This document shows positions 1 to 64,000 of a stretch of DNA of 64,000 nt, piece after piece. Source of the stretch: Desulfovibrio oxyclinae DSM 11498 (lineage in GTDB: Bacteria > Desulfobacterota > Desulfovibrionia > Desulfovibrionales > Desulfovibrionaceae); the NCBI RefSeq assembly GCF_000375485.1, contig NZ_AQXE01000005.1, forward strand, positions 124,001-188,000, given 5' to 3'. Position numbers and translations under genes: made by a program. The notes below the pieces were generated by a model. That model did not search any database. It worked only from the letters and a program-made list of their open reading frames with translations, and had not been told where the DNA came from. Within the stretch, counting starts at the first letter, position 1. Each line of letters opens with the position of its first letter.

Positions 1-498
1 GCCGGTGTACTTCATGGTAATGTCGTACCAGCGTCCGGTGTCGTTCGGAGCGACCATGTCGAGCCAGCCACCGACGATGTAGTCGAAAGCGTAGAAGCCG
101 TCATCAATTTCACTGCCGGAACGCCATGCCACGATGGGGTAACCGGAAACTTCACCGAAATTGTCATAAGTGGTGCCCCAAATGCCGACGTTGGAGTCGC
201 CCCATGCGGAGTCCACGAAAAGATCGGCGTTGATGGAATAGGAACCGACGGGCACGTTGAAGTCGCGCTTTTTGCCTTGGTAGTTGTAAAAGCTGTTGTC
301 CTGCTGGTCGGCGCCGTCGATGCCGATGTGCAGACGGTTGTCCCCGTCGAATACGGCGGTTTCAAAAACCGAAGGCTCGAAGCGGTCGGTATACCAGCTG
401 GAAAGATCGGGATCATCAAAAGTGAGAACTTCTGCGTTAGCGGCGTGAGCCGTCAGGGTGAAGATGGCAACGAAGCACATCAGGACAAAACGTTTCAT
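1..498 (-). CDS. Secreted protein of unknown function (N-terminal part)
   Basis: Only the first 166 codons lie in the window; the gene runs off the left edge, so the C-terminal part is unseen. The protein opens with a Sec-type signal peptide of about 22 residues (MKRF followed by a hydrophobic core, likely cut after AHAANA). The mature part is rich in Asp, Gly, Tyr and Trp, with alternating polar and hydrophobic residues suggesting a beta-sandwich (for example DGDNRLHIGIDGADQQ). The start is fixed by a strong AAGGAGG seven bases upstream. I do not recognise the family. The style resembles exported proteins that carry a C-terminal sorting signal, but that end is missing, so this is only a guess. 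It appears to be transcribed alone. Confidence 0.75.
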   Translation of the reverse strand, partial: MKRFVLMCFVAIFTLTAHAANAEVLTFDDPDLSSWYTDRFEPSVFETAVFDGDNRLHIGIDGADQQDNSFYNYQGKKRDFNVPVGSYSINADLFVDSAWGDSNVGIWGTTYDNFGEVSGYPIVAWRSGSEIDDGFYAFDYIVGGWLDMVAPNDTGRWYDITMKYTG

Positions 499-809
499 GG
501 AATAGCCTCCTTGTATTGTGAAAACAGAATGGCCGATATCAAAACCCGTGCCATGGTGTAAGTTGCTGAAAATGCGGATTAAAAATGCTGAACTTGGTTG
601 ACGGATGTTAGGAAAGCCGTCGGCTGTGTAAGGGATCTCGACAGGAAAAGTCTTTAATTCAAGCTCTTATAAGGAAGGTGTTGCAGCACGAACTGCCTTG
701 GAGCTTCCAGCGACGGTTGTCGAAAATCCTATCTCAATATCTAGTGGTCAACAGCTTCGTGGTGAAGAGTTTGTCTGTTTCAGCTCTTCTTTATAGATGT
801 TCTTCGGTG
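499..809. other. Intergenic stretch, no gene seen
   Basis: About 310 bases between the secreted protein gene and the Sel1 remnant. Apart from the ribosome binding site of the leftward gene at its left end I see no convincing coding frame, RNA gene or repeat. A frame open from about 678 runs into the pseudogene signal peptide but has no ribosome binding site and no recognisable protein. Confidence 0.5.
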
Positions 810-1068
810 ATGAAAGGAACAATCGCATTGCTATTGGTTTCATTCTTTTTGTCAGGCAATGCCGTGGGGCATGATCTTGAACGGTGTCCCTGTGTTTTTA
901 CAGGCGTAAGAGTTTGAAAAGGATGAAGTTATATCAGAGAATATGCCGGGCCATGCTCCGTCACAATACTGCTTGGTTTTTTATGAGCAGGGCGTTGGTG
1001 TTTCCAAGGACCTGAAAAAGGCCGAAGAATGGTACGCAAAAGCGGCAGCGCCAGGCTTTGCGGGGTAA
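810..1068 (+). pseudogene. Decayed Sel1-repeat (TPR-like) secreted protein
   Basis: Two pieces of one ancestral gene are visible in different frames. The first, from ATG 810 to a stop at 917, encodes a signal-peptide-like start (MKGTIALLLVSFFLSG, then NAVGHDLE). The second, in the next frame and ending at 1068, encodes a clear Sel1 repeat core: QYCLVFYEQGVGVSKDLKKA, then EEWYAKAAAPGFAG. Sel1 repeats normally read A-x-x-x-L-G-x-x-Y-x-x-G-x-G-V-x-x-D-x-x-K-A-x-x-W-Y-x-x-A-A, which this fits closely. A frameshift or deletion joins the pieces, and the protein ends after about one repeat where family members have several. No good ribosome binding site precedes it. Intact Sel1 proteins mediate protein-protein contacts. 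Confidence 0.65.
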
Positions 1069-1123
1069 AAGAAGTACTGAAGAGGATATTATAAAAGCTG
1101 CTAGCTTATGCGTTAGCGCAGAA

Positions 1124-1156
1124 AAAGGCGGTTGAAGGATTCCTTCAACCGCCTTT
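1124..1156 (-). terminator. Terminator after tRNA-Leu
   Basis: A perfect hairpin (GGCGGTTGAAGG paired with CCTTCAACCGCC) flanked by A and T runs. Read leftward it ends in CCGCC plus five T, as expected just downstream of the tRNA 3' end. Read rightward it could also close transcription of the Sel1 remnant. Confidence 0.8.
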
Positions 1157-1164
1157 GATAATTC

Positions 1165-1251
1165 TGGTACCGAGGGAGAGACTCGAACTCTCAAGGGCCG
1201 AAGCCCGGCGGATTTTGAGTCCGCTGCGTCTACCAATTCCGCCACCCCGGC
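1165..1251 (-). tRNA. tRNA-Leu (anticodon CAA)
   Basis: The reverse complement folds as a class II tRNA of 87 nt. The acceptor strand GCCGGGG pairs with CCTCGGT (two G-T pairs), the D-loop contains AATTGGTAGACGC, the anticodon loop CTCAAAA gives anticodon CAA for UUG codons, the long variable arm is CCGGGCTTCGGCCC, and the T-loop is GTTCGAGTC. The 3' CCA is encoded in the DNA. It stands alone, with a hairpin terminator right behind it. Confidence 0.95.
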
Positions 1252-1352
1252 ATGGATTGGTGGGTATTCATAGGCGAGCCCCGGCTCAAATGTCAATAAG
1301 CTTGTCTCTCGTGCGCCATGGTGATAGCCATGCTTCCTGCAAGGAGAGTGAA

Positions 1353-2051
1353 ATGATACCAGTCGGATCTGTCGTCAACGCCGCGGCCATCGTCATCGGG
1401 TCGCTCATAGGATGCATGCTGCACAGCAGGTTCCCTGAGCGCATCAGAACCATTGTTTTTCAGGGCCTTGGCCTGTGCGTGCTGCTCATCGGGTTCCAGA
1501 TGGCCTTCAAGGCGCAGAACATTCTGGTGGTGCTGTTCAGCATCCTGCTCGGCGGCATCATCGGCGAGCTCGTGCGTCTCGACACGCTGTTCGAGCGTCT
1601 CGGAAACGCCGTCAAAAAGCGCATCGGGTCGGCCAATCCCAAGTTTACGGAAGGGCTGGTTTCGGCTTCTCTCATCTTCTGCATCGGCGCGCTGGCCATC
1701 GTCGGGTCCATTGAGGAAGGCATCCGCAATAATCCGACCGTGCTTTACACCAAGTCCATTCTGGACGGGTTCGCCAGCATTGCGCTCGCCTCATCCTTCG
1801 GCTCCGGCGTGCTTTTTTCGGCAATCCCCGTGTTGCTGTATCAGGGTGGCATTACCATCGGCGCCGGCTACGTGGAAAGCTACCTCTCGCCGCTGATCAT
1901 CGATCAGCTTTCTGCCACAGGCGGGCTGCTTATCGCGGGCATCGGCATCATCCTGTTGGAAATCAAGGACATCCGCATAGCGAACCTGCTGCCGTCGCTG
2001 GCGCTGGTTCCGATCCTGACGTGGGTCGCGGGGATGCTCCCCTCGCTGTAG
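1353..2051 (+). CDS. DUF554 family membrane protein
   Basis: A 232-residue integral membrane protein of the DUF554 (YdfK-like) family, function unknown. Hydrophobic segments alternate with Gly-rich turns along the whole chain; the start MIPVGSVVNAAAIVIGSLIG and the internal stretch GIIGELVRLD are typical of the family, as is the length. The reading frame is open further upstream into the tRNA, but the ATG used here is preceded by AAGGAG at the right distance and gives the usual family N-terminus. It ends two bases before the convergent cardiolipin synthase gene, with no terminator between them. Substrate or partner cannot be told from sequence. Confidence 0.88.
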   Translation: MIPVGSVVNAAAIVIGSLIGCMLHSRFPERIRTIVFQGLGLCVLLIGFQMAFKAQNILVVLFSILLGGIIGELVRLDTLFERLGNAVKKRIGSANPKFTEGLVSASLIFCIGALAIVGSIEEGIRNNPTVLYTKSILDGFASIALASSFGSGVLFSAIPVLLYQGGITIGAGYVESYLSPLIIDQLSATGGLLIAGIGIILLEIKDIRIANLLPSLALVPILTWVAGMLPSL

Positions 2052-2053
2052 CG

Positions 2054-3490
2054 CTAAAGGATGGGCGAAAGCAGGCGCGCCACTTTCACAAGAATTTTGA
2101 AGGCGGTGTGCGTGCGATCGTACTCGGCCGGGCCGGTCTCGACGCAGTTCTCGAAGTCCTTGCGGAACATGGATTCCACGTCCGCGCAAAAACTCTTGTC
2201 CTCCACCAGCATGGTTATTTCGAAGTTCAGGCGGAAGGAGCGGTTGTCCAGATTGGCCGTGCCGACTCCGGCCAGCCAGTCGTCGCATAGAAAAACCTTC
2301 TGATGCAGAAATCCGTCGCGGTAGCGGTAAACGCGGATGTTATCCATGTGCAACTCTTTGAGCGCCGCGAAGCCCGCCAACCAGACGATCTTGTGATCAG
2401 GCTTGCGCGGGATGAGCAGTCGCACGTCCACGCCGCGCAGGGCCGCGAGCTGAAGCGCCTTGGATACCGCCGAATCCGGCACGAAGTACGGGCTGGCGAT
2501 CCAGATGCGTTTCTGGGCCGCGTTGATAGCCCGCACAAACATGAGCGAACACGATTCCCAGTCGTCCGCCGGGCTGGTGCCGACCGCCAGCACCTCGGCG
2601 TCGCCGCGCTTTTCGGGCGGCTCCCACGTGAGATGCAGAACCTTGCCGGTGGCCCAGTACCAGTCCTTGGCGTAACTCAGTTCCACCCCGAGCACCGCCG
2701 GTCCGGAGCAGCGCAGATGCGTGTCCCGCCAGCGGCCGATGGAGGGCTGCATCCCGATATACTCGTCTCCGACGTTGTGTCCGCCCACAAAGGCCGTATG
2801 GCCGTCCACCACCACGATCTTGCGGTGATTGCGGAAATTCAGCTGGAAGCGGTTGCCCCTGCCTCGCGTGGTCAGGAAGGGGTGCACGCGTACTCCGGCG
2901 CGCCGCAGCTCGTCCCAGTACTCTCTGGGCGTGGCGTGGCAGCCCACTTCGTCGTACAGAAAGCGAACCAGCACGCCTTCTCTGGCCTTGCGGCACAGGA
3001 GTTCCTTCATGCGTCCGCCGAGCCCGTCGTCGTGGACGATGAAGAACTGGACGAGCACATACTGCTCCGCCTGCTCGATGGCGTCGAAGATGGCGCCGAA
3101 GGTCGGGCTGCCGTCCACGAGCAGTTCGAGTTCGTTGCCGCCCATGTAGGTGATGGTGGCGATCTGTTCGAAGACGCAGCGAGCCTGATCGGAATCCTCG
3201 CGGTCCGTGGGACAGGGCAGGCTGGGCATCCGGTCCACGCCCTCGGTCATGGCCATGTAGTCCTCGCGAGCTGCGCGCATGGCCTCGACGTAGCCGTTGA
3301 ATTTGCTGCGTCCGAAGACCCAGTAGAGCGGAACGCCCAGAAGCGGGGTGGTAACCAGAAACAATGCCCAGGCAATGGCCCCCTGAGAGGTGCGGGTATC
3401 ACGCACGGCGCGTATGGCCGTCCAGATGCCGAGCACCTCCACCGTGGTCCAGAAAATACCGACCAGAACCAGAAGCATTGAGGATTCCAT
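2054..3490 (-). CDS. cls: Cardiolipin synthase (phospholipase D family)
   Basis: A 478-residue membrane-bound cardiolipin synthase, which joins two phosphatidylglycerol molecules (or a related pair of phospholipids) at the inner membrane. Two N-terminal membrane segments (about residues 5-25 and 38-58) precede a PLDc_N-like stretch and two catalytic HxKx4D motifs: H222/K224/D229 (NHRKIVVVDG) and H396/K398/D403 (LHQKVFLCDD). Length and order are standard for ClsA-type enzymes. The first ATG has no obvious Shine-Dalgarno sequence; a second ATG four codons on is possible. It is divergent from the MazG-like gene across 89 bp that must hold both promoters. Confidence 0.93.
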   Translation of the reverse strand: MESSMLLVLVGIFWTTVEVLGIWTAIRAVRDTRTSQGAIAWALFLVTTPLLGVPLYWVFGRSKFNGYVEAMRAAREDYMAMTEGVDRMPSLPCPTDREDSDQARCVFEQIATITYMGGNELELLVDGSPTFGAIFDAIEQAEQYVLVQFFIVHDDGLGGRMKELLCRKAREGVLVRFLYDEVGCHATPREYWDELRRAGVRVHPFLTTRGRGNRFQLNFRNHRKIVVVDGHTAFVGGHNVGDEYIGMQPSIGRWRDTHLRCSGPAVLGVELSYAKDWYWATGKVLHLTWEPPEKRGDAEVLAVGTSPADDWESCSLMFVRAINAAQKRIWIASPYFVPDSAVSKALQLAALRGVDVRLLIPRKPDHKIVWLAGFAALKELHMDNIRVYRYRDGFLHQKVFLCDDWLAGVGTANLDNRSFRLNFEITMLVEDKSFCADVESMFRKDFENCVETGPAEYDRTHTAFKILVKVARLLSPIL

Positions 3491-3579
3491 GGAGTTCTTT
3501 TATCAAACGTGTGCGGAAAAGGAAACTGGGCGCACCCGGCGTTTGACAAAGCCCTGCGGCGCGCCCAATATCCGGCTGC

Positions 3580-3939
3580 ATGAAAGACGATTCACTCAAG
3601 GACATAACCCGCGCCATGCGGGAATTCGTGGAGCGGCGGGGCTGGCAGGAATTCCAGACGCCCAAGAATCTGGCCATGGCTCTGTGCGGCGAAGCCGGGG
3701 AGCTGGCCGCCGAGCTGCAGTGGCTGGACGGCGAAGCCAGCCGCGACCCGCTGCCGGAAAAGCGCGAGCGCGTTGCCGCCGAGATGGCCGACGTGCTGCT
3801 CTATCTGGTGCGCATGGCGGATGAACTGGACATAGATCTCGCCGCGGCCGCACTGGCCAAGTGCGAGGCCAACGAACGCAAATATCCCGAAAAAATGGTG
3901 CGGGGCGACCTGCGCCTGCGGGACGAATACGAGGAGTAA
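3580..3939 (+). CDS. MazG-like nucleotide pyrophosphohydrolase
   Basis: A 119-residue all-alpha NTP pyrophosphatase of the MazG / RS21-C6 (dCTPase-like) superfamily, expected to hydrolyse a (deoxy)nucleoside triphosphate to the monophosphate and pyrophosphate. The metal-binding ExxE...ExxD pattern is present: E38/E41 in GEAGELAAELQW, and E68/D71 in AAEMADVLLYL. Size and single-domain form fit the RS21-C6 branch rather than full-length two-domain MazG. It is first in a tight run with queD (4-bp gap) and dtd, so it probably acts in nucleotide-pool housekeeping. The exact substrate is not deducible. Confidence 0.87.
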   Translation: MKDDSLKDITRAMREFVERRGWQEFQTPKNLAMALCGEAGELAAELQWLDGEASRDPLPEKRERVAAEMADVLLYLVRMADELDIDLAAAALAKCEANERKYPEKMVRGDLRLRDEYEE

Positions 3940-3943
3940 GCCA

Positions 3944-4327
3944 ATGGGCAAAGGCATCTGGACCCTGAGCGTGACACGGGATTTTTCTTCCTCCCATCAG
4001 CTCAGGAACTACGGCGGCAAGTGCGAGCGGATGCACGGCCACAACTTCGGCGTGGAAGTCAGCGTCGAAGGCGAGCGGCTGGACGAAAAGGTCCAGTATC
4101 TCATGGATTTCAAGGAGCTCAAGAATCTTACGGATGACGTGCTGGGCGAGCTGGATCACCGCCATCTCAATGAACTTGAGGCCTTTCGGGACCTGAACCC
4201 GTCCTCGGAAAATATCGCCATGCACATCTACAAACAGCTCTCGCCGCGTCTGCCGGAGCACGTGCGGCTGGCCTCGGTCTCGGTTTCCGAAAAGGAATCT
4301 TCCAAGGCGACCTACCGGGAGGTGTAG
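3944..4327 (+). CDS. queD: 6-carboxytetrahydropterin synthase QueD
   Basis: A 127-residue enzyme of the PTPS/QueD family that converts dihydroneopterin triphosphate to 6-carboxy-tetrahydropterin, an early step towards queuosine in tRNA. The zinc ligands are visible as H18 (SSSHQL) and H31/H33, and the catalytic Cys27 lies in the CxxxHGH motif CERMHGH that marks QueD rather than a eukaryotic-type PTPS. It lies between the MazG-like gene and dtd with almost no spacing. No other queuosine gene and no preQ1 riboswitch are seen in the window. Confidence 0.92.
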   Translation: MGKGIWTLSVTRDFSSSHQLRNYGGKCERMHGHNFGVEVSVEGERLDEKVQYLMDFKELKNLTDDVLGELDHRHLNELEAFRDLNPSSENIAMHIYKQLSPRLPEHVRLASVSVSEKESSKATYREV

Positions 4328-4792
4328 ATGCGGCTCGTGATTCAGCGCGTCACGGACGCCAGGGTGACCGTCGGGGGGGATAACGTCGGAGAGATCGGCA
4401 AGGGGCTTATGGTGCTGGCCGGGTTCGGCCGCGAGGACGGGGAAGAGCTCCCCGGGAGCCCTGTCTGGAAGAAGATTATAGACAAACTGGTCAACCTGCG
4501 AATTTTCACGGATGATGCGGGCAAGTTCAACCTGAGTCTGACGGACGTGGGCGGCGATCTGCTGCTGGTCTCCCAGTTCACGCTGTACGCCGACTGCCGC
4601 AAGGGACGGCGCCCGTCCTTTACCGGGGCGTGCCCGCCGGAGCTGGCTGACCGGCTGTTCGAGCGGTTTGTGGACGATGTGCGTCCTGTCGCGCCCGGAA
4701 GGGTGGAGACCGGTGTGTTCGGCGAGGAAATGTTTCTCGATTTCACCAACTGGGGCCCGGTGACCATTACGCTCGATTCCGACGAACTATAG
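4328..4792 (+). CDS. dtd: D-aminoacyl-tRNA deacylase
   Basis: A 154-residue Dtd that removes wrongly attached D-amino acids (and glycine from tRNA-Ala) from tRNA. The two signature motifs are present: [17 protein letters not shown] (about residues 83-99) and the Gly-cisPro motif NWGPVT near the C-terminus, which forms the chirality filter. The start codon follows the queD stop directly (TAG then ATG), so translation is probably coupled. It is the last gene of the MazG-like/queD/dtd run; the 86 bp downstream is AT-rich and probably holds the promoter of the next module. Confidence 0.95.
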
Positions 4793-4878
4793 AAAATAGA
4801 AAAACTGCTACTTGATTTTTATATCGATCACTGGGTAAGGTTTCTCCATTCGTTATCGAAAACGCGATGGAGGGCCGC

Positions 4879-6309
4879 ATGGGTACGAATGGAAAGAGAG
4901 GGAGCATTCTTGAGGAGCTCAGCTCCGAAGAAGCGCGGAAGAAGATTCGAGAGGAAGGGGGCTTCGACGGCAGGCGACAGGTTCCCGTAACCGGGCAGCG
5001 GGATCTTTCGGCCGCGGAGCAGGACATTTACAATCGGTGTCTGCAGGCGCTGCGTGATGAGCGGGGCGAGGTGGATTCGCGCTTGTCCGAGCGCAGACGG
5101 GAACTGCTCGGCAGGCCGGCGGAAGGGCGGATCAGTTCTTCCCGCATCATGAAACGGCTCGACAACGACATCAAGAACCTGAAGGACGAGGCGCAGGCGG
5201 GTCTCAAGGAACTGTATCGCAAGCGCGACGCCACCGAGGCCGACCTTGAGGACTTTCGCGAGGAACACCGCATCAGCCATCAGGCACATTATCCGGAGAA
5301 CCGTTTCTGGATTGTGGCCCTGCTGAGCGTCATGCTGGTGGTCGAGTCGGCGCTCAACGCCAACATGCTTGCCAAGACCAATGTCTACGGCATCATCGGC
5401 GGCTGGGCCGAGGCCATCTTCATTTCGCTGGCAAACATCTTCTTCGGCTTCTTCACGGGCCTCGTGCCGGGGCGCTGGTCCGGTTTCAGAAAGTCCGATT
5501 CCGTCAGAGGCTTCATGCGCAGCCTGCTCGGGTTCTGTGTTGTCTTCGTCATTCTCTTCAACTTCATCTTCGCACACTACCGGCTGGTGGGCACGCCCGA
5601 GGTCTCGCAGGCCATCTCTTCGGCATTGAAGAACATCATCGACAGTCCGCTGTCGATCTTCCTGGACATCAAGTCCTTTGCCCTGTTCATCGTCGGGCTG
5701 GTGTTTTCCGGTTTGGCCGGATGGAAGGGATTCACCTGGGACGACCCCTATCCGCTCTACGGCAGGATTCACCGTGCCCGAGAACGGGCCCGAGAAGAGC
5801 TGAACAACGCTCAGAACGATATCCGCAACCGTTGCATCAAGCTGGTGCGCGACTTGGTGGACGAGCTGGACTCAAGTGTCAAAAAGGCCCGCGCCTCGGT
5901 GGAAAAGACCGCTTCTCTTGAGGACCTGTGTGGTTCGGAAAGGGACGCGTTCAAAAATTACGCAGAGGCTCTTGAGGCGGGAATGCGGCATCTCATCACC
6001 CTGTACAGGGACAGGAACCGCAAGGCTCGCAGTACGCCTGCGCCCGAGTACTTCAACGAGCTGCCCTCGCTGCCCTGGGAGGACATGAACGTTGACTGCG
6101 ACATGGAGCGCCTGAAGCTCGAAATCGAGTCATGCGAGGATTCGGTAAAGCAGTACGGCGAGGATGTGGATAGGGTTGTGGACACGCTTCAGAACCGCGA
6201 GCCAGAGATAACGGAGGAAATGAACGATTTCTTCAGACAGGTGGAGGCGGAGGCCGGATACGGCACCGAAGATGACGCAGAGGAACCGGAATTCGCCGGA
6301 GCCGCGTAA
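4879..6309 (+). CDS. Unknown membrane protein with two coiled-coil regions
   Basis: A 476-residue protein I do not recognise. The order is: a charged N-terminal helical region with coiled-coil character (about residues 45-130, many Arg/Glu), two hydrophobic segments (about 143-163 and 178-196), a basic loop (PGRWSGFRKS), two more hydrophobic segments (about 215-233 and 265-282), then a second long charged helical region (about 295-440) and an acidic tail. Both ends are predicted cytoplasmic if there are four membrane passes. The start chosen has GGAGGG five bases upstream; an ATG four codons earlier has none. The stop overlaps the next ATG (TAATG), and a strong terminator follows that gene, so the two form a closed bicistronic unit and probably one complex. 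Confidence 0.8.
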   Translation: MGTNGKRGSILEELSSEEARKKIREEGGFDGRRQVPVTGQRDLSAAEQDIYNRCLQALRDERGEVDSRLSERRRELLGRPAEGRISSSRIMKRLDNDIKNLKDEAQAGLKELYRKRDATEADLEDFREEHRISHQAHYPENRFWIVALLSVMLVVESALNANMLAKTNVYGIIGGWAEAIFISLANIFFGFFTGLVPGRWSGFRKSDSVRGFMRSLLGFCVVFVILFNFIFAHYRLVGTPEVSQAISSALKNIIDSPLSIFLDIKSFALFIVGLVFSGLAGWKGFTWDDPYPLYGRIHRARERAREELNNAQNDIRNRCIKLVRDLVDELDSSVKKARASVEKTASLEDLCGSERDAFKNYAEALEAGMRHLITLYRDRNRKARSTPAPEYFNELPSLPWEDMNVDCDMERLKLEIESCEDSVKQYGEDVDRVVDTLQNREPEITEEMNDFFRQVEAEAGYGTEDDAEEPEFAGAA

Positions 6310-7088
6310 TGAGCGGTTACGGCTTTAAAAAGCATAGCCTGCTCAAGGACAAGATCCTGCCGGGGCTGGTGATGGCCCTTGCGCTCGGGGTCATCCTCGG
6401 TGGCTCGTGGCTGGTCAAGTCGCTGCCCAAGGGGCAGAAGACGGCGGCGGCAAAGCTCGCTCTGCCGCGAAAGCACACAGTCGTGCTCATCGACCAGACC
6501 GACACCCTGAGCGCTCACTGTGCAACCCAACTGGAATTGTACCTTAAGGATTTGCCGGAATCCATGGAGCCGGGCGAAATGGTAAGCCTGTTTGCCGTGG
6601 ACGCCAACTCCGACATCACGGTTTCGCCGCTTCTGAGCGAGGTGAATCCCGGAAGCAACGTCAATGAATGGCTGGAGAACTACGAACTGAAGCGCCAACT
6701 GTTCGACAAGGAGTTCGTTAAACCGATCACGGCGATAGCGGGCGAGGTCAAATCCCGGCCGGACAGCGAGACTTCGCCCATAATCGAAACCATCAACCGC
6801 ATCGCCACGTGGCACAAGTTCAGCGACAAAGTGTCGGTGCGGCGCATGGTCATCTATTCCGACATGCTCCAGAACTCGCGGCACTGTTCGGACTACACCC
6901 ATTCCAAGGCGGTGCACCCGGCGTCGCTCGGTTGTCCGGACCTTGAACCGCTCTGGGGGGTGGATGTGGACCTGCGCTACATTCTGCGCCGTGGCAAGAG
7001 CCACTTGCAGACGGACGCGCACAGGAAAAACTGGATACGCAGACTGCGCAGCGCCGGGGCAAAGGTGAAGCTTACACCCATATTGTGA
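6309..7088 (+). CDS. Membrane-anchored VWA-like protein
   Basis: A 259-residue protein with one N-terminal membrane anchor (about residues 17-36) and a C-terminal domain resembling a von Willebrand factor A fold. Strand beta-1 and a MIDAS-like DxTxT motif read HTVVLIDQTDT (D62, T64, T66); a later strand, RRMVIYSDMLQNS, ends in an Asp (D185) placed like the last MIDAS acid. VWA domains bind a partner through a divalent metal. The similarity is by motif only and could be wrong. It is translationally coupled to the upstream coiled-coil membrane protein. The domain would be periplasmic if the charged N-terminus (KKHSLLKDK) stays inside. Confidence 0.7.
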   Translation: MSGYGFKKHSLLKDKILPGLVMALALGVILGGSWLVKSLPKGQKTAAAKLALPRKHTVVLIDQTDTLSAHCATQLELYLKDLPESMEPGEMVSLFAVDANSDITVSPLLSEVNPGSNVNEWLENYELKRQLFDKEFVKPITAIAGEVKSRPDSETSPIIETINRIATWHKFSDKVSVRRMVIYSDMLQNSRHCSDYTHSKAVHPASLGCPDLEPLWGVDVDLRYILRRGKSHLQTDAHRKNWIRRLRSAGAKVKLTPIL

Positions 7089-7115
7089 GTTCTCGTACCC
7101 GGTTCAATAATTTGT

Positions 7116-7153
7116 CCCCCGTCGGAGCGAATCCGACGGGGGTTTCATTTTTT
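7116..7153 (+). terminator. Terminator of the membrane/VWA-like module
   Basis: The stem CCCCCGTCGG pairs with CCGACGGGGG around a seven-base loop, followed by TTTCATTTTTT. A classic strong intrinsic terminator, 28 bp after the stop codon. Confidence 0.9.
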
Positions 7154-7256
7154 GAACCTGCGGGGCTGACGGCCTGTGGAGGAGGATACTCGCGGCCTCA
7201 CAGTTAACCGTCTGAAATATATTTATAAAATTTTAATATTGGGTTGTGTCGATGTC

Positions 7257-7273
7257 TTGGCACGGCAACTGCT
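7257..7273 (+). promoter_or_regulatory. Sigma-54 promoter element
   Basis: The element reads TTGGCACGGCAACTGCT. The GG (7259-7260) and GC (7271-7272) dinucleotides are exactly ten bases apart, and the left half TTGGCACG matches the sigma-54 consensus perfectly; one base of the right half (C for T) differs. The 50 bp upstream are AT-rich, as is common where IHF or an activator bends DNA. Start of transcription is expected near 7284. No coding gene follows on this strand before a terminator-like hairpin. Confidence 0.72.
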
Positions 7274-7283
7274 AGAAGTCGTA

Positions 7284-7354
7284 TACCTTCACTTCTTTTG
7301 CATATGAGAAAGCACGGCTCTCCCGGGATGGTCCCGGGGGAGCCTTTCTCATTT
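7284..7354 (+). ncRNA. Candidate sigma-54-dependent small RNA
   Basis: Starting 12 bases after the sigma-54 GC, a transcript of about 70 nt would hold a short pyrimidine-rich leader and then a long hairpin. Nine outer pairs (7304-7312 with 7344-7352) and twelve inner pairs (7317-7328 with 7332-7343) close on a three-base loop, with a four-base bulge on the left side. The inner stem followed by TTTCTCATTTCT has the form of an intrinsic terminator. No start codon with a ribosome binding site lies between promoter and hairpin. This is inferred from sequence alone; it might instead be a promoter followed by an attenuator. Confidence 0.5.
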
Positions 7355-7380
7355 CTGGGTGGACCGAGGATTGAAAAAGT

Positions 7381-7590
7381 TTAGCGGCCGGTCAGAAGGC
7401 GGGAGGGGAAGAAGCAGTAGAAATCTTCAGACTTAAGATTGTCCACGCGAAGAGTAAGGCGATGCCAGAAGCGACACAGGGCGCTTTTGCGCAGGCAGAA
7501 ATGTCCTCTGGCGAAGCGTTCTATTTTGAATGGAAGAACGATCATACAAAATGCGATCAGTCCTTCAGTGAATTGCCATTCGAATTCCAT
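7381..7590 (-). CDS. Small hypothetical protein with a strong ribosome binding site
   Basis: A 69-codon frame. What supports it is the initiation region: AAAGGAGGT lies six bases before the ATG, one of the best Shine-Dalgarno matches in the window. The N-terminal part (MEFEWQFTEGLIAFCMIVLP) could be a short membrane segment; the rest is Arg/Phe-rich (CLRKSALCRFWHRL) with no known family. It lies between the sigma-54/hairpin unit and the chemoreceptor upstream region, opposite in direction to both. It could be a real small protein, or a leader whose exact sequence matters little. Confidence 0.45.
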   Translation of the reverse strand: MEFEWQFTEGLIAFCMIVLPFKIERFARGHFCLRKSALCRFWHRLTLRVDNLKSEDFYCFFPSRLLTGR

Positions 7591-8012
7591 GGCGAAACCT
7601 CCTTTGGTTTAGAACTAAAAGGTACGCCTCTTTTCCCCAAGGTCAACGGGGCTGGCTCTAATTCTTTTTTTCACTAACTTTCGCCGAATTTCGGCTCCGT
7701 ACGACGTCGAGAATGGATTGAGCCTTGGCGTTCGGTATTGCTTGCTTTTCCAGCTGTCCTGAAAAAGCGGATGGAAGAAAAGTGACGGTAAACCGCAATG
7801 GAATTGTAACACATCAATACTACTGTGCCGCCACTATCAAGAGGTTCACGAATCGTGGCGGGCGTCCGGCGCTGACGCGGCAAAGATCGTTGCGGGTGCA
7901 CGAAAGGCTTCCACGGTTTCCTCGGCGGGGTTCCGCAAAAGGCGCATTGCCGGATGAACGCCAGCGGAAAACATGCCCTGCAGGTCTTTCCAACCCAGCA
8001 GAAGTAGCGCTC
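7591..8012. other. Upstream region of the chemoreceptor gene, no gene seen
   Basis: About 420 bases. A frame is open in phase with the chemoreceptor from 7725, but it has no ribosome binding site and would put about 96 low-quality residues before a normal receptor N-terminus, so it was not used. I looked for a c-di-GMP riboswitch or a sigma-28 promoter and found neither. The left end carries the likely promoter of the small leftward ORF. Confidence 0.4.
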
Positions 8013-10433
8013 ATGAAAAGCAACATCGGATTTCGCGGAAAACTGTTTGCCGCAAGCATCTCAATTGTCCTGATCACCATCCTGTGCATGGCGGGTGTCA
8101 ACTCCTTCCAGAGCAGGAAGGTGTATCTCGAAAACGGCATCACCGCCCTGAAAAACGTCTCGGATACCCTTGAAGAGACTATCTCCCTTCAGGATCACCT
8201 CTCCAAAACCAAGATTTCGTCCGACCTCAAGATTTTCCGCTCCATCATGGGCGTCAGCGGGCTCCCCATGCTCGAAATGCTCATGGACGTGACCATGAAG
8301 GTTACCAATCAGGATACGGGAAAGCAGGCGGAGATCACGCTGCCTGCCTTCAAGCTCGGGTCAAAATATCTGCACGAGAGTTCCGACCTTGTGGCGCGCA
8401 TGAACACCATGGCGGGCGTGCGGTCCTCCGTGCTCCAACTGCACGACGAGAAGCTCGTGCGCGTCTCCACCACCATCAAGGATGAAAAGGGGGAGTCTCT
8501 ACAGGGCGTCTTCATCCCCAAGAGCAATCCCGCATACAAGGCCGTTTTTTCCGGTGATACCTTTGAAGGCATCGTTACCCTCGGCGGCAAGCCTTTCGTG
8601 GTGGCCTACGAGGCCATTCGCAACTATGATGAAAAGGTCATGGGAGCCATCGAGGTGGCCAGCCCGCTCATTCCCGCCAAACTGGCGGACTTCATCCACA
8701 GCGTCACCGTCAGCGGCAAGGGGCAGTCCTTCGTGCTCGGCGCCGACGGCAGCGAGATCGTTGCTCCGGAGAGCCCGGCGGTCGGCGAGGCCGTGGCCGC
8801 CTACATCGCATCCGGCAAAGCCCCTGCGGACGGCAAGGCAGCAGTGGCCGCCATCGGGCTCGGCGACGACACGCTGCAGTCCCGGCTTGTCCACTTCAAG
8901 CCGTGGGACGCCTACCTTGTCACCGGGGTTCGTACCTCCAGACTGCTGGATGGCGTGAGCGAACAGATCATCATGAACGCGCTTGCCAGCGCCGGAGTCC
9001 CGCTGCTGCTTTCGCTGATCATCATCTGGTTCATGAGCCGCCAGCTCATGCGTCCCATGAACCGGCTGGAAACCATTGCCAATCAGGTTTGCAAAGGGAA
9101 TTTCGACTTCGACTTCAACTACGACGTGGATGACGCCATCGGCCGGACCGTGGCCTCGGTCCGGCACATGGTGGGCGAAATCAAGAATCAGCTCGGCTTC
9201 AGCCGGGGCGTGCTTGAAGGCGTGACCATCCCCTGCGCCGTGGTGAATCTGGACAACGAACTCATTCATTTCAACTCGGCTGCGGCCACTATTCTCGGCA
9301 AGCGCAAGAATGCCGACCAGTATCTCGGCAAGACGCTCAACGAGGTGGTGTTCCACGACTCCAAGGAGAAGACGCTGACCCAGAACGCCATGGAGCAGCG
9401 CAAGCAGATGAACTGGGAGCTGAACCTCACCCGCGATCTGGACGGCAGCACCGTCAACCTGAACGTGGTGGCCACGCCCATTTACGATCTGGACAACGAG
9501 CTCATCGGCGCCATCTCCATATGGGTGGACCTGACCGAGGAACGCACTCAGAAGAAGGCCATCGAGGAAAAGAACCGCATCATCGAGCAGGCCGCGACCG
9601 AAGCCATCGAGGTAGCCCGCAAGGTCTCCGAGGCGACAGAGGGTCTCGCAGTGAAGATCGACTCCGCCAATGAGGGCGCAGACAAGCAGCGTGAACACGC
9701 CGGGCAGGTCTCAAGTTCCATGGAGCAGATGACCGGATCGGTGCAGGAGGTCGCGGACAACGCCAACTCCACCGTTGAGAATTCCGAGCTTGCAAGGGAT
9801 TATGCGCGCGAAGGCGAGCAGATAGTTCGCCGCTCCGTGGGCATGATGCGCGAGGTGCACGAACAGTCAAAGGGCCTGCTGGGCCAGATGGACGAGATGG
9901 GGCGCCATGCCAAGGGCATAGGCGCCATCATGGGCGTGATTACCGACATCGCCGACCAGACCAACCTGCTGGCCCTGAACGCGGCCATCGAGGCGGCTCG
10001 CGCAGGCGAGGCCGGGCGCGGCTTTGCGGTGGTTGCGGACGAGGTGCGCAAGCTCGCGGAGAAGACCATGACCGCCACGGTGGAGGTGGAGGACTATATC
10101 AAGCTCATTCAGGGCAGCGCGCAGGAGAACATCGCCAGCACCCAGAAGGCCACCGATGCGCTGGAGGAATGCCGGGGCATGGTCGAGCAGTCCGGCAGCT
10201 CGCTTCAGGACATCGTCAGCAAGGTCGAGGAAGCCGCTTCGCAGGTGCGAAACATTGCGGGCGCGGCCGAAAGACAGTCTCGGGCCAGCGAGGAGATCAA
10301 CGCCGCCACCGAGACCGTGAACGTTATCGCCGCCGACACCGCCGAGGCCATGCAGGAAGCGTCCGCCGCGCTGGACCAGCTCAATTCACTGGCGGATGAG
10401 CTCAAGGTTGCCATCAACCGTATGCAGGGCTGA
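8013..10433 (+). CDS. Methyl-accepting chemotaxis protein (Cache-HAMP-PAS-MA)
   Basis: An 806-residue transmembrane chemoreceptor. An N-terminal membrane helix (about 10-30) and a second at about 325-345 bracket a periplasmic Cache-type sensor of nearly 300 residues. Then come HAMP (about 346-395), a cytoplasmic PAS domain (about 398-510; [20 protein letters not shown] at its start) and the methyl-accepting signalling domain. The conserved hairpin tip is present near residue 647 ([19 protein letters not shown]). The start [10 protein letters not shown] gives a normal receptor N-terminus, though the ribosome binding site is weak. The ligand is not deducible; Cache domains bind small molecules such as organic acids or amino acids. 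The internal PAS adds a possible cytoplasmic input. Confidence 0.93.
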
Positions 10434-10460
10434 TACGCCACTGAAAGACAATCACTGCGG

Positions 10461-10521
10461 GAGCCCCCCGTCGTCGATGCGCGCCTTTCATCGGGAGGGC
10501 GGCGTTGATGGCGGGGGGCTC
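10461..10521 (+). terminator. Large hairpin after the chemoreceptor gene
   Basis: GAGCCCCCCG pairs with CGGGGGGCTC ten for ten, enclosing a GC-rich, partly paired interior. It lies 27 bp after the stop. There is no real T-run behind it, so it may slow or end transcription or simply stabilise the mRNA. Confidence 0.5.
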
Positions 10522-10633
10522 TTCGGGTATGACCACGGCAGAACGTCCGGAGAAGCCGTTTTCCCGGACAGGATGGATGCGGAGATGCTCCGCGCCGTCC
10601 CCCTTCCGCATCACACAAGGAAACGGTGGAACC

Positions 10634-11884
10634 ATGATCTCCCGCGTCAGAACGCTGCTCCTGCTTGCCCTCTTTGTCCTTCTCGCTTCCGTCCCGGCCC
10701 GTGCCGGGGATTATTCGGTCAACGATTTCGAGGTGCAGTGGTCGTGGCGCATGCTGCACACAAAGCAGATCCAGAGCGCCATCGACGCCTGTTCCGAGTC
10801 GGGCGGCGGTACCGTAACCGTGCCCGACGGATTCTGGTTCACGGGAACACTGTTCCTGAAGGACGGCGTGACCCTGCATCTGGAAGAGGATGCCACGCTG
10901 GTGGCCGTGCCGCATCCGTCATTGTTTCCGGCCATCCAGACCCGCACGAAGGCCGGGTCCAACAAGATCAGCAACCGCGCGCTGATCTACGCGGAAGGGC
11001 GCAGGAACATCGGCGTCACGGGCTCGGGGACGCTGCAGCAGACCGGCCTGATCGACCCGCTGGTGTTCGACAGGCACGAGCGGCCCCATATCATCAAGTT
11101 TGCGGACTGCGAGAACGTCCGGGTGGCCGGAATTACCCTGAAGGGCGCGGCCACGTGGACGCAGCTGTACCTCAAGTGCCGGGACGTGGAGCTGGCGGAC
11201 CTGACGGTCTACTCCATCTACGGCAGCGGCTCGGACGGTATGGACATCGATTCCTGCTCGGACGTGGTGGTCAGCAATTGCGACATCGACTCCTACAACG
11301 ACGCGCTGGCCATCAAGAGCACCTCCCCGACCAAGGCCCAGAACATCCGGGTACGGGGGTGCGAACTGCGAAGCGGCAAGCGCGGCCTGAAAATCGGGAC
11401 CGAGTCCGTGGGCGGCTTCGAAAACATCAGCATTCGCGATTGCGTGGTGGAAAAAGGGCGGCGGACCCTCGTGAATCCGTTTCCGAGGACCATGCGCGCG
11501 GCCATGTTCATTTCCACCGTCGATGGCGGCGACATTCGTGACCTGACGGTCAGCGGCGTGCGCATCGCGGACGCGCAGGTGCCTTTGTTTCTCACGGCCT
11601 CCAAGCGCAGTAGCAAGGTCGAGCCGGGACAGATCGTGAACCTGAACATCGAGGATATCCGTTCCGATTACGAGTTTGCGCAGCCTGCCATCATTTCTGC
11701 CTTTGAAGCCGACGGCATCAGAGGATTCCGGCTGTCGGAATTCCTCCCGGGGGCGGCGGGCCCTCGCGTGGTGAAGACCGATTTCCCGCAGAAGGCCATG
11801 ATCGGCAAACCCAAGTTCGACATGTACGGTTTTGATTTCCGGCCGGGGCTTATCGTGCACAATACCGGGTTGGATCTCCGGTAG
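10634..11884 (+). CDS. Secreted GH28 (polygalacturonase)-like beta-helix protein
   Basis: A 416-residue exported protein: signal peptide of about 24 residues ending ARA, then a right-handed parallel beta-helix with the GH28 layout (repeated NVRVAGITLKG- and NISIRDCVVEK-like rungs). GH28 enzymes hydrolyse pectin-like polymers using NTD, DD and GHG motifs. Here the first site is SDG (S200-D201), the second ND (N222-D223) in DSYNDALAIKS, and the histidine motif is replaced by KRGLKIGTES. One catalytic Asp and the His therefore appear absent, so activity on a standard pectin substrate is doubtful. ATG 10634 was chosen over an upstream in-frame ATG because it begins the signal peptide. Such proteins are unusual in this group. 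Confidence 0.82.
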   Translation: MISRVRTLLLLALFVLLASVPARAGDYSVNDFEVQWSWRMLHTKQIQSAIDACSESGGGTVTVPDGFWFTGTLFLKDGVTLHLEEDATLVAVPHPSLFPAIQTRTKAGSNKISNRALIYAEGRRNIGVTGSGTLQQTGLIDPLVFDRHERPHIIKFADCENVRVAGITLKGAATWTQLYLKCRDVELADLTVYSIYGSGSDGMDIDSCSDVVVSNCDIDSYNDALAIKSTSPTKAQNIRVRGCELRSGKRGLKIGTESVGGFENISIRDCVVEKGRRTLVNPFPRTMRAAMFISTVDGGDIRDLTVSGVRIADAQVPLFLTASKRSSKVEPGQIVNLNIEDIRSDYEFAQPAIISAFEADGIRGFRLSEFLPGAAGPRVVKTDFPQKAMIGKPKFDMYGFDFRPGLIVHNTGLDLR

Positions 11885-11907
11885 TCTCCCACTCCTTCAA
11901 GCATCAA

Positions 11908-11938
11908 AAAAGGGCGCATCCGGATGGATGCGCCCTTT
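11908..11938. terminator. Bidirectional terminator between GH28-like gene and pstA
   Basis: AAAGGGCGCATCC pairs with GGATGCGCCCTTT around a short loop, with A-rich and T-rich flanks. It serves both the rightward GH28-like gene and the leftward pst operon, which converge here. Confidence 0.88.
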
Positions 11939-11960
11939 GTATTTTCGGAGGTCGTCGCTC

Positions 11961-13121
11961 TTACCACTTGGTCTCGCGCTTGTTTCGCAGGTAGATGGCC
12001 AGTCCGTTCATGGAGAGCATGACTGCCAGCAACACGATGATGCCTGCGGAGGTGCGCTCCGTGAAGGCGCGCAGGGAGTCCGAGGACCAGGTGTAGATCT
12101 GTGCCGGGAGCACGGTGGCCGCGCTGGTGAAGTCGCCGGGGGCGTCGGGGATGTAGGCCATCATGCCCACGATGAGCAGCGGCGCGGTTTCGCCGATGGC
12201 CTGCGCCAGTCCGATGATGGTTCCGGTGAGGATGCCGGGCAGGGACAGGGGCAGGATGTTGGTCAGCACGGTCTGCCACGGGGTTGCACCCAGCGCCAGC
12301 GCGCCTTCGCGGACCGAGCTGGGGACCGCCCGGATGGCCGCCCGGGTGGATATGATGATGATCGGCAGGGTCATCAGCGAGAGCGTGAGTCCGCCCGCCA
12401 GCGCCGATGATCGCGGCACGCCGAAGAAGTTGATGAAGATGGCCAGACCCAGCAGACCGAAGAGAATCGAGGGGATGGCCGCGAGGTTGTTGATGTTGAC
12501 CTCGATGATGGGCATGAACTTGTTGTTGGGCGCGAATTCCTCCAGATAGATGGCGGTCATGACGCCAATCGGGAAGCTGAAGAGGAAGGTGATGATCAGC
12601 ACGTACATGCTGCCCACCGCCGCGGACCAGATGCCCGCCATCTCCGGCAGCTTGGAGTCGCCGTTGCCGAAGAATCCGGTGTTGAAGGCCAGTCGTGCCT
12701 GCCCGTGGCTTTTCATCTCGGTGATCAGCGTCTTCTCGGCCTTGCTCAGTCGGTTGGGCTTGCCCTTGAGGAACTGGTCCACTTCGGAATCGGCCAGAAC
12801 CCACTCCTGCCTTGACGTGCCAAGAAGGGTCTTGTCTTCCTTCATGCGAACCGGAATCAGCCGGGTGTACCCGCGACTGACCAGATAGGACATCTCTTCG
12901 GAAAGAGCCCAGTTGCCCATTTCCATGGCTTCTTCACTGTAGGTCACTTCGACCTTCAACTCCGCCTGCTGGAACGCGGTCCAGCCGTTGGAGATGATGT
13001 TGTAGAAGAAGAAGACCAGAAAGGCTCCTGCCAGAGCAATGGCGCTGTAGGAATACGCCTTGAAACGGCGGTCCCTGCGCTTGCGCTTTTTTACCTGTGA
13101 AAGCGAATTTGCAAACTTCAT
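11961..13121 (-). CDS. pstA: Phosphate ABC transporter permease PstA
   Basis: A 386-residue inner-membrane permease of the high-affinity phosphate importer. An N-terminal membrane helix (about 27-47) is followed by a polar stretch of over 100 residues (probably the DUF3333-type extension seen in some PstA proteins) and then the usual permease domain. The ABC-coupling EAA motif reads EGALALGATPWQTVLTNILP. It is longer than E. coli PstA (296 residues) because of that insertion. It follows pstC after 12 bp and is last in pstS-pstC-pstA; pstB and phoU do not follow, the operon ending at a bidirectional terminator. Confidence 0.92.
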   Translation of the reverse strand: MKFANSLSQVKKRKRRDRRFKAYSYSAIALAGAFLVFFFYNIISNGWTAFQQAELKVEVTYSEEAMEMGNWALSEEMSYLVSRGYTRLIPVRMKEDKTLLGTSRQEWVLADSEVDQFLKGKPNRLSKAEKTLITEMKSHGQARLAFNTGFFGNGDSKLPEMAGIWSAAVGSMYVLIITFLFSFPIGVMTAIYLEEFAPNNKFMPIIEVNINNLAAIPSILFGLLGLAIFINFFGVPRSSALAGGLTLSLMTLPIIIISTRAAIRAVPSSVREGALALGATPWQTVLTNILPLSLPGILTGTIIGLAQAIGETAPLLIVGMMAYIPDAPGDFTSAATVLPAQIYTWSSDSLRAFTERTSAGIIVLLAVMLSMNGLAIYLRNKRETKW

Positions 13122-13133
13122 GATGCTGCCGCC

Positions 13134-14393
13134 TTATTCGTATTGCTGCCTGAACCGGCGAATGACCAGCAGGGAGACGATGTTGAGCGCGAGGGTGAAC
13201 ACCAGCAGGACGAGGCCGAGCCCGAATGCGGAGAGGGTTTCCGGGCTGTCGAAAGCCTGGTCGCCCGTCAGGGCGTCAACGATGCGCACGGTGACCGTGG
13301 TCATGCCTTCCAACGGATTCATGGTCAGGTTGGGGCGCAGGCCCGCCGCCATGACCACGATCATGGTCTCGCCCACTGCGCGGGAGACTCCCAGCAGGAA
13401 CGCGGAGACGATGCCCGGCAGTGCCGCCGGGAGCACCACGTTCTTGATGGACTCGGAGCGGTAGGCTCCCAGGGCGAGGGCTCCTTCGCGCATGGCGTTT
13501 GGCACCGAGGTGATGATGTCGTCCGAAAGCGAGGACACCAGCGGGATGATCATGATGCCCATGACGATGCCGGGGCTGAGCGCGTTGGTATAGTCGGCCT
13601 GCAGCCCGATTGCCTCCGCCGCCTGCACGATCATGGGACTGACGGTGATGGCGGCGAAGAAGCCGTAAACCACCGTGGGGATGCCCGCGAGAATCTCAAG
13701 CGTGGGTTTGGCGATCTTGCGGAAGGTGGGGCTGGCATATTCCGCCATGCAGATGGCCGAGAACAGACCCACCGGGACCGCCACGAGCATGGCGATGGCC
13801 GTGATCATGAAGGTACCGGCGAAAAGCGGCACGGACCCGAAAAGGCCCTCTGCGGATTCCGATGCGGCACCTGCGGCGTGAACCACGGCTTCGTCCGGGT
13901 TCCAGTTGGTCCCGAAGATGAAGTCCCAGATGTTGACTATCTCGAAGAACTGTATGGCTTCGAAGATTACCGAGAGGACGATGCCGATGGTGGTGAAGAT
14001 CGAGATGAGCGAGGCCGCGAAAAGCAGCTTCACGATGACGCCTTCGACGATGTTCCTCGCCCTGAGGCCGGGTTTGACTTTCATGACGCCAACGGCGAGG
14101 CCGCCGGCGGCCAGGGCCAGCGCGGCGGCAACCAGCGCGGAGCCCGGCACGTGGGCCACCCCCGTCAGGCTCAGGACCGCTGCCAGCAGCGACGCGGCCA
14201 GAGCGGGCCACAACGTCCAGACCACGGCGTACCAGCCATAGCTGCCCGACGTGGAATGAAAGGTCTGTCCCTTGAATTTGAGGGAGAAGGTTTTGCGTGT
14301 CGCCAGAAAATAGGCGATCGCCGCGAAAGGCAGCAATCCGCAGAAGAGATAGAGAAAAACGGTTCCTGTATCCACAAGCAGTCCCTGTTTCAT
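13134..14393 (-). CDS. pstC: Phosphate ABC transporter permease PstC
   Basis: A 419-residue permease partner of PstA. Extra membrane helices and a polar loop occupy about residues 1-120; the permease domain follows, with the EAA-loop motif EGALALGAYRSESIKNVVLP. The family core is about 300 residues, so the N-terminal extension is notable and matches the long form of PstA beside it. No clear Shine-Dalgarno precedes the ATG. Instead a strong hairpin sits just upstream, between pstS and pstC, and may set a lower permease level than that of the binding protein. Confidence 0.92.
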   Translation of the reverse strand: MKQGLLVDTGTVFLYLFCGLLPFAAIAYFLATRKTFSLKFKGQTFHSTSGSYGWYAVVWTLWPALAASLLAAVLSLTGVAHVPGSALVAAALALAAGGLAVGVMKVKPGLRARNIVEGVIVKLLFAASLISIFTTIGIVLSVIFEAIQFFEIVNIWDFIFGTNWNPDEAVVHAAGAASESAEGLFGSVPLFAGTFMITAIAMLVAVPVGLFSAICMAEYASPTFRKIAKPTLEILAGIPTVVYGFFAAITVSPMIVQAAEAIGLQADYTNALSPGIVMGIMIIPLVSSLSDDIITSVPNAMREGALALGAYRSESIKNVVLPAALPGIVSAFLLGVSRAVGETMIVVMAAGLRPNLTMNPLEGMTTVTVRIVDALTGDQAFDSPETLSAFGLGLVLLVFTLALNIVSLLVIRRFRQQYE

Positions 14394-14440
14394 CGACGAC
14401 GAAAGCCGGACCGGCTGAACCGGTCCGGCAGGAGTCGTCG
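14394..14440 (-). terminator. Intercistronic hairpin between pstS and pstC
   Basis: Two nested perfect stems: CGACGAC with GTCGTCG outside and CCGGACCGG with CCGGTCCGG inside. There is no T-run after it in the direction of transcription. This looks like an RNA-stability or partial-termination element that lets pstS mRNA outnumber pstCA, a common pattern for binding-protein operons. Confidence 0.6.
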
Positions 14441-14449
14441 GTTGTTCGT

Positions 14450-15490
14450 TTACTTCAGGTCTTCGAGGCTCAGGTTCTTGTAGGACAGCACGTCCTTCTG
14501 CACCTGCTTGCGAAGATCGTCATCAAGGGGAACCAGGCCGATGCGCTTGAGCAGGCCGCGGGGTCCGATCATCTTGTCGCTCATGAACAGTTCGATGTAT
14601 TCCTTCATGCCGGGAACCTTATCGAGGTGAGCCTTCTTGATGTAGAAGAACAGAGAGCGGGAGATCGGGTATTCACCGCTTGCGATGGTGTCCGGTTCCG
14701 GGGAATAGCCGTTGATCTTGGCGCCCTGGATGCGGTCGGAGTTCTCTTCGAGGAAGGAGTAACCGAAGATGCCGAAGGCGTCCTTGTCCTTGGTGAGCTT
14801 CTGGACGATCAGGTTGTCGTTTTCACCGGCGGGCACGTATACGCCGTCCTGACGCACGCTTTCGTACTTCTTGGCCTTGCCCTTGGGAGCGATGGCGCTG
14901 TAGAGGTCCTTGTGCTTCTTGGCGAACTTGCCGATAACCATTTCGCCGAAAGCGTCACGGGTACCGGAAGAGGTCGGGGGACCGTAGAAGATGATCTTGC
15001 GGTTGGGCAGATCGGGGTTGATCTGGTTCCAGGTCTTGTACGGGTTCTTGATCAGCTTGCCGTTGGACGGGACCATCTCGATGACGGCCATGGCCAGTTC
15101 GTCCTTGGTGATGCTGAACGGGGCGTTTTCAGCGTTCTGGGCAACGGCGATGCCGTCGTAGCCGATGAGCGCTTCGGTGATTTCGTTGACGCCGTTCTTC
15201 TGGGCGCGTTCGAATTCGGAAGGCTTCATGCGGCGGGAAGAGTTGGTGATGTCCGGGGTGTTGAGACCGGCACCTTCACCGAAAAGCTTGTGTCCGCCGC
15301 CGGAGCCGGTGGATTCGACAACCGGGGAGGGGTGGTCGGTGGTGGCACCGAATTCTTCAGCTACGTAGCTGGAGAAAGGAAAGACGGTACTGGAGCCGAC
15401 GATCTTGATCTGGTCGCGGGCCTGAGCCACGCCGGCACCAACCAGCAGAATGGCTACGAGAGACAGGGCGATTCTTACCATTTTAGTCAT
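14450..15490 (-). CDS. pstS: Phosphate-binding protein PstS
   Basis: A 346-residue periplasmic phosphate-binding protein. The signal peptide ends near AQA, and mature residues begin DQIKIVGSSTVFPFS, the GSSTV-type phosphate-binding loop. A second ligand loop, PTSSGTRDAF, is visible in mid-sequence. The start MTKMVRIALS was chosen because GAGGAGGT lies just before it; an ATG five codons upstream lacks one. It leads the pstSCA operon; a possible Pho box lies about 65-105 bp upstream. Confidence 0.95.
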   Translation of the reverse strand: MTKMVRIALSLVAILLVGAGVAQARDQIKIVGSSTVFPFSSYVAEEFGATTDHPSPVVESTGSGGGHKLFGEGAGLNTPDITNSSRRMKPSEFERAQKNGVNEITEALIGYDGIAVAQNAENAPFSITKDELAMAVIEMVPSNGKLIKNPYKTWNQINPDLPNRKIIFYGPPTSSGTRDAFGEMVIGKFAKKHKDLYSAIAPKGKAKKYESVRQDGVYVPAGENDNLIVQKLTKDKDAFGIFGYSFLEENSDRIQGAKINGYSPEPDTIASGEYPISRSLFFYIKKAHLDKVPGMKEYIELFMSDKMIGPRGLLKRIGLVPLDDDLRKQVQKDVLSYKNLSLEDLK

Positions 15491-15553
15491 GAGTGACCTC
15501 CTCAAATTGGTAGACAGTATTGCCTTGAGCGATTGGGAGAACCTAAGGGAGCG

Positions 15554-15593
15554 CTGTTACAACACAATGGGCCCACTGTGACACTTGCGTTAC
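15554..15593. promoter_or_regulatory. Possible Pho box (PhoB site) upstream of pstS
   Basis: Heptamers CTGTTAC, CTGTGAC and GCGTTAC begin at 15554, 15576 and 15587, all in an 11-bp register, as expected for PhoB direct repeats (consensus near CTGTCAT plus a 4-bp spacer). The unit at 15565 does not match. The clearest reading is on the strand opposite to pstS, although GTGTCAC and TTGTAAC matches also exist on the gene strand. Confidence 0.45.
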
Positions 15594-15743
15594 TTCCGCT
15601 TCCTGGTTGCGTCTTTTTTTGACGCAAAAACCTGTCCTTCGCCGCCAAAGCATCTGCCAGCAGGGGTTCTGCCTCATCGTGGAGCATATGCTCCGCAACG
15701 AGTGCATACCGTTATAATAAGGTAAATCATCCGCGCGTGACGC

Positions 15744-15776
15744 AAAAAAGGCCGGAACGGATATCCGTTCCGGCCT
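15744..15776 (-). terminator. Terminator of the peroxiredoxin gene
   Basis: A perfect palindrome, GGCCGGAACGG with CCGTTCCGGCC, followed in the leftward direction by six T. Strong intrinsic terminator 30 bp after the peroxiredoxin stop. Confidence 0.9.
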
Positions 15777-15805
15777 TGACGTGACATTTCGTCAGGAGGG
15801 GAAGC

Positions 15806-16435
15806 CTAATCGTTGAGGGCTTCGTAAACCTTGCCCACAAGGCCTTCGCCCGGGGTCAGGGTTTTTTTGCCCGGCTCCCACTTGGCGGGGCAGGCTTCGT
15901 TGGGGTTTTCCCGAAGATGCACGTTGGCCTTCATCTTGCGCACCAGCTCGTCGGCGTTGCGGCCCACGTTGTAGTAGTTGGTCTCGGCGGAGACCAGCAC
16001 GCCGTCGGGGTTGATGATGAAGGTGCCGCGCAGGGCGAGGCCGGTCTCGTAGTCCCAGATGTCGAAGAAGCGGGACACTTCGCCGGTGGCATCGGAACCC
16101 ATCTGGTACTTCACGTTCTCCAGCAGACGCTCATCGTTTTTCCACGCCATGTGGGTGAATTTGGTGTCGGTGGAAACGGAGATGACTTCCGCGCCCATTT
16201 CCTTCAGCTCGGCGTGCTTCTCGGCCAAGTCCGCCAGCTCCGTGGGGCAGACAAAGGTAAAGTCCGCAGGGTAGAAGAAGAGAATCACCCATTTGCCTTC
16301 CTCGCGCAGTTTGCCAAGATCCACTTCACCGAAGAATCCTTCGGTGGGATCGAAGGTTTCCATTTTGAACGGAGGGACGGGCTGGCCCACGCGGGCGAAA
16401 TCAACAACGTGCTCGTGTTCGTGATCACAAGACAT
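15806..16435 (-). CDS. 2-Cys peroxiredoxin (AhpC/Prx1 type)
   Basis: A 209-residue cytoplasmic peroxiredoxin that reduces hydrogen peroxide and organic peroxides. The peroxidatic cysteine lies in the standard motif DFTFVCPTELADL, and the resolving cysteine in NEACPAKWEPG near the C-terminus. The N-terminus is His-rich (MSCDHEHEH), which is unusual for the family. The start has AGGAGAA at good spacing. It is transcribed alone, with its own terminator. A perfect 6-3-6 palindrome lies 39-53 bp upstream of the ATG and is a candidate operator. No AhpF-like reductase is nearby, so a thioredoxin system or rubredoxin-type donor encoded elsewhere is presumed. Confidence 0.94.
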   Translation of the reverse strand: MSCDHEHEHVVDFARVGQPVPPFKMETFDPTEGFFGEVDLGKLREEGKWVILFFYPADFTFVCPTELADLAEKHAELKEMGAEVISVSTDTKFTHMAWKNDERLLENVKYQMGSDATGEVSRFFDIWDYETGLALRGTFIINPDGVLVSAETNYYNVGRNADELVRKMKANVHLRENPNEACPAKWEPGKKTLTPGEGLVGKVYEALND

Positions 16436-16473
16436 AAGTATTCTCCTATGGATCTGAATGGTTATTTTTAACT

Positions 16474-16488
16474 TAGGAACGATTCCTA
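16474..16488. promoter_or_regulatory. Palindromic operator candidate upstream of the peroxiredoxin gene
   Basis: TAGGAA-CGA-TTCCTA is an exact inverted repeat placed where the promoter of the peroxiredoxin gene should be. It does not match the PerR box (TTATAATnATTATAA) or the Rex box. A dimeric repressor or activator responding to oxidants is the natural guess. Confidence 0.4.
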
Positions 16489-16764
16489 TTTAGCGACAGC
16501 TTTGGTTCATGTCAAGCGGCAGCGTGAAATTTTCCGGTCTTCAACTCCGGGGCCGCTTCGTGTATGAAGAGCCTGCATCGTCGGATGCCCGCGGGGCTTC
16601 CGGCAGTCTTCACGGCCGAGGCGGTTGCTTCGGTTTGCATATTTCGGAGTCGCGGCCCGCGCCGCGTCTTTGCGTCCGCAGTGCGACATGGCTGCCGGAT
16701 CGAACGGTTGCCCCGAGGGGGCGTCCCACATTGTTAACAGAAAAACGAAAAGAGAGAAGCGCGG

Positions 16765-19677
16765 ATGAGTCACGGATTCGATAAGGTTCGCGAAATGGAA
16801 ATAAAGGAACTGGGCAGCGTGGCCCAGATCTGGCGTCACCGCAAGACGGGCGGCCGCGTGCTGTCCATGATCAACGACGACGAGAACAAGGTCTTCGGCC
16901 TGAGCTTTCGCACACCTCCCAAGGACTCCACCGGGGTGGCGCATATTCTGGAACATTCGGTGCTGTGCGGCTCCCGCAAGTACCCGGTCAAGGAACCGTT
17001 CGTAGAGCTGCTCAAGGGCTCGCTTCAGACCTTCCTCAACGCCCTGACCTTCCCGGACAAGACCTGCTACCCGGTAGCCAGCGCCAACCACGCCGACTTC
17101 TACAATCTGGTGGACGTCTACCTCGACGCCGCCTTTTTCCCGCTGCTGGACGAACACCGCCTGAAGCAGGAAGGCTGGCATTACGAGCTGGACGACCCCG
17201 AAGGCCGCATGAGTTACAAGGGAGTTGTCTATAATGAAATGAAGGGCGCATACTCCAGCCCGGACTCGCTGCTCTACGAATACTCCCAGCAGTCCCTGTT
17301 TCCGGACAACACCTACGGCCTCGACTCCGGCGGCGACCCCTTCGCCATCCCGGATCTGACGTGGGAGCAGTTCAGCGAGTTCCATCGCACCCATTACCAT
17401 CCCTCCAACGCCTACGCCTATTTCTACGGCGACGATGACCCGGAGAAGCGCCTCGAAATTCTGGACGAATACTTCAACCAGTTCGAACCGCTTACCCCGG
17501 AATTCTCTCGCGTGCCCCTGCAGACGCGTTTCGACAAGGCCGTCGAGGTTCGCAAGAAATTCCCGGCCTCCGCCAAGACCAAGAAGGGCATGTTCACCGT
17601 CAACTGGATGCTCGCGGAAACCGCCGACGCCAACCTGAACCTCGCCCTGCACATTCTGGAGCACATCCTCATCGGCCTGCCGTCCTCGCCGCTTCGCAAG
17701 GCGCTCATGGATTCCGGCCTTGGAGACGATCTGGCGGGAGTGGGGCTCGAAGCCGACATCCGGCAGATGTTCTTCTCCGTGGGACTCAAGGGCGTGCATC
17801 CGGCAAACGCCGTCAAGGTCGAGGCCCTGATCCACGACACTCTCAGCAAGCTGGTCAAAGACGGCATCGACCCCAAGGATGTGGAGGCCGCCGTGAACAG
17901 CGTGGAGTTCGATCTGCGCGAGAACAACACCGGCAGCTACCCGCGTGGTCTGTCCCTCATGTTCCAGTCCCTTTCCACGTGGCTGTATGACTCCGAGGAC
18001 GGCTCCGAAGGCGATCCGCTCCTGCTGCTGCCCTTTGAAGAACCGCTTCGCAACATCAAGACATGGGTGGGCGAGGGCGAAAAGATTTTCGAAGAACTCC
18101 TGAGCCGCCTGCTGCTGCAGAATCCGCATCGCTCCACCGTGCTGCTCGAACCCGATAGCGAACTGGGCAAGGAGTTGACCACCAAGGAACGCGAGCGTTT
18201 GGAAAAGGCTAAACAGGCCATGAGCGAAGAAGACGTGCGGCGCGTCATTGACGAAACCGCCGAGCTTCGTCGCCTTCAGGAAGCTCCGGACACTCCCGAG
18301 GCTCTGGCGACCATCCCCCGCCTGTCCAAGGACGATCTGCCGGAAGAGAACGTGCGGATTCCTTCCGAGGAACGCGAAGTGGGCGGCGTGACCTGCCACT
18401 TCCACGATCTGCATACCAGCGGCATCGCCTACGCCGATCTGGCCTTCGACATCTCGGGCGTGCCCGACGAGCTGCTCCCGCTGGTGCCGCTCATGGGCCG
18501 CGCACTCGTTGAGGCCGGGACGAAAAAACGTGACTACGTGGACCTCTCGCAGTGGATAGCCCGGACCACCGGCGGCATCTCCCCGCAGGTGCTCTGCCAG
18601 CCCGTGCTGAACTCGCCCGAAGCAGCACAGCGACTGGTTGTGCGCGTGAAGACCACCGGCGAGAAGCTCCCCGAGACCGCCGAAATCCTCAAGGAAATCC
18701 TCACCGAAGCGCGGCTGGACGACAAGGTCCGCATCCGCCAGATCGTGCAGGAATCCGTTTCCCGTCTGGAACAGGCGCTGGTCCCGTCCGGCCACATAAT
18801 GGTGGCCCGCCGCCTCAAGGCCCGCGCCCATCAGGCCCACGCCATGGAAGAGGCCATGACCGGCATCACCGCACTGGAAGCCCTGCGCACCCTGTCCGAG
18901 CGCGTGGAAAACGATTTCCGCCGAGTGGGCAAAGAGTTCGTCCGTCTGGCCGAGATCATCCTGCGCCGCGGCAACCTCGTGCTTAACGCCACCTGCGAAT
19001 CCTCACTGTTCGACACCGCCGCCCCGCTGCTGGCCGACGTGGTCGCCGCCCTGCCCGAAGGCGCAAGCGAACCAGCCGAACGCACCATGCCCAGCTTCCC
19101 GGAACGCGAAGGTCTCGCCATTCCCGCACAGGTCAACTACGTGGGCAAGGGCGTGAATATCTATGAACAGGGCATCGAATATCACGGCTCCATGAACGCC
19201 GTGTCCAAGTTCCTGCGCACCGGCTACCTCTGGGACCGCATCCGCGTCCTCGGCGGCGCCTACGGTGGATTCACCGTTTTCGACTCCGTCAGCGGCAGCC
19301 TGAACTACCTGAGCTACCGCGACCCCAACGTGGAAAAGACCATCGAAAACTACGACGGCGTGGTTCAGTATCTCGAAGGGCTCGACCTGCCCGACGGCGA
19401 CCTCGAAACCGCCGTCATCGGCGCCATCGGTGAAATGGATTCCTACCAGCTGCCCGACGCCAAAGGCTTCACCAGCTTCGTGCGAACCCTCACCGGCCAG
19501 ACCCCCGAGCATCGCGACCGCGTCCGTAAAGAGATCATGAACTGCAGCGCTGACGATTTCCGCGCCATGGCCAAGGCCGCCCGTGCCGTTGCCGAGAAAG
19601 GCGACATCGTGGTCATGGGCAACGAACCCGCCATGGACGTCTCCGGCCTGAACCTCGACATCAAGGAAATCGTCTAA
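16765..19677 (+). CDS. M16C zinc metalloprotease (presequence-protease-like)
   Basis: A 970-residue peptidase of family M16C (PreP / CYM1 type). The inverted zinc motif HxxEH is present at about residues 60-64 (AHILEHSVLCGS), and the third ligand Glu lies in GVVYNEMKGAYSS about 75 residues later. Four M16 lobes are expected, only the first catalytic; length matches PreP (about 970-1000). Such enzymes degrade short unstructured peptides inside a closed chamber. No signal peptide is seen, so it should be cytoplasmic. It is followed after one base by an ABC ATPase gene, an unexpected partner. A 265-bp spacer upstream carries its promoter. Confidence 0.93.
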   Translation: MSHGFDKVREMEIKELGSVAQIWRHRKTGGRVLSMINDDENKVFGLSFRTPPKDSTGVAHILEHSVLCGSRKYPVKEPFVELLKGSLQTFLNALTFPDKTCYPVASANHADFYNLVDVYLDAAFFPLLDEHRLKQEGWHYELDDPEGRMSYKGVVYNEMKGAYSSPDSLLYEYSQQSLFPDNTYGLDSGGDPFAIPDLTWEQFSEFHRTHYHPSNAYAYFYGDDDPEKRLEILDEYFNQFEPLTPEFSRVPLQTRFDKAVEVRKKFPASAKTKKGMFTVNWMLAETADANLNLALHILEHILIGLPSSPLRKALMDSGLGDDLAGVGLEADIRQMFFSVGLKGVHPANAVKVEALIHDTLSKLVKDGIDPKDVEAAVNSVEFDLRENNTGSYPRGLSLMFQSLSTWLYDSEDGSEGDPLLLLPFEEPLRNIKTWVGEGEKIFEELLSRLLLQNPHRSTVLLEPDSELGKELTTKERERLEKAKQAMSEEDVRRVIDETAELRRLQEAPDTPEALATIPRLSKDDLPEENVRIPSEEREVGGVTCHFHDLHTSGIAYADLAFDISGVPDELLPLVPLMGRALVEAGTKKRDYVDLSQWIARTTGGISPQVLCQPVLNSPEAAQRLVVRVKTTGEKLPETAEILKEILTEARLDDKVRIRQIVQESVSRLEQALVPSGHIMVARRLKARAHQAHAMEEAMTGITALEALRTLSERVENDFRRVGKEFVRLAEIILRRGNLVLNATCESSLFDTAAPLLADVVAALPEGASEPAERTMPSFPEREGLAIPAQVNYVGKGVNIYEQGIEYHGSMNAVSKFLRTGYLWDRIRVLGGAYGGFTVFDSVSGSLNYLSYRDPNVEKTIENYDGVVQYLEGLDLPDGDLETAVIGAIGEMDSYQLPDAKGFTSFVRTLTGQTPEHRDRVRKEIMNCSADDFRAMAKAARAVAEKGDIVVMGNEPAMDVSGLNLDIKEIV

Positions 19678-19678
19678 A

Positions 19679-20449
19679 ATGGGCAGGCTGGTACTCGACA
19701 ATCTCGGCAAGGTCTTCGGCGAAGGCGATAAAGCCGTCACCGCCCTGCAGGATATCTCCATGCAGGTGGAACACGGCGAATTCGCCGTCGTGGTAGGGCC
19801 GTCCGGATGCGGCAAATCCACACTGCTCAACATCGTGGCAGGACTCGAAAACGAAACCTCCGGCTCCGCCAGCATCGACGGACGACGCATCAAAGGTCCC
19901 GGCGCAGACCGAGGCATGGTCTTTCAGTCCTACACCCTGTTCCCGTGGCTGACCGTCCGCAAGAACGTGGAATTCGGCCTGCGCATCAAAGGCATCCCCG
20001 CAGCCGAACGCGCCGAAACCGCCCGCCACTACCTGAGCCTCGTGGGGCTTTCCGAATTCGAAAACTCCCTGCCCCGAGAACTCTCCGGCGGCATGAAACA
20101 ACGCACCGCCATCGCCCGCGTGCTGGCCAACAAGCCGGACATGCTCCTGATGGACGAACCCTTCGGAGCCCTCGACGCCCAGACAAGACTGCAATTGCAG
20201 GACCTCACCCTCGACGTCTGGCGCGAAGAATCCGCCACCGTGCTGTTTATCACCCACGACATCGACGAAGCCATCCTGCTCGCAGACAACGTCTACGTCA
20301 TGTCACGCCGACCCGGGAAAATTGTCGAGAAAATCGAAGTGGAAATTCCCAGACCACGAGATCACCGCATCTCGCTCACACCGGAGTTCTCAGCCATAAA
20401 AAAAGTCATCATGGAACGACTCTGGAAAGAAATCGACGGCGGCTCCTAA
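19679..20449 (+). CDS. ABC transporter ATP-binding protein (NitT/TauT type)
   Basis: A 256-residue ABC ATPase. Walker A GPSGCGKST (about 42-50), Q-loop VFQSYTLFPW, signature LSGGMKQR, Walker B MLLMDEPFGALD and switch His (ITHD) are all intact. The VFQSYTLFPWLTV sequence and overall form match the SsuB/TauB/NrtD group that energises import of sulfonates, nitrate or related small molecules. The permease and binding protein usually encoded beside it are missing. The gene starts one base after the protease stop, so the two are co-transcribed, and it ends at a strong terminator. It is not a good PstB. Confidence 0.9.
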   Translation: MGRLVLDNLGKVFGEGDKAVTALQDISMQVEHGEFAVVVGPSGCGKSTLLNIVAGLENETSGSASIDGRRIKGPGADRGMVFQSYTLFPWLTVRKNVEFGLRIKGIPAAERAETARHYLSLVGLSEFENSLPRELSGGMKQRTAIARVLANKPDMLLMDEPFGALDAQTRLQLQDLTLDVWREESATVLFITHDIDEAILLADNVYVMSRRPGKIVEKIEVEIPRPRDHRISLTPEFSAIKKVIMERLWKEIDGGS

Positions 20450-20464
20450 TCTCTGATCCATATG

Positions 20465-20503
20465 AAAAAAACGGCGCCCGCTCCAAGCGGACGCCGTTTT
20501 TTT
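20465..20503 (+). terminator. Terminator of the M16 / ABC ATPase operon
   Basis: Seven A, a stem of ACGGCG..CCGCT paired with AGCGG..CGCCGT, then seven T. Strong bidirectional-type intrinsic terminator immediately before the first 135-bp repeat. Confidence 0.93.
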
Positions 20504-20504
20504 G

Positions 20505-20639
20505 TGCCTCCGGCGGGCCCTTCAGGCGGACCAAAGGGGCGGGCCCCCTTTGGAAACCCTATGTTGTCAGCGGGGTTGCAGCTGTTGAGTCCATGCGACC
20601 GCACAACTCGCGTCCCAGCTGCAACCCCGCTGACGGGGA
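20505..20639. repeat. 135-bp repeat, copy A
   Basis: This copy and the one 398 bp further right are identical over 135 bp except for one base (C for G in the first stem's loop). The unit holds two palindromes: a short one (CCAAAGGGG with CCCCTTTGG) and a long one (GTCAGCGGGGTTGCAGCTG with CAGCTGCAACCCCGCTGAC, 19 of 19). No open frame of note. It looks like a non-autonomous, structure-forming repeat (REP/MITE-like) rather than a gene. Confidence 0.93.
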
Positions 20640-20902
20640 TTCAAAATCTTTGCGTTTTGGCTGACGAACTCCGTTAACAGAGTTCAGCTAAGCAGGACTC
20701 TCTCAACTCACTAATCACCTTTCAGAAGTTCCAACAAACCTACCACTCCCGCTTACCAAGTACCGCAGCAATGTTGATCAAGTCTCTTGCCGAGAGCGGC
20801 GGCGCACCCCCAAACAGCGCAGTTTTTGCCTTCTTTTTTCAGCGCAAGCAAAAAAGAGGGTCGGTCAACAGGCCGAAACCTGCATCTGGTGCCAAGCAGC
20901 AA
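20640..20902. other. Spacer between the two 135-bp repeats
   Basis: No gene seen. It holds a small hairpin (GAACTC with GAGTTC, about 20660-20688) and a run CTTTTTTCAGCGCAAGCAAAAAAG near 20833 that forms a weak stem. These look like further pieces of dispersed repeat sequence, not regulatory sites of a known kind. Confidence 0.45.
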
Positions 20903-21037
20903 TGCCTCCGGCGGGCCCTTCAGGCGGACCAAAGGGGCGGGGCCCCTTTGGAAACCCTATGTTGTCAGCGGGGTTGCAGCTGTTGAGTCCATGCGACCGC
21001 ACAACTCGCGTCCCAGCTGCAACCCCGCTGACGGGGA
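20903..21037. repeat. 135-bp repeat, copy B
   Basis: Second copy in the same orientation, one mismatch to copy A. The sequence after it diverges at once (GTTGTGG against TTCAAAA), which sharply defines the right end of the unit; the left end is the shared TGCCTCCGGCGGGCCC. No target-site duplication is obvious. Confidence 0.93.
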
Positions 21038-21198
21038 GTTGTGGTCTGTGTGTCTTGGCTGCACGGTTTGGAGCTGCTTAGGTTCGTCATATCCCTTAGA
21101 GCAAAAAAACGCCGTCAGCATATACGCCAAGCCGCCTCCGCACCTTAGCTTTCGGAAAGTCGAGTGCGGCTTGGCAAGCTAAATGTTTTTGGGAGATT

Positions 21199-21230
21199 CT
21201 TAAGAACCCTTTTGCAAAAGGGTTCTTAAG
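21199..21230 (-). terminator. Perfect 32-bp palindrome after the 3D-domain gene
   Basis: CTTAAGAACCCTTTT, GC, AAAAGGGTTCTTAAG: fifteen perfect pairs with a two-base centre. It lies 33 bp beyond the stop of the leftward 3D-domain gene and may end its transcript. Extrusion as a cruciform or use as a protein site is also possible. Confidence 0.55.
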
Positions 21231-21263
21231 CCCCCGGAGGGCCGTCGGAGACCCACCGGAGGC

Positions 21264-21704
21264 TTAGGGATTCAGGATATTGTCGGCCAGACGAAATTCG
21301 TCGCCTCGCCAGTAGGCGGTGGCTTTTTGCACGCCGAACTCACGGGCGGCTTGGATGTCGAGGCCGAAGTAGAGGTCGATGCGTTTTTTGAATCTTCGGT
21401 TGGTCTTGTCGAGGACGGTGTATTTGCCGTCGAAGGTGCCGAGGCCTTCGAGGTGGACTTCGGTTCTGTGGTCGAGTCCCATGGGGATGAGGTCACGGGA
21501 GACGGCTACGGCGCGCTGCCCGGGCTTGAGGGTATCGCTCCATGCGGCGAGGAAGGGTTGCGAGTTGGTTTGTGAGGGCACGGAGTTGTAGGCTGTGACG
21601 GTTACTTCGATGGAATCCCAGAGGTAGGGGTTCGGCTTGTTCCAGCCGAGGCCGAAGAGCACGGCTCCGAGCAGGGCAGTGATGGCGATGAGATATTTCA
21701 GCAT
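21264..21704 (-). CDS. 3D-domain protein, membrane-anchored
   Basis: A 146-residue protein with an N-terminal membrane anchor or uncleaved signal (about residues 3-21) and a 3D (Asp-Asp-Asp) double-psi beta-barrel domain. Family features are VTAYNSVPSQTN near residue 36, VAVSRDLIPMG and the acidic signature LDKTNRRFKKRIDLYFG. Related domains occur in MltA, YabE and YocH, where they act on or bind peptidoglycan. Here the domain stands alone, so it is probably a periplasmic cell-wall factor. It lies between the repeat region and rnhB, 51 bp from the latter. Confidence 0.78.
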   Translation of the reverse strand: MLKYLIAITALLGAVLFGLGWNKPNPYLWDSIEVTVTAYNSVPSQTNSQPFLAAWSDTLKPGQRAVAVSRDLIPMGLDHRTEVHLEGLGTFDGKYTVLDKTNRRFKKRIDLYFGLDIQAAREFGVQKATAYWRGDEFRLADNILNP

Positions 21705-21755
21705 GATGGCATCATACGATGCCTGGGAGATTTCGGCAAGTCGGTGAAAATGTGA

Positions 21756-22403
21756 TTACAGTCCGGGCAGTCCGGCTTGTTTTGCGGCGGGTTTTTCCGG
21801 GGCGACTTTGCCGAAGGTCATGCGGTGCATGCGGCATGGGCCGTGCTTTTTGATGGCTTCGCAGTGAACTTTGGTGCCGTAGCCCATGTGAGCGTCAAAG
21901 CCGTATTGGGGGTGTTGGCGAGCGAGTTTTATCATGACGCGGTCGCGGAAGGTTTTGGCAAGGATGGACGCGGCGGATATGGCGGGAACGGTGCCGTCGC
22001 CTTTTATCACGGCCTCTTGGGCGGTGTTGTAGGGCATCAAGTGGGCGGGGAGCGTCTGGTTGCCGTCGATGCGTATCAGTCGAGGTGTTGTGCGCAGGTG
22101 TTTCAGGGCTCGGCTCATGGCGCGGAACGTGGCCTGCAGGATGTTGACGCGATCGATTTCAGCTGGCCATGCGACGCCAATTGCCCAGAAGAGGGCCTGT
22201 TCGCGGACCTGATCGAAGAGGACTTCCCGCTTGGCGGCGGTGAGTTTCTTGGAGTCGGTGAGGTAGGGGAGGTCATAGTTTTCGGGCAGCACGGCGGCGC
22301 CAGCAACCACGGGTCCGGCAAGGCAGCCGCGACCGGCTTCATCTACTCCGGCGATGTGCTCGGGGAGCAGGGTGGCTGATTCGATCAGGGAACCGGGTTG
22401 CAT
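21756..22403 (-). CDS. rnhB: Ribonuclease HII
   Basis: A 215-residue RNase HII that cuts RNA in RNA-DNA hybrids and at single ribonucleotides in DNA. The catalytic acids are seen in AGVDEAGRGCLAGPVVAGA (D21, E22), RIDGNQTLP, and the YGFDAHMGYGT stretch near the C-terminus. Length is normal. It lies downstream of rplS in the conserved ribosomal/SRP cluster, a frequent place for it, but 300 bp and a weak hairpin separate them, so it may have its own promoter. Confidence 0.95.
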   Translation of the reverse strand: MQPGSLIESATLLPEHIAGVDEAGRGCLAGPVVAGAAVLPENYDLPYLTDSKKLTAAKREVLFDQVREQALFWAIGVAWPAEIDRVNILQATFRAMSRALKHLRTTPRLIRIDGNQTLPAHLMPYNTAQEAVIKGDGTVPAISAASILAKTFRDRVMIKLARQHPQYGFDAHMGYGTKVHCEAIKKHGPCRMHRMTFGKVAPEKPAAKQAGLPGL

Positions 22404-22631
22404 GGGCGCCTCCTGTGCGTGAATTATGCTGCGATGGCCGGGTGGGTGCGGTCATCATCGGCAAGAGCGGCACCCCGGGCGTGTCTGTCGGCGCGGCATC
22501 CTGAGGATACACGAAAACCGCCGATGCCCGTTCGGGCAGGCGGCATAGGCTGGCGTTCCTGCTGAGAGCATGGTGGTCATGCTCTCGCGCAATGCCGGGA
22601 GCTCGGTCTCGCATGGTCCACAAGCACGACA

Positions 22632-22668
22632 AACCGCCCAGAGCACTGCGGGAATGCTCAAGGCGGTT
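22632..22668 (-). terminator. Weak hairpin after rplS
   Basis: AACCGCC pairs with GGCGGTT, with an inner AGCA/TGCT stem. The T-run after it is poor, so termination would be partial. The remaining 230 bp up to rnhB show no gene. Confidence 0.4.
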
Positions 22669-22702
22669 GCCGAAATTCTTGCGGCGTCCGGGGCCGGGAG
22701 GT

Positions 22703-23053
22703 TTATTCCCAGTTGGCCTTGGACTTGATGCGGGCGGCCTTGCCGCGGAGCTGGCGCAGGTAGTAGATGCGGCTGCGGCGAACCTTACCTTCGGCAGCCA
22801 CTTCGACGCTGTCGATGAAGGGGCTGTGCATGGGGAACACGCGCTCAACGCCGACGCCGTCGGAAATCTTGCGGACGGTGAAGGTGGCGTTGGTGGTGCC
22901 GCGGCGAACGCGAAGGACCGTGCCCTGGAAAACCTGGATGCGTTCCTTTTCACCTTCGAGGATGCGGTAGTGCACCTTGACGGTGTCTCCGCCCTTGAAT
23001 TTGGGCAGGTCGAGGCGCAAGTGTTCGGCTTCGATCTTCTGAATGGCGTTCAT
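22703..23053 (-). CDS. rplS: 50S ribosomal protein L19
   Basis: A 116-residue L19 with the usual features: [20 protein letters not shown] at the N-terminus, the [14 protein letters not shown] core and a basic C-terminus ending KARIK-type residues. It sits at the subunit interface of the ribosome. The frame is open ten codons further upstream, but the ATG used has AAGGAG before it and matches the family N-terminus. It is the last gene of the ffh-rpsP-khpA-rimM-trmD-rplS operon. Confidence 0.97.
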
Positions 23054-23076
23054 GTCAGTCTCCTTGTAACGAATAT

Positions 23077-24372
23077 TTACCAAATGTCCCCGAGCAGGCG
23101 ATCAATGGTGATGGCCACCGCGCTCCTAACGGACAGGTGATTGTAGTCGTCCATGAAACGGATGGGTCTGATAGTGCCTTCGCAGGCGTCGAGCACTTCC
23201 TCGGCCAATCCGTGCCCCGTTCCGAATACAAGCAGAACCGGGCGTGATTCCAACTGGTTGCGGACTTCTTCCACCGTCATGGGCGGTGGTGCCCCCTTTC
23301 TCCAGTCGAGTTTCGCAGACGTTGCCGCGAGCAGGGGTAATTGCCCTGTTCTGGCGGAAATGTCAACCACAACCTGCGACAAATCGTCTGAAACGGAAAC
23401 CAGCGACAGGGCTTCGGCCCGATCGGGGTTGACGCGGCTTCCGGGGCCGCTGGTCCAGTGGGCCAACAGCGAGCGCGCCAGTTCCTTCTGGTCCTCAAGC
23501 GGCGTGACGGCGTAGAATCCCCCAAGCGCATAGGAGCGCGAGACCCGCGACATGTCGTGCACGTCAAGGTTGGTCAGGGAGACGGCCACCTTTTGCTTGT
23601 GCTTGTTCCAGACGGGATAGTGCACCAGCGCGATGTACAGGTTCCGGCCCAGCCGATGCCGCGACAATTCGCTCAGGAAGTCGATATCCTCCTGCGCAAG
23701 GCCGGCTCCGTCCAGAAGGTCGGGCCTTCGCGACAGGGTCTGCGAGAGGGCCTGTTCCCTGCGCCAGCGTGCGACGCGACCGTGGTCGCCGCTCTTGAGG
23801 ATCTCAGGCACTTCATGGCCCTTGTATTCCACCGGGCGCGTATAGTGCGGATATTCCAGCGTTCCGCCGGAAAAGCTCTCCTCATCGCCGGAATCCTCGT
23901 GGCCCATGAAGCCGGGAACCAGCCTCGCCACAGACTCCACCATGCAGACCGCCGCGGCCTCACCGCCGTTGAGCACGAAGTCGCCCATGCTCACCAGTTC
24001 CACATCGTAAAGATCCAGCAAGCGTTCGTCGATGCCTTCGTAGCGACCGCAGAGGATGGTCACGTCCTCTTCCTGTGCCAACTCGCGGGCCATGGATTGG
24101 TCGAACGGTTTTCCGCGCGGCGACATCATCAGGATGCGTCCGGGCTTTTCGATGCTTTGCAGCGCCTGATCCAGTGGGTCGAGCATCATGACCATGCCGG
24201 GGCCGCCGCCGTAGGGGCGGTCGTCAACGGTGCGATGCCGGTCCGTGGTGAAATCCCTCGGGTCCACGTGATTGAAGCGCACGAGGCCGCTCTCTGTCGC
24301 CTTGCCCATGAGGCCGGACGAGAGGGGAGTCTCGAAGAACTCGGGGAAGAGGCTGACGAGGTGGAAATTCAT
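23077..24372 (-). CDS. trmD: tRNA (guanine37-N1)-methyltransferase TrmD fused to a second RNA methyltransferase domain
   Basis: A 431-residue protein where ordinary TrmD has about 245. The N-terminal part is a complete Trm[28 protein letters not shown] and the knot motif [15 protein letters not shown]. From about residue 245 a second domain follows ([20 protein letters not shown], later [19 protein letters not shown]), which fits the SAM-dependent RNA methyltransferase family PF09936, also SPOUT-like and found alone in other bacteria. The fusion is in one frame, with no sign of sequencing error. TrmD methylates G37 next to the anticodon to prevent frameshifting; the target of the added domain is unknown. 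Confidence 0.93.
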
Positions 24373-24414
24373 GGATGAGCCGGAGCGTGAAAAGGTTGTG
24401 AGGAAAGGGTCGCG

Positions 24415-24966
24415 CTAGTCGGTGCAGACGTCGGCGAGCCCTTCGGGCGGATCGACGACGATGCGCTTGTCGTCAAGGTCGATGTCCAGAACGAATTCGG
24501 GAACAGCGGGCAGGAGCAGTTCGCGTCCTTCGGGCGTGGTGATGCTCCAGGTGTCCTGTTGCGGTGTCTCGATGAATCCGGTGAGCACGCCGAGGGGAGC
24601 CCCATCAGGCAGTACCACGTCGCATCCTTCAAGCTCGTGCAGGTAGACTTCGTCCTCGTCCGGCGGCGGCAGATCGCGTTTTCGCACCTGCACGTCCGCC
24701 CCTCTCAGGCCTTCGGCCGCAGTGCGGTCATCAACGCCTTCGAGGGTCACGAGAACCAGCCCCTTGTGCATCCGCCACTTGGCAACAGTATACCGTTTGG
24801 GCCGCCTGCCTCCCATATCGAGAAACACGCGGTCCACTTCGTCAAACAGCGAAGGGGAGTCAGCATACAGACGCATGCTGAACTCCCCGCGGATGCCATG
24901 CGGTTTGACCACCCTGCCGACGGTCACAAAGGACTTGTCGGGGGCGGGCCTGGCGGCTGCGGTCAT
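24415..24966 (-). CDS. rimM: 16S rRNA processing protein RimM
   Basis: A 183-residue RimM that helps mature the 30S head and binds S19. The N-terminal beta-barrel starts VTVGRVVKPHGIRGEFSM, and the C-terminal PRC-barrel contains LLLPAVPEFVLDIDLDDKRI. Length is standard. It lies between khpA (6-bp gap) and trmD (42-bp gap) in the usual rpsP-rimM-trmD-rplS order. Confidence 0.96.
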   Translation of the reverse strand: MTAAARPAPDKSFVTVGRVVKPHGIRGEFSMRLYADSPSLFDEVDRVFLDMGGRRPKRYTVAKWRMHKGLVLVTLEGVDDRTAAEGLRGADVQVRKRDLPPPDEDEVYLHELEGCDVVLPDGAPLGVLTGFIETPQQDTWSITTPEGRELLLPAVPEFVLDIDLDDKRIVVDPPEGLADVCTD

Positions 24967-24972
24967 GGTCTC

Positions 24973-25206
24973 CTACTCGAGGATTTCCAGAACGGCGCGC
25001 TTTCTGGCCTTGGTGGACGCAGCACCCAGAAGGGTGCGCATCGCACGTGCGGTGCGGCCCTGCTTGCCGATGACCTTGCCGAGGTCTTCCTTGGCGACCT
25101 TCAGCTCAATCACAGACGTCTGCTCGCCTTCGACTTCGGAAACCTGTACTTCGTCCGGGTTGTCCACGAGGGCTTTGGCAATGAACTCAATAAGTTCCTT
25201 CAGCAT
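24973..25206 (-). CDS. khpA: KH-domain RNA-binding protein KhpA
   Basis: A 77-residue single KH domain with the RNA-contacting GxxG loop in [20 protein letters not shown]. KhpA proteins (YlqC) bind many RNAs and, with KhpB, affect cell division and translation in other bacteria. Placement between rpsP and rimM is the classic one for this gene. The preceding intergenic space of 90 bp to rpsP shows no terminator. Confidence 0.94.
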
Positions 25207-25296
25207 GATCTACCTCCGATTCAGGCGGTGCGATGTGAGAGCGCCTACGAACATGAAGTTCCGCCAAACAAGCCCGGACCAGTAGCGCCGCAACAA

Positions 25297-25536
25297 CTAC
25301 TTTCCGGCCTGCTTGAGCAGGGAACGAACGGTATTGGACAAAGTGGCGCCTTCGTTGACCCACTTCTCGACCTTTTCCTTGTCGATCTTGACATCTGCGG
25401 GTTCGACCATCGGGTTGTAGTGTCCGAGGTACTCCACCGGACGACCGTCGCGACGGGTTTTGCTGTCGAGTGCGACGACGCGGTAGAACGGACGCTTTTT
25501 GGAACCCATGCGGGTCAGTCGAATAGTCATAGCCAT
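25297..25536 (-). CDS. rpsP: 30S ribosomal protein S16
   Basis: A 79-residue S16 with the typical start [20 protein letters not shown] and the GHYNPM motif; needed for 30S assembly. It follows ffh by 99 bp and leads into khpA, in the normal gene order. Confidence 0.97.
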
Positions 25537-25635
25537 GGTGTCAATACCCCCAGTTTTTATTCTTTACGTTTTAAGCCAGTCTTTGGCAAGTAATCACCGT
25601 TATTTTCGAAGCTCTCCGCAAAAGCGGCGCAAAAA

Positions 25636-27204
25636 TTACTTTTTCTTCTTTTTGCGCTGTTTCTTGTTAAGCTTTTTCCGCTTTCTTTCCTTGAGGGATT
25701 TCTTGGAAGGGCCTTTCTTGGGCTGCTCGCCGCCGCCCATGCCGGGCATTCCTTCCATTCCCTCCATGCCCTCCAAGCCTTCCATCCCGGGAAGGCCGGG
25801 CATTCCGCCACCGGCGCTGCCGCCCATGCCGGGCATCTGGCCTGCCATGCCGCCGAGTCCCTTGGGCAGCTTGGGCATGCCGAGTTTGCCCTTCTTGCCT
25901 TTCTTGCCGCCCATCATCTGCTGCATCATGCCGCTCATCTGCTTGAAGTTCTTCAGCAGGGCGTTGACGTCGGCCACTGTCATGCCGGCGCCCTTGGCGA
26001 TGCGCTCCTTGCGGCTGGCCTTCTTCAGCACGTCGGGGTTGCGGCGTTCCTCCATGGTCATGGAGCTGATGATGGCCTCGGACTTTTTCATCTCGTCCTC
26101 GGGCAGCTGGGCATCGCCGAGCTGCTTCATCATGTTGCCCATGCCCGGAATCATCTTGAGCAGGCCCTCCATGGAGCCAAGCTTCTTGATGCGGCGCATC
26201 TGGGTGCGGAAATCTTCGAGGTCGAACTCGGCCTTGGCCATCTTGTCGGCCATGCTCTTGGCTTCGTCCTCGTCGATCTCGTCCTGCGCTTTCTCGATGA
26301 GCGTGAGCATGTCGCCCATGCCGAGGATGCGCGAGGCAATTCGGTCGGGGTGGAAAAGTTCCAGTTCGGAGAGCTTTTCGCCCATACCGACGAACTTGAC
26401 CGACTTGCCCGTGACGGATTTGATGGAAAGCGCCGCGCCGCCTCGGGCGTCGCCGTCCATCTTGGTCAGCACCACGCCGGTGATGCCGAGGGTCTCGTCG
26501 AACTTGTCGGCCACCGTCACCGCGTCCTGACCCGTCATGGCGTCCGCCACGAACAGGATCTCCTGCGGCTGGCACTCACGCTTGATGGAGGAAAGCTCTT
26601 CCATCAGCAGTTCGTCGATGTGCAGTCGGCCCGCGGTGTCGAACAGGATGACGTCGCATCCCAGTTCGGCGGCCTTCTTTTCCGCGTCCCGGCAGATGTC
26701 CACCGGATTCATTTCCGTGGTGGACGGATAGACGGGTACGTCGAGCTGCTTGGCCAGCGTGTTGAGCTGGTCGATAGCCGCCGGGCGGTACACGTCCGCA
26801 GGGACGAGGTAGGGCTTGCGCTTGTGGTTCTTGCGCAGCCAGAGGGAAATCTTGCCGGAGGAAGTGGTCTTACCGGAGCCCTGCAGGCCGACCATCATGA
26901 TTTTAAGCGGCTTGGCGGAGAGGTCCACACCTTCCTGTTCGCCGCCGAGGAGCTCGGTAAGTTCCTCGTTGACGATCTTGACCACCTGCTGCGCCGGATT
27001 CAGGCCCTTGAGGACGTCCTCGCCGAGGGCGCGCTCCTTGACCTGGTTGACGAAGTCCTTGACGACCTTGAAGTTGACGTCGGCTTCGAGCAGGGCAAGA
27101 CGTACCTCGCGCAAGCCTTCCTTGACGTTGTTTTCATCAAGGCGGGTCTGTCCGCGCAGTTTCTTGAAGGCTCCCTGAAGCCGATCCTGAAGGCTGTCAA
27201 ACAC
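25636..27204 (-). CDS. ffh: Signal recognition particle protein Ffh
   Basis: A 522-residue SRP54 GTPase that binds signal sequences and 4.5S RNA and targets membrane proteins to FtsY. The N domain starts MFDSLQDRLQGAFKKLRGQT. GTPase motifs are GLQGSGKTTSSGK (G1), DTAGR (G3) and TKMDGDARGG (G4/G5). The M domain carries the RNA-binding stretch SMEGLLKMIPGMGNM. The C-terminus is unusually long: after GKKGKKGKLGMPKLPKG come a Gly/Met/Glu-rich repeat (GLEGMEGMEGMPGM) and a tail of almost pure Lys/Arg. E. coli Ffh has 453 residues. It heads the operon running to rplS; a promoter-like pair lies about 60-85 bp upstream. Confidence 0.96.
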   Translation of the reverse strand: MFDSLQDRLQGAFKKLRGQTRLDENNVKEGLREVRLALLEADVNFKVVKDFVNQVKERALGEDVLKGLNPAQQVVKIVNEELTELLGGEQEGVDLSAKPLKIMMVGLQGSGKTTSSGKISLWLRKNHKRKPYLVPADVYRPAAIDQLNTLAKQLDVPVYPSTTEMNPVDICRDAEKKAAELGCDVILFDTAGRLHIDELLMEELSSIKRECQPQEILFVADAMTGQDAVTVADKFDETLGITGVVLTKMDGDARGGAALSIKSVTGKSVKFVGMGEKLSELELFHPDRIASRILGMGDMLTLIEKAQDEIDEDEAKSMADKMAKAEFDLEDFRTQMRRIKKLGSMEGLLKMIPGMGNMMKQLGDAQLPEDEMKKSEAIISSMTMEERRNPDVLKKASRKERIAKGAGMTVADVNALLKNFKQMSGMMQQMMGGKKGKKGKLGMPKLPKGLGGMAGQMPGMGGSAGGGMPGLPGMEGLEGMEGMEGMPGMGGGEQPKKGPSKKSLKERKRKKLNKKQRKKKKK

Positions 27205-27261
27205 TCCGAAACTCCCGTGATCCGTCGTTTTCCACGCACAAAAGGCCCGTCCAACACGGGC

Positions 27262-27290
27262 AAAGAAGCCGTGAGTTATTCCATTGTCAA
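27262..27290 (-). promoter_or_regulatory. Sigma-70-type promoter for the ffh-rplS operon
   Basis: On the leftward strand TTGACA (27290-27285) is followed after 17 bases by TTCTTT (27267-27262). The -35 box is perfect, the -10 box weak. The position, about 58 bp before the ffh ATG, fits. Confidence 0.5.
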
Positions 27291-27417
27291 CCGTTAGTCA
27301 AGCCCGGCGGGCCTTCACAAGGGGAGAAATGGGCCGGAAAATGGCCGTCTGTCAAAGCGGAAGCCGGATTCGGCGGCCTTGTGGATTCGAAAAGGCGCAT
27401 TGTCTGGCGAGGGCGGA

Positions 27418-27753
27418 TCAGGACGCGCATTCCACGCACAGTTCGGCTTCCGGCATGACCAGCAGCCGCTTCATGGGGATTTTTTCGCCGCATTCCTGAC
27501 AGATGCCGAATTCGTCGTCTTCTTCCAGCCGTTTCAGGGCGCCTTCCAGCTTGAGGATGCGCGTGCGGGTCTGCGAAAGTTGTTTTTCCACCACGCCCTG
27601 ATTGACCATGTTGTCCAGTCGGCTCAGCCTGCCGATGGACTGGTCCGGCGAAACCGGAGACATGCGTTCCTCAAGCGAGGGCAGCTGTTCCCTGAGATTC
27701 TCCAGTTCCTTTTGGATGACGTTTGTGAATTCTTCGCGTTCCTTGCTGTTCAT
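27418..27753 (-). CDS. DksA/TraR-family zinc-finger protein
   Basis: A 111-residue protein with an N-terminal helical hairpin (about residues 5-80) and a C4 zinc finger: C85 and C88 (ICQECGEKIP), C106 and C109 (LCVECAS). This is the DksA/TraR fold, whose members bind RNA polymerase through the secondary channel. E. coli DksA has 151 residues, so this is a short version. It contains SPDQSIGRLSRLD in the hairpin, a motif common to the short DksA/TraR group. It is transcribed alone, divergent from the short-chain dehydrogenase. Whether it works with ppGpp cannot be judged. Confidence 0.85.
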   Translation of the reverse strand: MNSKEREEFTNVIQKELENLREQLPSLEERMSPVSPDQSIGRLSRLDNMVNQGVVEKQLSQTRTRILKLEGALKRLEEDDEFGICQECGEKIPMKRLLVMPEAELCVECAS

Positions 27754-27838
27754 GCACCCGGTCCTCTTGTTGGAAGCCCCGCAATGCGGTAGCTTGGTGA
27801 CAAACGATATTTTCCGAAAAAGAGGTGATAAAGGTATT

Positions 27839-28603
27839 ATGATAACGCTGAAAAATCAAACATTGGTGATTACCGGCGCTTCGGAAGGGATTGGCCGTGC
27901 CCTTGCGCTCGCTCTGGCGCGACGCGGGACGAACCTTGTGCTCAACGCCCGGCGCGAGCGGCCGCTCAATGCCGCAAGGAATGCATGCCGGGCCGAGGGC
28001 GTAGCCGCCGAGAGCGTTGCGGGTGATGCCTCGGCCCCGGAAAACGTCCGGCGCATGGTGGAGACTGCGTGCGACATGGGGAATTTCTTTGGCTTCATTC
28101 ACGTGGCAGGCGTACTCAAGCCCGGCCCGGCGGTCTGGGAAATGGCTACCTCGGATTTCCATGAGGTGATGGACGCCAGTGTCACGGCCTCGCATCTGCT
28201 CATTCGCCATGCCGTGCCGCATCTTCGCGAGAAGGGGCGGGGGCTTGCGGTGTTTTTCGGTTCGGGCGCTGCCGAGAAGACCCAGCCGGGCATCGGCACC
28301 TATTGCGCCGCCAAGGCCGCGGAGGAGCATCTTGCGCGGCAGCTTGCGGTGGAGGCGCCGGAGATACTGACGCTGATCTGGCGGCCGGGCATCGTGGAAG
28401 GCCAGATGCAGGAGCAGGCCAGAAACGCCGAAGGCGAATGCGCCGAGCCGTTGCGCAAGGTGTTCAGACCATGGAAGGAACAGGACATGCTCATCACGCC
28501 CGAAGAGTCGGCGGATGGGTTGCTGGAGTTTCTGGAATACCGGCCCGAAAACTATCATGGTCGCGTCGCGGACATCAGGAAGGTTCTGCCTCGCAAGGAT
28601 TGA
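27839..28603 (+). CDS. Short-chain dehydrogenase/reductase
   Basis: A 254-residue SDR-family oxidoreductase with a Rossmann nucleotide-binding motif TGASEGIGRALA near the N-terminus and the active-site YxxxK at Y155/K159 (GTYCAAKAAEEHL). An Arg-rich loop after beta-2 (NARRERPL) favours NADP over NAD. The frame is open far upstream, but the ATG chosen gives the family N-terminus and lies after a purine-rich ribosome binding region. Substrate unknown. The neighbours (DksA-like gene, divergent; cobM 108 bp downstream) give no hint. Confidence 0.85.
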   Translation: MITLKNQTLVITGASEGIGRALALALARRGTNLVLNARRERPLNAARNACRAEGVAAESVAGDASAPENVRRMVETACDMGNFFGFIHVAGVLKPGPAVWEMATSDFHEVMDASVTASHLLIRHAVPHLREKGRGLAVFFGSGAAEKTQPGIGTYCAAKAAEEHLARQLAVEAPEILTLIWRPGIVEGQMQEQARNAEGECAEPLRKVFRPWKEQDMLITPEESADGLLEFLEYRPENYHGRVADIRKVLPRKD

Positions 28604-28711
28604 TGCCTGCGCGGCTGTGCGGACCGCATTGCTGCCCGCCTTGGCTTCTTCGGGGGAAAGTAGTACCTGCACGCTGATTTCGAAAACCGACTGCCCGAGC
28701 GGGGGGAACAA

Positions 28712-29464
28712 TTGTCCAGCGTGTATTTCATTGGTGCAGGGCCGGGTGATCCGGAACTGATCACCGTCAAGGGAAAGCGGCTCATAGAACAGGCGGATCT
28801 GGTGCTGTATGCCGGTTCGCTGGTGCCGCGCGAGCTCGTGGCCTGTGCCCGCGACGATGCCGAAGTGGCCGACTCCGCGCCGCTTTCGCTTTCCGAAACC
28901 CACGAACTGATGCTGCGGGCGGTGCGTTCCGGCGGGATTGTGGCTCGGGTGCATACCGGTGATCCGGGACTCTACGGGGCAGTGCGCGAGCAGGCGGAGC
29001 TGCTTGATCGCGATGGCGTGCGCTGGGAGATCGTCCCCGGCGTGACCTCGGCTTCGGCCGCAGTTGCCGCAGCCGGACGTTCCTTCACGGTTCCCGGCGG
29101 CACCCAGACTCTCATCCTTTCGCGCCTTGCCGGGCGCACTCCCGTTCCGGAATCCGAACACCTGCGCGAGCTGGCGCGGCACGGATCATCCATGGCCGTG
29201 TATCTTTCCGCGGGCGACCCCGAAGGCGTGCGCAACGCGCTGCTTGAAGGCGGCATGGCTTCGTCCACTTTTGCGCTAGTGGCCTACCGCGTGGGCTGGC
29301 CCGAAGAAAAGATCGTGGAAACGACGGTCTCCGGGCTGGCGGAAACCGCGCGCGACAACGGATTCACCCGTCAGACGCTCTTTATGGTGCTGCCGGGACA
29401 GGACGCCGAAAGCGCCCGCTCCCTCTTGTACGACGAAGATTTCCGTCATATGTTCCGAGGGTAG
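28712..29464 (+). CDS. cobM: Precorrin-4 / cobalt-precorrin-4 C11-methyltransferase
   Basis: A 250-residue SAM-dependent tetrapyrrole methylase of the CobM/CbiF group, acting in corrin ring synthesis. It starts VYFIGAGPGDPELITVKGKR and carries ARVHTGDPGLYGAV and VPGVTSASAA, all standard. The start is a TTG with a G-rich ribosome binding region (GGGGGGAA) just before it; the alternative GTG three codons later is also possible. The order of this group probably uses the anaerobic (early cobalt) route, as CbiG is present in the same window. It is followed ten bases later by yjbQ. No cobalamin riboswitch is visible upstream. Confidence 0.93.
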   Translation: MSSVYFIGAGPGDPELITVKGKRLIEQADLVLYAGSLVPRELVACARDDAEVADSAPLSLSETHELMLRAVRSGGIVARVHTGDPGLYGAVREQAELLDRDGVRWEIVPGVTSASAAVAAAGRSFTVPGGTQTLILSRLAGRTPVPESEHLRELARHGSSMAVYLSAGDPEGVRNALLEGGMASSTFALVAYRVGWPEEKIVETTVSGLAETARDNGFTRQTLFMVLPGQDAESARSLLYDEDFRHMFRG

Positions 29465-29474
29465 GAGGATTTTC

Positions 29475-29870
29475 ATGGAAACACTGCACATCGACACCGC
29501 CCAACGCGAAGAAATGATCGACATCACCGGGCTCGTGCAGCGCACGGTCCGCGAAAACGGTTGGAACGACGGTGCGCTTCTGCTCTACTGCCCCCACACT
29601 ACGGGTGCCGTCACCGTCAACGAGGGCGCCGACCCCGACGTCAAGCGGGACATAGTGGCCAACATGCGGCGGCTCGTGCCGCATAAGGGTGACTACCGCC
29701 ACGCCGAGGGCAACTCCGACGCGCACATCAAGGTCAGCATGTTCGGTCCCGAGCAGTTTCTCATCGTCGAGTCCGGCGAGGTGAAGCTCGGCACGTGGCA
29801 GCGCATCTTCTTCTGCGAGTTCGACGGCCCCCGCTCCCGCAAGCTGTGGGTCAAGTGGCTGGGAATCTAG
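29475..29870 (+). CDS. yjbQ: YjbQ / UPF0047 family protein
   Basis: A 131-residue member of the UPF0047/YjbQ family. The family motif HTTGAVTVNEGADPDVKRD (about residues 41-59) and the closing GTWQRIFFCEFDGPRSRKL are clear. YjbQ of E. coli has weak thiamine-phosphate synthase activity and its true job is uncertain. A good AGGAGG precedes the ATG. It follows cobM closely and is probably co-transcribed, with no obvious functional link. Confidence 0.92.
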   Translation: METLHIDTAQREEMIDITGLVQRTVRENGWNDGALLLYCPHTTGAVTVNEGADPDVKRDIVANMRRLVPHKGDYRHAEGNSDAHIKVSMFGPEQFLIVESGEVKLGTWQRIFFCEFDGPRSRKLWVKWLGI

Positions 29871-29895
29871 CCGTCGATTTGCGGTCCGGGCGGAC

Positions 29896-31911
29896 TCAGA
29901 ACCGCTCGAAGGTGTCATCCTCCATGTCGATATCGGTTCCGGAGGATGAATTGCCCGGTGCCAACGCCTGAGGCTTGGGCTTTGTCTTCTCGGTGCGGGG
30001 CCGTGCGCTGGTTGATCCGAGCTGGAAGAACGACAGGGCCTTTTCAAGCTCCATGGCCTGTGCCGACAGCTGTTCGGCCGTGGAGGCGATCTCTTCGGCC
30101 GAGCCTGCATTGGTCTGGATGGCGCTGTCGAGCTGTTGCAGCGCGCTGTTGATCTCCGTGGCTCCCGCGTTCTGTTCGCTGCTGGCTGCCGTTATTTCCT
30201 GAACCAGTTCGGCGGTTTTCTCGATGTTCGGCACGATGGAGTCGAGCATGTGCCCGGCCTTGGTGGCAACCTCGACGGATGCGCCGGAAAGGTCGCTGAT
30301 CTCGTTGGCGGCCGCTCCCGATTTTTCCGCCAGCTTGCGCACCTCGGCTGCGACCACGGCGAACCCCTTGCCGTGCTCTCCGGCGCGCGCCGCCTCGATT
30401 GCCGCATTCAGCGCCAGAAGGTTCGTCTGTCGCGCTATTTCTTCAATGATGGATATCTTTTCGGCAATCTGGGTCATGGACTCAACGGTCTGACGCACCG
30501 CGTCGCCGCCCTGTCTCGCCTCTGTGGCGGTCTGTCTGGCGATGGTTCCGGTCTCGCCGGAGCTGTCCGTATTCTTGCTGATGCTGGATGAGATCTCTTC
30601 CATGGAGGAGGAGACTTCCTCCACCGACGAAGCCTGTTGGGTGGCGGCCTCGCTCAGGGAAACAGAGGAGCTGGCAAGTTCCTCACCGCTGGAGGCCACG
30701 GTTCCGGTCGCCTCCTGAATCTGATGCACGATCCCGCGCAGCTTTTTGATCATGTCACGCATGGCAAGGGCAAGATCGCCGATCTCATCCCCTCTGTTCA
30801 CGTCGAGTTCCACGTCGAACTGGCCTTCGGAAAGCGACTTGGCGACATCGGCGGTTGCCTTCATTGCGCCGGAAATGCGCGCGGCGAAGACCAGTGTCAC
30901 GGCCAACGCCACAACGATGAAGGCTATGGTCACAATGATGTAGATGAACGTGCTCCAGTCGATAATGTTCCCAAGGTCGGCCTGTGCTGTCTTGACGCGG
31001 GCAAGTTCCTGCTGGCCAAGCTTGTCGATGGTGGTGCGCATGCTGGAAAAGAGTTTTTCGCTCTTGTCCATCAGGGACATCTTTTCGAGTTTCTTGTCGA
31101 TGTTGGCACGTGTCAGGGAAACGACCTGTCTGCTGTTCTCTTCCCATGTGGTATAGAGGTCCAGGAACTGCTGTTTCATTCCGGCGGTTCCGCCGATGAT
31201 ATCTGCCCCGGCGGTCACTCGGTCTCTGGTCTGGGCTACGTTTTCCGCAAAGGATTCCGCTCTTGCGTCCACGATTTTCGCATCATCGGCTCGCTTGATG
31301 AGAAGCTGGGCGACATATGCCTGATAGGCGTCGCGGTCCGCATTGAGAATCCTTGAGAGTGCGGATTCAAGCTGCAGCCGTCGGGCGAGGTCTATCCCCG
31401 TCGCCGAGAGCCTTTCTTCGGCCAGCACTCCCAGCTTGTCGATGATGTCTCGCATGGCACCGAAAGAGGCAAGAGCGGCTTCCTCGGCCCTGTCGCGTTC
31501 AAGGTTTGCGTCAAGGGTCTGTTTCGCAAGCTGCAGGATGCTGGTATTGACATCCTTCCACTGGCGATACTCCGACTTGAATGCCTTGAAATTGGGCTCC
31601 ATTTCCGGGGTAAAGCTTTCGGCGGGGCCGGCAATCCTGTTCCACGTCTGCTCAAGGTTTTCCATGGCGGAATCGTTGGCCGACTTGAGGGCCGCATCCG
31701 AGCGGGCTTCCACTGCGCGCATGACTGCCACCTGAGCCTGATACGCGTCGCGGTCCGCGTCGATCATGGTGGCCCGGTCCTGATGCATGGAGTTTGTATC
31801 CACCGTTTTGGACTCGATGCCCTGAAAGCTCCACAAACCCACCAGAAAGATGATGATCATGGCTGCGATCGGGACTGCTACTACGGACAAAAGCTTCCAC
31901 TTTATGCTCAT
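29896..31911 (-). CDS. Methyl-accepting chemotaxis protein with a duplicated helical sensor
   Basis: A 671-residue receptor. Membrane helices at about 8-29 and 320-345 enclose an all-helical periplasmic domain of about 290 residues built as two similar halves: ADRDAYQA at 52-59 and again at 191-198, and [12 protein letters not shown] at 150-161 matched by [12 protein letters not shown] at 288-299, a period of about 139 residues. A HAMP domain (about 345-400) and a full signalling domain follow, with the tip [20 protein letters not shown]. The tail is acidic and has no clear CheR-tethering pentapeptide. AGGAGAA precedes the ATG. The ligand is unknown; tandem helical bundles of this kind resemble HBM or 4HB sensors. 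Confidence 0.93.
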
Positions 31912-32199
31912 TGTGTTCTCCTGAAATCTTCAGGGAATTCTGAATGCCCACTTTTTATAGAGCTATTATTATCTATTTGATAATAGATTTTGACAGCTTT
32001 GGGTGCCGTGTTTCGGGGGTTGTGCGGTGCCGGGCTGTTGGGCGGCGATGCGACTGTGACCGCAAAGCGGGGGGCGGTTTGCCCGAAGGGCTGAACTCGG
32101 CTAGAATGCCGTGATCAAGTGTTGCAATGATCCGGTCGGCTGTTTGCAAAAATACGACCAGCACCGGATGAAACAAAGATGAAACAAAAAGGAAATGGG

Positions 32200-32502
32200 A
32201 TGCCAAAAATCAATGTCGAGCGCACGGGCGTACTCAAGCGTCTGGCCGTGACCATAGTCTGTCTGCTGGTGTTCGAACTGGTGCGACTGCTTGTGCAGGT
32301 CTCCGCGCTGTTCCAGTATGCGTGGATGCTCATCTCCAAGAGCTACAGCGCGCCGCTGCGCAACTTCAACAACAGGCTGTCGCTGTATGCCTACAGGCTG
32401 TTGCGTTATGCCACGCTGAACGAAAACGCCCGCCCCTTCCCGTTCGAGGAATTCCCCTCCAGCGGCGAACCGGCGGAAGAACCGGAGTTCGACAAAGAGT
32501 GA
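32200..32502 (+). CDS. DUF4389 family membrane protein
   Basis: A 100-residue protein with one strongly hydrophobic segment (VTIVCLLVFELVRLLVQVSA, about 19-38), a second amphipathic region and an acidic C-terminus, fitting the DUF4389 family (function unknown). The ATG used has AAGGA seven bases upstream; one seven codons earlier does not. The end overlaps the next gene by four bases, so translation is coupled. Confidence 0.75.
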   Translation: MPKINVERTGVLKRLAVTIVCLLVFELVRLLVQVSALFQYAWMLISKSYSAPLRNFNNRLSLYAYRLLRYATLNENARPFPFEEFPSSGEPAEEPEFDKE

Positions 32503-32744
32503 AGAACAGCTACCGTTTTTTTCGCAATGAGGAGTGCGAGTATTTTCCCTGTCACAAGGTGAAGGATCCGCAGAAGTTCAACTGCCTGTTTTGCTTCTGT
32601 CCGCTGTATTTCTATGAGGAGTGTGGCGGACGGTATTCCGTCACCGGATCGGGCGTAAAGGACTGCACGCTGTGCACCATCCCGCATATGCCGGAAGGGT
32701 ATGACTACATCCTCAAGAAAATACGGGAGCGCATGGGCCGTTAG
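32499..32744 (+). CDS. Cysteine-rich small-domain protein (zinc-finger-like)
   Basis: An 81-residue protein starting with GTG that overlaps the preceding stop (GTGA). Nine cysteines are arranged as CEYFPCH, CLFCFCPLYFYEECGG and KDCTLCTIPH, the pattern of the small Cys-rich domain PF04071, thought to bind zinc or an iron-sulfur cluster. In other genomes this domain is often near, or fused to, cobalamin genes; here cobM is 3 kb away, so no link is claimed. Its stop codon shares bases with the stop of the convergent neighbour. Confidence 0.82.
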   Translation: MKNSYRFFRNEECEYFPCHKVKDPQKFNCLFCFCPLYFYEECGGRYSVTGSGVKDCTLCTIPHMPEGYDYILKKIRERMGR

Positions 32745-33163
32745 GCCCGGGGAACCGTGAGCAGATGGCGGTTGATTTCCGCCTCCAGCTCGCCATTCTC
32801 CTTCTGATGCAGAGAGTCCGCACGGTCTCCGGCCCGTTCGAGGTTCTGGAAGCGTGAGAGCTGCACAAAGGCATTCTTGATGCGCGTAAGCTCCTCGTGC
32901 TGGTTGTTGCGTGCAAATTGGTAGGCCAGAATCTTCAGTGCGCTCTTGAGCTTGTCCTTCGGGTAGGGAAGCTCGCCCGTATCGCGCACGTCCTGCACCG
33001 ACTCAAGGAGCGGCAGGACTTCCATGGCAACCTTGTGCGACGCCTTGAGCGACTCTTCGGAGATGACGTAGCGCTTGCCTTTGACGGGCTTCCACGCGGC
33101 CCGGATGATCAGCAGGACTCCCAGCAGCGCAAAGGCCGGAATCCAGATGGTTTCGTCAAACAT
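32741..33163 (-). CDS. Hypothetical protein with one membrane anchor
   Basis: A 140-residue protein I do not recognise. An N-terminal membrane helix (about residues 5-22, ending RAAWKP) is followed by a charged helical domain (ALKILAYQFARNNQHEELTR). The start at MFDETIWIP gives a clean anchor; the frame is open 24 codons upstream into the end of the HD-GYP gene. It lies 11 bp after that gene in the same direction and is probably co-expressed with the c-di-GMP proteins. Confidence 0.68.
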   Translation of the reverse strand: MFDETIWIPAFALLGVLLIIRAAWKPVKGKRYVISEESLKASHKVAMEVLPLLESVQDVRDTGELPYPKDKLKSALKILAYQFARNNQHEELTRIKNAFVQLSRFQNLERAGDRADSLHQKENGELEAEINRHLLTVPRA

Positions 33164-33174
33164 GGTCGTACCGC

Positions 33175-34377
33175 CTATTCCCGTGTCTGAATGTAGGGTT
33201 TGAGGTTGAGCTTGTACTGCGAGGGGTCGGCGCATTCCACAATGTTGAAGACCGGGTTCTGCTCCGCCGCCAGGTCCACGAGTTTGGCGGGGATGGGGCG
33301 CAGATCCTCGTCAAGGATGACCTTGATCTTCGGCAGCAGCGGGCGTTCCGGATTGCTCTCGAAGACCACGCCCAGATCGCCGGTGTTCAACCGCACGAGA
33401 CTGCCGGAAGGGAAAATCCCCAGACATTTGATGAACATCTGCACTTCGATGGAACAGAAGTCCTGATCGCGCATTCCGTACATGATGGCCAGCGCCTTGT
33501 TGGGCAGGATGGCGTCCTTGTAGGAGCGGTCGCTGGTCAGGGCGTCGTAGACGTCCGCCAGTGACAGGATGCGGCCGAACACGCCGATGTCGTCCTTGCG
33601 CATGCCGTGCGGATAGCCGGAGCCGTTGAATTTCTCGTGATGCTGGGCGACCGCCTGAACCACGCGCGGAGCGATGTTGCCGGACTTCTCCAGAATCATC
33701 TGGCCGTAGGTGGGGTGCTTGCGCACTTCCTCGAACTCTCGCGGCAGGAGCCGTCCCTGCTTGTTGATGATGCGTTCGGGGACCGCCGTTTTGCCGAGGT
33801 CGTGCATCATGCCCGCGAGTCCGAGCAGGACGAGGTCTTCCAGAGGCAGGCCGAGATATTCGCCGAAAACCACGGCGATGGAGGCCACGTTGATACAATG
33901 GGCGTAGGTGTAAGAGTCGTAGCGGGAGAGTTTGGAAAGGCAGATGAGCGCGTCCGGATTCTGCACGGCCACGTTGATGATGCCTTCGACCGCGTGGGTG
34001 GTGCTCTCGACATCCACCTGGCGGCCCATCTTCACGTCGCTCATCATCCGCTTGGTCTGGACCAGAGCTTCGTCGTAGGCTTTTCTCGCCTTGCGAATCT
34101 CGCGTTGAAACGGAGCGCGCCGCTTGCGGGGCGGGTTGTCCCGGCGTTGCAGGACGATGCGTTCCAGCCGTTCGTCGTCGGTCTTTCCGTCATCCGGGAC
34201 TTCCTGCCGGATGAAGACATCCAGATAGCCTTCCTGCCGGATGCGATGGACCTCCATCTCCGACCGGATGACTCCGGGTTTCGTGTACAGATATGGAAGG
34301 TGCGTCCACATGTCCGATGCCATGCGCACCACTTCCATGCCCGGCCTGAGGTCCTGAACCGAAATCTTTCTGATCAC
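33175..34377 (-). CDS. HD-GYP domain protein (c-di-GMP phosphodiesterase)
   Basis: A 400-residue cytoplasmic protein: an N-terminal DUF3391-like region (about 1-120; ISVQDLRPGMEVVRM) and an HD-GYP domain. The metal-binding HD is at 192-193 (MMHDLGKTAVP) and the GYP signature at 254-256 (HHEKFNGSGYPHG), both intact, so it should hydrolyse c-di-GMP. A C-terminal beta-rich extension of about 80 residues follows. It lies between a PilZ protein (effector of c-di-GMP) and an anchored hypothetical, all in one direction. Confidence 0.93.
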   Translation of the reverse strand: MIRKISVQDLRPGMEVVRMASDMWTHLPYLYTKPGVIRSEMEVHRIRQEGYLDVFIRQEVPDDGKTDDERLERIVLQRRDNPPRKRRAPFQREIRKARKAYDEALVQTKRMMSDVKMGRQVDVESTTHAVEGIINVAVQNPDALICLSKLSRYDSYTYAHCINVASIAVVFGEYLGLPLEDLVLLGLAGMMHDLGKTAVPERIINKQGRLLPREFEEVRKHPTYGQMILEKSGNIAPRVVQAVAQHHEKFNGSGYPHGMRKDDIGVFGRILSLADVYDALTSDRSYKDAILPNKALAIMYGMRDQDFCSIEVQMFIKCLGIFPSGSLVRLNTGDLGVVFESNPERPLLPKIKVILDEDLRPIPAKLVDLAAEQNPVFNIVECADPSQYKLNLKPYIQTRE

Positions 34378-34402
34378 CGCCGCCCCCTCCTTCGGCGGAT
34401 CG

Positions 34403-35098
34403 TCAGATGCTCAGTCTGGCGATCCTCTCCACGTAAGTGGAAATGAGCTGTTGCTCCTCTTCGCTTATGTCGATGAACATGCAGCCGAGCAGCAGGACTC
34501 CCTGCTTTGCGACGATGTTCTTGATGTTCACGGGTATCTTGATGTTGCCCAGATTTCCAAGGCGCATGCTGACGACCATGTCGTCGCCCACCTCAGCCAT
34601 GTTCAGCGCATCACGGCTGCCCACGGCCACGGAAAGCCGGCAGCCTGTGTCGCTGGCGTTGACCACAAGGCAGTCGTAGTCCGAGTCCGCGGTGTGCAGG
34701 GTGGAGTCGATGTTGCAGTTGGTGCGGGAGGCGTTGCGCAGGTCGATTTTTTCGATGGAGTCCGGGTATTCGAAGAAGAGCAGGGGAGCGGGGCGGGTGA
34801 TGTGGTTGAGAACGAGGGTGTGAAATCCGTAGACGGTGCCTTCGTGGAGGTATTTGACCACGATGGAGTCCTTGTACCCCATGCCGCCGCGCACGGACGA
34901 CGGCAGGCGTACGTTGGCCACAAGGTATTCATACGGGTCGAAGCCCACGATGCGGCCGCGGTAGCCGCGCTGCATCCCGGGAAACGTCACTACCAGATCG
35001 GCGCCGAGCGCCACCTCAAGGTTTACGCCCGCCATTTTGGTGATGCGGCTGTCTCTGCTTGCGTTTTTTGTATCGGTCGTCGTGAGGTGGTCCGCCAT
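34403..35098 (-). CDS. PilZ domain protein (c-di-GMP effector, YcgR-like)
   Basis: A 231-residue protein with an N-terminal YcgR-like flagellar-brake domain and a C-terminal PilZ domain. The c-di-GMP-binding motifs are RNASR (RxxxR) and VNASDTGCRLS (D/NxSxxG), about 30 residues apart as usual. Such proteins slow or steer flagellar motors or act on surface polysaccharide when c-di-GMP rises. The start at MADHLTTTD is a judgement; the frame is open 15 codons upstream and neither start has a good ribosome binding site. It lies 25 bp upstream of the HD-GYP gene, giving a writerless c-di-GMP pair. Confidence 0.9.
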   Translation of the reverse strand: MADHLTTTDTKNASRDSRITKMAGVNLEVALGADLVVTFPGMQRGYRGRIVGFDPYEYLVANVRLPSSVRGGMGYKDSIVVKYLHEGTVYGFHTLVLNHITRPAPLLFFEYPDSIEKIDLRNASRTNCNIDSTLHTADSDYDCLVVNASDTGCRLSVAVGSRDALNMAEVGDDMVVSMRLGNLGNIKIPVNIKNIVAKQGVLLLGCMFIDISEEEQQLISTYVERIARLSI

Positions 35099-35284
35099 AA
35101 ACGGTAGCTGTCTCCGGGCGTTGGGTAATATCAGGAAGACCAATATATGCGGTTCAGGGGCAATATGGCAAGGGAAAGGGCACGGGATATTCTCCCGGAA
35201 TTGGGTCGAATTCTCGGGATAATTGCCCGGTGGCCCCTGCCAGTAACCAAGGTTATGGCGGAGCCGTGTCGGCAGGTTTTCGGA

Positions 35285-35776
35285 TCAGGACACCACCCAG
35301 ACGGTGCAGTCCCTCGCGGAGTGGACGATCTTGTTGGAGACCGACCCGAACAGGAATTCTTCGGCCTTGGAGAGGCCGCGGCGTCCCACCACAACCGTGC
35401 CGAAGCCGCCCGACTTGACGGTTTCAAGAATTTCCAGCGCCACGCTGGTGCCCATGCTGCAACGCGAAGTCTGGTCGTTGAAAGGGGAATGGCAGAAGGC
35501 CACGTAGTTCTTCTCCACCTCTTCCTCGCTCATGCCCATGGCAAGGAGTCGCTCGCGCCCTTGTTCGAGGAAGTCCTCAAACTCGGCGCGTCCATTCCGG
35601 CAGGCCTGCACCCAGCTTTCCTCGTTTTCGAAAAGGTCCCGGTGGGGCAGCTGTTCGATGCACAGCAGACGGACCTTGAATCCGGGGCGACCGGCAACGA
35701 CTTCGCCAACATAGTCGATGGCTCGCAGGGCGTTTGCACTGGCATCCACCGCTACGAGAATCTTTTTGGGGTTCAT
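35285..35776 (-). CDS. Universal stress protein (UspA family)
   Basis: A 163-residue Usp with an ATP-binding pattern: KKILVAVDAS at the start and GRRGLSKAEEFLFGSVSNKI (G-x2-G-x9-G-S) near the C-terminus, so it is of the nucleotide-binding class. It has an insertion in the middle (HSPFNDQTSRCSMGTSVA). The start overlaps the stop of the upstream kinase-like gene by four bases (ATGA), a sign of coupled translation. Usp proteins with ATP sites can be phosphorylated, which makes the coupling notable. Confidence 0.92.
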   Translation of the reverse strand: MNPKKILVAVDASANALRAIDYVGEVVAGRPGFKVRLLCIEQLPHRDLFENEESWVQACRNGRAEFEDFLEQGRERLLAMGMSEEEVEKNYVAFCHSPFNDQTSRCSMGTSVALEILETVKSGGFGTVVVGRRGLSKAEEFLFGSVSNKIVHSARDCTVWVVS

Positions 35777-36750
35777 GGCGTCCCCTCCTTCGGTTCCTGC
35801 GGGTTGGGAAGAAGGTCGAGGCAGGGGCGCAGTTCAAAGAGCATTTCGTCCACGGAGTCATAGAACGTTTCGGCCCCTTCCGAAAAGTGAAGCAGCACAT
35901 TGTTGAGCGGCTTGGGAATGTAGGGGAACAGGCGGCGCAGGTTGACCAGCCTGTTCCGGATGACCGGGGAGAAGTCTCCGGGCTGTAATGCCTCCGAGCC
36001 TTCCATTCCCTCGAAGACGTGAGGAGTATATATTCGTTTGCCCACAAGAAACAGCAGGCTGTTGCCAAGCCCGTACAGGTCCAGCCCGAACGGATTGGCC
36101 CGCGTCTCGTAGGCGTAGTCGAAATCCAGCCAGCGGCCACGGCCCGTAGAGGTTTCCATCCAGAGGTGATCGCGCCGCACATCGCCGTGTTGCTCGCCAT
36201 GCTGGTGCAGAAACCCTATGGCCTCGCAGGCGTCGATGAACGTATTCAGCACCGGCCGCAGGTTGTTATGGAAATAGAAGGCGTGATCGCCGGGGAGCGC
36301 ATCCACCACCTCGTCGAAGCGCTTGCCGCGGATGACCTCCAGCACGCGCACGAGGTTTCCTGCCTCGTCGCGGGCTGAAAAACCGTGCATGAACCGCGGG
36401 TCGTCGCGGACCAGATCGAGGATGCGTGCCTCCTTGGTGGCGCTTCGGAAGCTGCGGATGCGCATGGAGCCGATCTGCTGCGTGAATTCCTCGTGAAAGA
36501 CCAGCTTGAGGATGGCGGGTTCCTTGGTCTCCAGGCAGCGGCAGCGTTTGACCCAGAACTTGAAGTCCTCGATGCCGAAGCGTCGTTCCGCCTCGTCGCG
36601 CAGGACCATGTAGTGCCGGTCGGCAAGACGGATCACGTCCCCGTATCCGATGGACGTGAAGTCGGTCGTGTCGGTGTAGAGCCGACCGATGCGCCGTCGC
36701 TCGATATGCGGCATGTGTTCGAGGACGAAATCCCTGAAATCCTGTTCCAT
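35773..36750 (-). CDS. Protein-kinase-fold protein
   Basis: A 325-residue protein with features of a bacterial eukaryotic-like or aminoglycoside-type kinase fold: a possible beta-3 lysine in AILKLVF (K82), a catalytic loop HGDVRRDHLW (188-197) with the aspartate at 190, a metal-binding DFD (209-211) in GRWLDFDYAYE, then FGLDLYGLGNSLLFLV resembling helix F. No Gly-rich loop is obvious. It has no membrane segment. Family placement is by motif, not alignment. It is the first gene of a two-gene unit with a universal stress protein, its likely partner or substrate. Confidence 0.72.
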   Translation of the reverse strand: MEQDFRDFVLEHMPHIERRRIGRLYTDTTDFTSIGYGDVIRLADRHYMVLRDEAERRFGIEDFKFWVKRCRCLETKEPAILKLVFHEEFTQQIGSMRIRSFRSATKEARILDLVRDDPRFMHGFSARDEAGNLVRVLEVIRGKRFDEVVDALPGDHAFYFHNNLRPVLNTFIDACEAIGFLHQHGEQHGDVRRDHLWMETSTGRGRWLDFDYAYETRANPFGLDLYGLGNSLLFLVGKRIYTPHVFEGMEGSEALQPGDFSPVIRNRLVNLRRLFPYIPKPLNNVLLHFSEGAETFYDSVDEMLFELRPCLDLLPNPQEPKEGTP

Positions 36751-36824
36751 GCGTTCTTTCCCTCCTGATACGAGGGTACGCCGCCGGAAGGCACGGGGAA
36801 TTATAATGAGGACGAAACAGGAAC

Positions 36825-36862
36825 GACCCGGCGCCTCCGTCGGGAAGGGGATGCGCCGGGTC
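36825..36862 (-). terminator. Terminator after the AMMECR1 gene
   Basis: GACCCGGCGC pairs with GCGCCGGGTC around an 18-base loop, 28 bp beyond the AMMECR1 stop. The T content after the stem is modest (GTTCCTGTTT). It separates this operon from the kinase/Usp pair. A TATAAT on the leftward strand near 36802 may be the -10 box of that pair. Confidence 0.6.
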
Positions 36863-36889
36863 GATGGGACTCGGAAAAGGGGGGAACGG

Positions 36890-37444
36890 CTAGAAGATTT
36901 CGGCCTCGAACCACAGGATGTTGGTGCCGACCTTGTTCCAGCAGTCCTCGGGCAGCCCGGCCTTGCGGCAGGTGTTGGCGAGGAACTGGTACTTGTCCCA
37001 GCCCTGTTCCACGGCCACCTGCGGCAGCAGCAGACCGGTGTTCTGGTTGCGCTGGATGATCAGCCCGTGGCGGCCCACTTCGATCTGTTCCGGCGAGCGG
37101 CAGTAGTTCAGCGGGCTGAGGATGGAGATTTCGATGTCCACCTTGTCGAACTCTTCGGCGCTCAGGGGCGGGAAGCGCGGATCGCTGAACGCGGCGGCGC
37201 GGGCCATGTCCCAGATGGTCTGGAAGATTTCGCCGCCGCCCTGAACGTTGCCGATGCAGCCGCGCAGCTGGCCGTCGATCTTCAGGGTGACGAACGCGCC
37301 GAACTCCTTGCGCAGCTTGTGGGATTCCGGCTCGGCCGGGGCAGCGGATTCGTCGCCCTCAAGCTTGGCGCGGATGGATTGCCTGACGAGGTCCTTGAGG
37401 TAGGTTTTTTCCTCGTCGCTGAGCATGAAATGGAAATCGGACAT
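36890..37444 (-). CDS. AMMECR1 domain protein
   Basis: A 184-residue AMMECR1-family protein. The hallmark LRGCIGNVQGGGE (family LRGCIGxxxP-like) lies near residue 64, and FSDPRFPPLSAEEFDKVDIE follows. The family is conserved from archaea to humans; in bacteria it is often beside MEMO or radical-SAM genes, but none is here. The start has GAGGAG upstream and overlaps the transporter stop by one base (TAATG), so it is coupled to the MFS gene. The function of the family is still unclear. Confidence 0.9.
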   Translation of the reverse strand: MSDFHFMLSDEEKTYLKDLVRQSIRAKLEGDESAAPAEPESHKLRKEFGAFVTLKIDGQLRGCIGNVQGGGEIFQTIWDMARAAAFSDPRFPPLSAEEFDKVDIEISILSPLNYCRSPEQIEVGRHGLIIQRNQNTGLLLPQVAVEQGWDKYQFLANTCRKAGLPEDCWNKVGTNILWFEAEIF

Positions 37445-38721
37445 TATGTGTGCTCCTCGGTGGTTTGTTGCTTCTTGACGCGCGGCACGGCCGCGAGCAG
37501 GGCCAGACCGATCAGGAAAAGTCCCACGACAGAGGCCATCCCGGCCCGCTGGCTGTCGGCCGCGACGGTGATCCACCCCACAAGGAGCGGACCCAGAAAG
37601 GCCGTGACTTTTCCGGACAGGGCGAACAGCCCGAAAAACTGGTTTCGAAGATCGGCCGGTGCCGCGCGGGCCAGATAGGAGCGGCTCGACGCCTGCACCG
37701 GACCGACGAATATACCTACGGTCAGGCCGAAAATCCAGAAAAGCGTTTTATCAGTCACGATCAGGGTGCAAACGGCGGTGGCGGTGAGCGCCGTGAGGGA
37801 GACAATCAGCGTCCTGCGCGGCCCCACGTAGTCGTCGATCCATGCGAACCCGGCGGCGCCGAGGCCCGCGGTCACGTTCAGGCCGATGCCGAACAGGATG
37901 ACCTCCGAGGTTTGCATCCCGAAGGTTCCGGCCGCATAGATGCCGCCGAAGGCGAACAGGGTGGTCAGTCCGTCGTTGTAGAACATGCGCGCCAGCAGGA
38001 ACAGGCCAACGCCTTTGTATCGCCTTGCGTTGGCGAGCGACCCCTTCAGCTGCCGAAAGCCGTGCCCGACCGCCGAGCGCATGGTCTCTCCAGTGGCGAG
38101 CGTGTCCGGGGTACGCAGGAACATGGGCAGTGCGAACACGAGATACCAGCCAGCGGAGAAAAGCATGGCCGTTCGCACATGCAGGGCATCGTCGTGCGGC
38201 ACGCTGAACAGGGCGCTGTCGTCGATGAGGCCGTAGAGCGCGGCCACGAGACAGATCAGTCCGCCAGCGTAGCCCATGGCCCAACCCCAGCCGGACCAAC
38301 GGCCGAGCCGGTCTTCGGGAACCAGATCGGCCAGCATGGCGTTGTAGAATATCTGTGCGCCTTCGGACGCGGTCACGCCCACGAAGGCCAGCGTCACGGC
38401 AAAGAAGGCCCATGTCGGGTCGGGTCTGACGAACCACAGCAGGGCTGTGGCAGCGATGCATACGGCGGTAAGAACCCCCACCCAGGGCTTGCGGCGGCCG
38501 GTGTGGTCGGCGATGGCCCCGACCACCGGTCCGGACAGCCCGACGCAAAGGCCGGCCAGCGCCATGGCGTTGCCCCACATGGCGGTCCCGGCAGCCTTGT
38601 CGGCAGCGACGGCGGAAGTGAAATAGGCAGCGAACACGAAGGTCTGCACCAGCGTATTGAAGCCGGCGTTCGCCCAGTCGTAGAAGGCCCATGCCCAGAC
38701 TCCGTGCGGTTTTTTGCTCAA
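37444..38721 (-). CDS. MFS transporter, UMF1 / Atg22-like family
   Basis: A 425-residue transporter with about 12 membrane helices. The family motif AFYDWANAGFNT at the N-terminus marks the UMF1 (Atg22-like) branch of the major facilitator superfamily, and the loop 2-3 motif DHTGRRKPW is present. Atg22 exports amino acids from the yeast vacuole; bacterial substrates are unknown. It is first in an operon with the AMMECR1 gene. Divergent from cobL, with 95 bp between them. Confidence 0.9.
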   Translation of the reverse strand: MSKKPHGVWAWAFYDWANAGFNTLVQTFVFAAYFTSAVAADKAAGTAMWGNAMALAGLCVGLSGPVVGAIADHTGRRKPWVGVLTAVCIAATALLWFVRPDPTWAFFAVTLAFVGVTASEGAQIFYNAMLADLVPEDRLGRWSGWGWAMGYAGGLICLVAALYGLIDDSALFSVPHDDALHVRTAMLFSAGWYLVFALPMFLRTPDTLATGETMRSAVGHGFRQLKGSLANARRYKGVGLFLLARMFYNDGLTTLFAFGGIYAAGTFGMQTSEVILFGIGLNVTAGLGAAGFAWIDDYVGPRRTLIVSLTALTATAVCTLIVTDKTLFWIFGLTVGIFVGPVQASSRSYLARAAPADLRNQFFGLFALSGKVTAFLGPLLVGWITVAADSQRAGMASVVGLFLIGLALLAAVPRVKKQQTTEEHT

Positions 38722-38816
38722 ATCGTCACTCCGTGGACCTTACCGTGCAGCCGGGAAGACCAAAAGGCAAGTAAACTGTCCTTTTCACCGGCCTTCGCTT
38801 GCGTTACAACGCAGCC

Positions 38817-40058
38817 ATGAAAACGACAGAACCCGTTTGCGTGCTGGGCATGAATCCCGGCTCGCTCGATATACCCGATAACTGTTCCCATTTGCTTGAG
38901 AATGCAACGCTTCTGGCCGGCGGCAGTCGCCTTCTGGACGCCGTGGGGCGCGAAGTGGCCCCGGATGCGGACAGGCTGCCCCTGTCCTCGCCGCTGGACC
39001 GCTGCGTCAGGCGAATCCGCAAAGAGATGGACGGCGGAGGCCGGGCGGTGGTGCTGGCCGACGGCGACCCGCTCTTTTTCGGCATCGGCAACCTGCTTTC
39101 GCGTGAGCTGGGCCGTGAAAGACTCAAGGTGCTCCCGGCGGTGAGCACGCTGCAACTGGCGGCATCGCGGCTCGGGGTTTCTTGGGAGCGGACGGTTTCC
39201 ATTTCCCTGCATGGGCGAAGCGACTATACGCCGCTGTTCGCCGCGCTGGTCCGGGCGGACACCATTGCGATCTTCACCGATGAAGAAAACGACCCTTCCG
39301 CCGTGGCCCGCGCCATGCTGGAGCGAGGCGCGGACGGGTTCACCATGACCGTGCTGGAACGCCTCGGCACCGAGGGTGAGCAGGTCCGCCGCGTGGGTCT
39401 TGAGGACACGTGGGGCATGGGGTTCGACCCCCTGAACCTCGTCTTTCTGGAGCGGGAGTATCCACCGGAAGTGCCCTTGCGCCTCGGGGTGCCGGATCAT
39501 TTCTATTTTCATCAGCGCGGGCTGATCACCAAGCTGCCGGTGCGCGCCACCGGGCTGGCCCTCCTGGCCATCGCCCCGGGAGCTACGGTCTGGGACCTCG
39601 GCTCGGGATGCGGTTCCGTGGCCATCGAGGCCTCGCATCTGGCCGTGGATGGCCGTGTGGTGGCAGTGGAGCGCGACCGTACCCGCGCCGCCATGATCCG
39701 TGAGAATCAGCGGCGCATGGGCGCGTGGCTGGTGGAGGTGGTGACAGGCGGCCTGCCGGGGTGCCTCAAGAGGCTGCCCGATCCTGACCGGGTGTTCATC
39801 GGCGGCGGGCTCGGCGGCGAATCCAACAAGGAGTCCGACCTGCTGGAAGCCGTGGCCGAGCGACTGCGTCCCGGCGGCAGGCTGGTGGCGCACTGCATCC
39901 TGCTGGATACGCTGCACCGGACGCAGGCCTTCTTCAAGGAGCGCGGCTGGCTGTTCGGAGTGACCCAGCTTCAGGCCAACGAAGCCGACCAGCTCGCGGG
40001 CGACCTGCGTTTCCGTGCCGCCAACCCCGTGTTCATCCTGTGGGCCGAGAAGCCCTGA
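38817..40058 (+). CDS. cobL: Precorrin-6Y C5,15-methyltransferase (decarboxylating), CbiE-CbiT fusion
   Basis: A 413-residue bifunctional enzyme of cobalamin synthesis. The N-terminal half (about 1-200) is a CbiE-type methylase ([28 protein letters not shown]) and the C-terminal half a CbiT-type Rossmann methyltransferase with SAM motif [16 protein letters not shown]. It methylates C5 and C15 and removes the C12 acetate carboxyl. The ATG was chosen over an upstream TTG; the ribosome binding site is weak. It lies 83 bp before the dCMP deaminase gene and may be co-transcribed with it. Confidence 0.94.
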
Positions 40059-40141
40059 GGGGATGTTTTCTTTCGGGAACGCCCGTGCTATCGAGGCCTT
40101 TCCCGCATCGGCGGAGAATCCCAAAGACAGGAGAAACAGCC

Positions 40142-40600
40142 ATGTCCGGCAGAATGCCATGGCCCGATTATTTCATGAAGATCGCCCATTTGGTGGCCCA
40201 GCGTTCCACGTGCACCCGTCGCGCCGTGGGCGCGGTGGCGGTCATCGACAAGCGCGTGGTGGCCACCGGCTACAACGGCGTGCCCACCAAGGTGCCGCAC
40301 TGCGGCGAGGTAGGGTGCATCCGTGAACGCATGGAGATCCCCTCCGGTCAGCGGCACGAGCTGTGCCGCGGGCTGCACGCGGAGCAGAACGTCATCATTC
40401 AGGCCGCCTCCTACGGGCTTTCCCTGAAAGGGTGCGACATCTACTGCACCACCCAGCCGTGCCTGATCTGCACCAAAATGCTCATCAACTGCGGCGCGCA
40501 TAACATCTATTATGCGGAACATTACCCCGACGAACTGGCCGAGGCCATGTTGGCCGAAGCGGGAGTGAACCATGAGCTGCTGTCCGGCGAATACTGCTAG
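40142..40600 (+). CDS. dCMP deaminase family protein
   Basis: A 152-residue cytidine/deoxycytidylate deaminase. Zinc ligands and catalytic Glu are visible in [13 protein letters not shown] (HAE) and [16 protein letters not shown] (PCxxC). The extra CxxxxxC/H insertion [12 protein letters not shown] matches ComE-type dCMP deaminases. It converts dCMP to dUMP for thymidylate synthesis. AGGAGAA precedes the ATG. The end overlaps ribD by 29 bases. Confidence 0.92.
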
Positions 40601-41723
40601 GGAAGGCTTCATGGCCCGCGCGGTGGAGCTGGCCCGCAAGGGCCGGGGACCTGCCGCGCCGAATCCCTGTGTGGGCGCGGTGCTCGTGCACGGCGAACGC
40701 ATCGTGGCCGAAGGCTGGCACACCCGCGCCGGCGAGCCGCACGCGGAGCGCGAATGTCTGGCCGATGCCCGTGAAAAGGGCGTCTTCGACCGCCATCCCG
40801 CTTCCGAGTGCACCATGTACGTGACGCTGGAGCCGTGCAATCATCACGGCCGCACGCCGCCGTGCACCGAGGCGATCATCGAGGCCGGACTCGGCGAAGT
40901 GGTTATCGGTTTTCGGGATCCCAACCCTCTCGCCGCAGGGGGCATGGAGCGGCTGGCGGAAAACGGCATCACCGTGAGTCACGGCGTTCTGGAAGATGAG
41001 TGCCGCGACTTGGTAGCGGACTTTCTGCTCTGGCAGAAAGCGGACCGCACCTACAACATCCTCAAGCTCGCGGCCACGCTCGACGGCCGCATCGCCGCGG
41101 CCGACGGCACGCCCGAGGCCGTGTCCTGTCCCGCGTCCTTCGACTGCGTTCAGGACATCCGCTCCTTCGTGGGCGCGGTGGTGGTGGGCGGCGAAACCTT
41201 CCGCAACGATGATCCGTCCCTGACCTGCCGCTGCGCCGGTCTGCCGGAGGAATTCGAGCAGCCCCTTGCCGTGGTCGTCACCTCCAGCCTCCCCGCTCCC
41301 GACGCGGAGCGCAAGCTGCTGCGCTTCCGTCCGCACCAGACCGTCATCTGGACCGGACAGGCCCAGGCCGCTTCCGATGTGGCCGCTGCGCTCCGGGAAA
41401 AGGGCGTCCGGGTCATCGGTCTGCCCGCTGACGACACCGGCCTGCTGCTGGAAGAAGGCTTCCGCTGGCTCAGAAAGGAATGCGGCTGCTACTATTCCAT
41501 GGTGGAAGGCGGCGGAAGACTTGCCATGACGCTGGTCCTGCAAGGGCTGGCCGATGAGATGGACTATTTCCTCGCCCCCCGCGTCCTCGGCGACATGACT
41601 GCGCGGTCCGCCTTTTCCGGCAGGATCGGGATGCGCATGGCCGACGCCGTGGATTTCCGCATCGCCCGCATCCGGCACGTTGGACGCGATCTGCGGCTGA
41701 CGCTTCTGCCGGACCGGGACTGA
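40572..41723 (+). CDS. ribD: Riboflavin biosynthesis protein RibD (deaminase/reductase)
   Basis: A 383-residue bifunctional enzyme. The N-terminal deaminase has HAE (EPHAERECL) and [11 protein letters not shown] zinc motifs; the C-terminal reductase begins after about residue 150 ([16 protein letters not shown]) and has [12 protein letters not shown]. It carries out the second and third steps of riboflavin synthesis. The ATG lies 29 bases inside the end of the deaminase gene. If a later start is used (for example at [11 protein letters not shown], 13 codons on) the overlap vanishes, and that start matches the family well too. ribE follows 0.9 kb on, after an inserted binding protein gene. Confidence 0.93.
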
Positions 41724-41820
41724 TCATTCGAGTTTCGCAAGGGAAAAGCGATTCGTTTTCGTTTTCAAAAGTATCGACTTGTCTGTTGCGGCCCGTCGGT
41801 TGCTGTGCTACTTCGCCCCG

Positions 41821-42540
41821 ATGAAGAAGGGACTTTCTTGTATAGCACTTTTGATAGCAATAATCATTTCTCCTGTGCGGGCTTCGGAACTGCCTCAGGC
41901 GTCCGGCCCGGCTGGTCTCGAATATTACTCCGAGAATCTGCCTCCTTACAATTATTTGGATGCCGGTGTCGTGCAGGGACGCTCCATGGACCTGCTGCGG
42001 CGGGCGTGGAAACGTCTGGGAGTGCCTGAAGGGAGGGTTAACATCCTGCCCTGGGCACGCGCCATGGATTCGGCAATGACCGATCCGCGCGGCGTGCTCT
42101 TCAGTACGGCCCGCCTCCCTTCGCGAGAGGATATGTTCAAGTGGGCCTGCCCGTTTCCGAGCGAGCCGCTGGTGATGGTGGGGCGGCGTGACTCCATCCC
42201 GGCATCCGAGCTGTGCCTTGACGGCTACCCCGTGCGCGTTGGCGTGGTGCGAGGCGGTGCGGCCTATGAGATCGTGAAAAACCAGTGCGGCGACAAGCTG
42301 ATTCCCGAGGTTGCCAACTCCGCCGAGCATAACATGCGAAAACTCCTTGAAAAGCGGCTGGACTATATCGTGGTCACGGAGCGCTATCTGATGAGCGCGA
42401 AAGGCCGTCATGCCGCCGATGAGCTTGTCACCATCCGTCAGCTTGGAGAAATCAGCATGTGCATGGCCTTCAACAAGGCTGTTCCGGATCAGGTGGTGGA
42501 GAGCTTCCGCCGCGCCTTCGACGACATCTCCCGCAACTAG
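41821..42540 (+). CDS. Periplasmic solute-binding protein (family 3-like)
   Basis: A 239-residue exported protein: signal peptide of about 21 residues ending VRA, then an extracellular solute-binding domain of family 3 (LEYYSENLPPYNYLDAGVVQ at the start, FSTARLPSREDMFKWA and LVTIRQLGEISMCMAFNK later). Such stand-alone proteins are common in Desulfovibrionaceae. No permease or ATPase gene is near. It lies between ribD and ribE in the same direction, with 97 and 74 bp gaps, and could be an inserted gene or a part of a flavin-linked function. The ligand is unknown. Confidence 0.85.
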   Translation: MKKGLSCIALLIAIIISPVRASELPQASGPAGLEYYSENLPPYNYLDAGVVQGRSMDLLRRAWKRLGVPEGRVNILPWARAMDSAMTDPRGVLFSTARLPSREDMFKWACPFPSEPLVMVGRRDSIPASELCLDGYPVRVGVVRGGAAYEIVKNQCGDKLIPEVANSAEHNMRKLLEKRLDYIVVTERYLMSAKGRHAADELVTIRQLGEISMCMAFNKAVPDQVVESFRRAFDDISRN

Positions 42541-42614
42541 CATCCGCTCCGGCGTTTACACCCCGGCACTCTCCTGCTATCTGATCATCCACGCAACCAA
42601 GTGGAGGATGCACC

Positions 42615-43274
42615 ATGTTCACCGGACTCGTACAGGGAACCGGCGCCATCGAGAGCGCCGAAAATCGCGGCGCGGAGACCCGTTTCCGCATCAGGGCCAA
42701 CTACGCCCTTGATGATATCGTCCTCGGGGAATCCATTGCGGTCAACGGCGTCTGCCTGACCGTGGAGACCTTTGGCGAACGCTGGTTCACGGCCTACGCC
42801 AGCCGCGAGACCATCTCGGTCACGAGCCTCGGCGAGCTGCGCACCGGCTCCACCGTGAATCTGGAACGCGCGCTGGCCATGGGCGATCGCCTTGGCGGGC
42901 ACATCGTCAGCGGGCACGTGGACTGCATCGCGGAGGTGGCCGAGGTCCGTCCCGCCGGTGAATCGAAGATCTATCGCCTGAGCTTTCCCGCGGAGCACGG
43001 CCGGTACGTCATCGGCAAGGGCTCGGTGGCGCTGGACGGCATCAGCCTGACAGTCAACGGGTGCGGCCCCGACTGGCTTGAGGTGAACATCATTCCGGAA
43101 ACGCAGGGTGCCACCACCATCAAGGGCTGGACCCCGGGCCGCAAAGTGAACATGGAGACCGATGTCATCGGCAAGTACGTGGAGCGCATGGTGGCCCCAT
43201 GGACCGGCGGCGCATCGCAGGACGCGCCAAAGTCTTCCATCACCGAAGATTTTCTGAGAAAGCACGGATTCTAG
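42615..43274 (+). CDS. ribE: Riboflavin synthase, alpha chain
   Basis: A 219-residue riboflavin synthase that makes riboflavin from two molecules of dimethylribityllumazine. Two homologous beta-barrels are visible: MFTGLVQGTGAIES / SIAVNGVCLTVET in the first, and GKGSVALDGISLTVNGCGPD in the second. Ribosome binding site GGAGG before the ATG. It ends at a strong terminator. No FMN riboswitch is seen before it or before ribD; ribBA and ribH are not in the window. Confidence 0.95.
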   Translation: MFTGLVQGTGAIESAENRGAETRFRIRANYALDDIVLGESIAVNGVCLTVETFGERWFTAYASRETISVTSLGELRTGSTVNLERALAMGDRLGGHIVSGHVDCIAEVAEVRPAGESKIYRLSFPAEHGRYVIGKGSVALDGISLTVNGCGPDWLEVNIIPETQGATTIKGWTPGRKVNMETDVIGKYVERMVAPWTGGASQDAPKSSITEDFLRKHGF

Positions 43275-43298
43275 TCCGTGCCGGACAAAACGAATATT

Positions 43299-43338
43299 AC
43301 CCCTGTCAGCCCGCCCGGGCCGTCAGGGGTTTTCTTTT
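43299..43338 (+). terminator. Terminator of ribE
   Basis: ACCCCTG pairs with CAGGGGT around a GC-rich loop, followed by TTTTCTTTT. It lies 25 bp after the ribE stop and directly before the ribosome binding site of the next gene. Confidence 0.82.
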
Positions 43339-43348
43339 GGAGAACGCA

Positions 43349-43894
43349 ATGAACGCACTCCTCGTCGTGGACATGCAACGGGACCTGTTTCGCGATGCCG
43401 ATGCTCGGCATGATGCGCAGGGCGTGGTGAGCCGTATCGAAACGCTGTGCAGGGCGATGCGCGCCACAGGCGCAACGGTTGTATTCGTGCGTCATGCGGG
43501 TGTGGACGGGTGGCTGGAGCCCGGGACCGAAGGCTGGGAGATTCTGCCGGAGCTGCCGCTTTCCGAGCTGGACCTGCCGGTGGAAAAGATATCCTGCGAC
43601 TCGTTCTGCCGTACGCCGCTGGAAGCCATGCTGCGCGAGCGCGGCGTGGAGCATCTTTATGTGGTCGGCTGCTGTACCGATTACTGCATCGACGCCACGG
43701 TTCGGGCTGCGGCGAGCCTCGGTTTTCGGCTGACCGTCCCTTCGGACTGTCACACCACCGGCGACAAGCCCGTGCTGGATGCGGCCACGGTCGTCAGGCA
43801 TCACAACCACGTCTGGGCGACCATGATCACCCCCGAGCAGCCCGTGCGCGTCATGCCGCTTGCCGACTGCCTGAAGGAGCTCGGGAACGGTTGA
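43349..43894 (+). CDS. Isochorismatase-family cysteine hydrolase
   Basis: A 181-residue cysteine hydrolase of the isochorismatase / nicotinamidase-like fold. The triad is visible: Asp in LLVVDMQRDLF (D9), Lys in LPVEKISCDSF and Cys in VVGCCTDYCIDATVRAA, with the cis-peptide region before it. Nicotinamidases need a metal site that I cannot confirm here, so the substrate is left open. TTTTGGAGAA precedes the ATG. It follows the rib genes after a terminator and precedes a small membrane protein. Confidence 0.88.
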   Translation: MNALLVVDMQRDLFRDADARHDAQGVVSRIETLCRAMRATGATVVFVRHAGVDGWLEPGTEGWEILPELPLSELDLPVEKISCDSFCRTPLEAMLRERGVEHLYVVGCCTDYCIDATVRAAASLGFRLTVPSDCHTTGDKPVLDAATVVRHHNHVWATMITPEQPVRVMPLADCLKELGNG

Positions 43895-43946
43895 CCCATT
43901 TCGTCGTTTTCGTGCTAATGAAGGAAAGAAAAAAAGGAGCCGATCC

Positions 43947-44276
43947 ATGGAGACGCTGTTTCAACTGGCCGTTCTTGTCCTGATCATCGCCGGGAGTTGG
44001 AAGACCTACCAGAAAGCCGGTGAGCCGGGCTGGGCGGTGCTGATTCCGTTCTACAACCTCTGGGTGCTGCTTCGCATCGTGGACAGGCCCGGATGGTGGT
44101 TCATCATGTTCCTGATCCCGCTGGTGAATCTGGTCTTCATGCTGCTGACCTTCATCGACCTTTCGCGACGGTTCGGGATGCCCGCCGTGTTCAGCGTGGG
44201 GCTGTTTCTGCTGCCCTTCGTGTTCTGGCCCATACTCGGTTTCGGCAACAGCCGCTACAACTCGCTGGCAATGTAG
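43947..44276 (+). CDS. Small membrane protein (DUF5684-like)
   Basis: A 109-residue protein with three or four hydrophobic segments (FQLAVLVLIIAG, WWFIMFLIPLVNLVFMLL, VFSVGLFLLPFVFWPILG). The motif GEPGWAVLIPFYNLWVLLRI is typical of DUF5684-type proteins of unknown function, which are sometimes fused to signal peptidases. An AAAGGAG precedes the ATG. It lies between the isochorismatase-like gene and the gnd-zwf-pgl operon. Confidence 0.8.
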   Translation: METLFQLAVLVLIIAGSWKTYQKAGEPGWAVLIPFYNLWVLLRIVDRPGWWFIMFLIPLVNLVFMLLTFIDLSRRFGMPAVFSVGLFLLPFVFWPILGFGNSRYNSLAM

Positions 44277-44326
44277 CCAGCCGCCGGAGCGGAACTCCGG
44301 CTCGATTGCATAAAAGGAGCAACGCC

Positions 44327-45241
44327 ATGCGTCTTGGAATGGTGGGACTAGGAAAGATGGGCATGAACATGGCCCGGCGGCTGATGCTTTCCGGCCATGA
44401 AGTCGTCGGCCACAACCGCAGCCCGGCCAAGGTGGAGCGGCTCGTTCATGAGGGCGGCGAAAGTGCCTACTCCCTTGAAGAGCTGGTGGAAAAGCTGGAG
44501 TCGCCGCGCACCGTCTGGCTCATGCTGCCAGCCGGGGCCGCCACCATTCAGGCCGCGCATCGCTTCGAAAGTCTGCTGGAGCCGGGTGACGTGCTCATCG
44601 ACGGCAGCAACTCCTTCTACAAGGACGCGGTGCGCCGAGCGTGGGAATGCTCCAAGAAGGGCCTGCATTGCCTCGACGTGGGTGTTTCCGGCGGTGTCTG
44701 GGGGCTGGAGAACGGCTACTGTCTCATGATCGGCGGCAATCGCGAACAGTTCGAGCGCGTGGAGCCCGTCTTCAAGTCACTGGCCCAGCCCGAAGGGTAC
44801 ATGCACTGCGGCGGCCCCGGAGCCGGGCATTTCGTCAAGATGGTCCACAACGGCATCGAATACGGCCTGATGCAGGCCTATGCCGAGGGATTCGCCATGC
44901 TGGAAGACTCCCGCTACGGCCCGGAACTGGATTATTCGGCCCTGTCGCACCTGTGGAATCGCGGCAGCGTCATCCGTTCGTGGTTGCTTGAACTGGCGGA
45001 AAAGGCCTTTGCAGACTCCGGACGGCTGGAAGATGTCAAGGGATGGGTCGAGGATTCCGGCGAGGGGCGCTGGACCGTGCAGCAGGCAGTGGAGAGCGGC
45101 ACGCCGATTCCAGTGCTTTCGCTGGCCCTGATGGAACGCTTCAGCTCCCGGCGCGAGAACGACTTTCGCAACCGCATCCTTGCCGCCCTGCGACGCGAAT
45201 TCGGCGGTCACGCCGTGAAAAAGGAGGGGGGCGATGCATGA
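44327..45241 (+). CDS. gnd: 6-phosphogluconate dehydrogenase (short form, decarboxylating)
   Basis: A 304-residue enzyme that oxidises and decarboxylates 6-phosphogluconate to ribulose 5-phosphate. The N-terminal Rossmann motif is [16 protein letters not shown] and the catalytic Lys lies in [17 protein letters not shown]. At about 300 residues it belongs to the short class (YqeC/GntZ type), which often prefers NAD, unlike the 470-residue NADP enzyme. AAAAGGAG precedes the ATG. It overlaps zwf by eight bases and starts the gnd-zwf-pgl operon. Confidence 0.94.
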
Positions 45242-46700
45242 CGACCCGTGTTCCCGTTCAGCCGCCAAGGACCCCTGTGTCATCGTCATCTTTGGTGCCA
45301 CCGGTGACCTGACTGCACGCAAGCTTTTCCCGGCCCTGTGCCGCCTGTTCCAGACAGAGGCGCTGCCGGAGAACTTCGCCGTGGTGGGCGCGTCACGTAC
45401 CGAGCTGGATCATGACGCCTTTCGCGAGCGCATGAAACAGGCGGCGGAAAAGGCGGACGCCATGCCGCAGGCTTGGGACGCGTTGGCCTCGCGCCTGTTC
45501 TACCGTCCGTTGCGCTTCGACAGTCCGGAGGATTACCGGTCGCTTTCCGAATTTCTGGGCGAGTTGGACGAGCGGTTCGAGACCGCAGGCAACCGCATGT
45601 TCTACCTTGCCGTGCCGCCCGCGGCTTATGAAGAGATTGCGATCAACGCCGGAAAGGCCGGACTTGCCGAACAGCAAACGAGCTTTTCCCGCATCGTCAT
45701 CGAAAAACCCTTCGGCCACGATCTGGCCTCGGCACAGCGCTTGAACACCGCATTGCTCGGCAGCTTCGACGAGTCGCAGGTCTTTCGCATCGACCACTAT
45801 CTCGCCAAGGAGACCGTGCAGAACATGCTCATGCTGCGGTTTGCCAACGCCATGTTCGAGCCGGTCTGGAACCGCCAGTTCGTGGAGTCCGTGCATATCA
45901 CCGCCGCCGAGAGTGTGGGAGTGGAGCACCGCGCGGGCTACTACGACAGCGCGGGCGTGCTGCGCGACATGTTTCAGAACCACATGATGCAGCTGCTCTC
46001 GCTGGTGGCCATGGAGCCGCCGTCCATCTACGAGGCAGAACGTATCCGGGACGAAAAGACCAAGCTCTACCGCGCGCTCAAGCCGTTTCCCACCGAGGAC
46101 ATCGAGTCGCTGCTCACGCTGGGCCAGTATGCCTCCGGCGTGGTGGACGGTGAAAAGGTCCCGGCCTATGTGGACGAGCCGGGCGTCCCGGCGGAGTCCG
46201 ATACGCCGACGTACGCGGCCATGCGCGTCTACATCGACAACTGGCGCTGGCAGGGCGTGCCGTTCGAGTTGGTCTCCGGCAAGCGGATGCGGGAGAAGCG
46301 CACCCGCATCGAGGTTCGTTTCAAGGAGGTGCCGTGCTCCATGTTCCGCAATATTCTGGGCGAGCACATCACCGCCAACCGGCTGATCATCAACATTCAG
46401 CCGGAAGAGGAGGTGCGTCTCGCGTTTCAGGCCAAGGTGCCCGGCTCTGGCATGTGCCTGCGCAACGTGAACATGCATTTCGACTACAAGGATGAGCACG
46501 CGGACAACCTCGGCGCGTACGAAAAGGTGCTTCTGGACGTGCTTTTGGGCGACCAGACGCTGTTCTGGCGTCAGGATGGCGTGGATTTGTGCTGGGGATT
46601 CTTGACGCCCGTCCTGATGGAGTGCAATTGTCCCGAGCGCAGAAACATGCTCAAGCTGTATCGGGCTGGATCCGATGGGCCGGAACCCGCCGAATGTTAG
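45234..46700 (+). CDS. zwf: Glucose-6-phosphate 1-dehydrogenase
   Basis: A 488-residue enzyme, first step of the oxidative pentose phosphate pathway. The coenzyme motif is [15 protein letters not shown] (about 19-33) and the substrate/active-site motif [20 protein letters not shown] (about 184-203), where the usual Gly of DHYLGKE is Ala. Length is standard. The gene overlaps gnd by eight bases and is followed after 23 bp by pgl. Confidence 0.96.
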
Positions 46701-46723
46701 CTCCACCGACCATGCGAGGAACC

Positions 46724-47428
46724 ATGGAAATTCGTATTCTGGATGATCATGAGGCGGCGAGCCGCGCAGCGGCCGATCTGTTCGTAGAAACCTCGCACCG
46801 CGCGCTGGAACGCTCCGGGCGTTTCACGGTCGCGCTGGCAGGCGGTTCGACCCCGAAGCGTGCCTACGAGCTGCTGGCGTCCGATCCGCGCTGGCGGGCC
46901 GTGCCGTGGGACCGGACCCACGTCTTCTTCGGCGACGAGCGCATGGTGGAGCCGGACCACGAGCTGAGCAACTATCGCAGGGCCAAAGAGGTCCTGCTGG
47001 ACAACGTCCCCCTTCCCAAAGCCAATATCCACCGCATGCGCGGCGAGCTGGAGCCCGAAAGCGCCGTGAACGCCTGCGAGGCTGAGCTGCACTCCGTGTT
47101 CGGCCCCGGCGTGCCCGAGTTCGACCTCGTACTGCTGGGCATGGGCGCGGACGGTCATACGGCCAGCATTTTTCCCGGCACCCGTGCCGTGGCCGAATCC
47201 TGCCTTGTGACCTCCGTGAGGCCCGCCGACGTCACGCCCGATGTGAATCGCCTGACCTTCTGCCTGCCGCTTTTGAACAATGCGGCGCGCGTAGTGTTTC
47301 TGGCCACCGGCGCGGACAAGGCGCAGGTGCTCGCCAAGATGCGCGGTACCGATACGGCCCGGCATCTCTTCCCGGCTGCCATGGTCAACGCACGCGAAAC
47401 CCTGTTGCTCACCGATCAGCCCATCTAG
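46724..47428 (+). CDS. pgl: 6-phosphogluconolactonase
   Basis: A 234-residue Pgl of the DevB/SOL type that opens 6-phosphogluconolactone. It shows LAGGSTPKRAYELLA (phosphate-binding), HVFFGDERMVEPDHELSNY and LLGMGADGHTASIFPGT, all characteristic. The frame is open 45 codons upstream inside zwf; the ATG chosen has GAGGA just before it. It completes the gnd-zwf-pgl set, which together yields reducing power and ribulose 5-phosphate. Confidence 0.95.
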   Translation: MEIRILDDHEAASRAAADLFVETSHRALERSGRFTVALAGGSTPKRAYELLASDPRWRAVPWDRTHVFFGDERMVEPDHELSNYRRAKEVLLDNVPLPKANIHRMRGELEPESAVNACEAELHSVFGPGVPEFDLVLLGMGADGHTASIFPGTRAVAESCLVTSVRPADVTPDVNRLTFCLPLLNNAARVVFLATGADKAQVLAKMRGTDTARHLFPAAMVNARETLLLTDQPI

Positions 47429-47467
47429 CCCGCTTGCCTGAGTCCGCTCGTGGCGTTAGGGTGCGAA

Positions 47468-48076
47468 ATGGACGAATACGCGCGTTTTGCCGGAATCTAT
47501 GACTGGGTGGTGGGCAGGCCGCTGGGCTCGGTCTTCCGAAAACTCATCCTGACTTTGCCGCAGGGGGGCGGACTGCTCGACGTGTGCTGCGGCACCGGCA
47601 TGTTTGCCGCCATGGCGCGGGAGCGGGGGTTTTCCGTGTGCGGTCTGGACCGTTCCGCGCCGATGCTGGCGGTGGCCCGGCGCAAACGCCCCGGATTGCC
47701 GTTGGTGCGCGCCGACGCCTCTGCCATGCCCTTTGGCGGCGAACAGTTCCACCTAGCAACCGTGACCTTCGCCCTGCACGAAAAACCGCAGTTCGTGCGG
47801 GAGGCTATTCTTGCGGAAATCCTGCGGGTGCTGCGGCCCGGCGGGACGATCCTTCTGGCGGACTATTGCCATCCACACGGCGCGTCGCGACCCGCCGCCG
47901 CTGCTGCGGGGCTGGTGGAACGTCTGGCCGGAGCCGAGCATCACCGGAACTATGCCGACTGGATGCGTCGCGGGGCCGCGGAAGGATTCCTTGATGATTC
48001 CGGCCTGAACTGGGAGCGTCTGGCCTACGGGCTTTCCGGGGTGGCGGGGATATACAGGGTGCGCCAGCCGGATTAG
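47468..48076 (+). CDS. Class I SAM-dependent methyltransferase
   Basis: A 202-residue UbiE-like methyltransferase. The SAM-binding motif I is LLDVCCGTGMFAAMA, motif II/III regions are VCGLDRSAPML and LVRADASAMPF, and EILRVLRPGGTILLADY closes the fold. The substrate is unknown; it is shorter than, and different from, the ubiE gene at 54.8 kb. The ATG was preferred over a GTG six codons upstream. It follows the pgl gene by 39 bp. Its stop shares bases with the convergent glycosyltransferase stop. Confidence 0.88.
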   Translation: MDEYARFAGIYDWVVGRPLGSVFRKLILTLPQGGGLLDVCCGTGMFAAMARERGFSVCGLDRSAPMLAVARRKRPGLPLVRADASAMPFGGEQFHLATVTFALHEKPQFVREAILAEILRVLRPGGTILLADYCHPHGASRPAAAAAGLVERLAGAEHHRNYADWMRRGAAEGFLDDSGLNWERLAYGLSGVAGIYRVRQPD

Positions 48077-49140
48077 CCGCGAACCACCGACTCCAGCCAT
48101 TGCCGCAACAAAGCTGTCTGTGCGTGGATGTCCAGATGCTCTCTGGCGTGCGCGAGGGCAGTGCGTCTTTTTTCAAGCAGCTCTTCGGGTGAAAGGGAGA
48201 GCAGCCGGCGCAACACGTCGAGTATCTGTTCGTGACCGTTGCGCTCTTCCACGAGGCAGTCCGAGAGTTCGGGCGGAAAGAATTCGTGCACCCCGCCCGT
48301 GCGACGGGCCACCGGGGCCAGCCCGTGCGCCATGCCTTCCGCCAGTGCCTGACCGAACGGCTCGGCGTGGGAGGGCAGCACGTAGATGTCCGCCTTGTCC
48401 AGATAGTCCTGAACGTTCTTGACGAATCCCGTCCATTGTACCTGTTCTTCCAGCCCTAGCTCCGTGCACAGCGACTTGAGTTTTTTCTCGATCTTGCCGG
48501 TGCCGCAGATGATCTGCCGGAAGGCTATCCCTTCGCGCTTGAGTTCCGCCAGAGCGTGAAGCAGATCGTGGTGTCCCTTGTCGGGGTTGAGCTGGCTGGT
48601 GGTGATCAGGGTCGGCACGTCGTGGGAGTGCAATTCTTCCGTTTGCTCGGGCAGGACCACGCCGGGGTGGATGGCCGTGAAAGTGTGCTTGGCATACAGG
48701 GGCACCCGGCGCGTCAGGCAGGTTTTGACGTGCTCGCTGCACGCCAGCAGGGACGGTGCGAGCAGTCGCTGCGTCAGGCGCGTCTTGCGGGTGTTCTCCA
48801 CGTCTGCCGGAGAGCCGACGCGGTGCACCACCGGCACGCCGAGCAGCTTCGCCACGGCCCCGGCCGAGCGCAGGTCCTTGGAAATGTTGCAGATAACCAC
48901 GTCAGGGCGTTCCTGGCGGAAGTCGCGCCAGAACTGGGAGAGGGTCTGCGGGTGAAAGTCTGCCCCGAACTCCACCGCGCGCGCATCAAGGCCCTGATCC
49001 CGCGCCTTGTCGATGAACGGGCCGGGCCGGCCGTAAATGCGGACCGTGTCGCCCATGGCGGCCAGCGCCTTGCCGGAGTTGATGCACCACGACTTCACGC
49101 CGCCCCATTTGCGGGTGGAATTGACGAAGACGATGTTCAT
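48073..49140 (-). CDS. Glycosyltransferase, family 4 type
   Basis: A 355-residue GT-B glycosyltransferase. The N-terminal acceptor domain starts MNIVFVNSTRKWGGVKSWC (the GGV loop), and the C-terminal GT4 domain has the nucleotide-sugar site YVLPSHAEPFGQALAEGMAHG (E-x7-E, in mild variation). It transfers a sugar, probably during lipopolysaccharide or another surface glycan's synthesis. No other glycan gene is beside it; TerC lies 65 bp upstream in the same direction. Confidence 0.9.
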   Translation of the reverse strand: MNIVFVNSTRKWGGVKSWCINSGKALAAMGDTVRIYGRPGPFIDKARDQGLDARAVEFGADFHPQTLSQFWRDFRQERPDVVICNISKDLRSAGAVAKLLGVPVVHRVGSPADVENTRKTRLTQRLLAPSLLACSEHVKTCLTRRVPLYAKHTFTAIHPGVVLPEQTEELHSHDVPTLITTSQLNPDKGHHDLLHALAELKREGIAFRQIICGTGKIEKKLKSLCTELGLEEQVQWTGFVKNVQDYLDKADIYVLPSHAEPFGQALAEGMAHGLAPVARRTGGVHEFFPPELSDCLVEERNGHEQILDVLRRLLSLSPEELLEKRRTALAHAREHLDIHAQTALLRQWLESVVRG

Positions 49141-49205
49141 GCGCGGGCTCCGGGTTGCGGTTCGGGAATGAAGGCAGGGGAGAATGCCTCAGCCTGTCGC
49201 GGAAA

Positions 49206-49934
49206 TCAATCCGAACGTCCCTGCCGTGCCTTATGCATGCGCAGGTTGAGCATCTCGACGCCCAGCGAGAAGGCCATGGCGAAGTATATGTAACCCCGGT
49301 CGATGTGCTTGCCGAGCCCCTCGGCCACGAGAAAAACGCCCACGAGCACGAGGAAGGCGAAGGCCAGCATCTGAATGGTGGGATGCCGGGAGACGAACGC
49401 ACTCACGGCTTCCGCGAAGATGAACATCACGCCCACCGCGATGACGATGGCGGTGACCATGACCCAGAGCTGGTCCACCATACCCACTGCCGTGATGACC
49501 GAATCCAGCGAAAACACCAGATCGAGGATCACGATCTGTGCGATGGCCGAAGCGTAGGAACGGGCGGCGGAAACGTGCGCCGCGCCCGGTTCCTCCATCT
49601 TGTCGTGGATTTCGTGCACGGCCTTGGCCATGAGAAACAGCCCGCCGAGCAACAGCACTATGTCCCGTCCGGAAACGGCGTGCGAGAATACCTTGAAGAG
49701 CGGGGCGGTTAGTCCCATGATGGCGCTGATGGTCAGAAGCAGCAGGATGCGCATGACCATGGCAAGCCCGATGCCCAGCCTGCGGGCGGCGGCACGCTTT
49801 GCTTCCGGCAGCTTGTTGGTGACCACGGTGACGAACACGATGTTGTCGATGCCGAGGACGATTTCCAGTCCCGTCAGGGTCAGCAGGGCGACGATGGCCT
49901 CGAATGTGAAAATTCCTTCCATGTCCCGCTTCAT
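49206..49934 (-). CDS. TerC family integral membrane protein
   Basis: A 242-residue membrane protein with seven or so helices and the TerC signatures GLEIVLGIDNIVFVTVVTNK (Asp in helix 1) and LVFSLDSVITAVGM (Asp in the matching later helix). TerC/Alx/YkoY proteins export manganese or are linked to tellurite resistance and metalation of exported proteins. I looked for the manganese yybP-ykoY riboswitch in the 95 bp upstream and did not find it. The ATG used has AGGTGATG before it; another lies four codons on. Confidence 0.9.
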   Translation of the reverse strand: MKRDMEGIFTFEAIVALLTLTGLEIVLGIDNIVFVTVVTNKLPEAKRAAARRLGIGLAMVMRILLLLTISAIMGLTAPLFKVFSHAVSGRDIVLLLGGLFLMAKAVHEIHDKMEEPGAAHVSAARSYASAIAQIVILDLVFSLDSVITAVGMVDQLWVMVTAIVIAVGVMFIFAEAVSAFVSRHPTIQMLAFAFLVLVGVFLVAEGLGKHIDRGYIYFAMAFSLGVEMLNLRMHKARQGRSD

Positions 49935-50029
49935 GCATCACCTGCACGGGTAAATCAATATGAAGTGATACCTTTTCCGCTGTCGCGAAGGGCATGGCGA
50001 ACCACTGGCAAATCGGCTATACCTCGCGC

Positions 50030-51052
50030 ATGAAACTGGCAGTGTACGCAGTGACGCGGCAGGGGCTCGCCCCGGCGCAAAGAATATGCGATGCCCTCGG
50101 CGCGGATGTCTACGCACCGAGGCGGTTCGAGGAGCAGAGGACTATCCCCTTCGATTCGTTGCGCGAGTGCGTCCGCGAGACCTTCATCCGTTACGAGGGG
50201 CACATCTTCGTGGCGGCCACGGGCATCGCCGTGCGGGTCATCGCCGAGCACATCGTCGCCAAGGATACGGATCCGGCGGTGATCTGTCTCGACCATCACG
50301 CCCGGCACGTCATCAGCCTGCTTTCGGGACACCTCGGGGGCGGCAACGCCCTGACCCTGCGCATAGCCGAGGCCGTGAACGGGCACCCCGTCATTACCAC
50401 GGCCACCGATATGGAGGGTCTGCCTTCCGCGGACATGATGGCTGCGCGCTCCGGGCTGATCATCGGAAATCTGGATGCGGTTCGGCACGTCAACGCCGCA
50501 TGGCTCGAAGGCCGCACCGTGCAGATATTCGACCCGGAGGAACGGCTGCTGGGCATCGACGGCGCACGAATGCGAGAGGTTCGGCGCGGGCAATGGTCCG
50601 ACGGCGACCCCGGCATATGGGTTTCGTGGCGTGACGATTGCCGCGACCCGGATGCCCTGAGGCTGCACCCCAGAGTGCTGGCGCTGGGCATAGGCTGTCG
50701 GCGCGGCGCAACAGCCGGGGAGATTCTCGGGCTTGTGCGCGATACGCTGACTGCGGAACGCATCAGGCCCGAGAGCGTGGGCGCACTGGCCTCGGTGGAG
50801 GCCAAGCGGCACGAGGCGGGCCTGTTGGAAGCTGCCCGTGAACTCGGGCTGGAGGTGCGGTTTCATCCCGAGGCGGAGTTGGCGCGGGTGGACGTGCCCA
50901 CGCCGTCGGAGTTTGTTCTGGATACGCTGGGAACTCCCTCGGTGTGCGAAGCTGCGGCGGTGCTCGCCGCAAACGGCGGCAGCATCGTGGTGCCCAAGAG
51001 AAAATCGAAAAAGGCCACGCTCGCCGTGGCGCGGAGCAATACATGCTTGTAG
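50030..51052 (+). CDS. cbiG: Cobalt-precorrin-5A hydrolase CbiG
   Basis: A 340-residue CbiG that opens the delta-lactone ring of cobalt-precorrin-5A with loss of acetaldehyde; diagnostic of the anaerobic cobalamin route. The N-terminal domain has IFVAATGIAVRVIAEHI and LLSGHLGGGNALTLRIAEA; the C-terminal domain has ALGIGCRRGATAGEI and the PTPSEFVLDTLGTPSVCEAAA stretch. The start MKLAVYAVTRQG matches the family; an in-frame ATG 12 codons upstream (49994) has a fair ribosome binding site and cannot be excluded. The end overlaps cbiH by ten bases. Confidence 0.94.
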   Translation: MKLAVYAVTRQGLAPAQRICDALGADVYAPRRFEEQRTIPFDSLRECVRETFIRYEGHIFVAATGIAVRVIAEHIVAKDTDPAVICLDHHARHVISLLSGHLGGGNALTLRIAEAVNGHPVITTATDMEGLPSADMMAARSGLIIGNLDAVRHVNAAWLEGRTVQIFDPEERLLGIDGARMREVRRGQWSDGDPGIWVSWRDDCRDPDALRLHPRVLALGIGCRRGATAGEILGLVRDTLTAERIRPESVGALASVEAKRHEAGLLEAARELGLEVRFHPEAELARVDVPTPSEFVLDTLGTPSVCEAAAVLAANGGSIVVPKRKSKKATLAVARSNTCL

Positions 51053-51789
51053 TTGTCAGCCTCGGGCCGGGGGATGAATCCCTCATGGCCCCTGCGGCCC
51101 GGCAGGCGCTGGAGGGCGCGGATGCCGTGGTCGGCTATCGCGGATACATCGAACTGGTGTCCGGAGACCTGCTGGAAGGGAAGGAAGTGGTCGCCACCGG
51201 GATGCGCGGCGAAGTGGAGCGAGTCACCAGTGCCGTGGAGCTGGCGGCATCGGGAAGGAATGTGGCGCTGGTGTGCTCCGGCGACGCGGGCATCTACGCC
51301 ATGGCTGGGCTTGCGCTGGAGATTCTGGAGAGCCGGGGGCTGCTGGCCTCGGTTCCGTTCCGGGTCATCCCGGGGATCGCGGCATTCAACGCCGCCGCCG
51401 CGCTGCTGGGCGCGCCGCTGATGCACGACTTCGCTTCGGTCAGCCTGTCCGATCTGCTGACCCCGTGGGAGGCCATCGAACGCCGCATCGAGGCCGCCGC
51501 GAGCGCCGACTTTGTCTTGGCCCTTTATAATCCTCGTTCCAGAAAACGGCGGGAGCAGCTGCCCCGGGCACTGGAGATCGTCGCCAGACACCGCTTGGGG
51601 AGCACGCCGGTGGGCATTGTGAGCCGTGCGGCCCGCCCCGGCGAGAAGGTCACGGTGACCGAACTCGCGGCTGTCGATCCGGAAGCCGTGGACATGCAGA
51701 CGGTCGTACTCATTGGCAATAGCGCCACCCGTCGCACCGGGGAGTACATGCTTACCCCGCGCGGGTATCACGACAAGTACGAATACTAG
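51043..51789 (+). CDS. cbiH: Precorrin-3B / cobalt-factor III C17-methyltransferase
   Basis: A 248-residue SAM-dependent methylase of the CbiH/CobJ group; contracts the ring while methylating C17. It starts VVVSLGPGDESLMAPAARQA and carries ALVCSGDAGIYAMAG and VIPGIAAFNAAAALLGAPL. Its ATG is within the last codons of cbiG, so the pair is coupled. After it come 169 bp holding the promoter of the cytochrome c3 gene. Confidence 0.94.
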   Translation: MLVVVSLGPGDESLMAPAARQALEGADAVVGYRGYIELVSGDLLEGKEVVATGMRGEVERVTSAVELAASGRNVALVCSGDAGIYAMAGLALEILESRGLLASVPFRVIPGIAAFNAAAALLGAPLMHDFASVSLSDLLTPWEAIERRIEAAASADFVLALYNPRSRKRREQLPRALEIVARHRLGSTPVGIVSRAARPGEKVTVTELAAVDPEAVDMQTVVLIGNSATRRTGEYMLTPRGYHDKYEY

Positions 51790-51875
51790 CCGAGATGGTG
51801 AATTTCATCACAATCCACTTGCGGAAACACTACGATTTCTAGTAAAAAGGCGGCCTCTATTCAGGCCGTGTCGGC

Positions 51876-51904
51876 TTGACACTGCGGGACAGGTCATTTA
51901 TTCC
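51876..51904 (+). promoter_or_regulatory. Sigma-70-type promoter of the cytochrome c3 gene
   Basis: TTGACA (51876-51881), 17 bases, then TATTCC (51899-51904). The -35 box is perfect; the -10 box agrees at three to four positions. Transcription would start about 45 bp before the cytochrome ATG. Confidence 0.55.
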
Positions 51905-51958
51905 GCAATAGTAGAGAGTGTGACGTATTACCTTTTCGCAACAGGAGGAACGAGGAGA

Positions 51959-52339
51959 ATGAAAAAAACTTTCATGATCAGTCTCGTTGTAGCCGCTCTG
52001 GTGTGTGCTTTCGCACTGCCCAACCTGAGCGCCGCTAACGAGGCTCCCGCTGACATCGAGCTGAAAGCGCCTTTCAAAATGAGGAAGGCACCCGTGCAGT
52101 TCCCGCACGCCGCTCACGAAAAACTGGTCCCCGAATGTACGACCTGCCACCACGAGTGGGACGGCAAGTCCGAAGTGATGTCCTGCGCCGCTGAGGGCTG
52201 CCACAACAAGCAGCGCGCCAAGCGCGGCGAAACCCTCTCCTTCAAGAAGGCATACCATGATCTCTGCATCAAGTGCCATCGCCAGGAGCGCAAGGGTCCC
52301 AAGGGCTGCAACGACTGCCACCCGCGCGAGAAGAAGTAG
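51959..52339 (+). CDS. Tetraheme cytochrome c3
   Basis: A 126-residue periplasmic cytochrome: signal peptide of about 25 residues, then a class III cytochrome c. Four heme sites are seen: C60-H64 (CTTCH), C76-H82 (CAAEGCH, the CX4CH type), C103-H107 (CIKCH) and C117-H121 (CNDCH). The distal-ligand FPHAAHEK stretch is present. Type I cytochrome c3 usually has CX4CH at both heme 2 and heme 4; here only heme 2 does. It passes electrons between periplasmic hydrogenases and membrane complexes. AGGAGGAACGAGGAG precedes the ATG. A terminator follows directly, so it is monocistronic. Confidence 0.95.
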   Translation: MKKTFMISLVVAALVCAFALPNLSAANEAPADIELKAPFKMRKAPVQFPHAAHEKLVPECTTCHHEWDGKSEVMSCAAEGCHNKQRAKRGETLSFKKAYHDLCIKCHRQERKGPKGCNDCHPREKK

Positions 52340-52358
52340 CGGCCAACTCGGCTGACAA

Positions 52359-52389
52359 GGGGGGTCGCTGAGGCGGCCCCCCATTTTTT
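52359..52389 (+). terminator. Terminator of the cytochrome c3 gene
   Basis: GGGGGGTCGC pairs with GCGGCCCCCC (one mismatch) and is followed by six T. It lies 20 bp after the stop. Confidence 0.9.
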
Positions 52390-52415
52390 CCATATTTTGC
52401 CCGGAGGTTTCGAGC

Positions 52416-54389
52416 ATGACTCCCGCTCCCCCTTCTGACGACATTCTCGAACTGACCGATATCGTGGAAGGCGAAGGAAGCCAGTCTGACGATTCGGCAG
52501 ACAGCGGCTCCACGGATGCCGATTTCGAGCAGGAGCTGGAAGACCTGTTCGCCGAGGAGCTGGGAGAAACCCCTCCCACCGGCGATCCGGAACCGATCAT
52601 GCTCGACGACCTCGTTGAGGAAGGGGCCGAAGCCCCTGAGGCCGCCGCCCGGCCCGAAGAGGAAACCCCAGCCCCAGAGCAGGCTGCTTCCGAAGATGAC
52701 GACCTTATCGTCCTTGAGGATGTGGCTGATGATGAAGACGTCATGGAACTCGGGGCCGACCTTGAAGTGGCTGATGAAGCGGCCCCCAAAGAGGGCGACG
52801 AAGAGGGCGACGAAGAGCCCTTGGATCTCGGAGCTGATCTCGTGGTGGACGATGAATCCGAGTCTCCAACCGAGGATGAAGAGCCCATGGAGCTTGGTGC
52901 CGACCTGCTGGCGGAATCTGAAACGGATGCCGAAGCAGACGTCGCCGAAGATGATGAGGAGCCCCTCGACCTGTCCGGCATGGCTGTAGAGGAAGAGGCA
53001 CCTGCCGAGGAGGCCGCGTCCGAAGCGCCCGACTCCGATGATCTGGGGCTCGACGGCTTGGACGACATTCTCGGCGACAGCTCCGGGGACGACTCCGATG
53101 ATGATCTCGACGCCATGCTTTCACAGGTAGACGATCTTGTCGAACCTGCTTCCGAATCTGATCAGGAACAGGGAGAAGGTGACGAGCTGGATGCCCTTGA
53201 ACTCGATGATCTGGTGGAGGAAGGCGGCGAGGCAGCCGCAGAATCTCCGGAACCGAGTGAGTCCGAAGAAGATATTTCCATCCCCGAGCCTGAGCCCGAA
53301 GCTCCCGAAGCACCCACGCAGGAACCTGCGGCCGAAGTCGAACCTTCTGCCGAAGATGTCGTTGCACAGGAAGAGGAAGCCGACTCGGACGTGGAGGATG
53401 AACTCCAAAGGGCCATGGATCAGGTGACCGAAGAGGCTGTGGAGGACGTGTCCGAATCCATGTCGGATGAGGCAGAGACCTCCGAGGCCCCGGTGTTCGA
53501 GCCTGCGGAAATCGATCCTTCCATCCTTGATGATGACGAGGATGACGAGGCCGATGACCTGCTTGCCGCAGCCATGGCCGATGAGGACGACGCTTCGGAC
53601 GAGCGCGAAAGCGAAGAGGGCACCGAGGATTCTGATGAAAGCGTCCCGGCCGAGGACCTGTTGGAGGCCAGCAGCGAGATTGGCCTCGACCGCGAGGTGG
53701 AGGACGATTCTCCCGCCATCGAGGGCGTGTCCGAGGAAGAGCTGGCATCGCTTGCAGGATCTTCCCGCACGGACGAGGAGGGTGAAGACGCCGAAGACGT
53801 GGAAGACGTTGATGAGCCGATGGTGGACGAGGATGTCGATTCCCTACTGGCGAACGTTGACGTGTCCGACCTTGAGGTGCCGGATGCCGAGGACGATCTC
53901 GGTTTTGGTCTTTCCGAAGATGAGCTCGACACCGACGAAGCGGTGAGCGAGGCGCTCATGCTGCGCATCGACGCGCTGGAGGCCCGGCTTGCCGAGATGG
54001 AATCGGCTGGCGGTGACTCTCTGGAAAAGCGCATGGGCCGCATGGAAGACATGCTGATGAAGGCCGGTGCCGACCACGAGCTGGAGCTGGCTGCGCGTGT
54101 GGATGTGTTGGAGAACCGCGTGGAGGGGCTCAAGGGCTTCCTGCGCGAGGAAGTGGCCCGGGCCGTGCGCGAGGATGTGCGGAACGTGGCTGCCGAGGCG
54201 GTGCGCGAAGCGCTGGAGCAGAGCGGGCCGCAGGAATCTTCAGGCGCAGGCGGCGACGAGCTGGTGGACATGGTCCGCGAGGAAGTCGGCCGAGCGGTGC
54301 GCGAGGAAGTGGGACGTTCCGTTCCGGAAGAGGCGGCGCGAATCATCCGGGAGGAGATCGCCGCGCTCATGGACGAGATGGGCGAATAG
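52416..54389 (+). CDS. Large, extremely acidic repeat protein with C-terminal amphipathic helices
   Basis: A 657-residue protein I do not recognise. Residues 1-500 are almost all Asp, Glu, Ala, Ser, Pro, Leu and Val, with only one Lys in the first 500 (four in the whole protein): strongly acidic and predicted disordered. Short motifs recur: LGADL-type units (ELGADL at 111, DLGADL at 137, ELGADL at 159, variant DLSGM at 185) and LDDLVEEG at 63 and 263. From about 500 a coiled-coil segment follows (MLRIDALEARLAEMES, LEKRMGRMEDMLMKAG), then repeated amphipathic helices of the form REEVxRAVRE. No signal peptide or membrane segment, so cytoplasmic. It lies alone between two terminators. It could be a scaffold, an adaptor for a nucleic-acid-binding partner, or a condensate former; none is shown. 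Confidence 0.85.
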   Translation: MTPAPPSDDILELTDIVEGEGSQSDDSADSGSTDADFEQELEDLFAEELGETPPTGDPEPIMLDDLVEEGAEAPEAAARPEEETPAPEQAASEDDDLIVLEDVADDEDVMELGADLEVADEAAPKEGDEEGDEEPLDLGADLVVDDESESPTEDEEPMELGADLLAESETDAEADVAEDDEEPLDLSGMAVEEEAPAEEAASEAPDSDDLGLDGLDDILGDSSGDDSDDDLDAMLSQVDDLVEPASESDQEQGEGDELDALELDDLVEEGGEAAAESPEPSESEEDISIPEPEPEAPEAPTQEPAAEVEPSAEDVVAQEEEADSDVEDELQRAMDQVTEEAVEDVSESMSDEAETSEAPVFEPAEIDPSILDDDEDDEADDLLAAAMADEDDASDERESEEGTEDSDESVPAEDLLEASSEIGLDREVEDDSPAIEGVSEEELASLAGSSRTDEEGEDAEDVEDVDEPMVDEDVDSLLANVDVSDLEVPDAEDDLGFGLSEDELDTDEAVSEALMLRIDALEARLAEMESAGGDSLEKRMGRMEDMLMKAGADHELELAARVDVLENRVEGLKGFLREEVARAVREDVRNVAAEAVREALEQSGPQESSGAGGDELVDMVREEVGRAVREEVGRSVPEEAARIIREEIAALMDEMGE

Positions 54390-54413
54390 CCTCAGTCCAC
54401 AGAGAGATTTGCC

Positions 54414-54446
54414 GCAGGCCCGCCCATGGCGGGCCTGCTTTTGTTT
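54414..54446 (+). terminator. Terminator of the acidic repeat protein gene
   Basis: GCAGGCCCGC pairs perfectly with GCGGGCCTGC around a five-base loop, then TTTTGTTT. It lies 24 bp after the stop. Confidence 0.92.
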
Positions 54447-54549
54447 GCAGGGCCACTTCCGACTCGACGAGTCGGCCCGGCACGTGCTAAAGACCCCCAA
54501 AAAACGGAAGGTGCCGCCAGGTTTCTTCCGCTTCCCCGCCCGGCCGACT

Positions 54550-54563
54550 TTGACATGGGTCAA
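54550..54563. promoter_or_regulatory. FNR/CRP-type palindrome upstream of the small protein/ubiE pair
   Basis: TTGACATGGGTCAA reads TTGAC-N4-GTCAA, the half-site spacing used by CRP/FNR-family regulators (FNR: TTGAT-N4-ATCAA). It also contains a perfect TTGACA -35 box. It lies 45-58 bp before the start of the 55-residue protein gene. A redox or nitrosative-stress regulator of this family is a reasonable guess. Confidence 0.45.
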
Positions 54564-54607
54564 TGCCGTTTCCCACCGGGCGGGTTTTAGCTTCTCGGAG
54601 TAAAGTC

Positions 54608-54775
54608 ATGGATAAAGCAGACAAGCAGGCTCTTCAGGTCGCCAAGGAAGTGATCATCAAGTTCATCGAGGTGGGGCGCATCTCCCCGACCAACTTTGGC
54701 GAGCACTTCAAGACCATCTATTCGGACGTGGTTACCACCATCGCCGAGAACAACCGCGAAGATCGCGACGAGTAG
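54608..54775 (+). CDS. Conserved-looking 55-residue protein
   Basis: A very small cytoplasmic protein, highly charged and probably all helical (KEVIIKFIEVGRISPTNFGE, FKTIYSDVVTTIAEN). The frame is open 15 codons upstream, but the ATG used has CGGAG at good spacing. It lies seven bases before ubiE, so it is in the same operon. I do not recognise the family. The clean initiation site, normal composition and tight spacing argue it is real. Confidence 0.72.
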   Translation: MDKADKQALQVAKEVIIKFIEVGRISPTNFGEHFKTIYSDVVTTIAENNREDRDE

Positions 54776-54782
54776 GGTGCGG

Positions 54783-55520
54783 ATGAGCAGCAGCCGAAAC
54801 GGTGCCGCCGTTGATCCCGTGGAGCACGGCCGCAAGGTGTCCGACATGTTCGGGCGTATTGCGGGGTGGTACGACTTTCTTAACCATTTTCTGAGTCTGG
54901 GGCAGGACGTCTACTGGCGCTATCGACTGGCGCGGGCGGCGCGTCCGGCTCCGGACGGTCGCGTGCTGGACCTTGCCGCCGGAACGCTCGACGTTTCGGT
55001 GGAGCTGCTGCGGCAGTATCCCGGCATCAGTGTGGCCGCGCTGGATTTTTCGCTGCCCATGCTGGAGCAGGGCAAGCGCAAGAAGCTGGCCGGTCCGCGT
55101 GCGGAGAGCATCTTCCCGGTGCAGGCGGACGGGCGCGCCCTGCCGCTTCCCGACGAATGCATGGACGCGGCCACCATCGCCTTCGGCATCCGCAACATCG
55201 TGCCGAGGCAGGAGGCGTGGGCGGAATTTCTGCGCGTGCTCAAGCCCGGCGGACGCCTGTGCGTGCTGGAATTCGGCACGGGCAGCAGGCGCGTGTGGAA
55301 GGGCGTCTACAATTTTTATCTGGATCGCGTTCTGCCCGGCGTGGGCAAGGTGGTCTCCGGCGATTCCGGTGCGTATCGGTATCTGGCCGACACCATCCGT
55401 GCCTTCCCGGACGAGCGCAGCCTTGCGCTGGAAATGCGCGAGGCAGGGTTCGACCGCGTGTACCACGTCCCCATGATGTCGGGGATCGTGTTCCTGCACG
55501 TGGCGGAAAAACCCCTCTAG
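54783..55520 (+). CDS. ubiE: Demethylmenaquinone methyltransferase UbiE/MenG
   Basis: A 245-residue SAM-dependent methyltransferase that makes menaquinone from demethylmenaquinone. Family motifs are MFGRIAGWYDFLNHFLSLGQD at the N-terminus (starting at residue 22), VLDLAAGTLDVSVELL (SAM site; the usual GTGD is GTLD), and AFGIRNIVPRQEA followed by LRVLKPGGRLCVLEF. The ATG seven bases after the small protein gene was chosen; the open frame further upstream overlaps that gene. Together with mqnB and the polyprenyl synthase 2-4 kb away it covers side chain and last step of menaquinone synthesis. Its stop overlaps the convergent DUF2065 stop. Confidence 0.93.
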   Translation: MSSSRNGAAVDPVEHGRKVSDMFGRIAGWYDFLNHFLSLGQDVYWRYRLARAARPAPDGRVLDLAAGTLDVSVELLRQYPGISVAALDFSLPMLEQGKRKKLAGPRAESIFPVQADGRALPLPDECMDAATIAFGIRNIVPRQEAWAEFLRVLKPGGRLCVLEFGTGSRRVWKGVYNFYLDRVLPGVGKVVSGDSGAYRYLADTIRAFPDERSLALEMREAGFDRVYHVPMMSGIVFLHVAEKPL

Positions 55521-55720
55521 CCGAGGGAGCGGGCCAGCGAAACGGTCAGCAGCCCCAGAATGATGGCCGTCAGTCCGAGATAGCGAAGGCTTTTCGGCCG
55601 CTGGGAGGCCAGGGTGAGAAGTACCTTGGGCATCTTTTCCGCAAAGGCGAAGTAGGGGATGCCTTCGAGAACGAAAGCGATGCCGACCGCACAGAGTAGG
55701 GTGGACCAGTCGATATTCAT
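55517..55720 (-). CDS. DUF2065 (YjeT-like) membrane protein
   Basis: A 67-residue protein with two hydrophobic segments (STLLCAVGIAFVLEGIPYF and YLGLTAIILGLLTVSLA) and the LEGIPYFAFAEKMPKVL and LRYLGL motifs of DUF2065/YjeT. In other bacteria it is linked to the hflKC genes, which are not here. Function unknown. It converges on ubiE with a four-base overlap of stop codons (CTAG). Confidence 0.85.
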   Translation of the reverse strand: MNIDWSTLLCAVGIAFVLEGIPYFAFAEKMPKVLLTLASQRPKSLRYLGLTAIILGLLTVSLARSLG

Positions 55721-55797
55721 GGGGTCTTTCTACCCACCCCCGAGAGCCGTGTCCAGCCGTGCGGTGCCGCAACAACATTCAGGGAGAGAGCCACATA

Positions 55798-57111
<1,314 letters not shown>

Positions 57112-57117
57112 GACTTC

Positions 57118-57801
57118 ATGCTCGGCCTCATTGTTTCCACGGAAAAGGAGCTTCGCGCAGCGCTTGGCAAATTCGACGACGCCCCGGGCGTTGCCGAAGG
57201 CGACATGGAAAGCTGGACCTGCAACGGGCGCGAATGGCTCGTGGCCGTCAGCGGCGTGGGCCCCGTGAACGCGGGCATCATGGCGGGCAGGCTGATTGAA
57301 CGCGGCGTGAGCGGCGTGGTCAATGCCGGGCTGGCCGGAAGCTTCGACACCGGGCGGCTGCCCACGCAGTCCGTATGCGCGGTACGCTGCGAAACGTGGC
57401 CGGAATACGGGCTTGCTACCGCTGATGGCGTGGACCCGGAAGGCATCGGCTTTCCGCTGGCCACCGTGAATGGACAGGCCGTCGGCAATCGCATCTGCAT
57501 GGACCCGGTGCGGGCCGCAGGAGACATGGCACTTTCCCTGCCGTGGCTGGAGACCGCGTCGAGCCTGACGGTTTCGGCGGCGACCGGCACTCCCGAAGGG
57601 GCGCAGGGCCTGAAAACGACATTTGACGCGGACCTTGAGAATATGGAAGGTTTTGCCGTGGCGCTGGCCTGCGTGCGGGCCGGGCTGCCGTTTCTCGAAA
57701 TCCGCACCGTATCGAACCGCGTCGGTTCCCGCGAAGGGTGGGACATCGGCGGAGCGTTCACCGCGCTCAAAGTGGCCTGCGGTGCGCTTCTTGCGGCATA
57801 G
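57118..57801 (+). CDS. mqnB: Futalosine hydrolase MqnB
   Basis: A 227-residue nucleosidase of the MTA/SAH-nucleosidase fold that splits futalosine (or aminodeoxyfutalosine) in the menaquinone pathway of many anaerobes. Features: start MLGLIVSTEKELRAAL, AVSGVGPVNAGIMAGRLIE, VVNAGLAGSFDTGRLP and the catalytic region DLENMEGFAVALACVRAG with EIRTVSNRVGSREGW. It lies between the sugar dehydrogenase (6 bp) and the polyprenyl synthase (10 bp); the latter supplies the isoprenoid tail of the same quinone. Confidence 0.93.
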   Translation: MLGLIVSTEKELRAALGKFDDAPGVAEGDMESWTCNGREWLVAVSGVGPVNAGIMAGRLIERGVSGVVNAGLAGSFDTGRLPTQSVCAVRCETWPEYGLATADGVDPEGIGFPLATVNGQAVGNRICMDPVRAAGDMALSLPWLETASSLTVSAATGTPEGAQGLKTTFDADLENMEGFAVALACVRAGLPFLEIRTVSNRVGSREGWDIGGAFTALKVACGALLAA

Positions 57802-57811
57802 GGCGAGGAAT

Positions 57812-58780
57812 ATGCTGGAACTCAAAGATTATTTCAAAAGGGAACTGCCCGCGGTCAACGACTTCCTGATGCAGGAAGGGCGTGAACTCAACGGCATCGT
57901 GCGGGACGTCTGCCTGCACATCATGGCATCCGGCGGCAAGCGCATCCGGCCCATGCTGACCATCCTCACCGCCCGTGCGCTGGGCTATGACCGGGACGAT
58001 CACCTGCCCATGGCTTGCGCGTTGGAGCTGCTGCATTCCGCCACGCTGCTGCACGATGACTATCTCGACGGGGCCGACACCCGCCGGGGCAGCCGCGCCG
58101 CGCATCTACAGTTCGGCACCACCGAGACCGTGCTCGCCGGCGACGCACTGCTGGCCTTGGCCAACGAGATGGCCTCCCGTTACGGAAACGCCCGCCTGAG
58201 TCGCCTGCTGGCCATCGGCATCATGCAGACCGCCGAGGGCGAAATCCGTGAAATCGAATTTTCCCGCGATCCCGCGCTGGACCGCGATACCTATATGGAA
58301 ATCATCATAGGCAAGACCGCCCGGCTCATCGAGACCGCCTGCCGCTGCGGCGCGGCGCTGGCAGGTGCCACGCAGGAGCAGGAGGACGCCGCGGGCGAAT
58401 ACGGCCTGAATCTCGGCATCGCCTTCCAGCTCGTAGACGATGCGCTGGATTACGTGTCCCCCACGTCGGAAACAGGCAAGCCCGAGGGCGGGGACCTTCG
58501 CGAAGGCAAGGTCACGCTGCCGCTGATCCTGCTCATGGAGGACTCTGACGAGGCCGAACGGAAGACCCTGCTGGCCAGGCTCAAGGCCGGGGACATTCCG
58601 GACGAGGAGGCCGCGCCGGTGCTGGAACGCATCCGGGCGGGGGGGTACGCGGAAAAGACGCGGGACGAGGCCGCCATGTATGTGGAAAAGGCCAAGGCCG
58701 CGCTGGCGGGAATGGCGGATTCGGCGGAACTCACCGTCCTGCGCCAAGCCGCCGACTACGTGCTGACAAGAAACAAGTAG
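57812..58780 (+). CDS. Polyprenyl diphosphate synthase (IspB type)
   Basis: A 322-residue trans-polyprenyl synthase building the long isoprenoid chain of menaquinone. The two Asp-rich motifs are LLHDDYLDGADTRRG (DDxxD, about 85-89) and FQLVDDALDYVSPTS (second, about 208-212); GGKRIRPML starts the fold. IspB-like enzymes make octaprenyl or similar chains, and chain length is not predictable here. GCGAGGAA precedes the ATG. The frame is open upstream within mqnB but without a fitting start. A terminator follows seven bases after the stop. Confidence 0.94.
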   Translation: MLELKDYFKRELPAVNDFLMQEGRELNGIVRDVCLHIMASGGKRIRPMLTILTARALGYDRDDHLPMACALELLHSATLLHDDYLDGADTRRGSRAAHLQFGTTETVLAGDALLALANEMASRYGNARLSRLLAIGIMQTAEGEIREIEFSRDPALDRDTYMEIIIGKTARLIETACRCGAALAGATQEQEDAAGEYGLNLGIAFQLVDDALDYVSPTSETGKPEGGDLREGKVTLPLILLMEDSDEAERKTLLARLKAGDIPDEEAAPVLERIRAGGYAEKTRDEAAMYVEKAKAALAGMADSAELTVLRQAADYVLTRNK

Positions 58781-58786
58781 CTGACT

Positions 58787-58817
58787 GGCCGGTCTCGGGG
58801 TGCCCGACCGGCCTTTT
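58787..58817 (+). terminator. Terminator of the mqnB/polyprenyl synthase operon
   Basis: GGCCGGTC pairs with GACCGGCC (seven to eight pairs plus inner CGGG/CCCG), followed by TTTTCT. Confidence 0.85.
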
Positions 58818-58849
58818 CTCATAGAGACAACCGTCAAAGGAGTATCCGG

Positions 58850-61846
58850 ATGCTGTGCCGTGTCGAGGTGGGACTCAAGTCCCATGTCCGTGACGTGGTG
58901 GGCGCGCGTGTCGCCCGCAAGATCGCCAACGAACTGGGTGTCGCCACCGAAGGCGTGCGAGTGGTCAAGGTTTTTACGCTTGAAGGACTCGAACAGGACG
59001 AGGTGGACATGGCCGTGGAGCGCGGTGCGCTGCACGATCCCGTGCTGCACGAGGTTTCCCTCGCCCCCATTGCCGAAGGCTTCGACTGGGCCGTGGAAGT
59101 TGGCTTCCGTCCCGGCGTCACCGACAACGAAGGCCGCACCGCGCAGGAGACCCTTGCCGTGGTCCTCGGGCTCGACCGTCAGCGCATGGAATCCGTGAAG
59201 GTCTACGTGGCCAACCAGTATCTTATTTCCGGCGATCTCGACGAAGCCACCGTCAAACACGTCTGCACCGACCTGCTCGCCAACGAGCTCATCCAGCGCT
59301 ATGAGTACAAATCCGCCGAAGCATGGAAAACAGAGCCGGGCTTCGAAGCGCGCGCCGCACGGGTCACTGGACAGGCCAGCGACGAAGTGGCGGTGATCCC
59401 GCTGTCTTCCATGACCGATGACGAAATGATGGCCTTCTCCCGCGCCAACACGCTGGCCCTGTCGCTGGATGAAATGTACGCCATCCGCGCCTATTATCTG
59501 CGCGAGGACGTGGCCGCCGACCGCCGCGCCGCCGGGCTGCCCGCCGATCCCACCGACGCGGAGATCGAAGTGCTGGCGCAGACGTGGTCCGAGCACTGCA
59601 AGCACAAGATTTTCAGCTCCTTCATCACCTATGAGGACGTGGAGACCGGCAAGGTCGAAACCCACGACAGCCTCTACAAGACCTTCATTCAGGGCAGCAC
59701 CAAGGCCATCCGCCGCCGCAACGCGGAGAACGGCCCGTACGGCGATTACTGCCTCAGCGTCTTCAAGGACAATGCGGGCGTCATCAAGTTCTCGGAGAAC
59801 CTGAACGTGTGCGTGAAGGTGGAGACCCACAACAGCCCGTCCGCCCTTGACCCGTATGGCGGAGCACTCACCGGCATCGTGGGGGTGAACCGCGACCCCA
59901 TGGGCACCGGCCTCGGCGCCAACCTGCTGTGCAACACCGACGTTTTCTGCTTCGCCTCGCCGTATCACGAGGGCGAACTGCCCCCGAGGCTGCTGCATCC
60001 GCGCCGCGTCTTCGAGGGCGTGCGCGAAGGTGTGGAGCACGGCGGCAACAAGTCCGGCATTCCCACGGTCAACGGTTCCATCGTCTTTGATGAGCGCTAC
60101 CTCGGCAAGCCGCTGGTCTACTGCGGCACCGTGGGCACCATGCCCGTCACCGTGGCCGGACGGCCCAGCGAAGACAAGTGCGCCATGCCCGGCGACGCCA
60201 TCGTCATGTGCGGTGGCCGCATCGGCAAGGACGGCATCCATGGCGCGACCTTCTCCTCGGAGGAACTGCACGAGGGCTCCCCGGCCACGGCGGTGCAGAT
60301 CGGCGACCCCATCACCCAGCGCAAGATGTACGATTTTCTCATGCGCGCCCGCGACAAGGGACTGTACAACGCCATCACCGACAACGGCGCGGGCGGCCTG
60401 TCTTCTTCTGTTGGCGAAATGGCCGAGGATTGCGGCGGTTTCGACATGGACCTCGCCAAGGCGCCGCTGAAGTATGACGGCCTCAAGCCGTGGGAAATCC
60501 TCATTTCCGAGGCGCAGGAGCGCATGACCGTTGCCGTGCCGCCGGAAAAACTGGACGAGTTCATGGAACTGTCCCGCGCCATGGATGTGGAGTCCACGGT
60601 GCTCGGCAGCTACAACGATGAAGGACGATACTTCGTCCGCTACGGCGACACCAAGGTCGCCTGTCTCGACATGGACTTCCTGCACGGCGGCGTGCCGCAG
60701 ATGAAGCTCGAAGCCCGCTGGGAAGCGCCGCGCATCGAGTCCGATCCGGTGCCGCAGGTGCAGGACCACGACGCGCTGCTGCACGACATGCTCGGACGGC
60801 TCAACATCTGCTCCAAGGAGTACGTGGTTCGCCAGTACGACCACGAGGTGCAGGGCAAGAGCGCGGTCAAGCCCATGGTCGGCAAGGAGAACGATGGTCC
60901 CTCCGATGCGGGCGTGCTGCGTCCGGATCTGGACAGCGAAAAGGGCCTTGTCATCTCCCACGGCATCTGTCCCAAGTTCTCGGACATCGACACTTACTGG
61001 ATGATGGCCAACGCTGTTGACGAAGCGGTACGAAACGCCGTGGCGGTCGGCGCCGACCCGGACTTCATGGCCGGTTGCGACAACTTCTGCTGGTGTGACC
61101 CGGTTCAGTCCGAAGCCACGCCCGACGGACGCTACAAGCTTGCTCAGCTGGTGCGCGCCAACAAGGCGCTTGCCCACTACTGCCTGTCTTTCGGTGTTCC
61201 CTGTGTTTCCGGAAAGGACTCCATGAAGAACGACTACAAGGGCGGCGGGCAGAAAATATCCATCCCGCCGACCGTGCTGTTCTCGGTCATCGGCGTGCTG
61301 CCGGACGTGAACAAGTGTCTGACTTCCGATTTCAAGAATCCTGGCGACGATATCTACGTGCTGGGCCTGACTCATGCCGAACTCGGCGGCTCGGAACTGA
61401 CCGATCAACTCGGGTTCGTGCGCGGCGAAGTGCCGCAGGTGGACGCGCTGGCGGCCCGCGAGCGGTACCGCAAGTTCTTCCGCGCGGTTCAGGACGGGCT
61501 GGTGAACGGGGCGCACGATCTTTCCGACGGCGGCCTCGCTGTGGCGCTGGCGGAGATGTGCATCGGCGGTCGCCTGGGGGCCAACGTGGATCTGGACGCT
61601 GTTCCGACCTGCGGTGATGTTGACCTGACCTCGCTGCTGTATTCCGAAACCGCAAGCCGCCTGCTGGTGAGCGTTCCGGAGCGGAACCGCCTTGCATTCG
61701 AGCAGGCCATGGCCGGGACGAAGTTCGCCCGCATCGGCCGCGTGGAGCAGGAGGCTAAACTGATCGCCAGAGCTTCCGATAAGACTGTTTTGACCTCCGG
61801 GGTGGAGAGCCTCGGCCATGCTTTCCGGGCCACTTTGGACTGGTAA
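58850..61846 (+). CDS. purL: Phosphoribosylformylglycinamidine synthase, PurS-PurL fusion
   Basis: A 998-residue FGAM synthase, fourth step of purine synthesis. The first 170 residues resemble PurS-like small-subunit repeats (MLCRVEVGLKSHVRDVVGAR, later VEVGFRPGVTDNEGR). The PurL core follows: LAQTWSEHCKHKIFSS (the SEHC motif, about 240-255), KVETHNSPSALDPYGG, and a second half with AHDLSDGGLAVALAEM. The size lies between stand-alone PurL (about 740) and the 1300-residue PurL that also contains the glutaminase, so PurQ should be a separate gene elsewhere. The ribosome binding site is AAGGAG. A terminator precedes it and no strong one follows. Confidence 0.94.
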   Translation: MLCRVEVGLKSHVRDVVGARVARKIANELGVATEGVRVVKVFTLEGLEQDEVDMAVERGALHDPVLHEVSLAPIAEGFDWAVEVGFRPGVTDNEGRTAQETLAVVLGLDRQRMESVKVYVANQYLISGDLDEATVKHVCTDLLANELIQRYEYKSAEAWKTEPGFEARAARVTGQASDEVAVIPLSSMTDDEMMAFSRANTLALSLDEMYAIRAYYLREDVAADRRAAGLPADPTDAEIEVLAQTWSEHCKHKIFSSFITYEDVETGKVETHDSLYKTFIQGSTKAIRRRNAENGPYGDYCLSVFKDNAGVIKFSENLNVCVKVETHNSPSALDPYGGALTGIVGVNRDPMGTGLGANLLCNTDVFCFASPYHEGELPPRLLHPRRVFEGVREGVEHGGNKSGIPTVNGSIVFDERYLGKPLVYCGTVGTMPVTVAGRPSEDKCAMPGDAIVMCGGRIGKDGIHGATFSSEELHEGSPATAVQIGDPITQRKMYDFLMRARDKGLYNAITDNGAGGLSSSVGEMAEDCGGFDMDLAKAPLKYDGLKPWEILISEAQERMTVAVPPEKLDEFMELSRAMDVESTVLGSYNDEGRYFVRYGDTKVACLDMDFLHGGVPQMKLEARWEAPRIESDPVPQVQDHDALLHDMLGRLNICSKEYVVRQYDHEVQGKSAVKPMVGKENDGPSDAGVLRPDLDSEKGLVISHGICPKFSDIDTYWMMANAVDEAVRNAVAVGADPDFMAGCDNFCWCDPVQSEATPDGRYKLAQLVRANKALAHYCLSFGVPCVSGKDSMKNDYKGGGQKISIPPTVLFSVIGVLPDVNKCLTSDFKNPGDDIYVLGLTHAELGGSELTDQLGFVRGEVPQVDALAARERYRKFFRAVQDGLVNGAHDLSDGGLAVALAEMCIGGRLGANVDLDAVPTCGDVDLTSLLYSETASRLLVSVPERNRLAFEQAMAGTKFARIGRVEQEAKLIARASDKTVLTSGVESLGHAFRATLDW

Positions 61847-61984
61847 GGCAATAAAGTAGGACGTTGTTGGGGGTTTACCCGATAACGAAAAAAGAATATG
61901 GGGGTACGAAGCCTTACGGAGGTGTTCTGTCGGGGAGTATAGCAAGAACCATTTTCTGGTCGGTAAGTTGCCTAGGGGGGTACA

Positions 61985-62470
61985 ATGTCCAGGTTCTTCA
62001 AGCCGGTGCGGCGCTGCCTGACGGTTGGTACGGCGGCGCTCCTCATCGTGGGTGCTGTTGCGGCATCCGGATTCTGTGAATCCGGTCGATACGTGGGGAG
62101 CGACGCTTGTGCCGATTGTCATGAGGTGGAGTACGAAAATTTCAAAAAATACGCTAAGAAAGCTCACTCGGGAGAGTCGGTCCAGATCATGGCCGGCGAC
62201 TTGACGGAGGAAGAACTCAAGGAGTGTTTTTCCTGTCATGTCACGGGGTATGGCGAGCCGGGGGGCTTTGTCAGCTTCGAGGAGACGCCCGGGTTGAGCG
62301 ACGCGGGCTGTGAGGTGTGTCACGGGCCGGGCTATGAGCACGTCGAGTCCGGCGGCGATCCCTACCTCATCAAGGGACAGCTTGAGGTTTCCGATTGCGA
62401 AGCCTGCCACAATTCCGAACGGGTCGAGGCCTTCGACTACAAGCCGCTGCTGTTCGGCGGCGCGCACTAG
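61985..62470 (+). CDS. Tetraheme cytochrome c (c554-like)
   Basis: A 161-residue exported protein: signal peptide of about 31 residues (basic RR, then TVGTAALLIVGAVAAS) and four CxxCH heme sites, CADCH (42-46), CFSCH (81-85), CEVCH (109-113) and CEACH (138-142). Spacing and flanking residues (CEVCHGPGYEHV) resemble the cytochrome c554 family rather than cytochrome c3. AGGGGGG precedes the ATG. The next gene, a heme-motif chemoreceptor, begins ten bases on; the two form an operon, which suggests the cytochrome donates electrons to, or is sensed with, that receptor. Confidence 0.92.
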   Translation: MSRFFKPVRRCLTVGTAALLIVGAVAASGFCESGRYVGSDACADCHEVEYENFKKYAKKAHSGESVQIMAGDLTEEELKECFSCHVTGYGEPGGFVSFEETPGLSDAGCEVCHGPGYEHVESGGDPYLIKGQLEVSDCEACHNSERVEAFDYKPLLFGGAH

Positions 62471-62479
62471 GAGGCCTGC

Positions 62480-64000
62480 ATGCAGTTCATTCGGAAATCG
62501 CTCGGCGTCAAGGTTCTGCTGCTGACGTCGTTGCTGACCATAGTGGCCTTTACCGGCCTGTTCATCTGGAATTCCTACGCCAACTACGAAACCATGCTGG
62601 AGGAGATCCATGGCGCCGCCGACCGGAACTCCGACATGCTCTACATGTCCATCGAGGAGCCCATGGCCGTGGGCGACAACGAGGGCACCATCAGCAAGTT
62701 CGACGAAGTGGCCGAGCGGTACGATGACATCACCGCGCACATGGTCGACTACAAGGGCGAGATCACCTACTCCACCGAGAAGGAGACCGTCCGCAGGGAA
62801 GTCTTCGAGGTCTTTTCGATCAAAAAGGCCACGGACCTGATCATCGAAAGCCTTGAGCAACCCATCAAGAAGGGCGAGCTGGTCGAGGACGGCGACGGAC
62901 TCTTTTTCACCAGCGTCGCCACCATCCCCAATGAAAAGAGCTGCCAACACTGCCACGGCGCGTCGCGGGACATCCTCGGCGCCATGGTGCTCGTGCAGGA
63001 TGTGACGCCGCAGTTCAACAGCCTCAAGAGCACCCAGATCAAATCCGCCGGGATATCCATCCTGGGCGTGCTGGCGCTGCTTGCCGCGCTGATCGTGTTC
63101 ATGCGCCGCAACGTGGTCAACCGCATAAAGCTCATCGCGGACGCCACCGAGGAAGTGAGCAAGGGCAATCTCGACGCGGAGTTCTCGGTCAAGGGATCGG
63201 ACGAGCTCGGCAACCTGAGCAGCTACCTCTCGGAAATGGTCCGGCAGATCAAGGATCAGCTTCAGTACAACAAGAGCATCCTCGACGGCATCATCGTGCC
63301 GCTGTTCGTCACCGACGCCAAGGAACGCTTCCAGTTCGCCAACCCGCCCATGTGCGAGGTGCTCGGCAAAGACAAGGACCAGATCGTCGGCAGGACCGTA
63401 TCCCAGATATTCGAATGTGCCGAAGGCGACGAGACCTGTGACGCGGCCCATGTCATCGGTGCCGGGGTGGCGCTTTCGGGTAACTTCGTCTTTGTGCGGG
63501 ATAACGGCGAAAAAGTTCCCGTGCATTTCGAATGCTCACCGCTCAAGGACGCCAAGGGCGAAGTGGTCGGAGCCATCGGCGTGCTCATCGACCTCACCCG
63601 CGAGGAAGAGGACAAGAAGAATATCGAGAAGCAGCGACAGAACCTCATGGAGGTCGCCAACGAGGTGACCGAGGTCGCCTCGCGGCTGTCCGCTTCCAGC
63701 ACCGAACTGTCGCAGCAGATGGAGAATCTGTCCCGTGGCGTGGACACCACCGCGGACCAGACCGGTCAGGTGGCTACCGCCATGGAGCAGATGAACGCCA
63801 CCGTGCTGGAGGTCGCCAGAAACGCCTCGGAAGCCTCGCAGGCCTCGGACGAGTCCAACAAGGTGGCCGAGGAGGGCGGCCAAGTGGTCGCCACCACGGT
63901 GGAGGAAATCAATTACGTTGCACGCATCACGGACAGCCTCGCCGAGTCGTTGTCCGACCTGTCCGACAGGGCCGAGAACATCGGCAAGGTCATGGGCGTG
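62480..64000 (+). CDS. Heme-binding methyl-accepting chemotaxis protein (5' part)
   Basis: 507 codons are in the window; the gene runs off the right edge inside the signalling domain. Membrane helices at about 11-31 and 189-208 bracket a periplasmic sensor that carries a c-type heme motif, CQHCH, at 155-159 in NEKSCQHCHGASRDILGA. HAMP (about 209-262), PAS (about 265-375; GIIVPLFVTDAKERFQFANP) and the start of the signalling domain follow. Heme in a chemoreceptor sensor is known from DcrA of Desulfovibrio and from Geobacter receptors, where it senses redox state or oxygen. GGAGG precedes the ATG. The upstream tetraheme cytochrome is ten bases away. Confidence 0.92.
   Translation, partial: MQFIRKSLGVKVLLLTSLLTIVAFTGLFIWNSYANYETMLEEIHGAADRNSDMLYMSIEEPMAVGDNEGTISKFDEVAERYDDITAHMVDYKGEITYSTEKETVRREVFEVFSIKKATDLIIESLEQPIKKGELVEDGDGLFFTSVATIPNEKSCQHCHGASRDILGAMVLVQDVTPQFNSLKSTQIKSAGISILGVLALLAALIVFMRRNVVNRIKLIADATEEVSKGNLDAEFSVKGSDELGNLSSYLSEMVRQIKDQLQYNKSILDGIIVPLFVTDAKERFQFANPPMCEVLGKDKDQIVGRTVSQIFECAEGDETCDAAHVIGAGVALSGNFVFVRDNGEKVPVHFECSPLKDAKGEVVGAIGVLIDLTREEEDKKNIEKQRQNLMEVANEVTEVASRLSASSTELSQQMENLSRGVDTTADQTGQVATAMEQMNATVLEVARNASEASQASDESNKVAEEGGQVVATTVEEINYVARITDSLAESLSDLSDRAENIGKVMGV

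Follow-up and report, generated by a model that had tools for sequence, protein, structure and literature searches.

A conserved small RNA gene family of Desulfovibrionaceae, putatively controlled by sigma-54, with an outer-membrane porin as its predicted target

Introduction

Porin repressors of the MicA/RybB type in enterobacteria act at porin ribosome-binding sites, are driven by sigma-E and are helped by Hfq, and Hfq is also used by the Qrr RNAs of Vibrio. According to the part of PMC8043402 available to us, the Qrr system comprises several short RNAs that are made with sigma-54 and a single activator, LuxO, through sites upstream of each gene, and that act post-transcriptionally. NcS25 of Burkholderia cenocepacia represses an outer-membrane porin and, in the accessible text of its description, is expressed constitutively and has no sigma-54 motif upstream (PMC10117139).

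A first-pass annotation of the DNA analysed here had knowledge of no description of an RNA of this kind in a sulfate reducer next to a chemoreceptor gene, but sigma-54-controlled RNAs are already in print for D. vulgaris Hildenborough (PMC4641369, PMC3333781; both seen in part). The sigma-54 regulome of this strain, which by the lineages named belongs to the same family as our host, includes four non-coding RNAs (regulators DVU0653, DVU0679, DVU1419 and DVU2359), for which the part of PMC4641369 available to us gives no target; our comparison with them is one of descriptions. The response regulator DVU0679 targets an expressed sRNA described as of unknown function (PMC3333781, in part), and the ncRNA of DVU1419 is listed away from the regulator's own gene and filed with envelope stress (PMC4641369, in part). 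The major porin of D. vulgaris, DVU0799, has been characterised in PMC5686591, whose accessible text contains neither "operon" nor "promoter" and uses "regulat" twice, in neither case for the control of DVU0799. The portion of PMC8319347 available to us portrays DVU0799 as an abundant porin through which sulfate and other solutes pass, and names it as the D. vulgaris gene most strongly selected in evolved co-cultures. The D. piezophilus genome paper mentions none of porin, sigma, sRNA or small RNA, and the open-licence literature on Desulfovibrio, Pseudodesulfovibrio and sulfate-reducing bacteria held, among the matches listed, no sRNA linked to this major porin. Sigma-54 ncRNAs of a Desulfovibrio are already known, while a link of one of them to a porin was found in no paper.

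The locus described here lies in a 64,000-nucleotide stretch of the genome of Desulfovibrio oxyclinae DSM 11498, the whole of which is referred to below as the window. Its likeness to the Qrr genes, proposed in the first-pass annotation, extends to the general plan, with several copies, sigma-54, probably one activator and predicted pairing at a ribosome-binding site, but not to membership. Unlike the Qrr RNAs, the RNA has no Rfam family match at gathering score, its genus is one in which Hfq was not detected, its predicted target is a porin rather than the quorum-sensing regulators targeted by Qrr, and its upstream sites are paired palindromes of another sequence. The predicted role resembles that of NcS25, which differs in its constitutive expression and in having no sigma-54 motif upstream, and the predicted site of action resembles that of the MicA/RybB-type RNAs, which differ in their use of sigma-E and Hfq.

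Results

The first-pass annotation had described a sigma-54 promoter of exact GG-N10-GC spacing that is followed on its own strand by no gene and, downstream of the expected start, by a bulged hairpin of 21 pairs. All three elements were borne out: the promoter TTGGCACGGCAACTGCT is present as described (Table 1), the plus strand is free of genes as far as a chemoreceptor gene with a likely start at 8013, and the hairpin comprises 21 pairs with a 4-nt bulge on its 5' side, folds at -34.7 kcal/mol (z -5.57) and was equalled by none of 200 shuffles; terminator scoring on the plus strand recognises it as well. The RNA is predicted to start about 11 nt beyond TTGGCACGGCAACTGCT, and its 5' end, UACCUUCACUUCUUUUGCA, is about 20 nt long, CU-rich and unpaired in the fold of the locus. 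By itself the promoter lies within chance, as the window contains 59 sites with at most two mismatches to the consensus, three of them with one mismatch, versus a mean of 75 in shuffled sequence. Scanning the window with cmscan at the Rfam gathering score returned tRNA only and no match at the RNA locus, and at E ≤ 1 positions 7050-7420 gave only two noise matches (E 0.75-0.84). Elsewhere in the window, a further one-mismatch sigma-54-like site, TGGCACTTTCCCTGC, lies at 57527-57541, and a pair of promoter-pattern matches at 20565-20617 recurs 398 bp away at 20963-21015, which suggests a direct repeat.

Table 1. Coordinates of the features of the RNA locus within the window
Feature	Position	Strand	Evidence or remark
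Distal activator palindrome GGTTCAATAATTTGTCCC (inferred enhancer site)	7101-7118	.	21.0 bits
Proximal activator palindrome GGTTTCATTTTTTGAACC (inferred enhancer site)	7141-7158	.	15.2 bits; 40 bp from the distal palindrome
Sigma-54 promoter TTGGCACGGCAACTGCT	7257-7273	+	GG-N10-GC spacing; kept in 58/58 relatives examined
Predicted RNA start and unpaired CU-rich 5' end UACCUUCACUUCUUUUGCA	7284-7302	+	Start inferred from the promoter
Terminator hairpin, 8 + 13 pairs, 4-nt bulge	7304-7352	+	Folding, terminator scoring, covariation

A DNA search of 98 genomes returned matches in eight, including the host. Four of the ten non-host matches span the locus from promoter through hairpin and the others cover parts of the RNA. 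The loci behind these matches each contain the promoter and a CU-rich stretch, and all contain the hairpin except L010, which stops at the end of its contig. A covariance model built from four RNA sequences with the promoter left out (R1) matched 36/36 genomes of the same genus and 117/247 genomes of the family at E ≤ 0.01. We refer to the same-genus genomes as Pseudodesulfovibrio-like, the named contigs with like sequence being those of Pseudodesulfovibrio MAGs, Salidesulfovibrio brasiliensis and others. Among 30 loci returned by the R1 search, the promoter was found within the stretch scanned in 29 and on separate reading in the thirtieth. A set of strong matches was then defined with the RNA-only model (58 matches at E ≤ 1e-7 in 56 chosen loci), and a sigma-54-type promoter lies just upstream of every one of them, exactly 23 nt before the model start in 48. 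The promoter pattern applied here matches 0.37% of all 24-nt windows in the fetched loci, and its presence at 58/58 matches found by the RNA alone places the combination of promoter and RNA beyond chance.

The stem covaries. Across 56 distinct sequences, two-sided changes occur in 16 of 19 pairs and 96.0% of pair cells are paired, in an alignment that was fitted to the tested structure and hence favours it; none of 500 shuffles did equally well on any of five measures, and sliding the structure lowered the paired cells to 39-56%. Two MAFFT alignments (A1 and A2) were set aside because their stem columns were out of register, and a further alignment that held antisense matches (A4) was replaced by one restricted to E ≤ 1e-7 (A5). 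Conservation of promoter and stem in close relatives and covariation of the stem had both been proposed as checks in the first-pass annotation, and the joint presence of the two elements in all 58 matches supports its interpretation of the locus as a small RNA gene. From these comparisons, the window locus is very probably a real small-RNA gene common to many related sulfate-reducing bacteria. We are surer that there is a conserved, sigma-54-driven RNA gene here than that the porin is its target.

In the host, the full anatomy is present in the window copy, in one copy on contig C12 and in one on C14, so that its genome carries at least three copies of this Desulfovibrionaceae RNA family. A fourth candidate at position 8398 of L083 (G000:C2:262000-279000, minus strand) consists of a sigma-54 promoter followed by a hairpin of -35.6 kcal/mol; its 5' part is CU-rich, but it lacks the palindromes described below and complementarity to the porin, and it is perhaps another sigma-54 small RNA. 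Full or near-full anatomy, taken as a promoter, at least one palindrome, a CU-rich stretch and a hairpin, was found in eleven genera (g1, g7, g8, g13, g21, g22, g43, g44, g47, g53 and g58). With a second model (R2), matches were obtained in 58 of 247 genomes sampled from the order, every one of them a member of the same family, the share of the 247 that falls outside this family not being given. Six loci (L070, L068, L098, L103, L006 and L008) contain tandem arrays of two or three RNA copies, each with a promoter of its own. When 11 of the family matches were inspected, five (L114, L115, L117, L118 and L119) proved to be plain terminators and the other six had the promoter and palindromes, five of these, from g44 and g47, with TTGGCCC. 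Matches in Pirellulaceae and Desulfobulbaceae (two of eight stretches in named genomes) had no palindromes and were dismissed as chance. Sigma-54 (RpoN, PF04552) is encoded by the host and in 34/36 genus genomes. A search for Hfq (PF17209, E ≤ 0.001) found it in 0/36 same-genus genomes, with a control in which it was found in 5/14 genomes including E. coli.

Upstream of the RNA genes lie 18-bp palindromes with a consensus of about RGTWMAAAWWTTTKWACY, and the proximal one in the window begins at the 3' end of the terminator hairpin of the upstream gene (7116-7142). At 44 RNA promoters, the two best sites were 40 or 52 bp apart in 40 cases, and in 41 the proximal one lay between -114 and -117 relative to TGGCAC, the C2 candidate alone being without both palindromes. 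The weaker palindrome of the pair reached a median of 16.1 bits, versus 5.4 bits for the 99th percentile of letter-shuffled upstream DNA, with a matrix trained on 44 largely overlapping loci, which makes the scores partly circular and the spacing less so. Every one of the 58 strong matches has a palindrome scoring over 9 bits, and 52 of them have two, spaced by 40 bp (34 matches), 52 bp (17) or 41 bp (1); the 164,004 bases around enhancer-protein genes contain only three sites over 9 bits. The host genome has 17 close matches to the sigma-54 promoter (four for the reversed control), and the palindrome pair occurs at three of them, all RNA copies. Because the pair recurs and is confined in the host to the three RNA copies among these 17 promoter matches, we consider the palindromes likely enhancer sites of one shared activator that would act in trans. 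Counts of the palindrome pattern are by themselves no evidence: with one mismatch allowed, the host contains 23 + 19 matches versus 44 + 37 for the reversed control, and in G025 the strict pattern gave eight matches versus 10 for the control. The strict pattern marks 18 distinct sites in five of six genomes, none of them in the host, with 10 sites at an RNA copy or porin and eight elsewhere.

An activator encoded beside the RNA was considered and rejected, as such an arrangement is not constant across the copy-bearing loci: a motif scan placed an enhancer-protein gene within some kilobases of an RNA copy in L056, L073 and L086 and found none near the copy in the remaining copy-bearing loci over 3.5 kb. 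At the enhancer-protein genes themselves, no palindrome exceeded 13 bits in the 15 host and 15 G015 loci L200-L229, and none exceeded 12 bits in L230-L240 of the host. The survey took in 25 of 27 host PF00158 matches and half of the 30 in G015 with flanks of 1.5-2.5 kb, and the activator gene was not found among these loci, although its site may lie further off. DVU1419 may offer a lead to the activator of the RNA family.

In the host, two adjoining palindromes (20.5 and 19.0 bits; L167) also precede the gene for a 451-aa protein, an outer-membrane homotrimeric porin by its match to NF033939 (E 3.2e-148) and in Pfam a weak match to KdgM, below cut-off. Each of 36 porin upstream regions, with start codons picked by the leader motif, contains a palindrome of at least 18.9 bits, located between -118 and -136 relative to the start codon; in 25 of them it is preceded by another at a distance of exactly 17 bp. 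In seven other genera, a palindrome over 11 bits was found in 13/23 porin upstream regions, none of them in g8. A sigma-54 promoter driving the porin was rejected, since the pattern is present in only 1/36 upstream regions and there far upstream; a sigma-70-like promoter, read by eye only, lies just downstream of the porin palindrome.

The porin leader GCAAAUUGCAAAAGAAGGAAGGUAAACAAUG is complementary to the RNA 5' ends at the Shine-Dalgarno region, where the window RNA forms 18 pairs with one bulged A (-31.2 kcal/mol). Among 277 leaders taken from the window, six host regions, and 15 host and 15 G015 loci, which cover part of two genomes only, the porin is the top-ranked partner of the C12, window and C14 RNAs, at -46.3, -31.2 and -28.7 kcal/mol versus -25.3, -21.6 and -24.9 kcal/mol for the respective next-best leaders; the C2 candidate scored -9.9 (230th of 278 as printed). 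The porin was detected in 34/36 genus genomes, and all 29 porin leaders read have GCAAA, soon followed by GGAAG, ahead of the start codon. In each of 27 genomes with both RNA and porin, the longest unbroken pairing falls on the Shine-Dalgarno stretch, with a median of 14 nt and a range of 9-26 nt when G-U pairs are allowed. Contiguous pairing was longer than with any of 60 shuffled leaders in 16 of the 27 genomes and was not in 11, in a comparison that did not include every RNA copy of these genomes. A genome's own leader ranked first among the 27 as a partner of its RNAs in seven genomes, and own-lineage pairing was best in three of seven lineages (g1A, g1B and g58, by single-RNA means). Five genomes with GCAAAAGAAGG leaders carry CCUUCUUUUGC-type RNAs, which pair at -30.4 within their own group and -19.8 with the other group, whereas RNAs of the non-GCAAAAGAAGG group do not discriminate (-23.2 own, -23.9 other). 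The complementarity between RNA and porin is thus kept, with co-adaptation only partly visible, given that the own leader is best in 7/27 genomes and the own lineage in 3/7.

The chemoreceptor ORF downstream of the RNA (window 7725-10433; Cache_3-Cache_2, PAS and MCPsignal domains) had been mentioned in the first-pass annotation as the neighbour of the RNA, but other RNA copies sit in other gene contexts and we therefore regard it as incidental. A frequent context, in which genes were named by reading their protein sequences, places RNA copies between CheA/HPt/CheY-like genes with Sua5 and a group of NUDIX, PdxA and GmhB genes, an arrangement partly shared by the C14 copy of the host. An ORF of 69 aa on the minus strand (window 7381-7590, leader AAAGGAGG), absent from the first-pass annotation, runs towards the hairpin; it has no clear homologue in the fetched loci, the best other match having E 0.17.

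Discussion

Taken together, the conserved promoter, the palindromes of near-fixed spacing, the covarying stem and the complementarity to the porin leader, all read from sequence, point to a circuit in which other elements are inferred: that the RNA is transcribed, that an enhancer-binding protein binds the palindromes, that control takes the form of repression, and what the signal is. A sigma-54 enhancer-binding protein would bind the two 18-bp palindromes and fire the -24/-12 promoter, giving an RNA of about 70 nt that would keep its CU-rich first 20 nt or so single-stranded ahead of the terminator hairpin. This 5' end would pair with the Shine-Dalgarno region of the porin mRNA and block its translation. 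As the porin gene is preceded by this palindrome too, the activator would also sit by the porin promoter and probably adjust porin transcription. With Hfq undetected in 36/36 genus genomes, the pairing may need no Hfq or may use another chaperone. We consider it probable that these are multicopy, trans-acting sigma-54 RNAs that block porin translation. More tentatively, and with a little less than an even chance, they may form a family-wide feed-forward circuit without recognisable Hfq. A single sigma-54 activator would act at a rigid pair of palindromes in front of several additive RNA genes and at the same palindrome by the porin promoter. The outer-membrane pore of sulfate reducers would then be set by one signal in both transcription and translation, and long pairing, which in two genomes reaches 24-26 nt, would replace the help that Hfq gives elsewhere.

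The RNA could be a real sigma-54 small RNA whose main targets are other mRNAs, or a general Shine-Dalgarno mimic, with the porin one target of several. Its CU-rich 5' end does pair with many purine-rich leaders (the next-best in the host at about -25 kcal/mol), pairing with the porin is no better than with shuffles in 11/27 genomes, and the ranking covered 277 leaders rather than whole genomes; yet the porin came first of those 277 for 3/3 palindrome-bearing host copies and carries the same regulator palindrome as the RNA genes, and we hold this reading to be unlikely. The palindromes in turn could bind an ordinary regulator, so that the RNA would answer separately to sigma-54 and to another activator. 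At the porin they lie upstream of what by eye is a sigma-70-like promoter, where a sigma-54 activator would be unexpected, the sigma-54 pattern in 1/36 porin upstream regions is far away, and no palindrome was seen at the enhancer-protein genes read. At the RNA genes, nevertheless, the sites precede the promoter by about 115 and 155-167 bp and keep a near-fixed spacing. Sigma-54 enhancers are arranged in this way, their usual distance from the promoter being similar, and we consider an ordinary regulator a very unlikely explanation.

That there is no RNA gene at all, and that a promoter-like site happens to precede a bidirectional terminator or the terminator of the 69-aa minus-strand ORF, would fit a promoter that alone is within chance for the window and an ORF that heads towards the hairpin. 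It does not fit the joint conservation of promoter, palindromes and covarying stem, by which a bare terminator or chance promoter was ruled out, or an ORF whose best other match in the fetched loci had E 0.17, and we give it almost no credence.

If the preferred reading of a porin-blocking sigma-54 RNA is true, RNA would control what these sulfate-reducing bacteria let in, through a porin of which DVU0799 is a relative. It would supply a target and a logic for the sigma-54-controlled RNAs of sulfate reducers, which the cited papers, in the parts available to us, list without targets, and would exemplify regulation by base pairing in bacteria of a genus that gave no Hfq match.

Palindromes also occur at places other than those considered above. 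Two of them, L281:1501 in G024 (22.8 bits) and L292:1501 in G015 (17.7 bits), adjoin no RNA copy or porin and may belong to the regulon as well. Many porins have a third palindrome near -300 (for example L245:1089); it lies inside the start of a divergent gene that is uvrC-like as read from its sequence, and may be a looping site or a coding effect.
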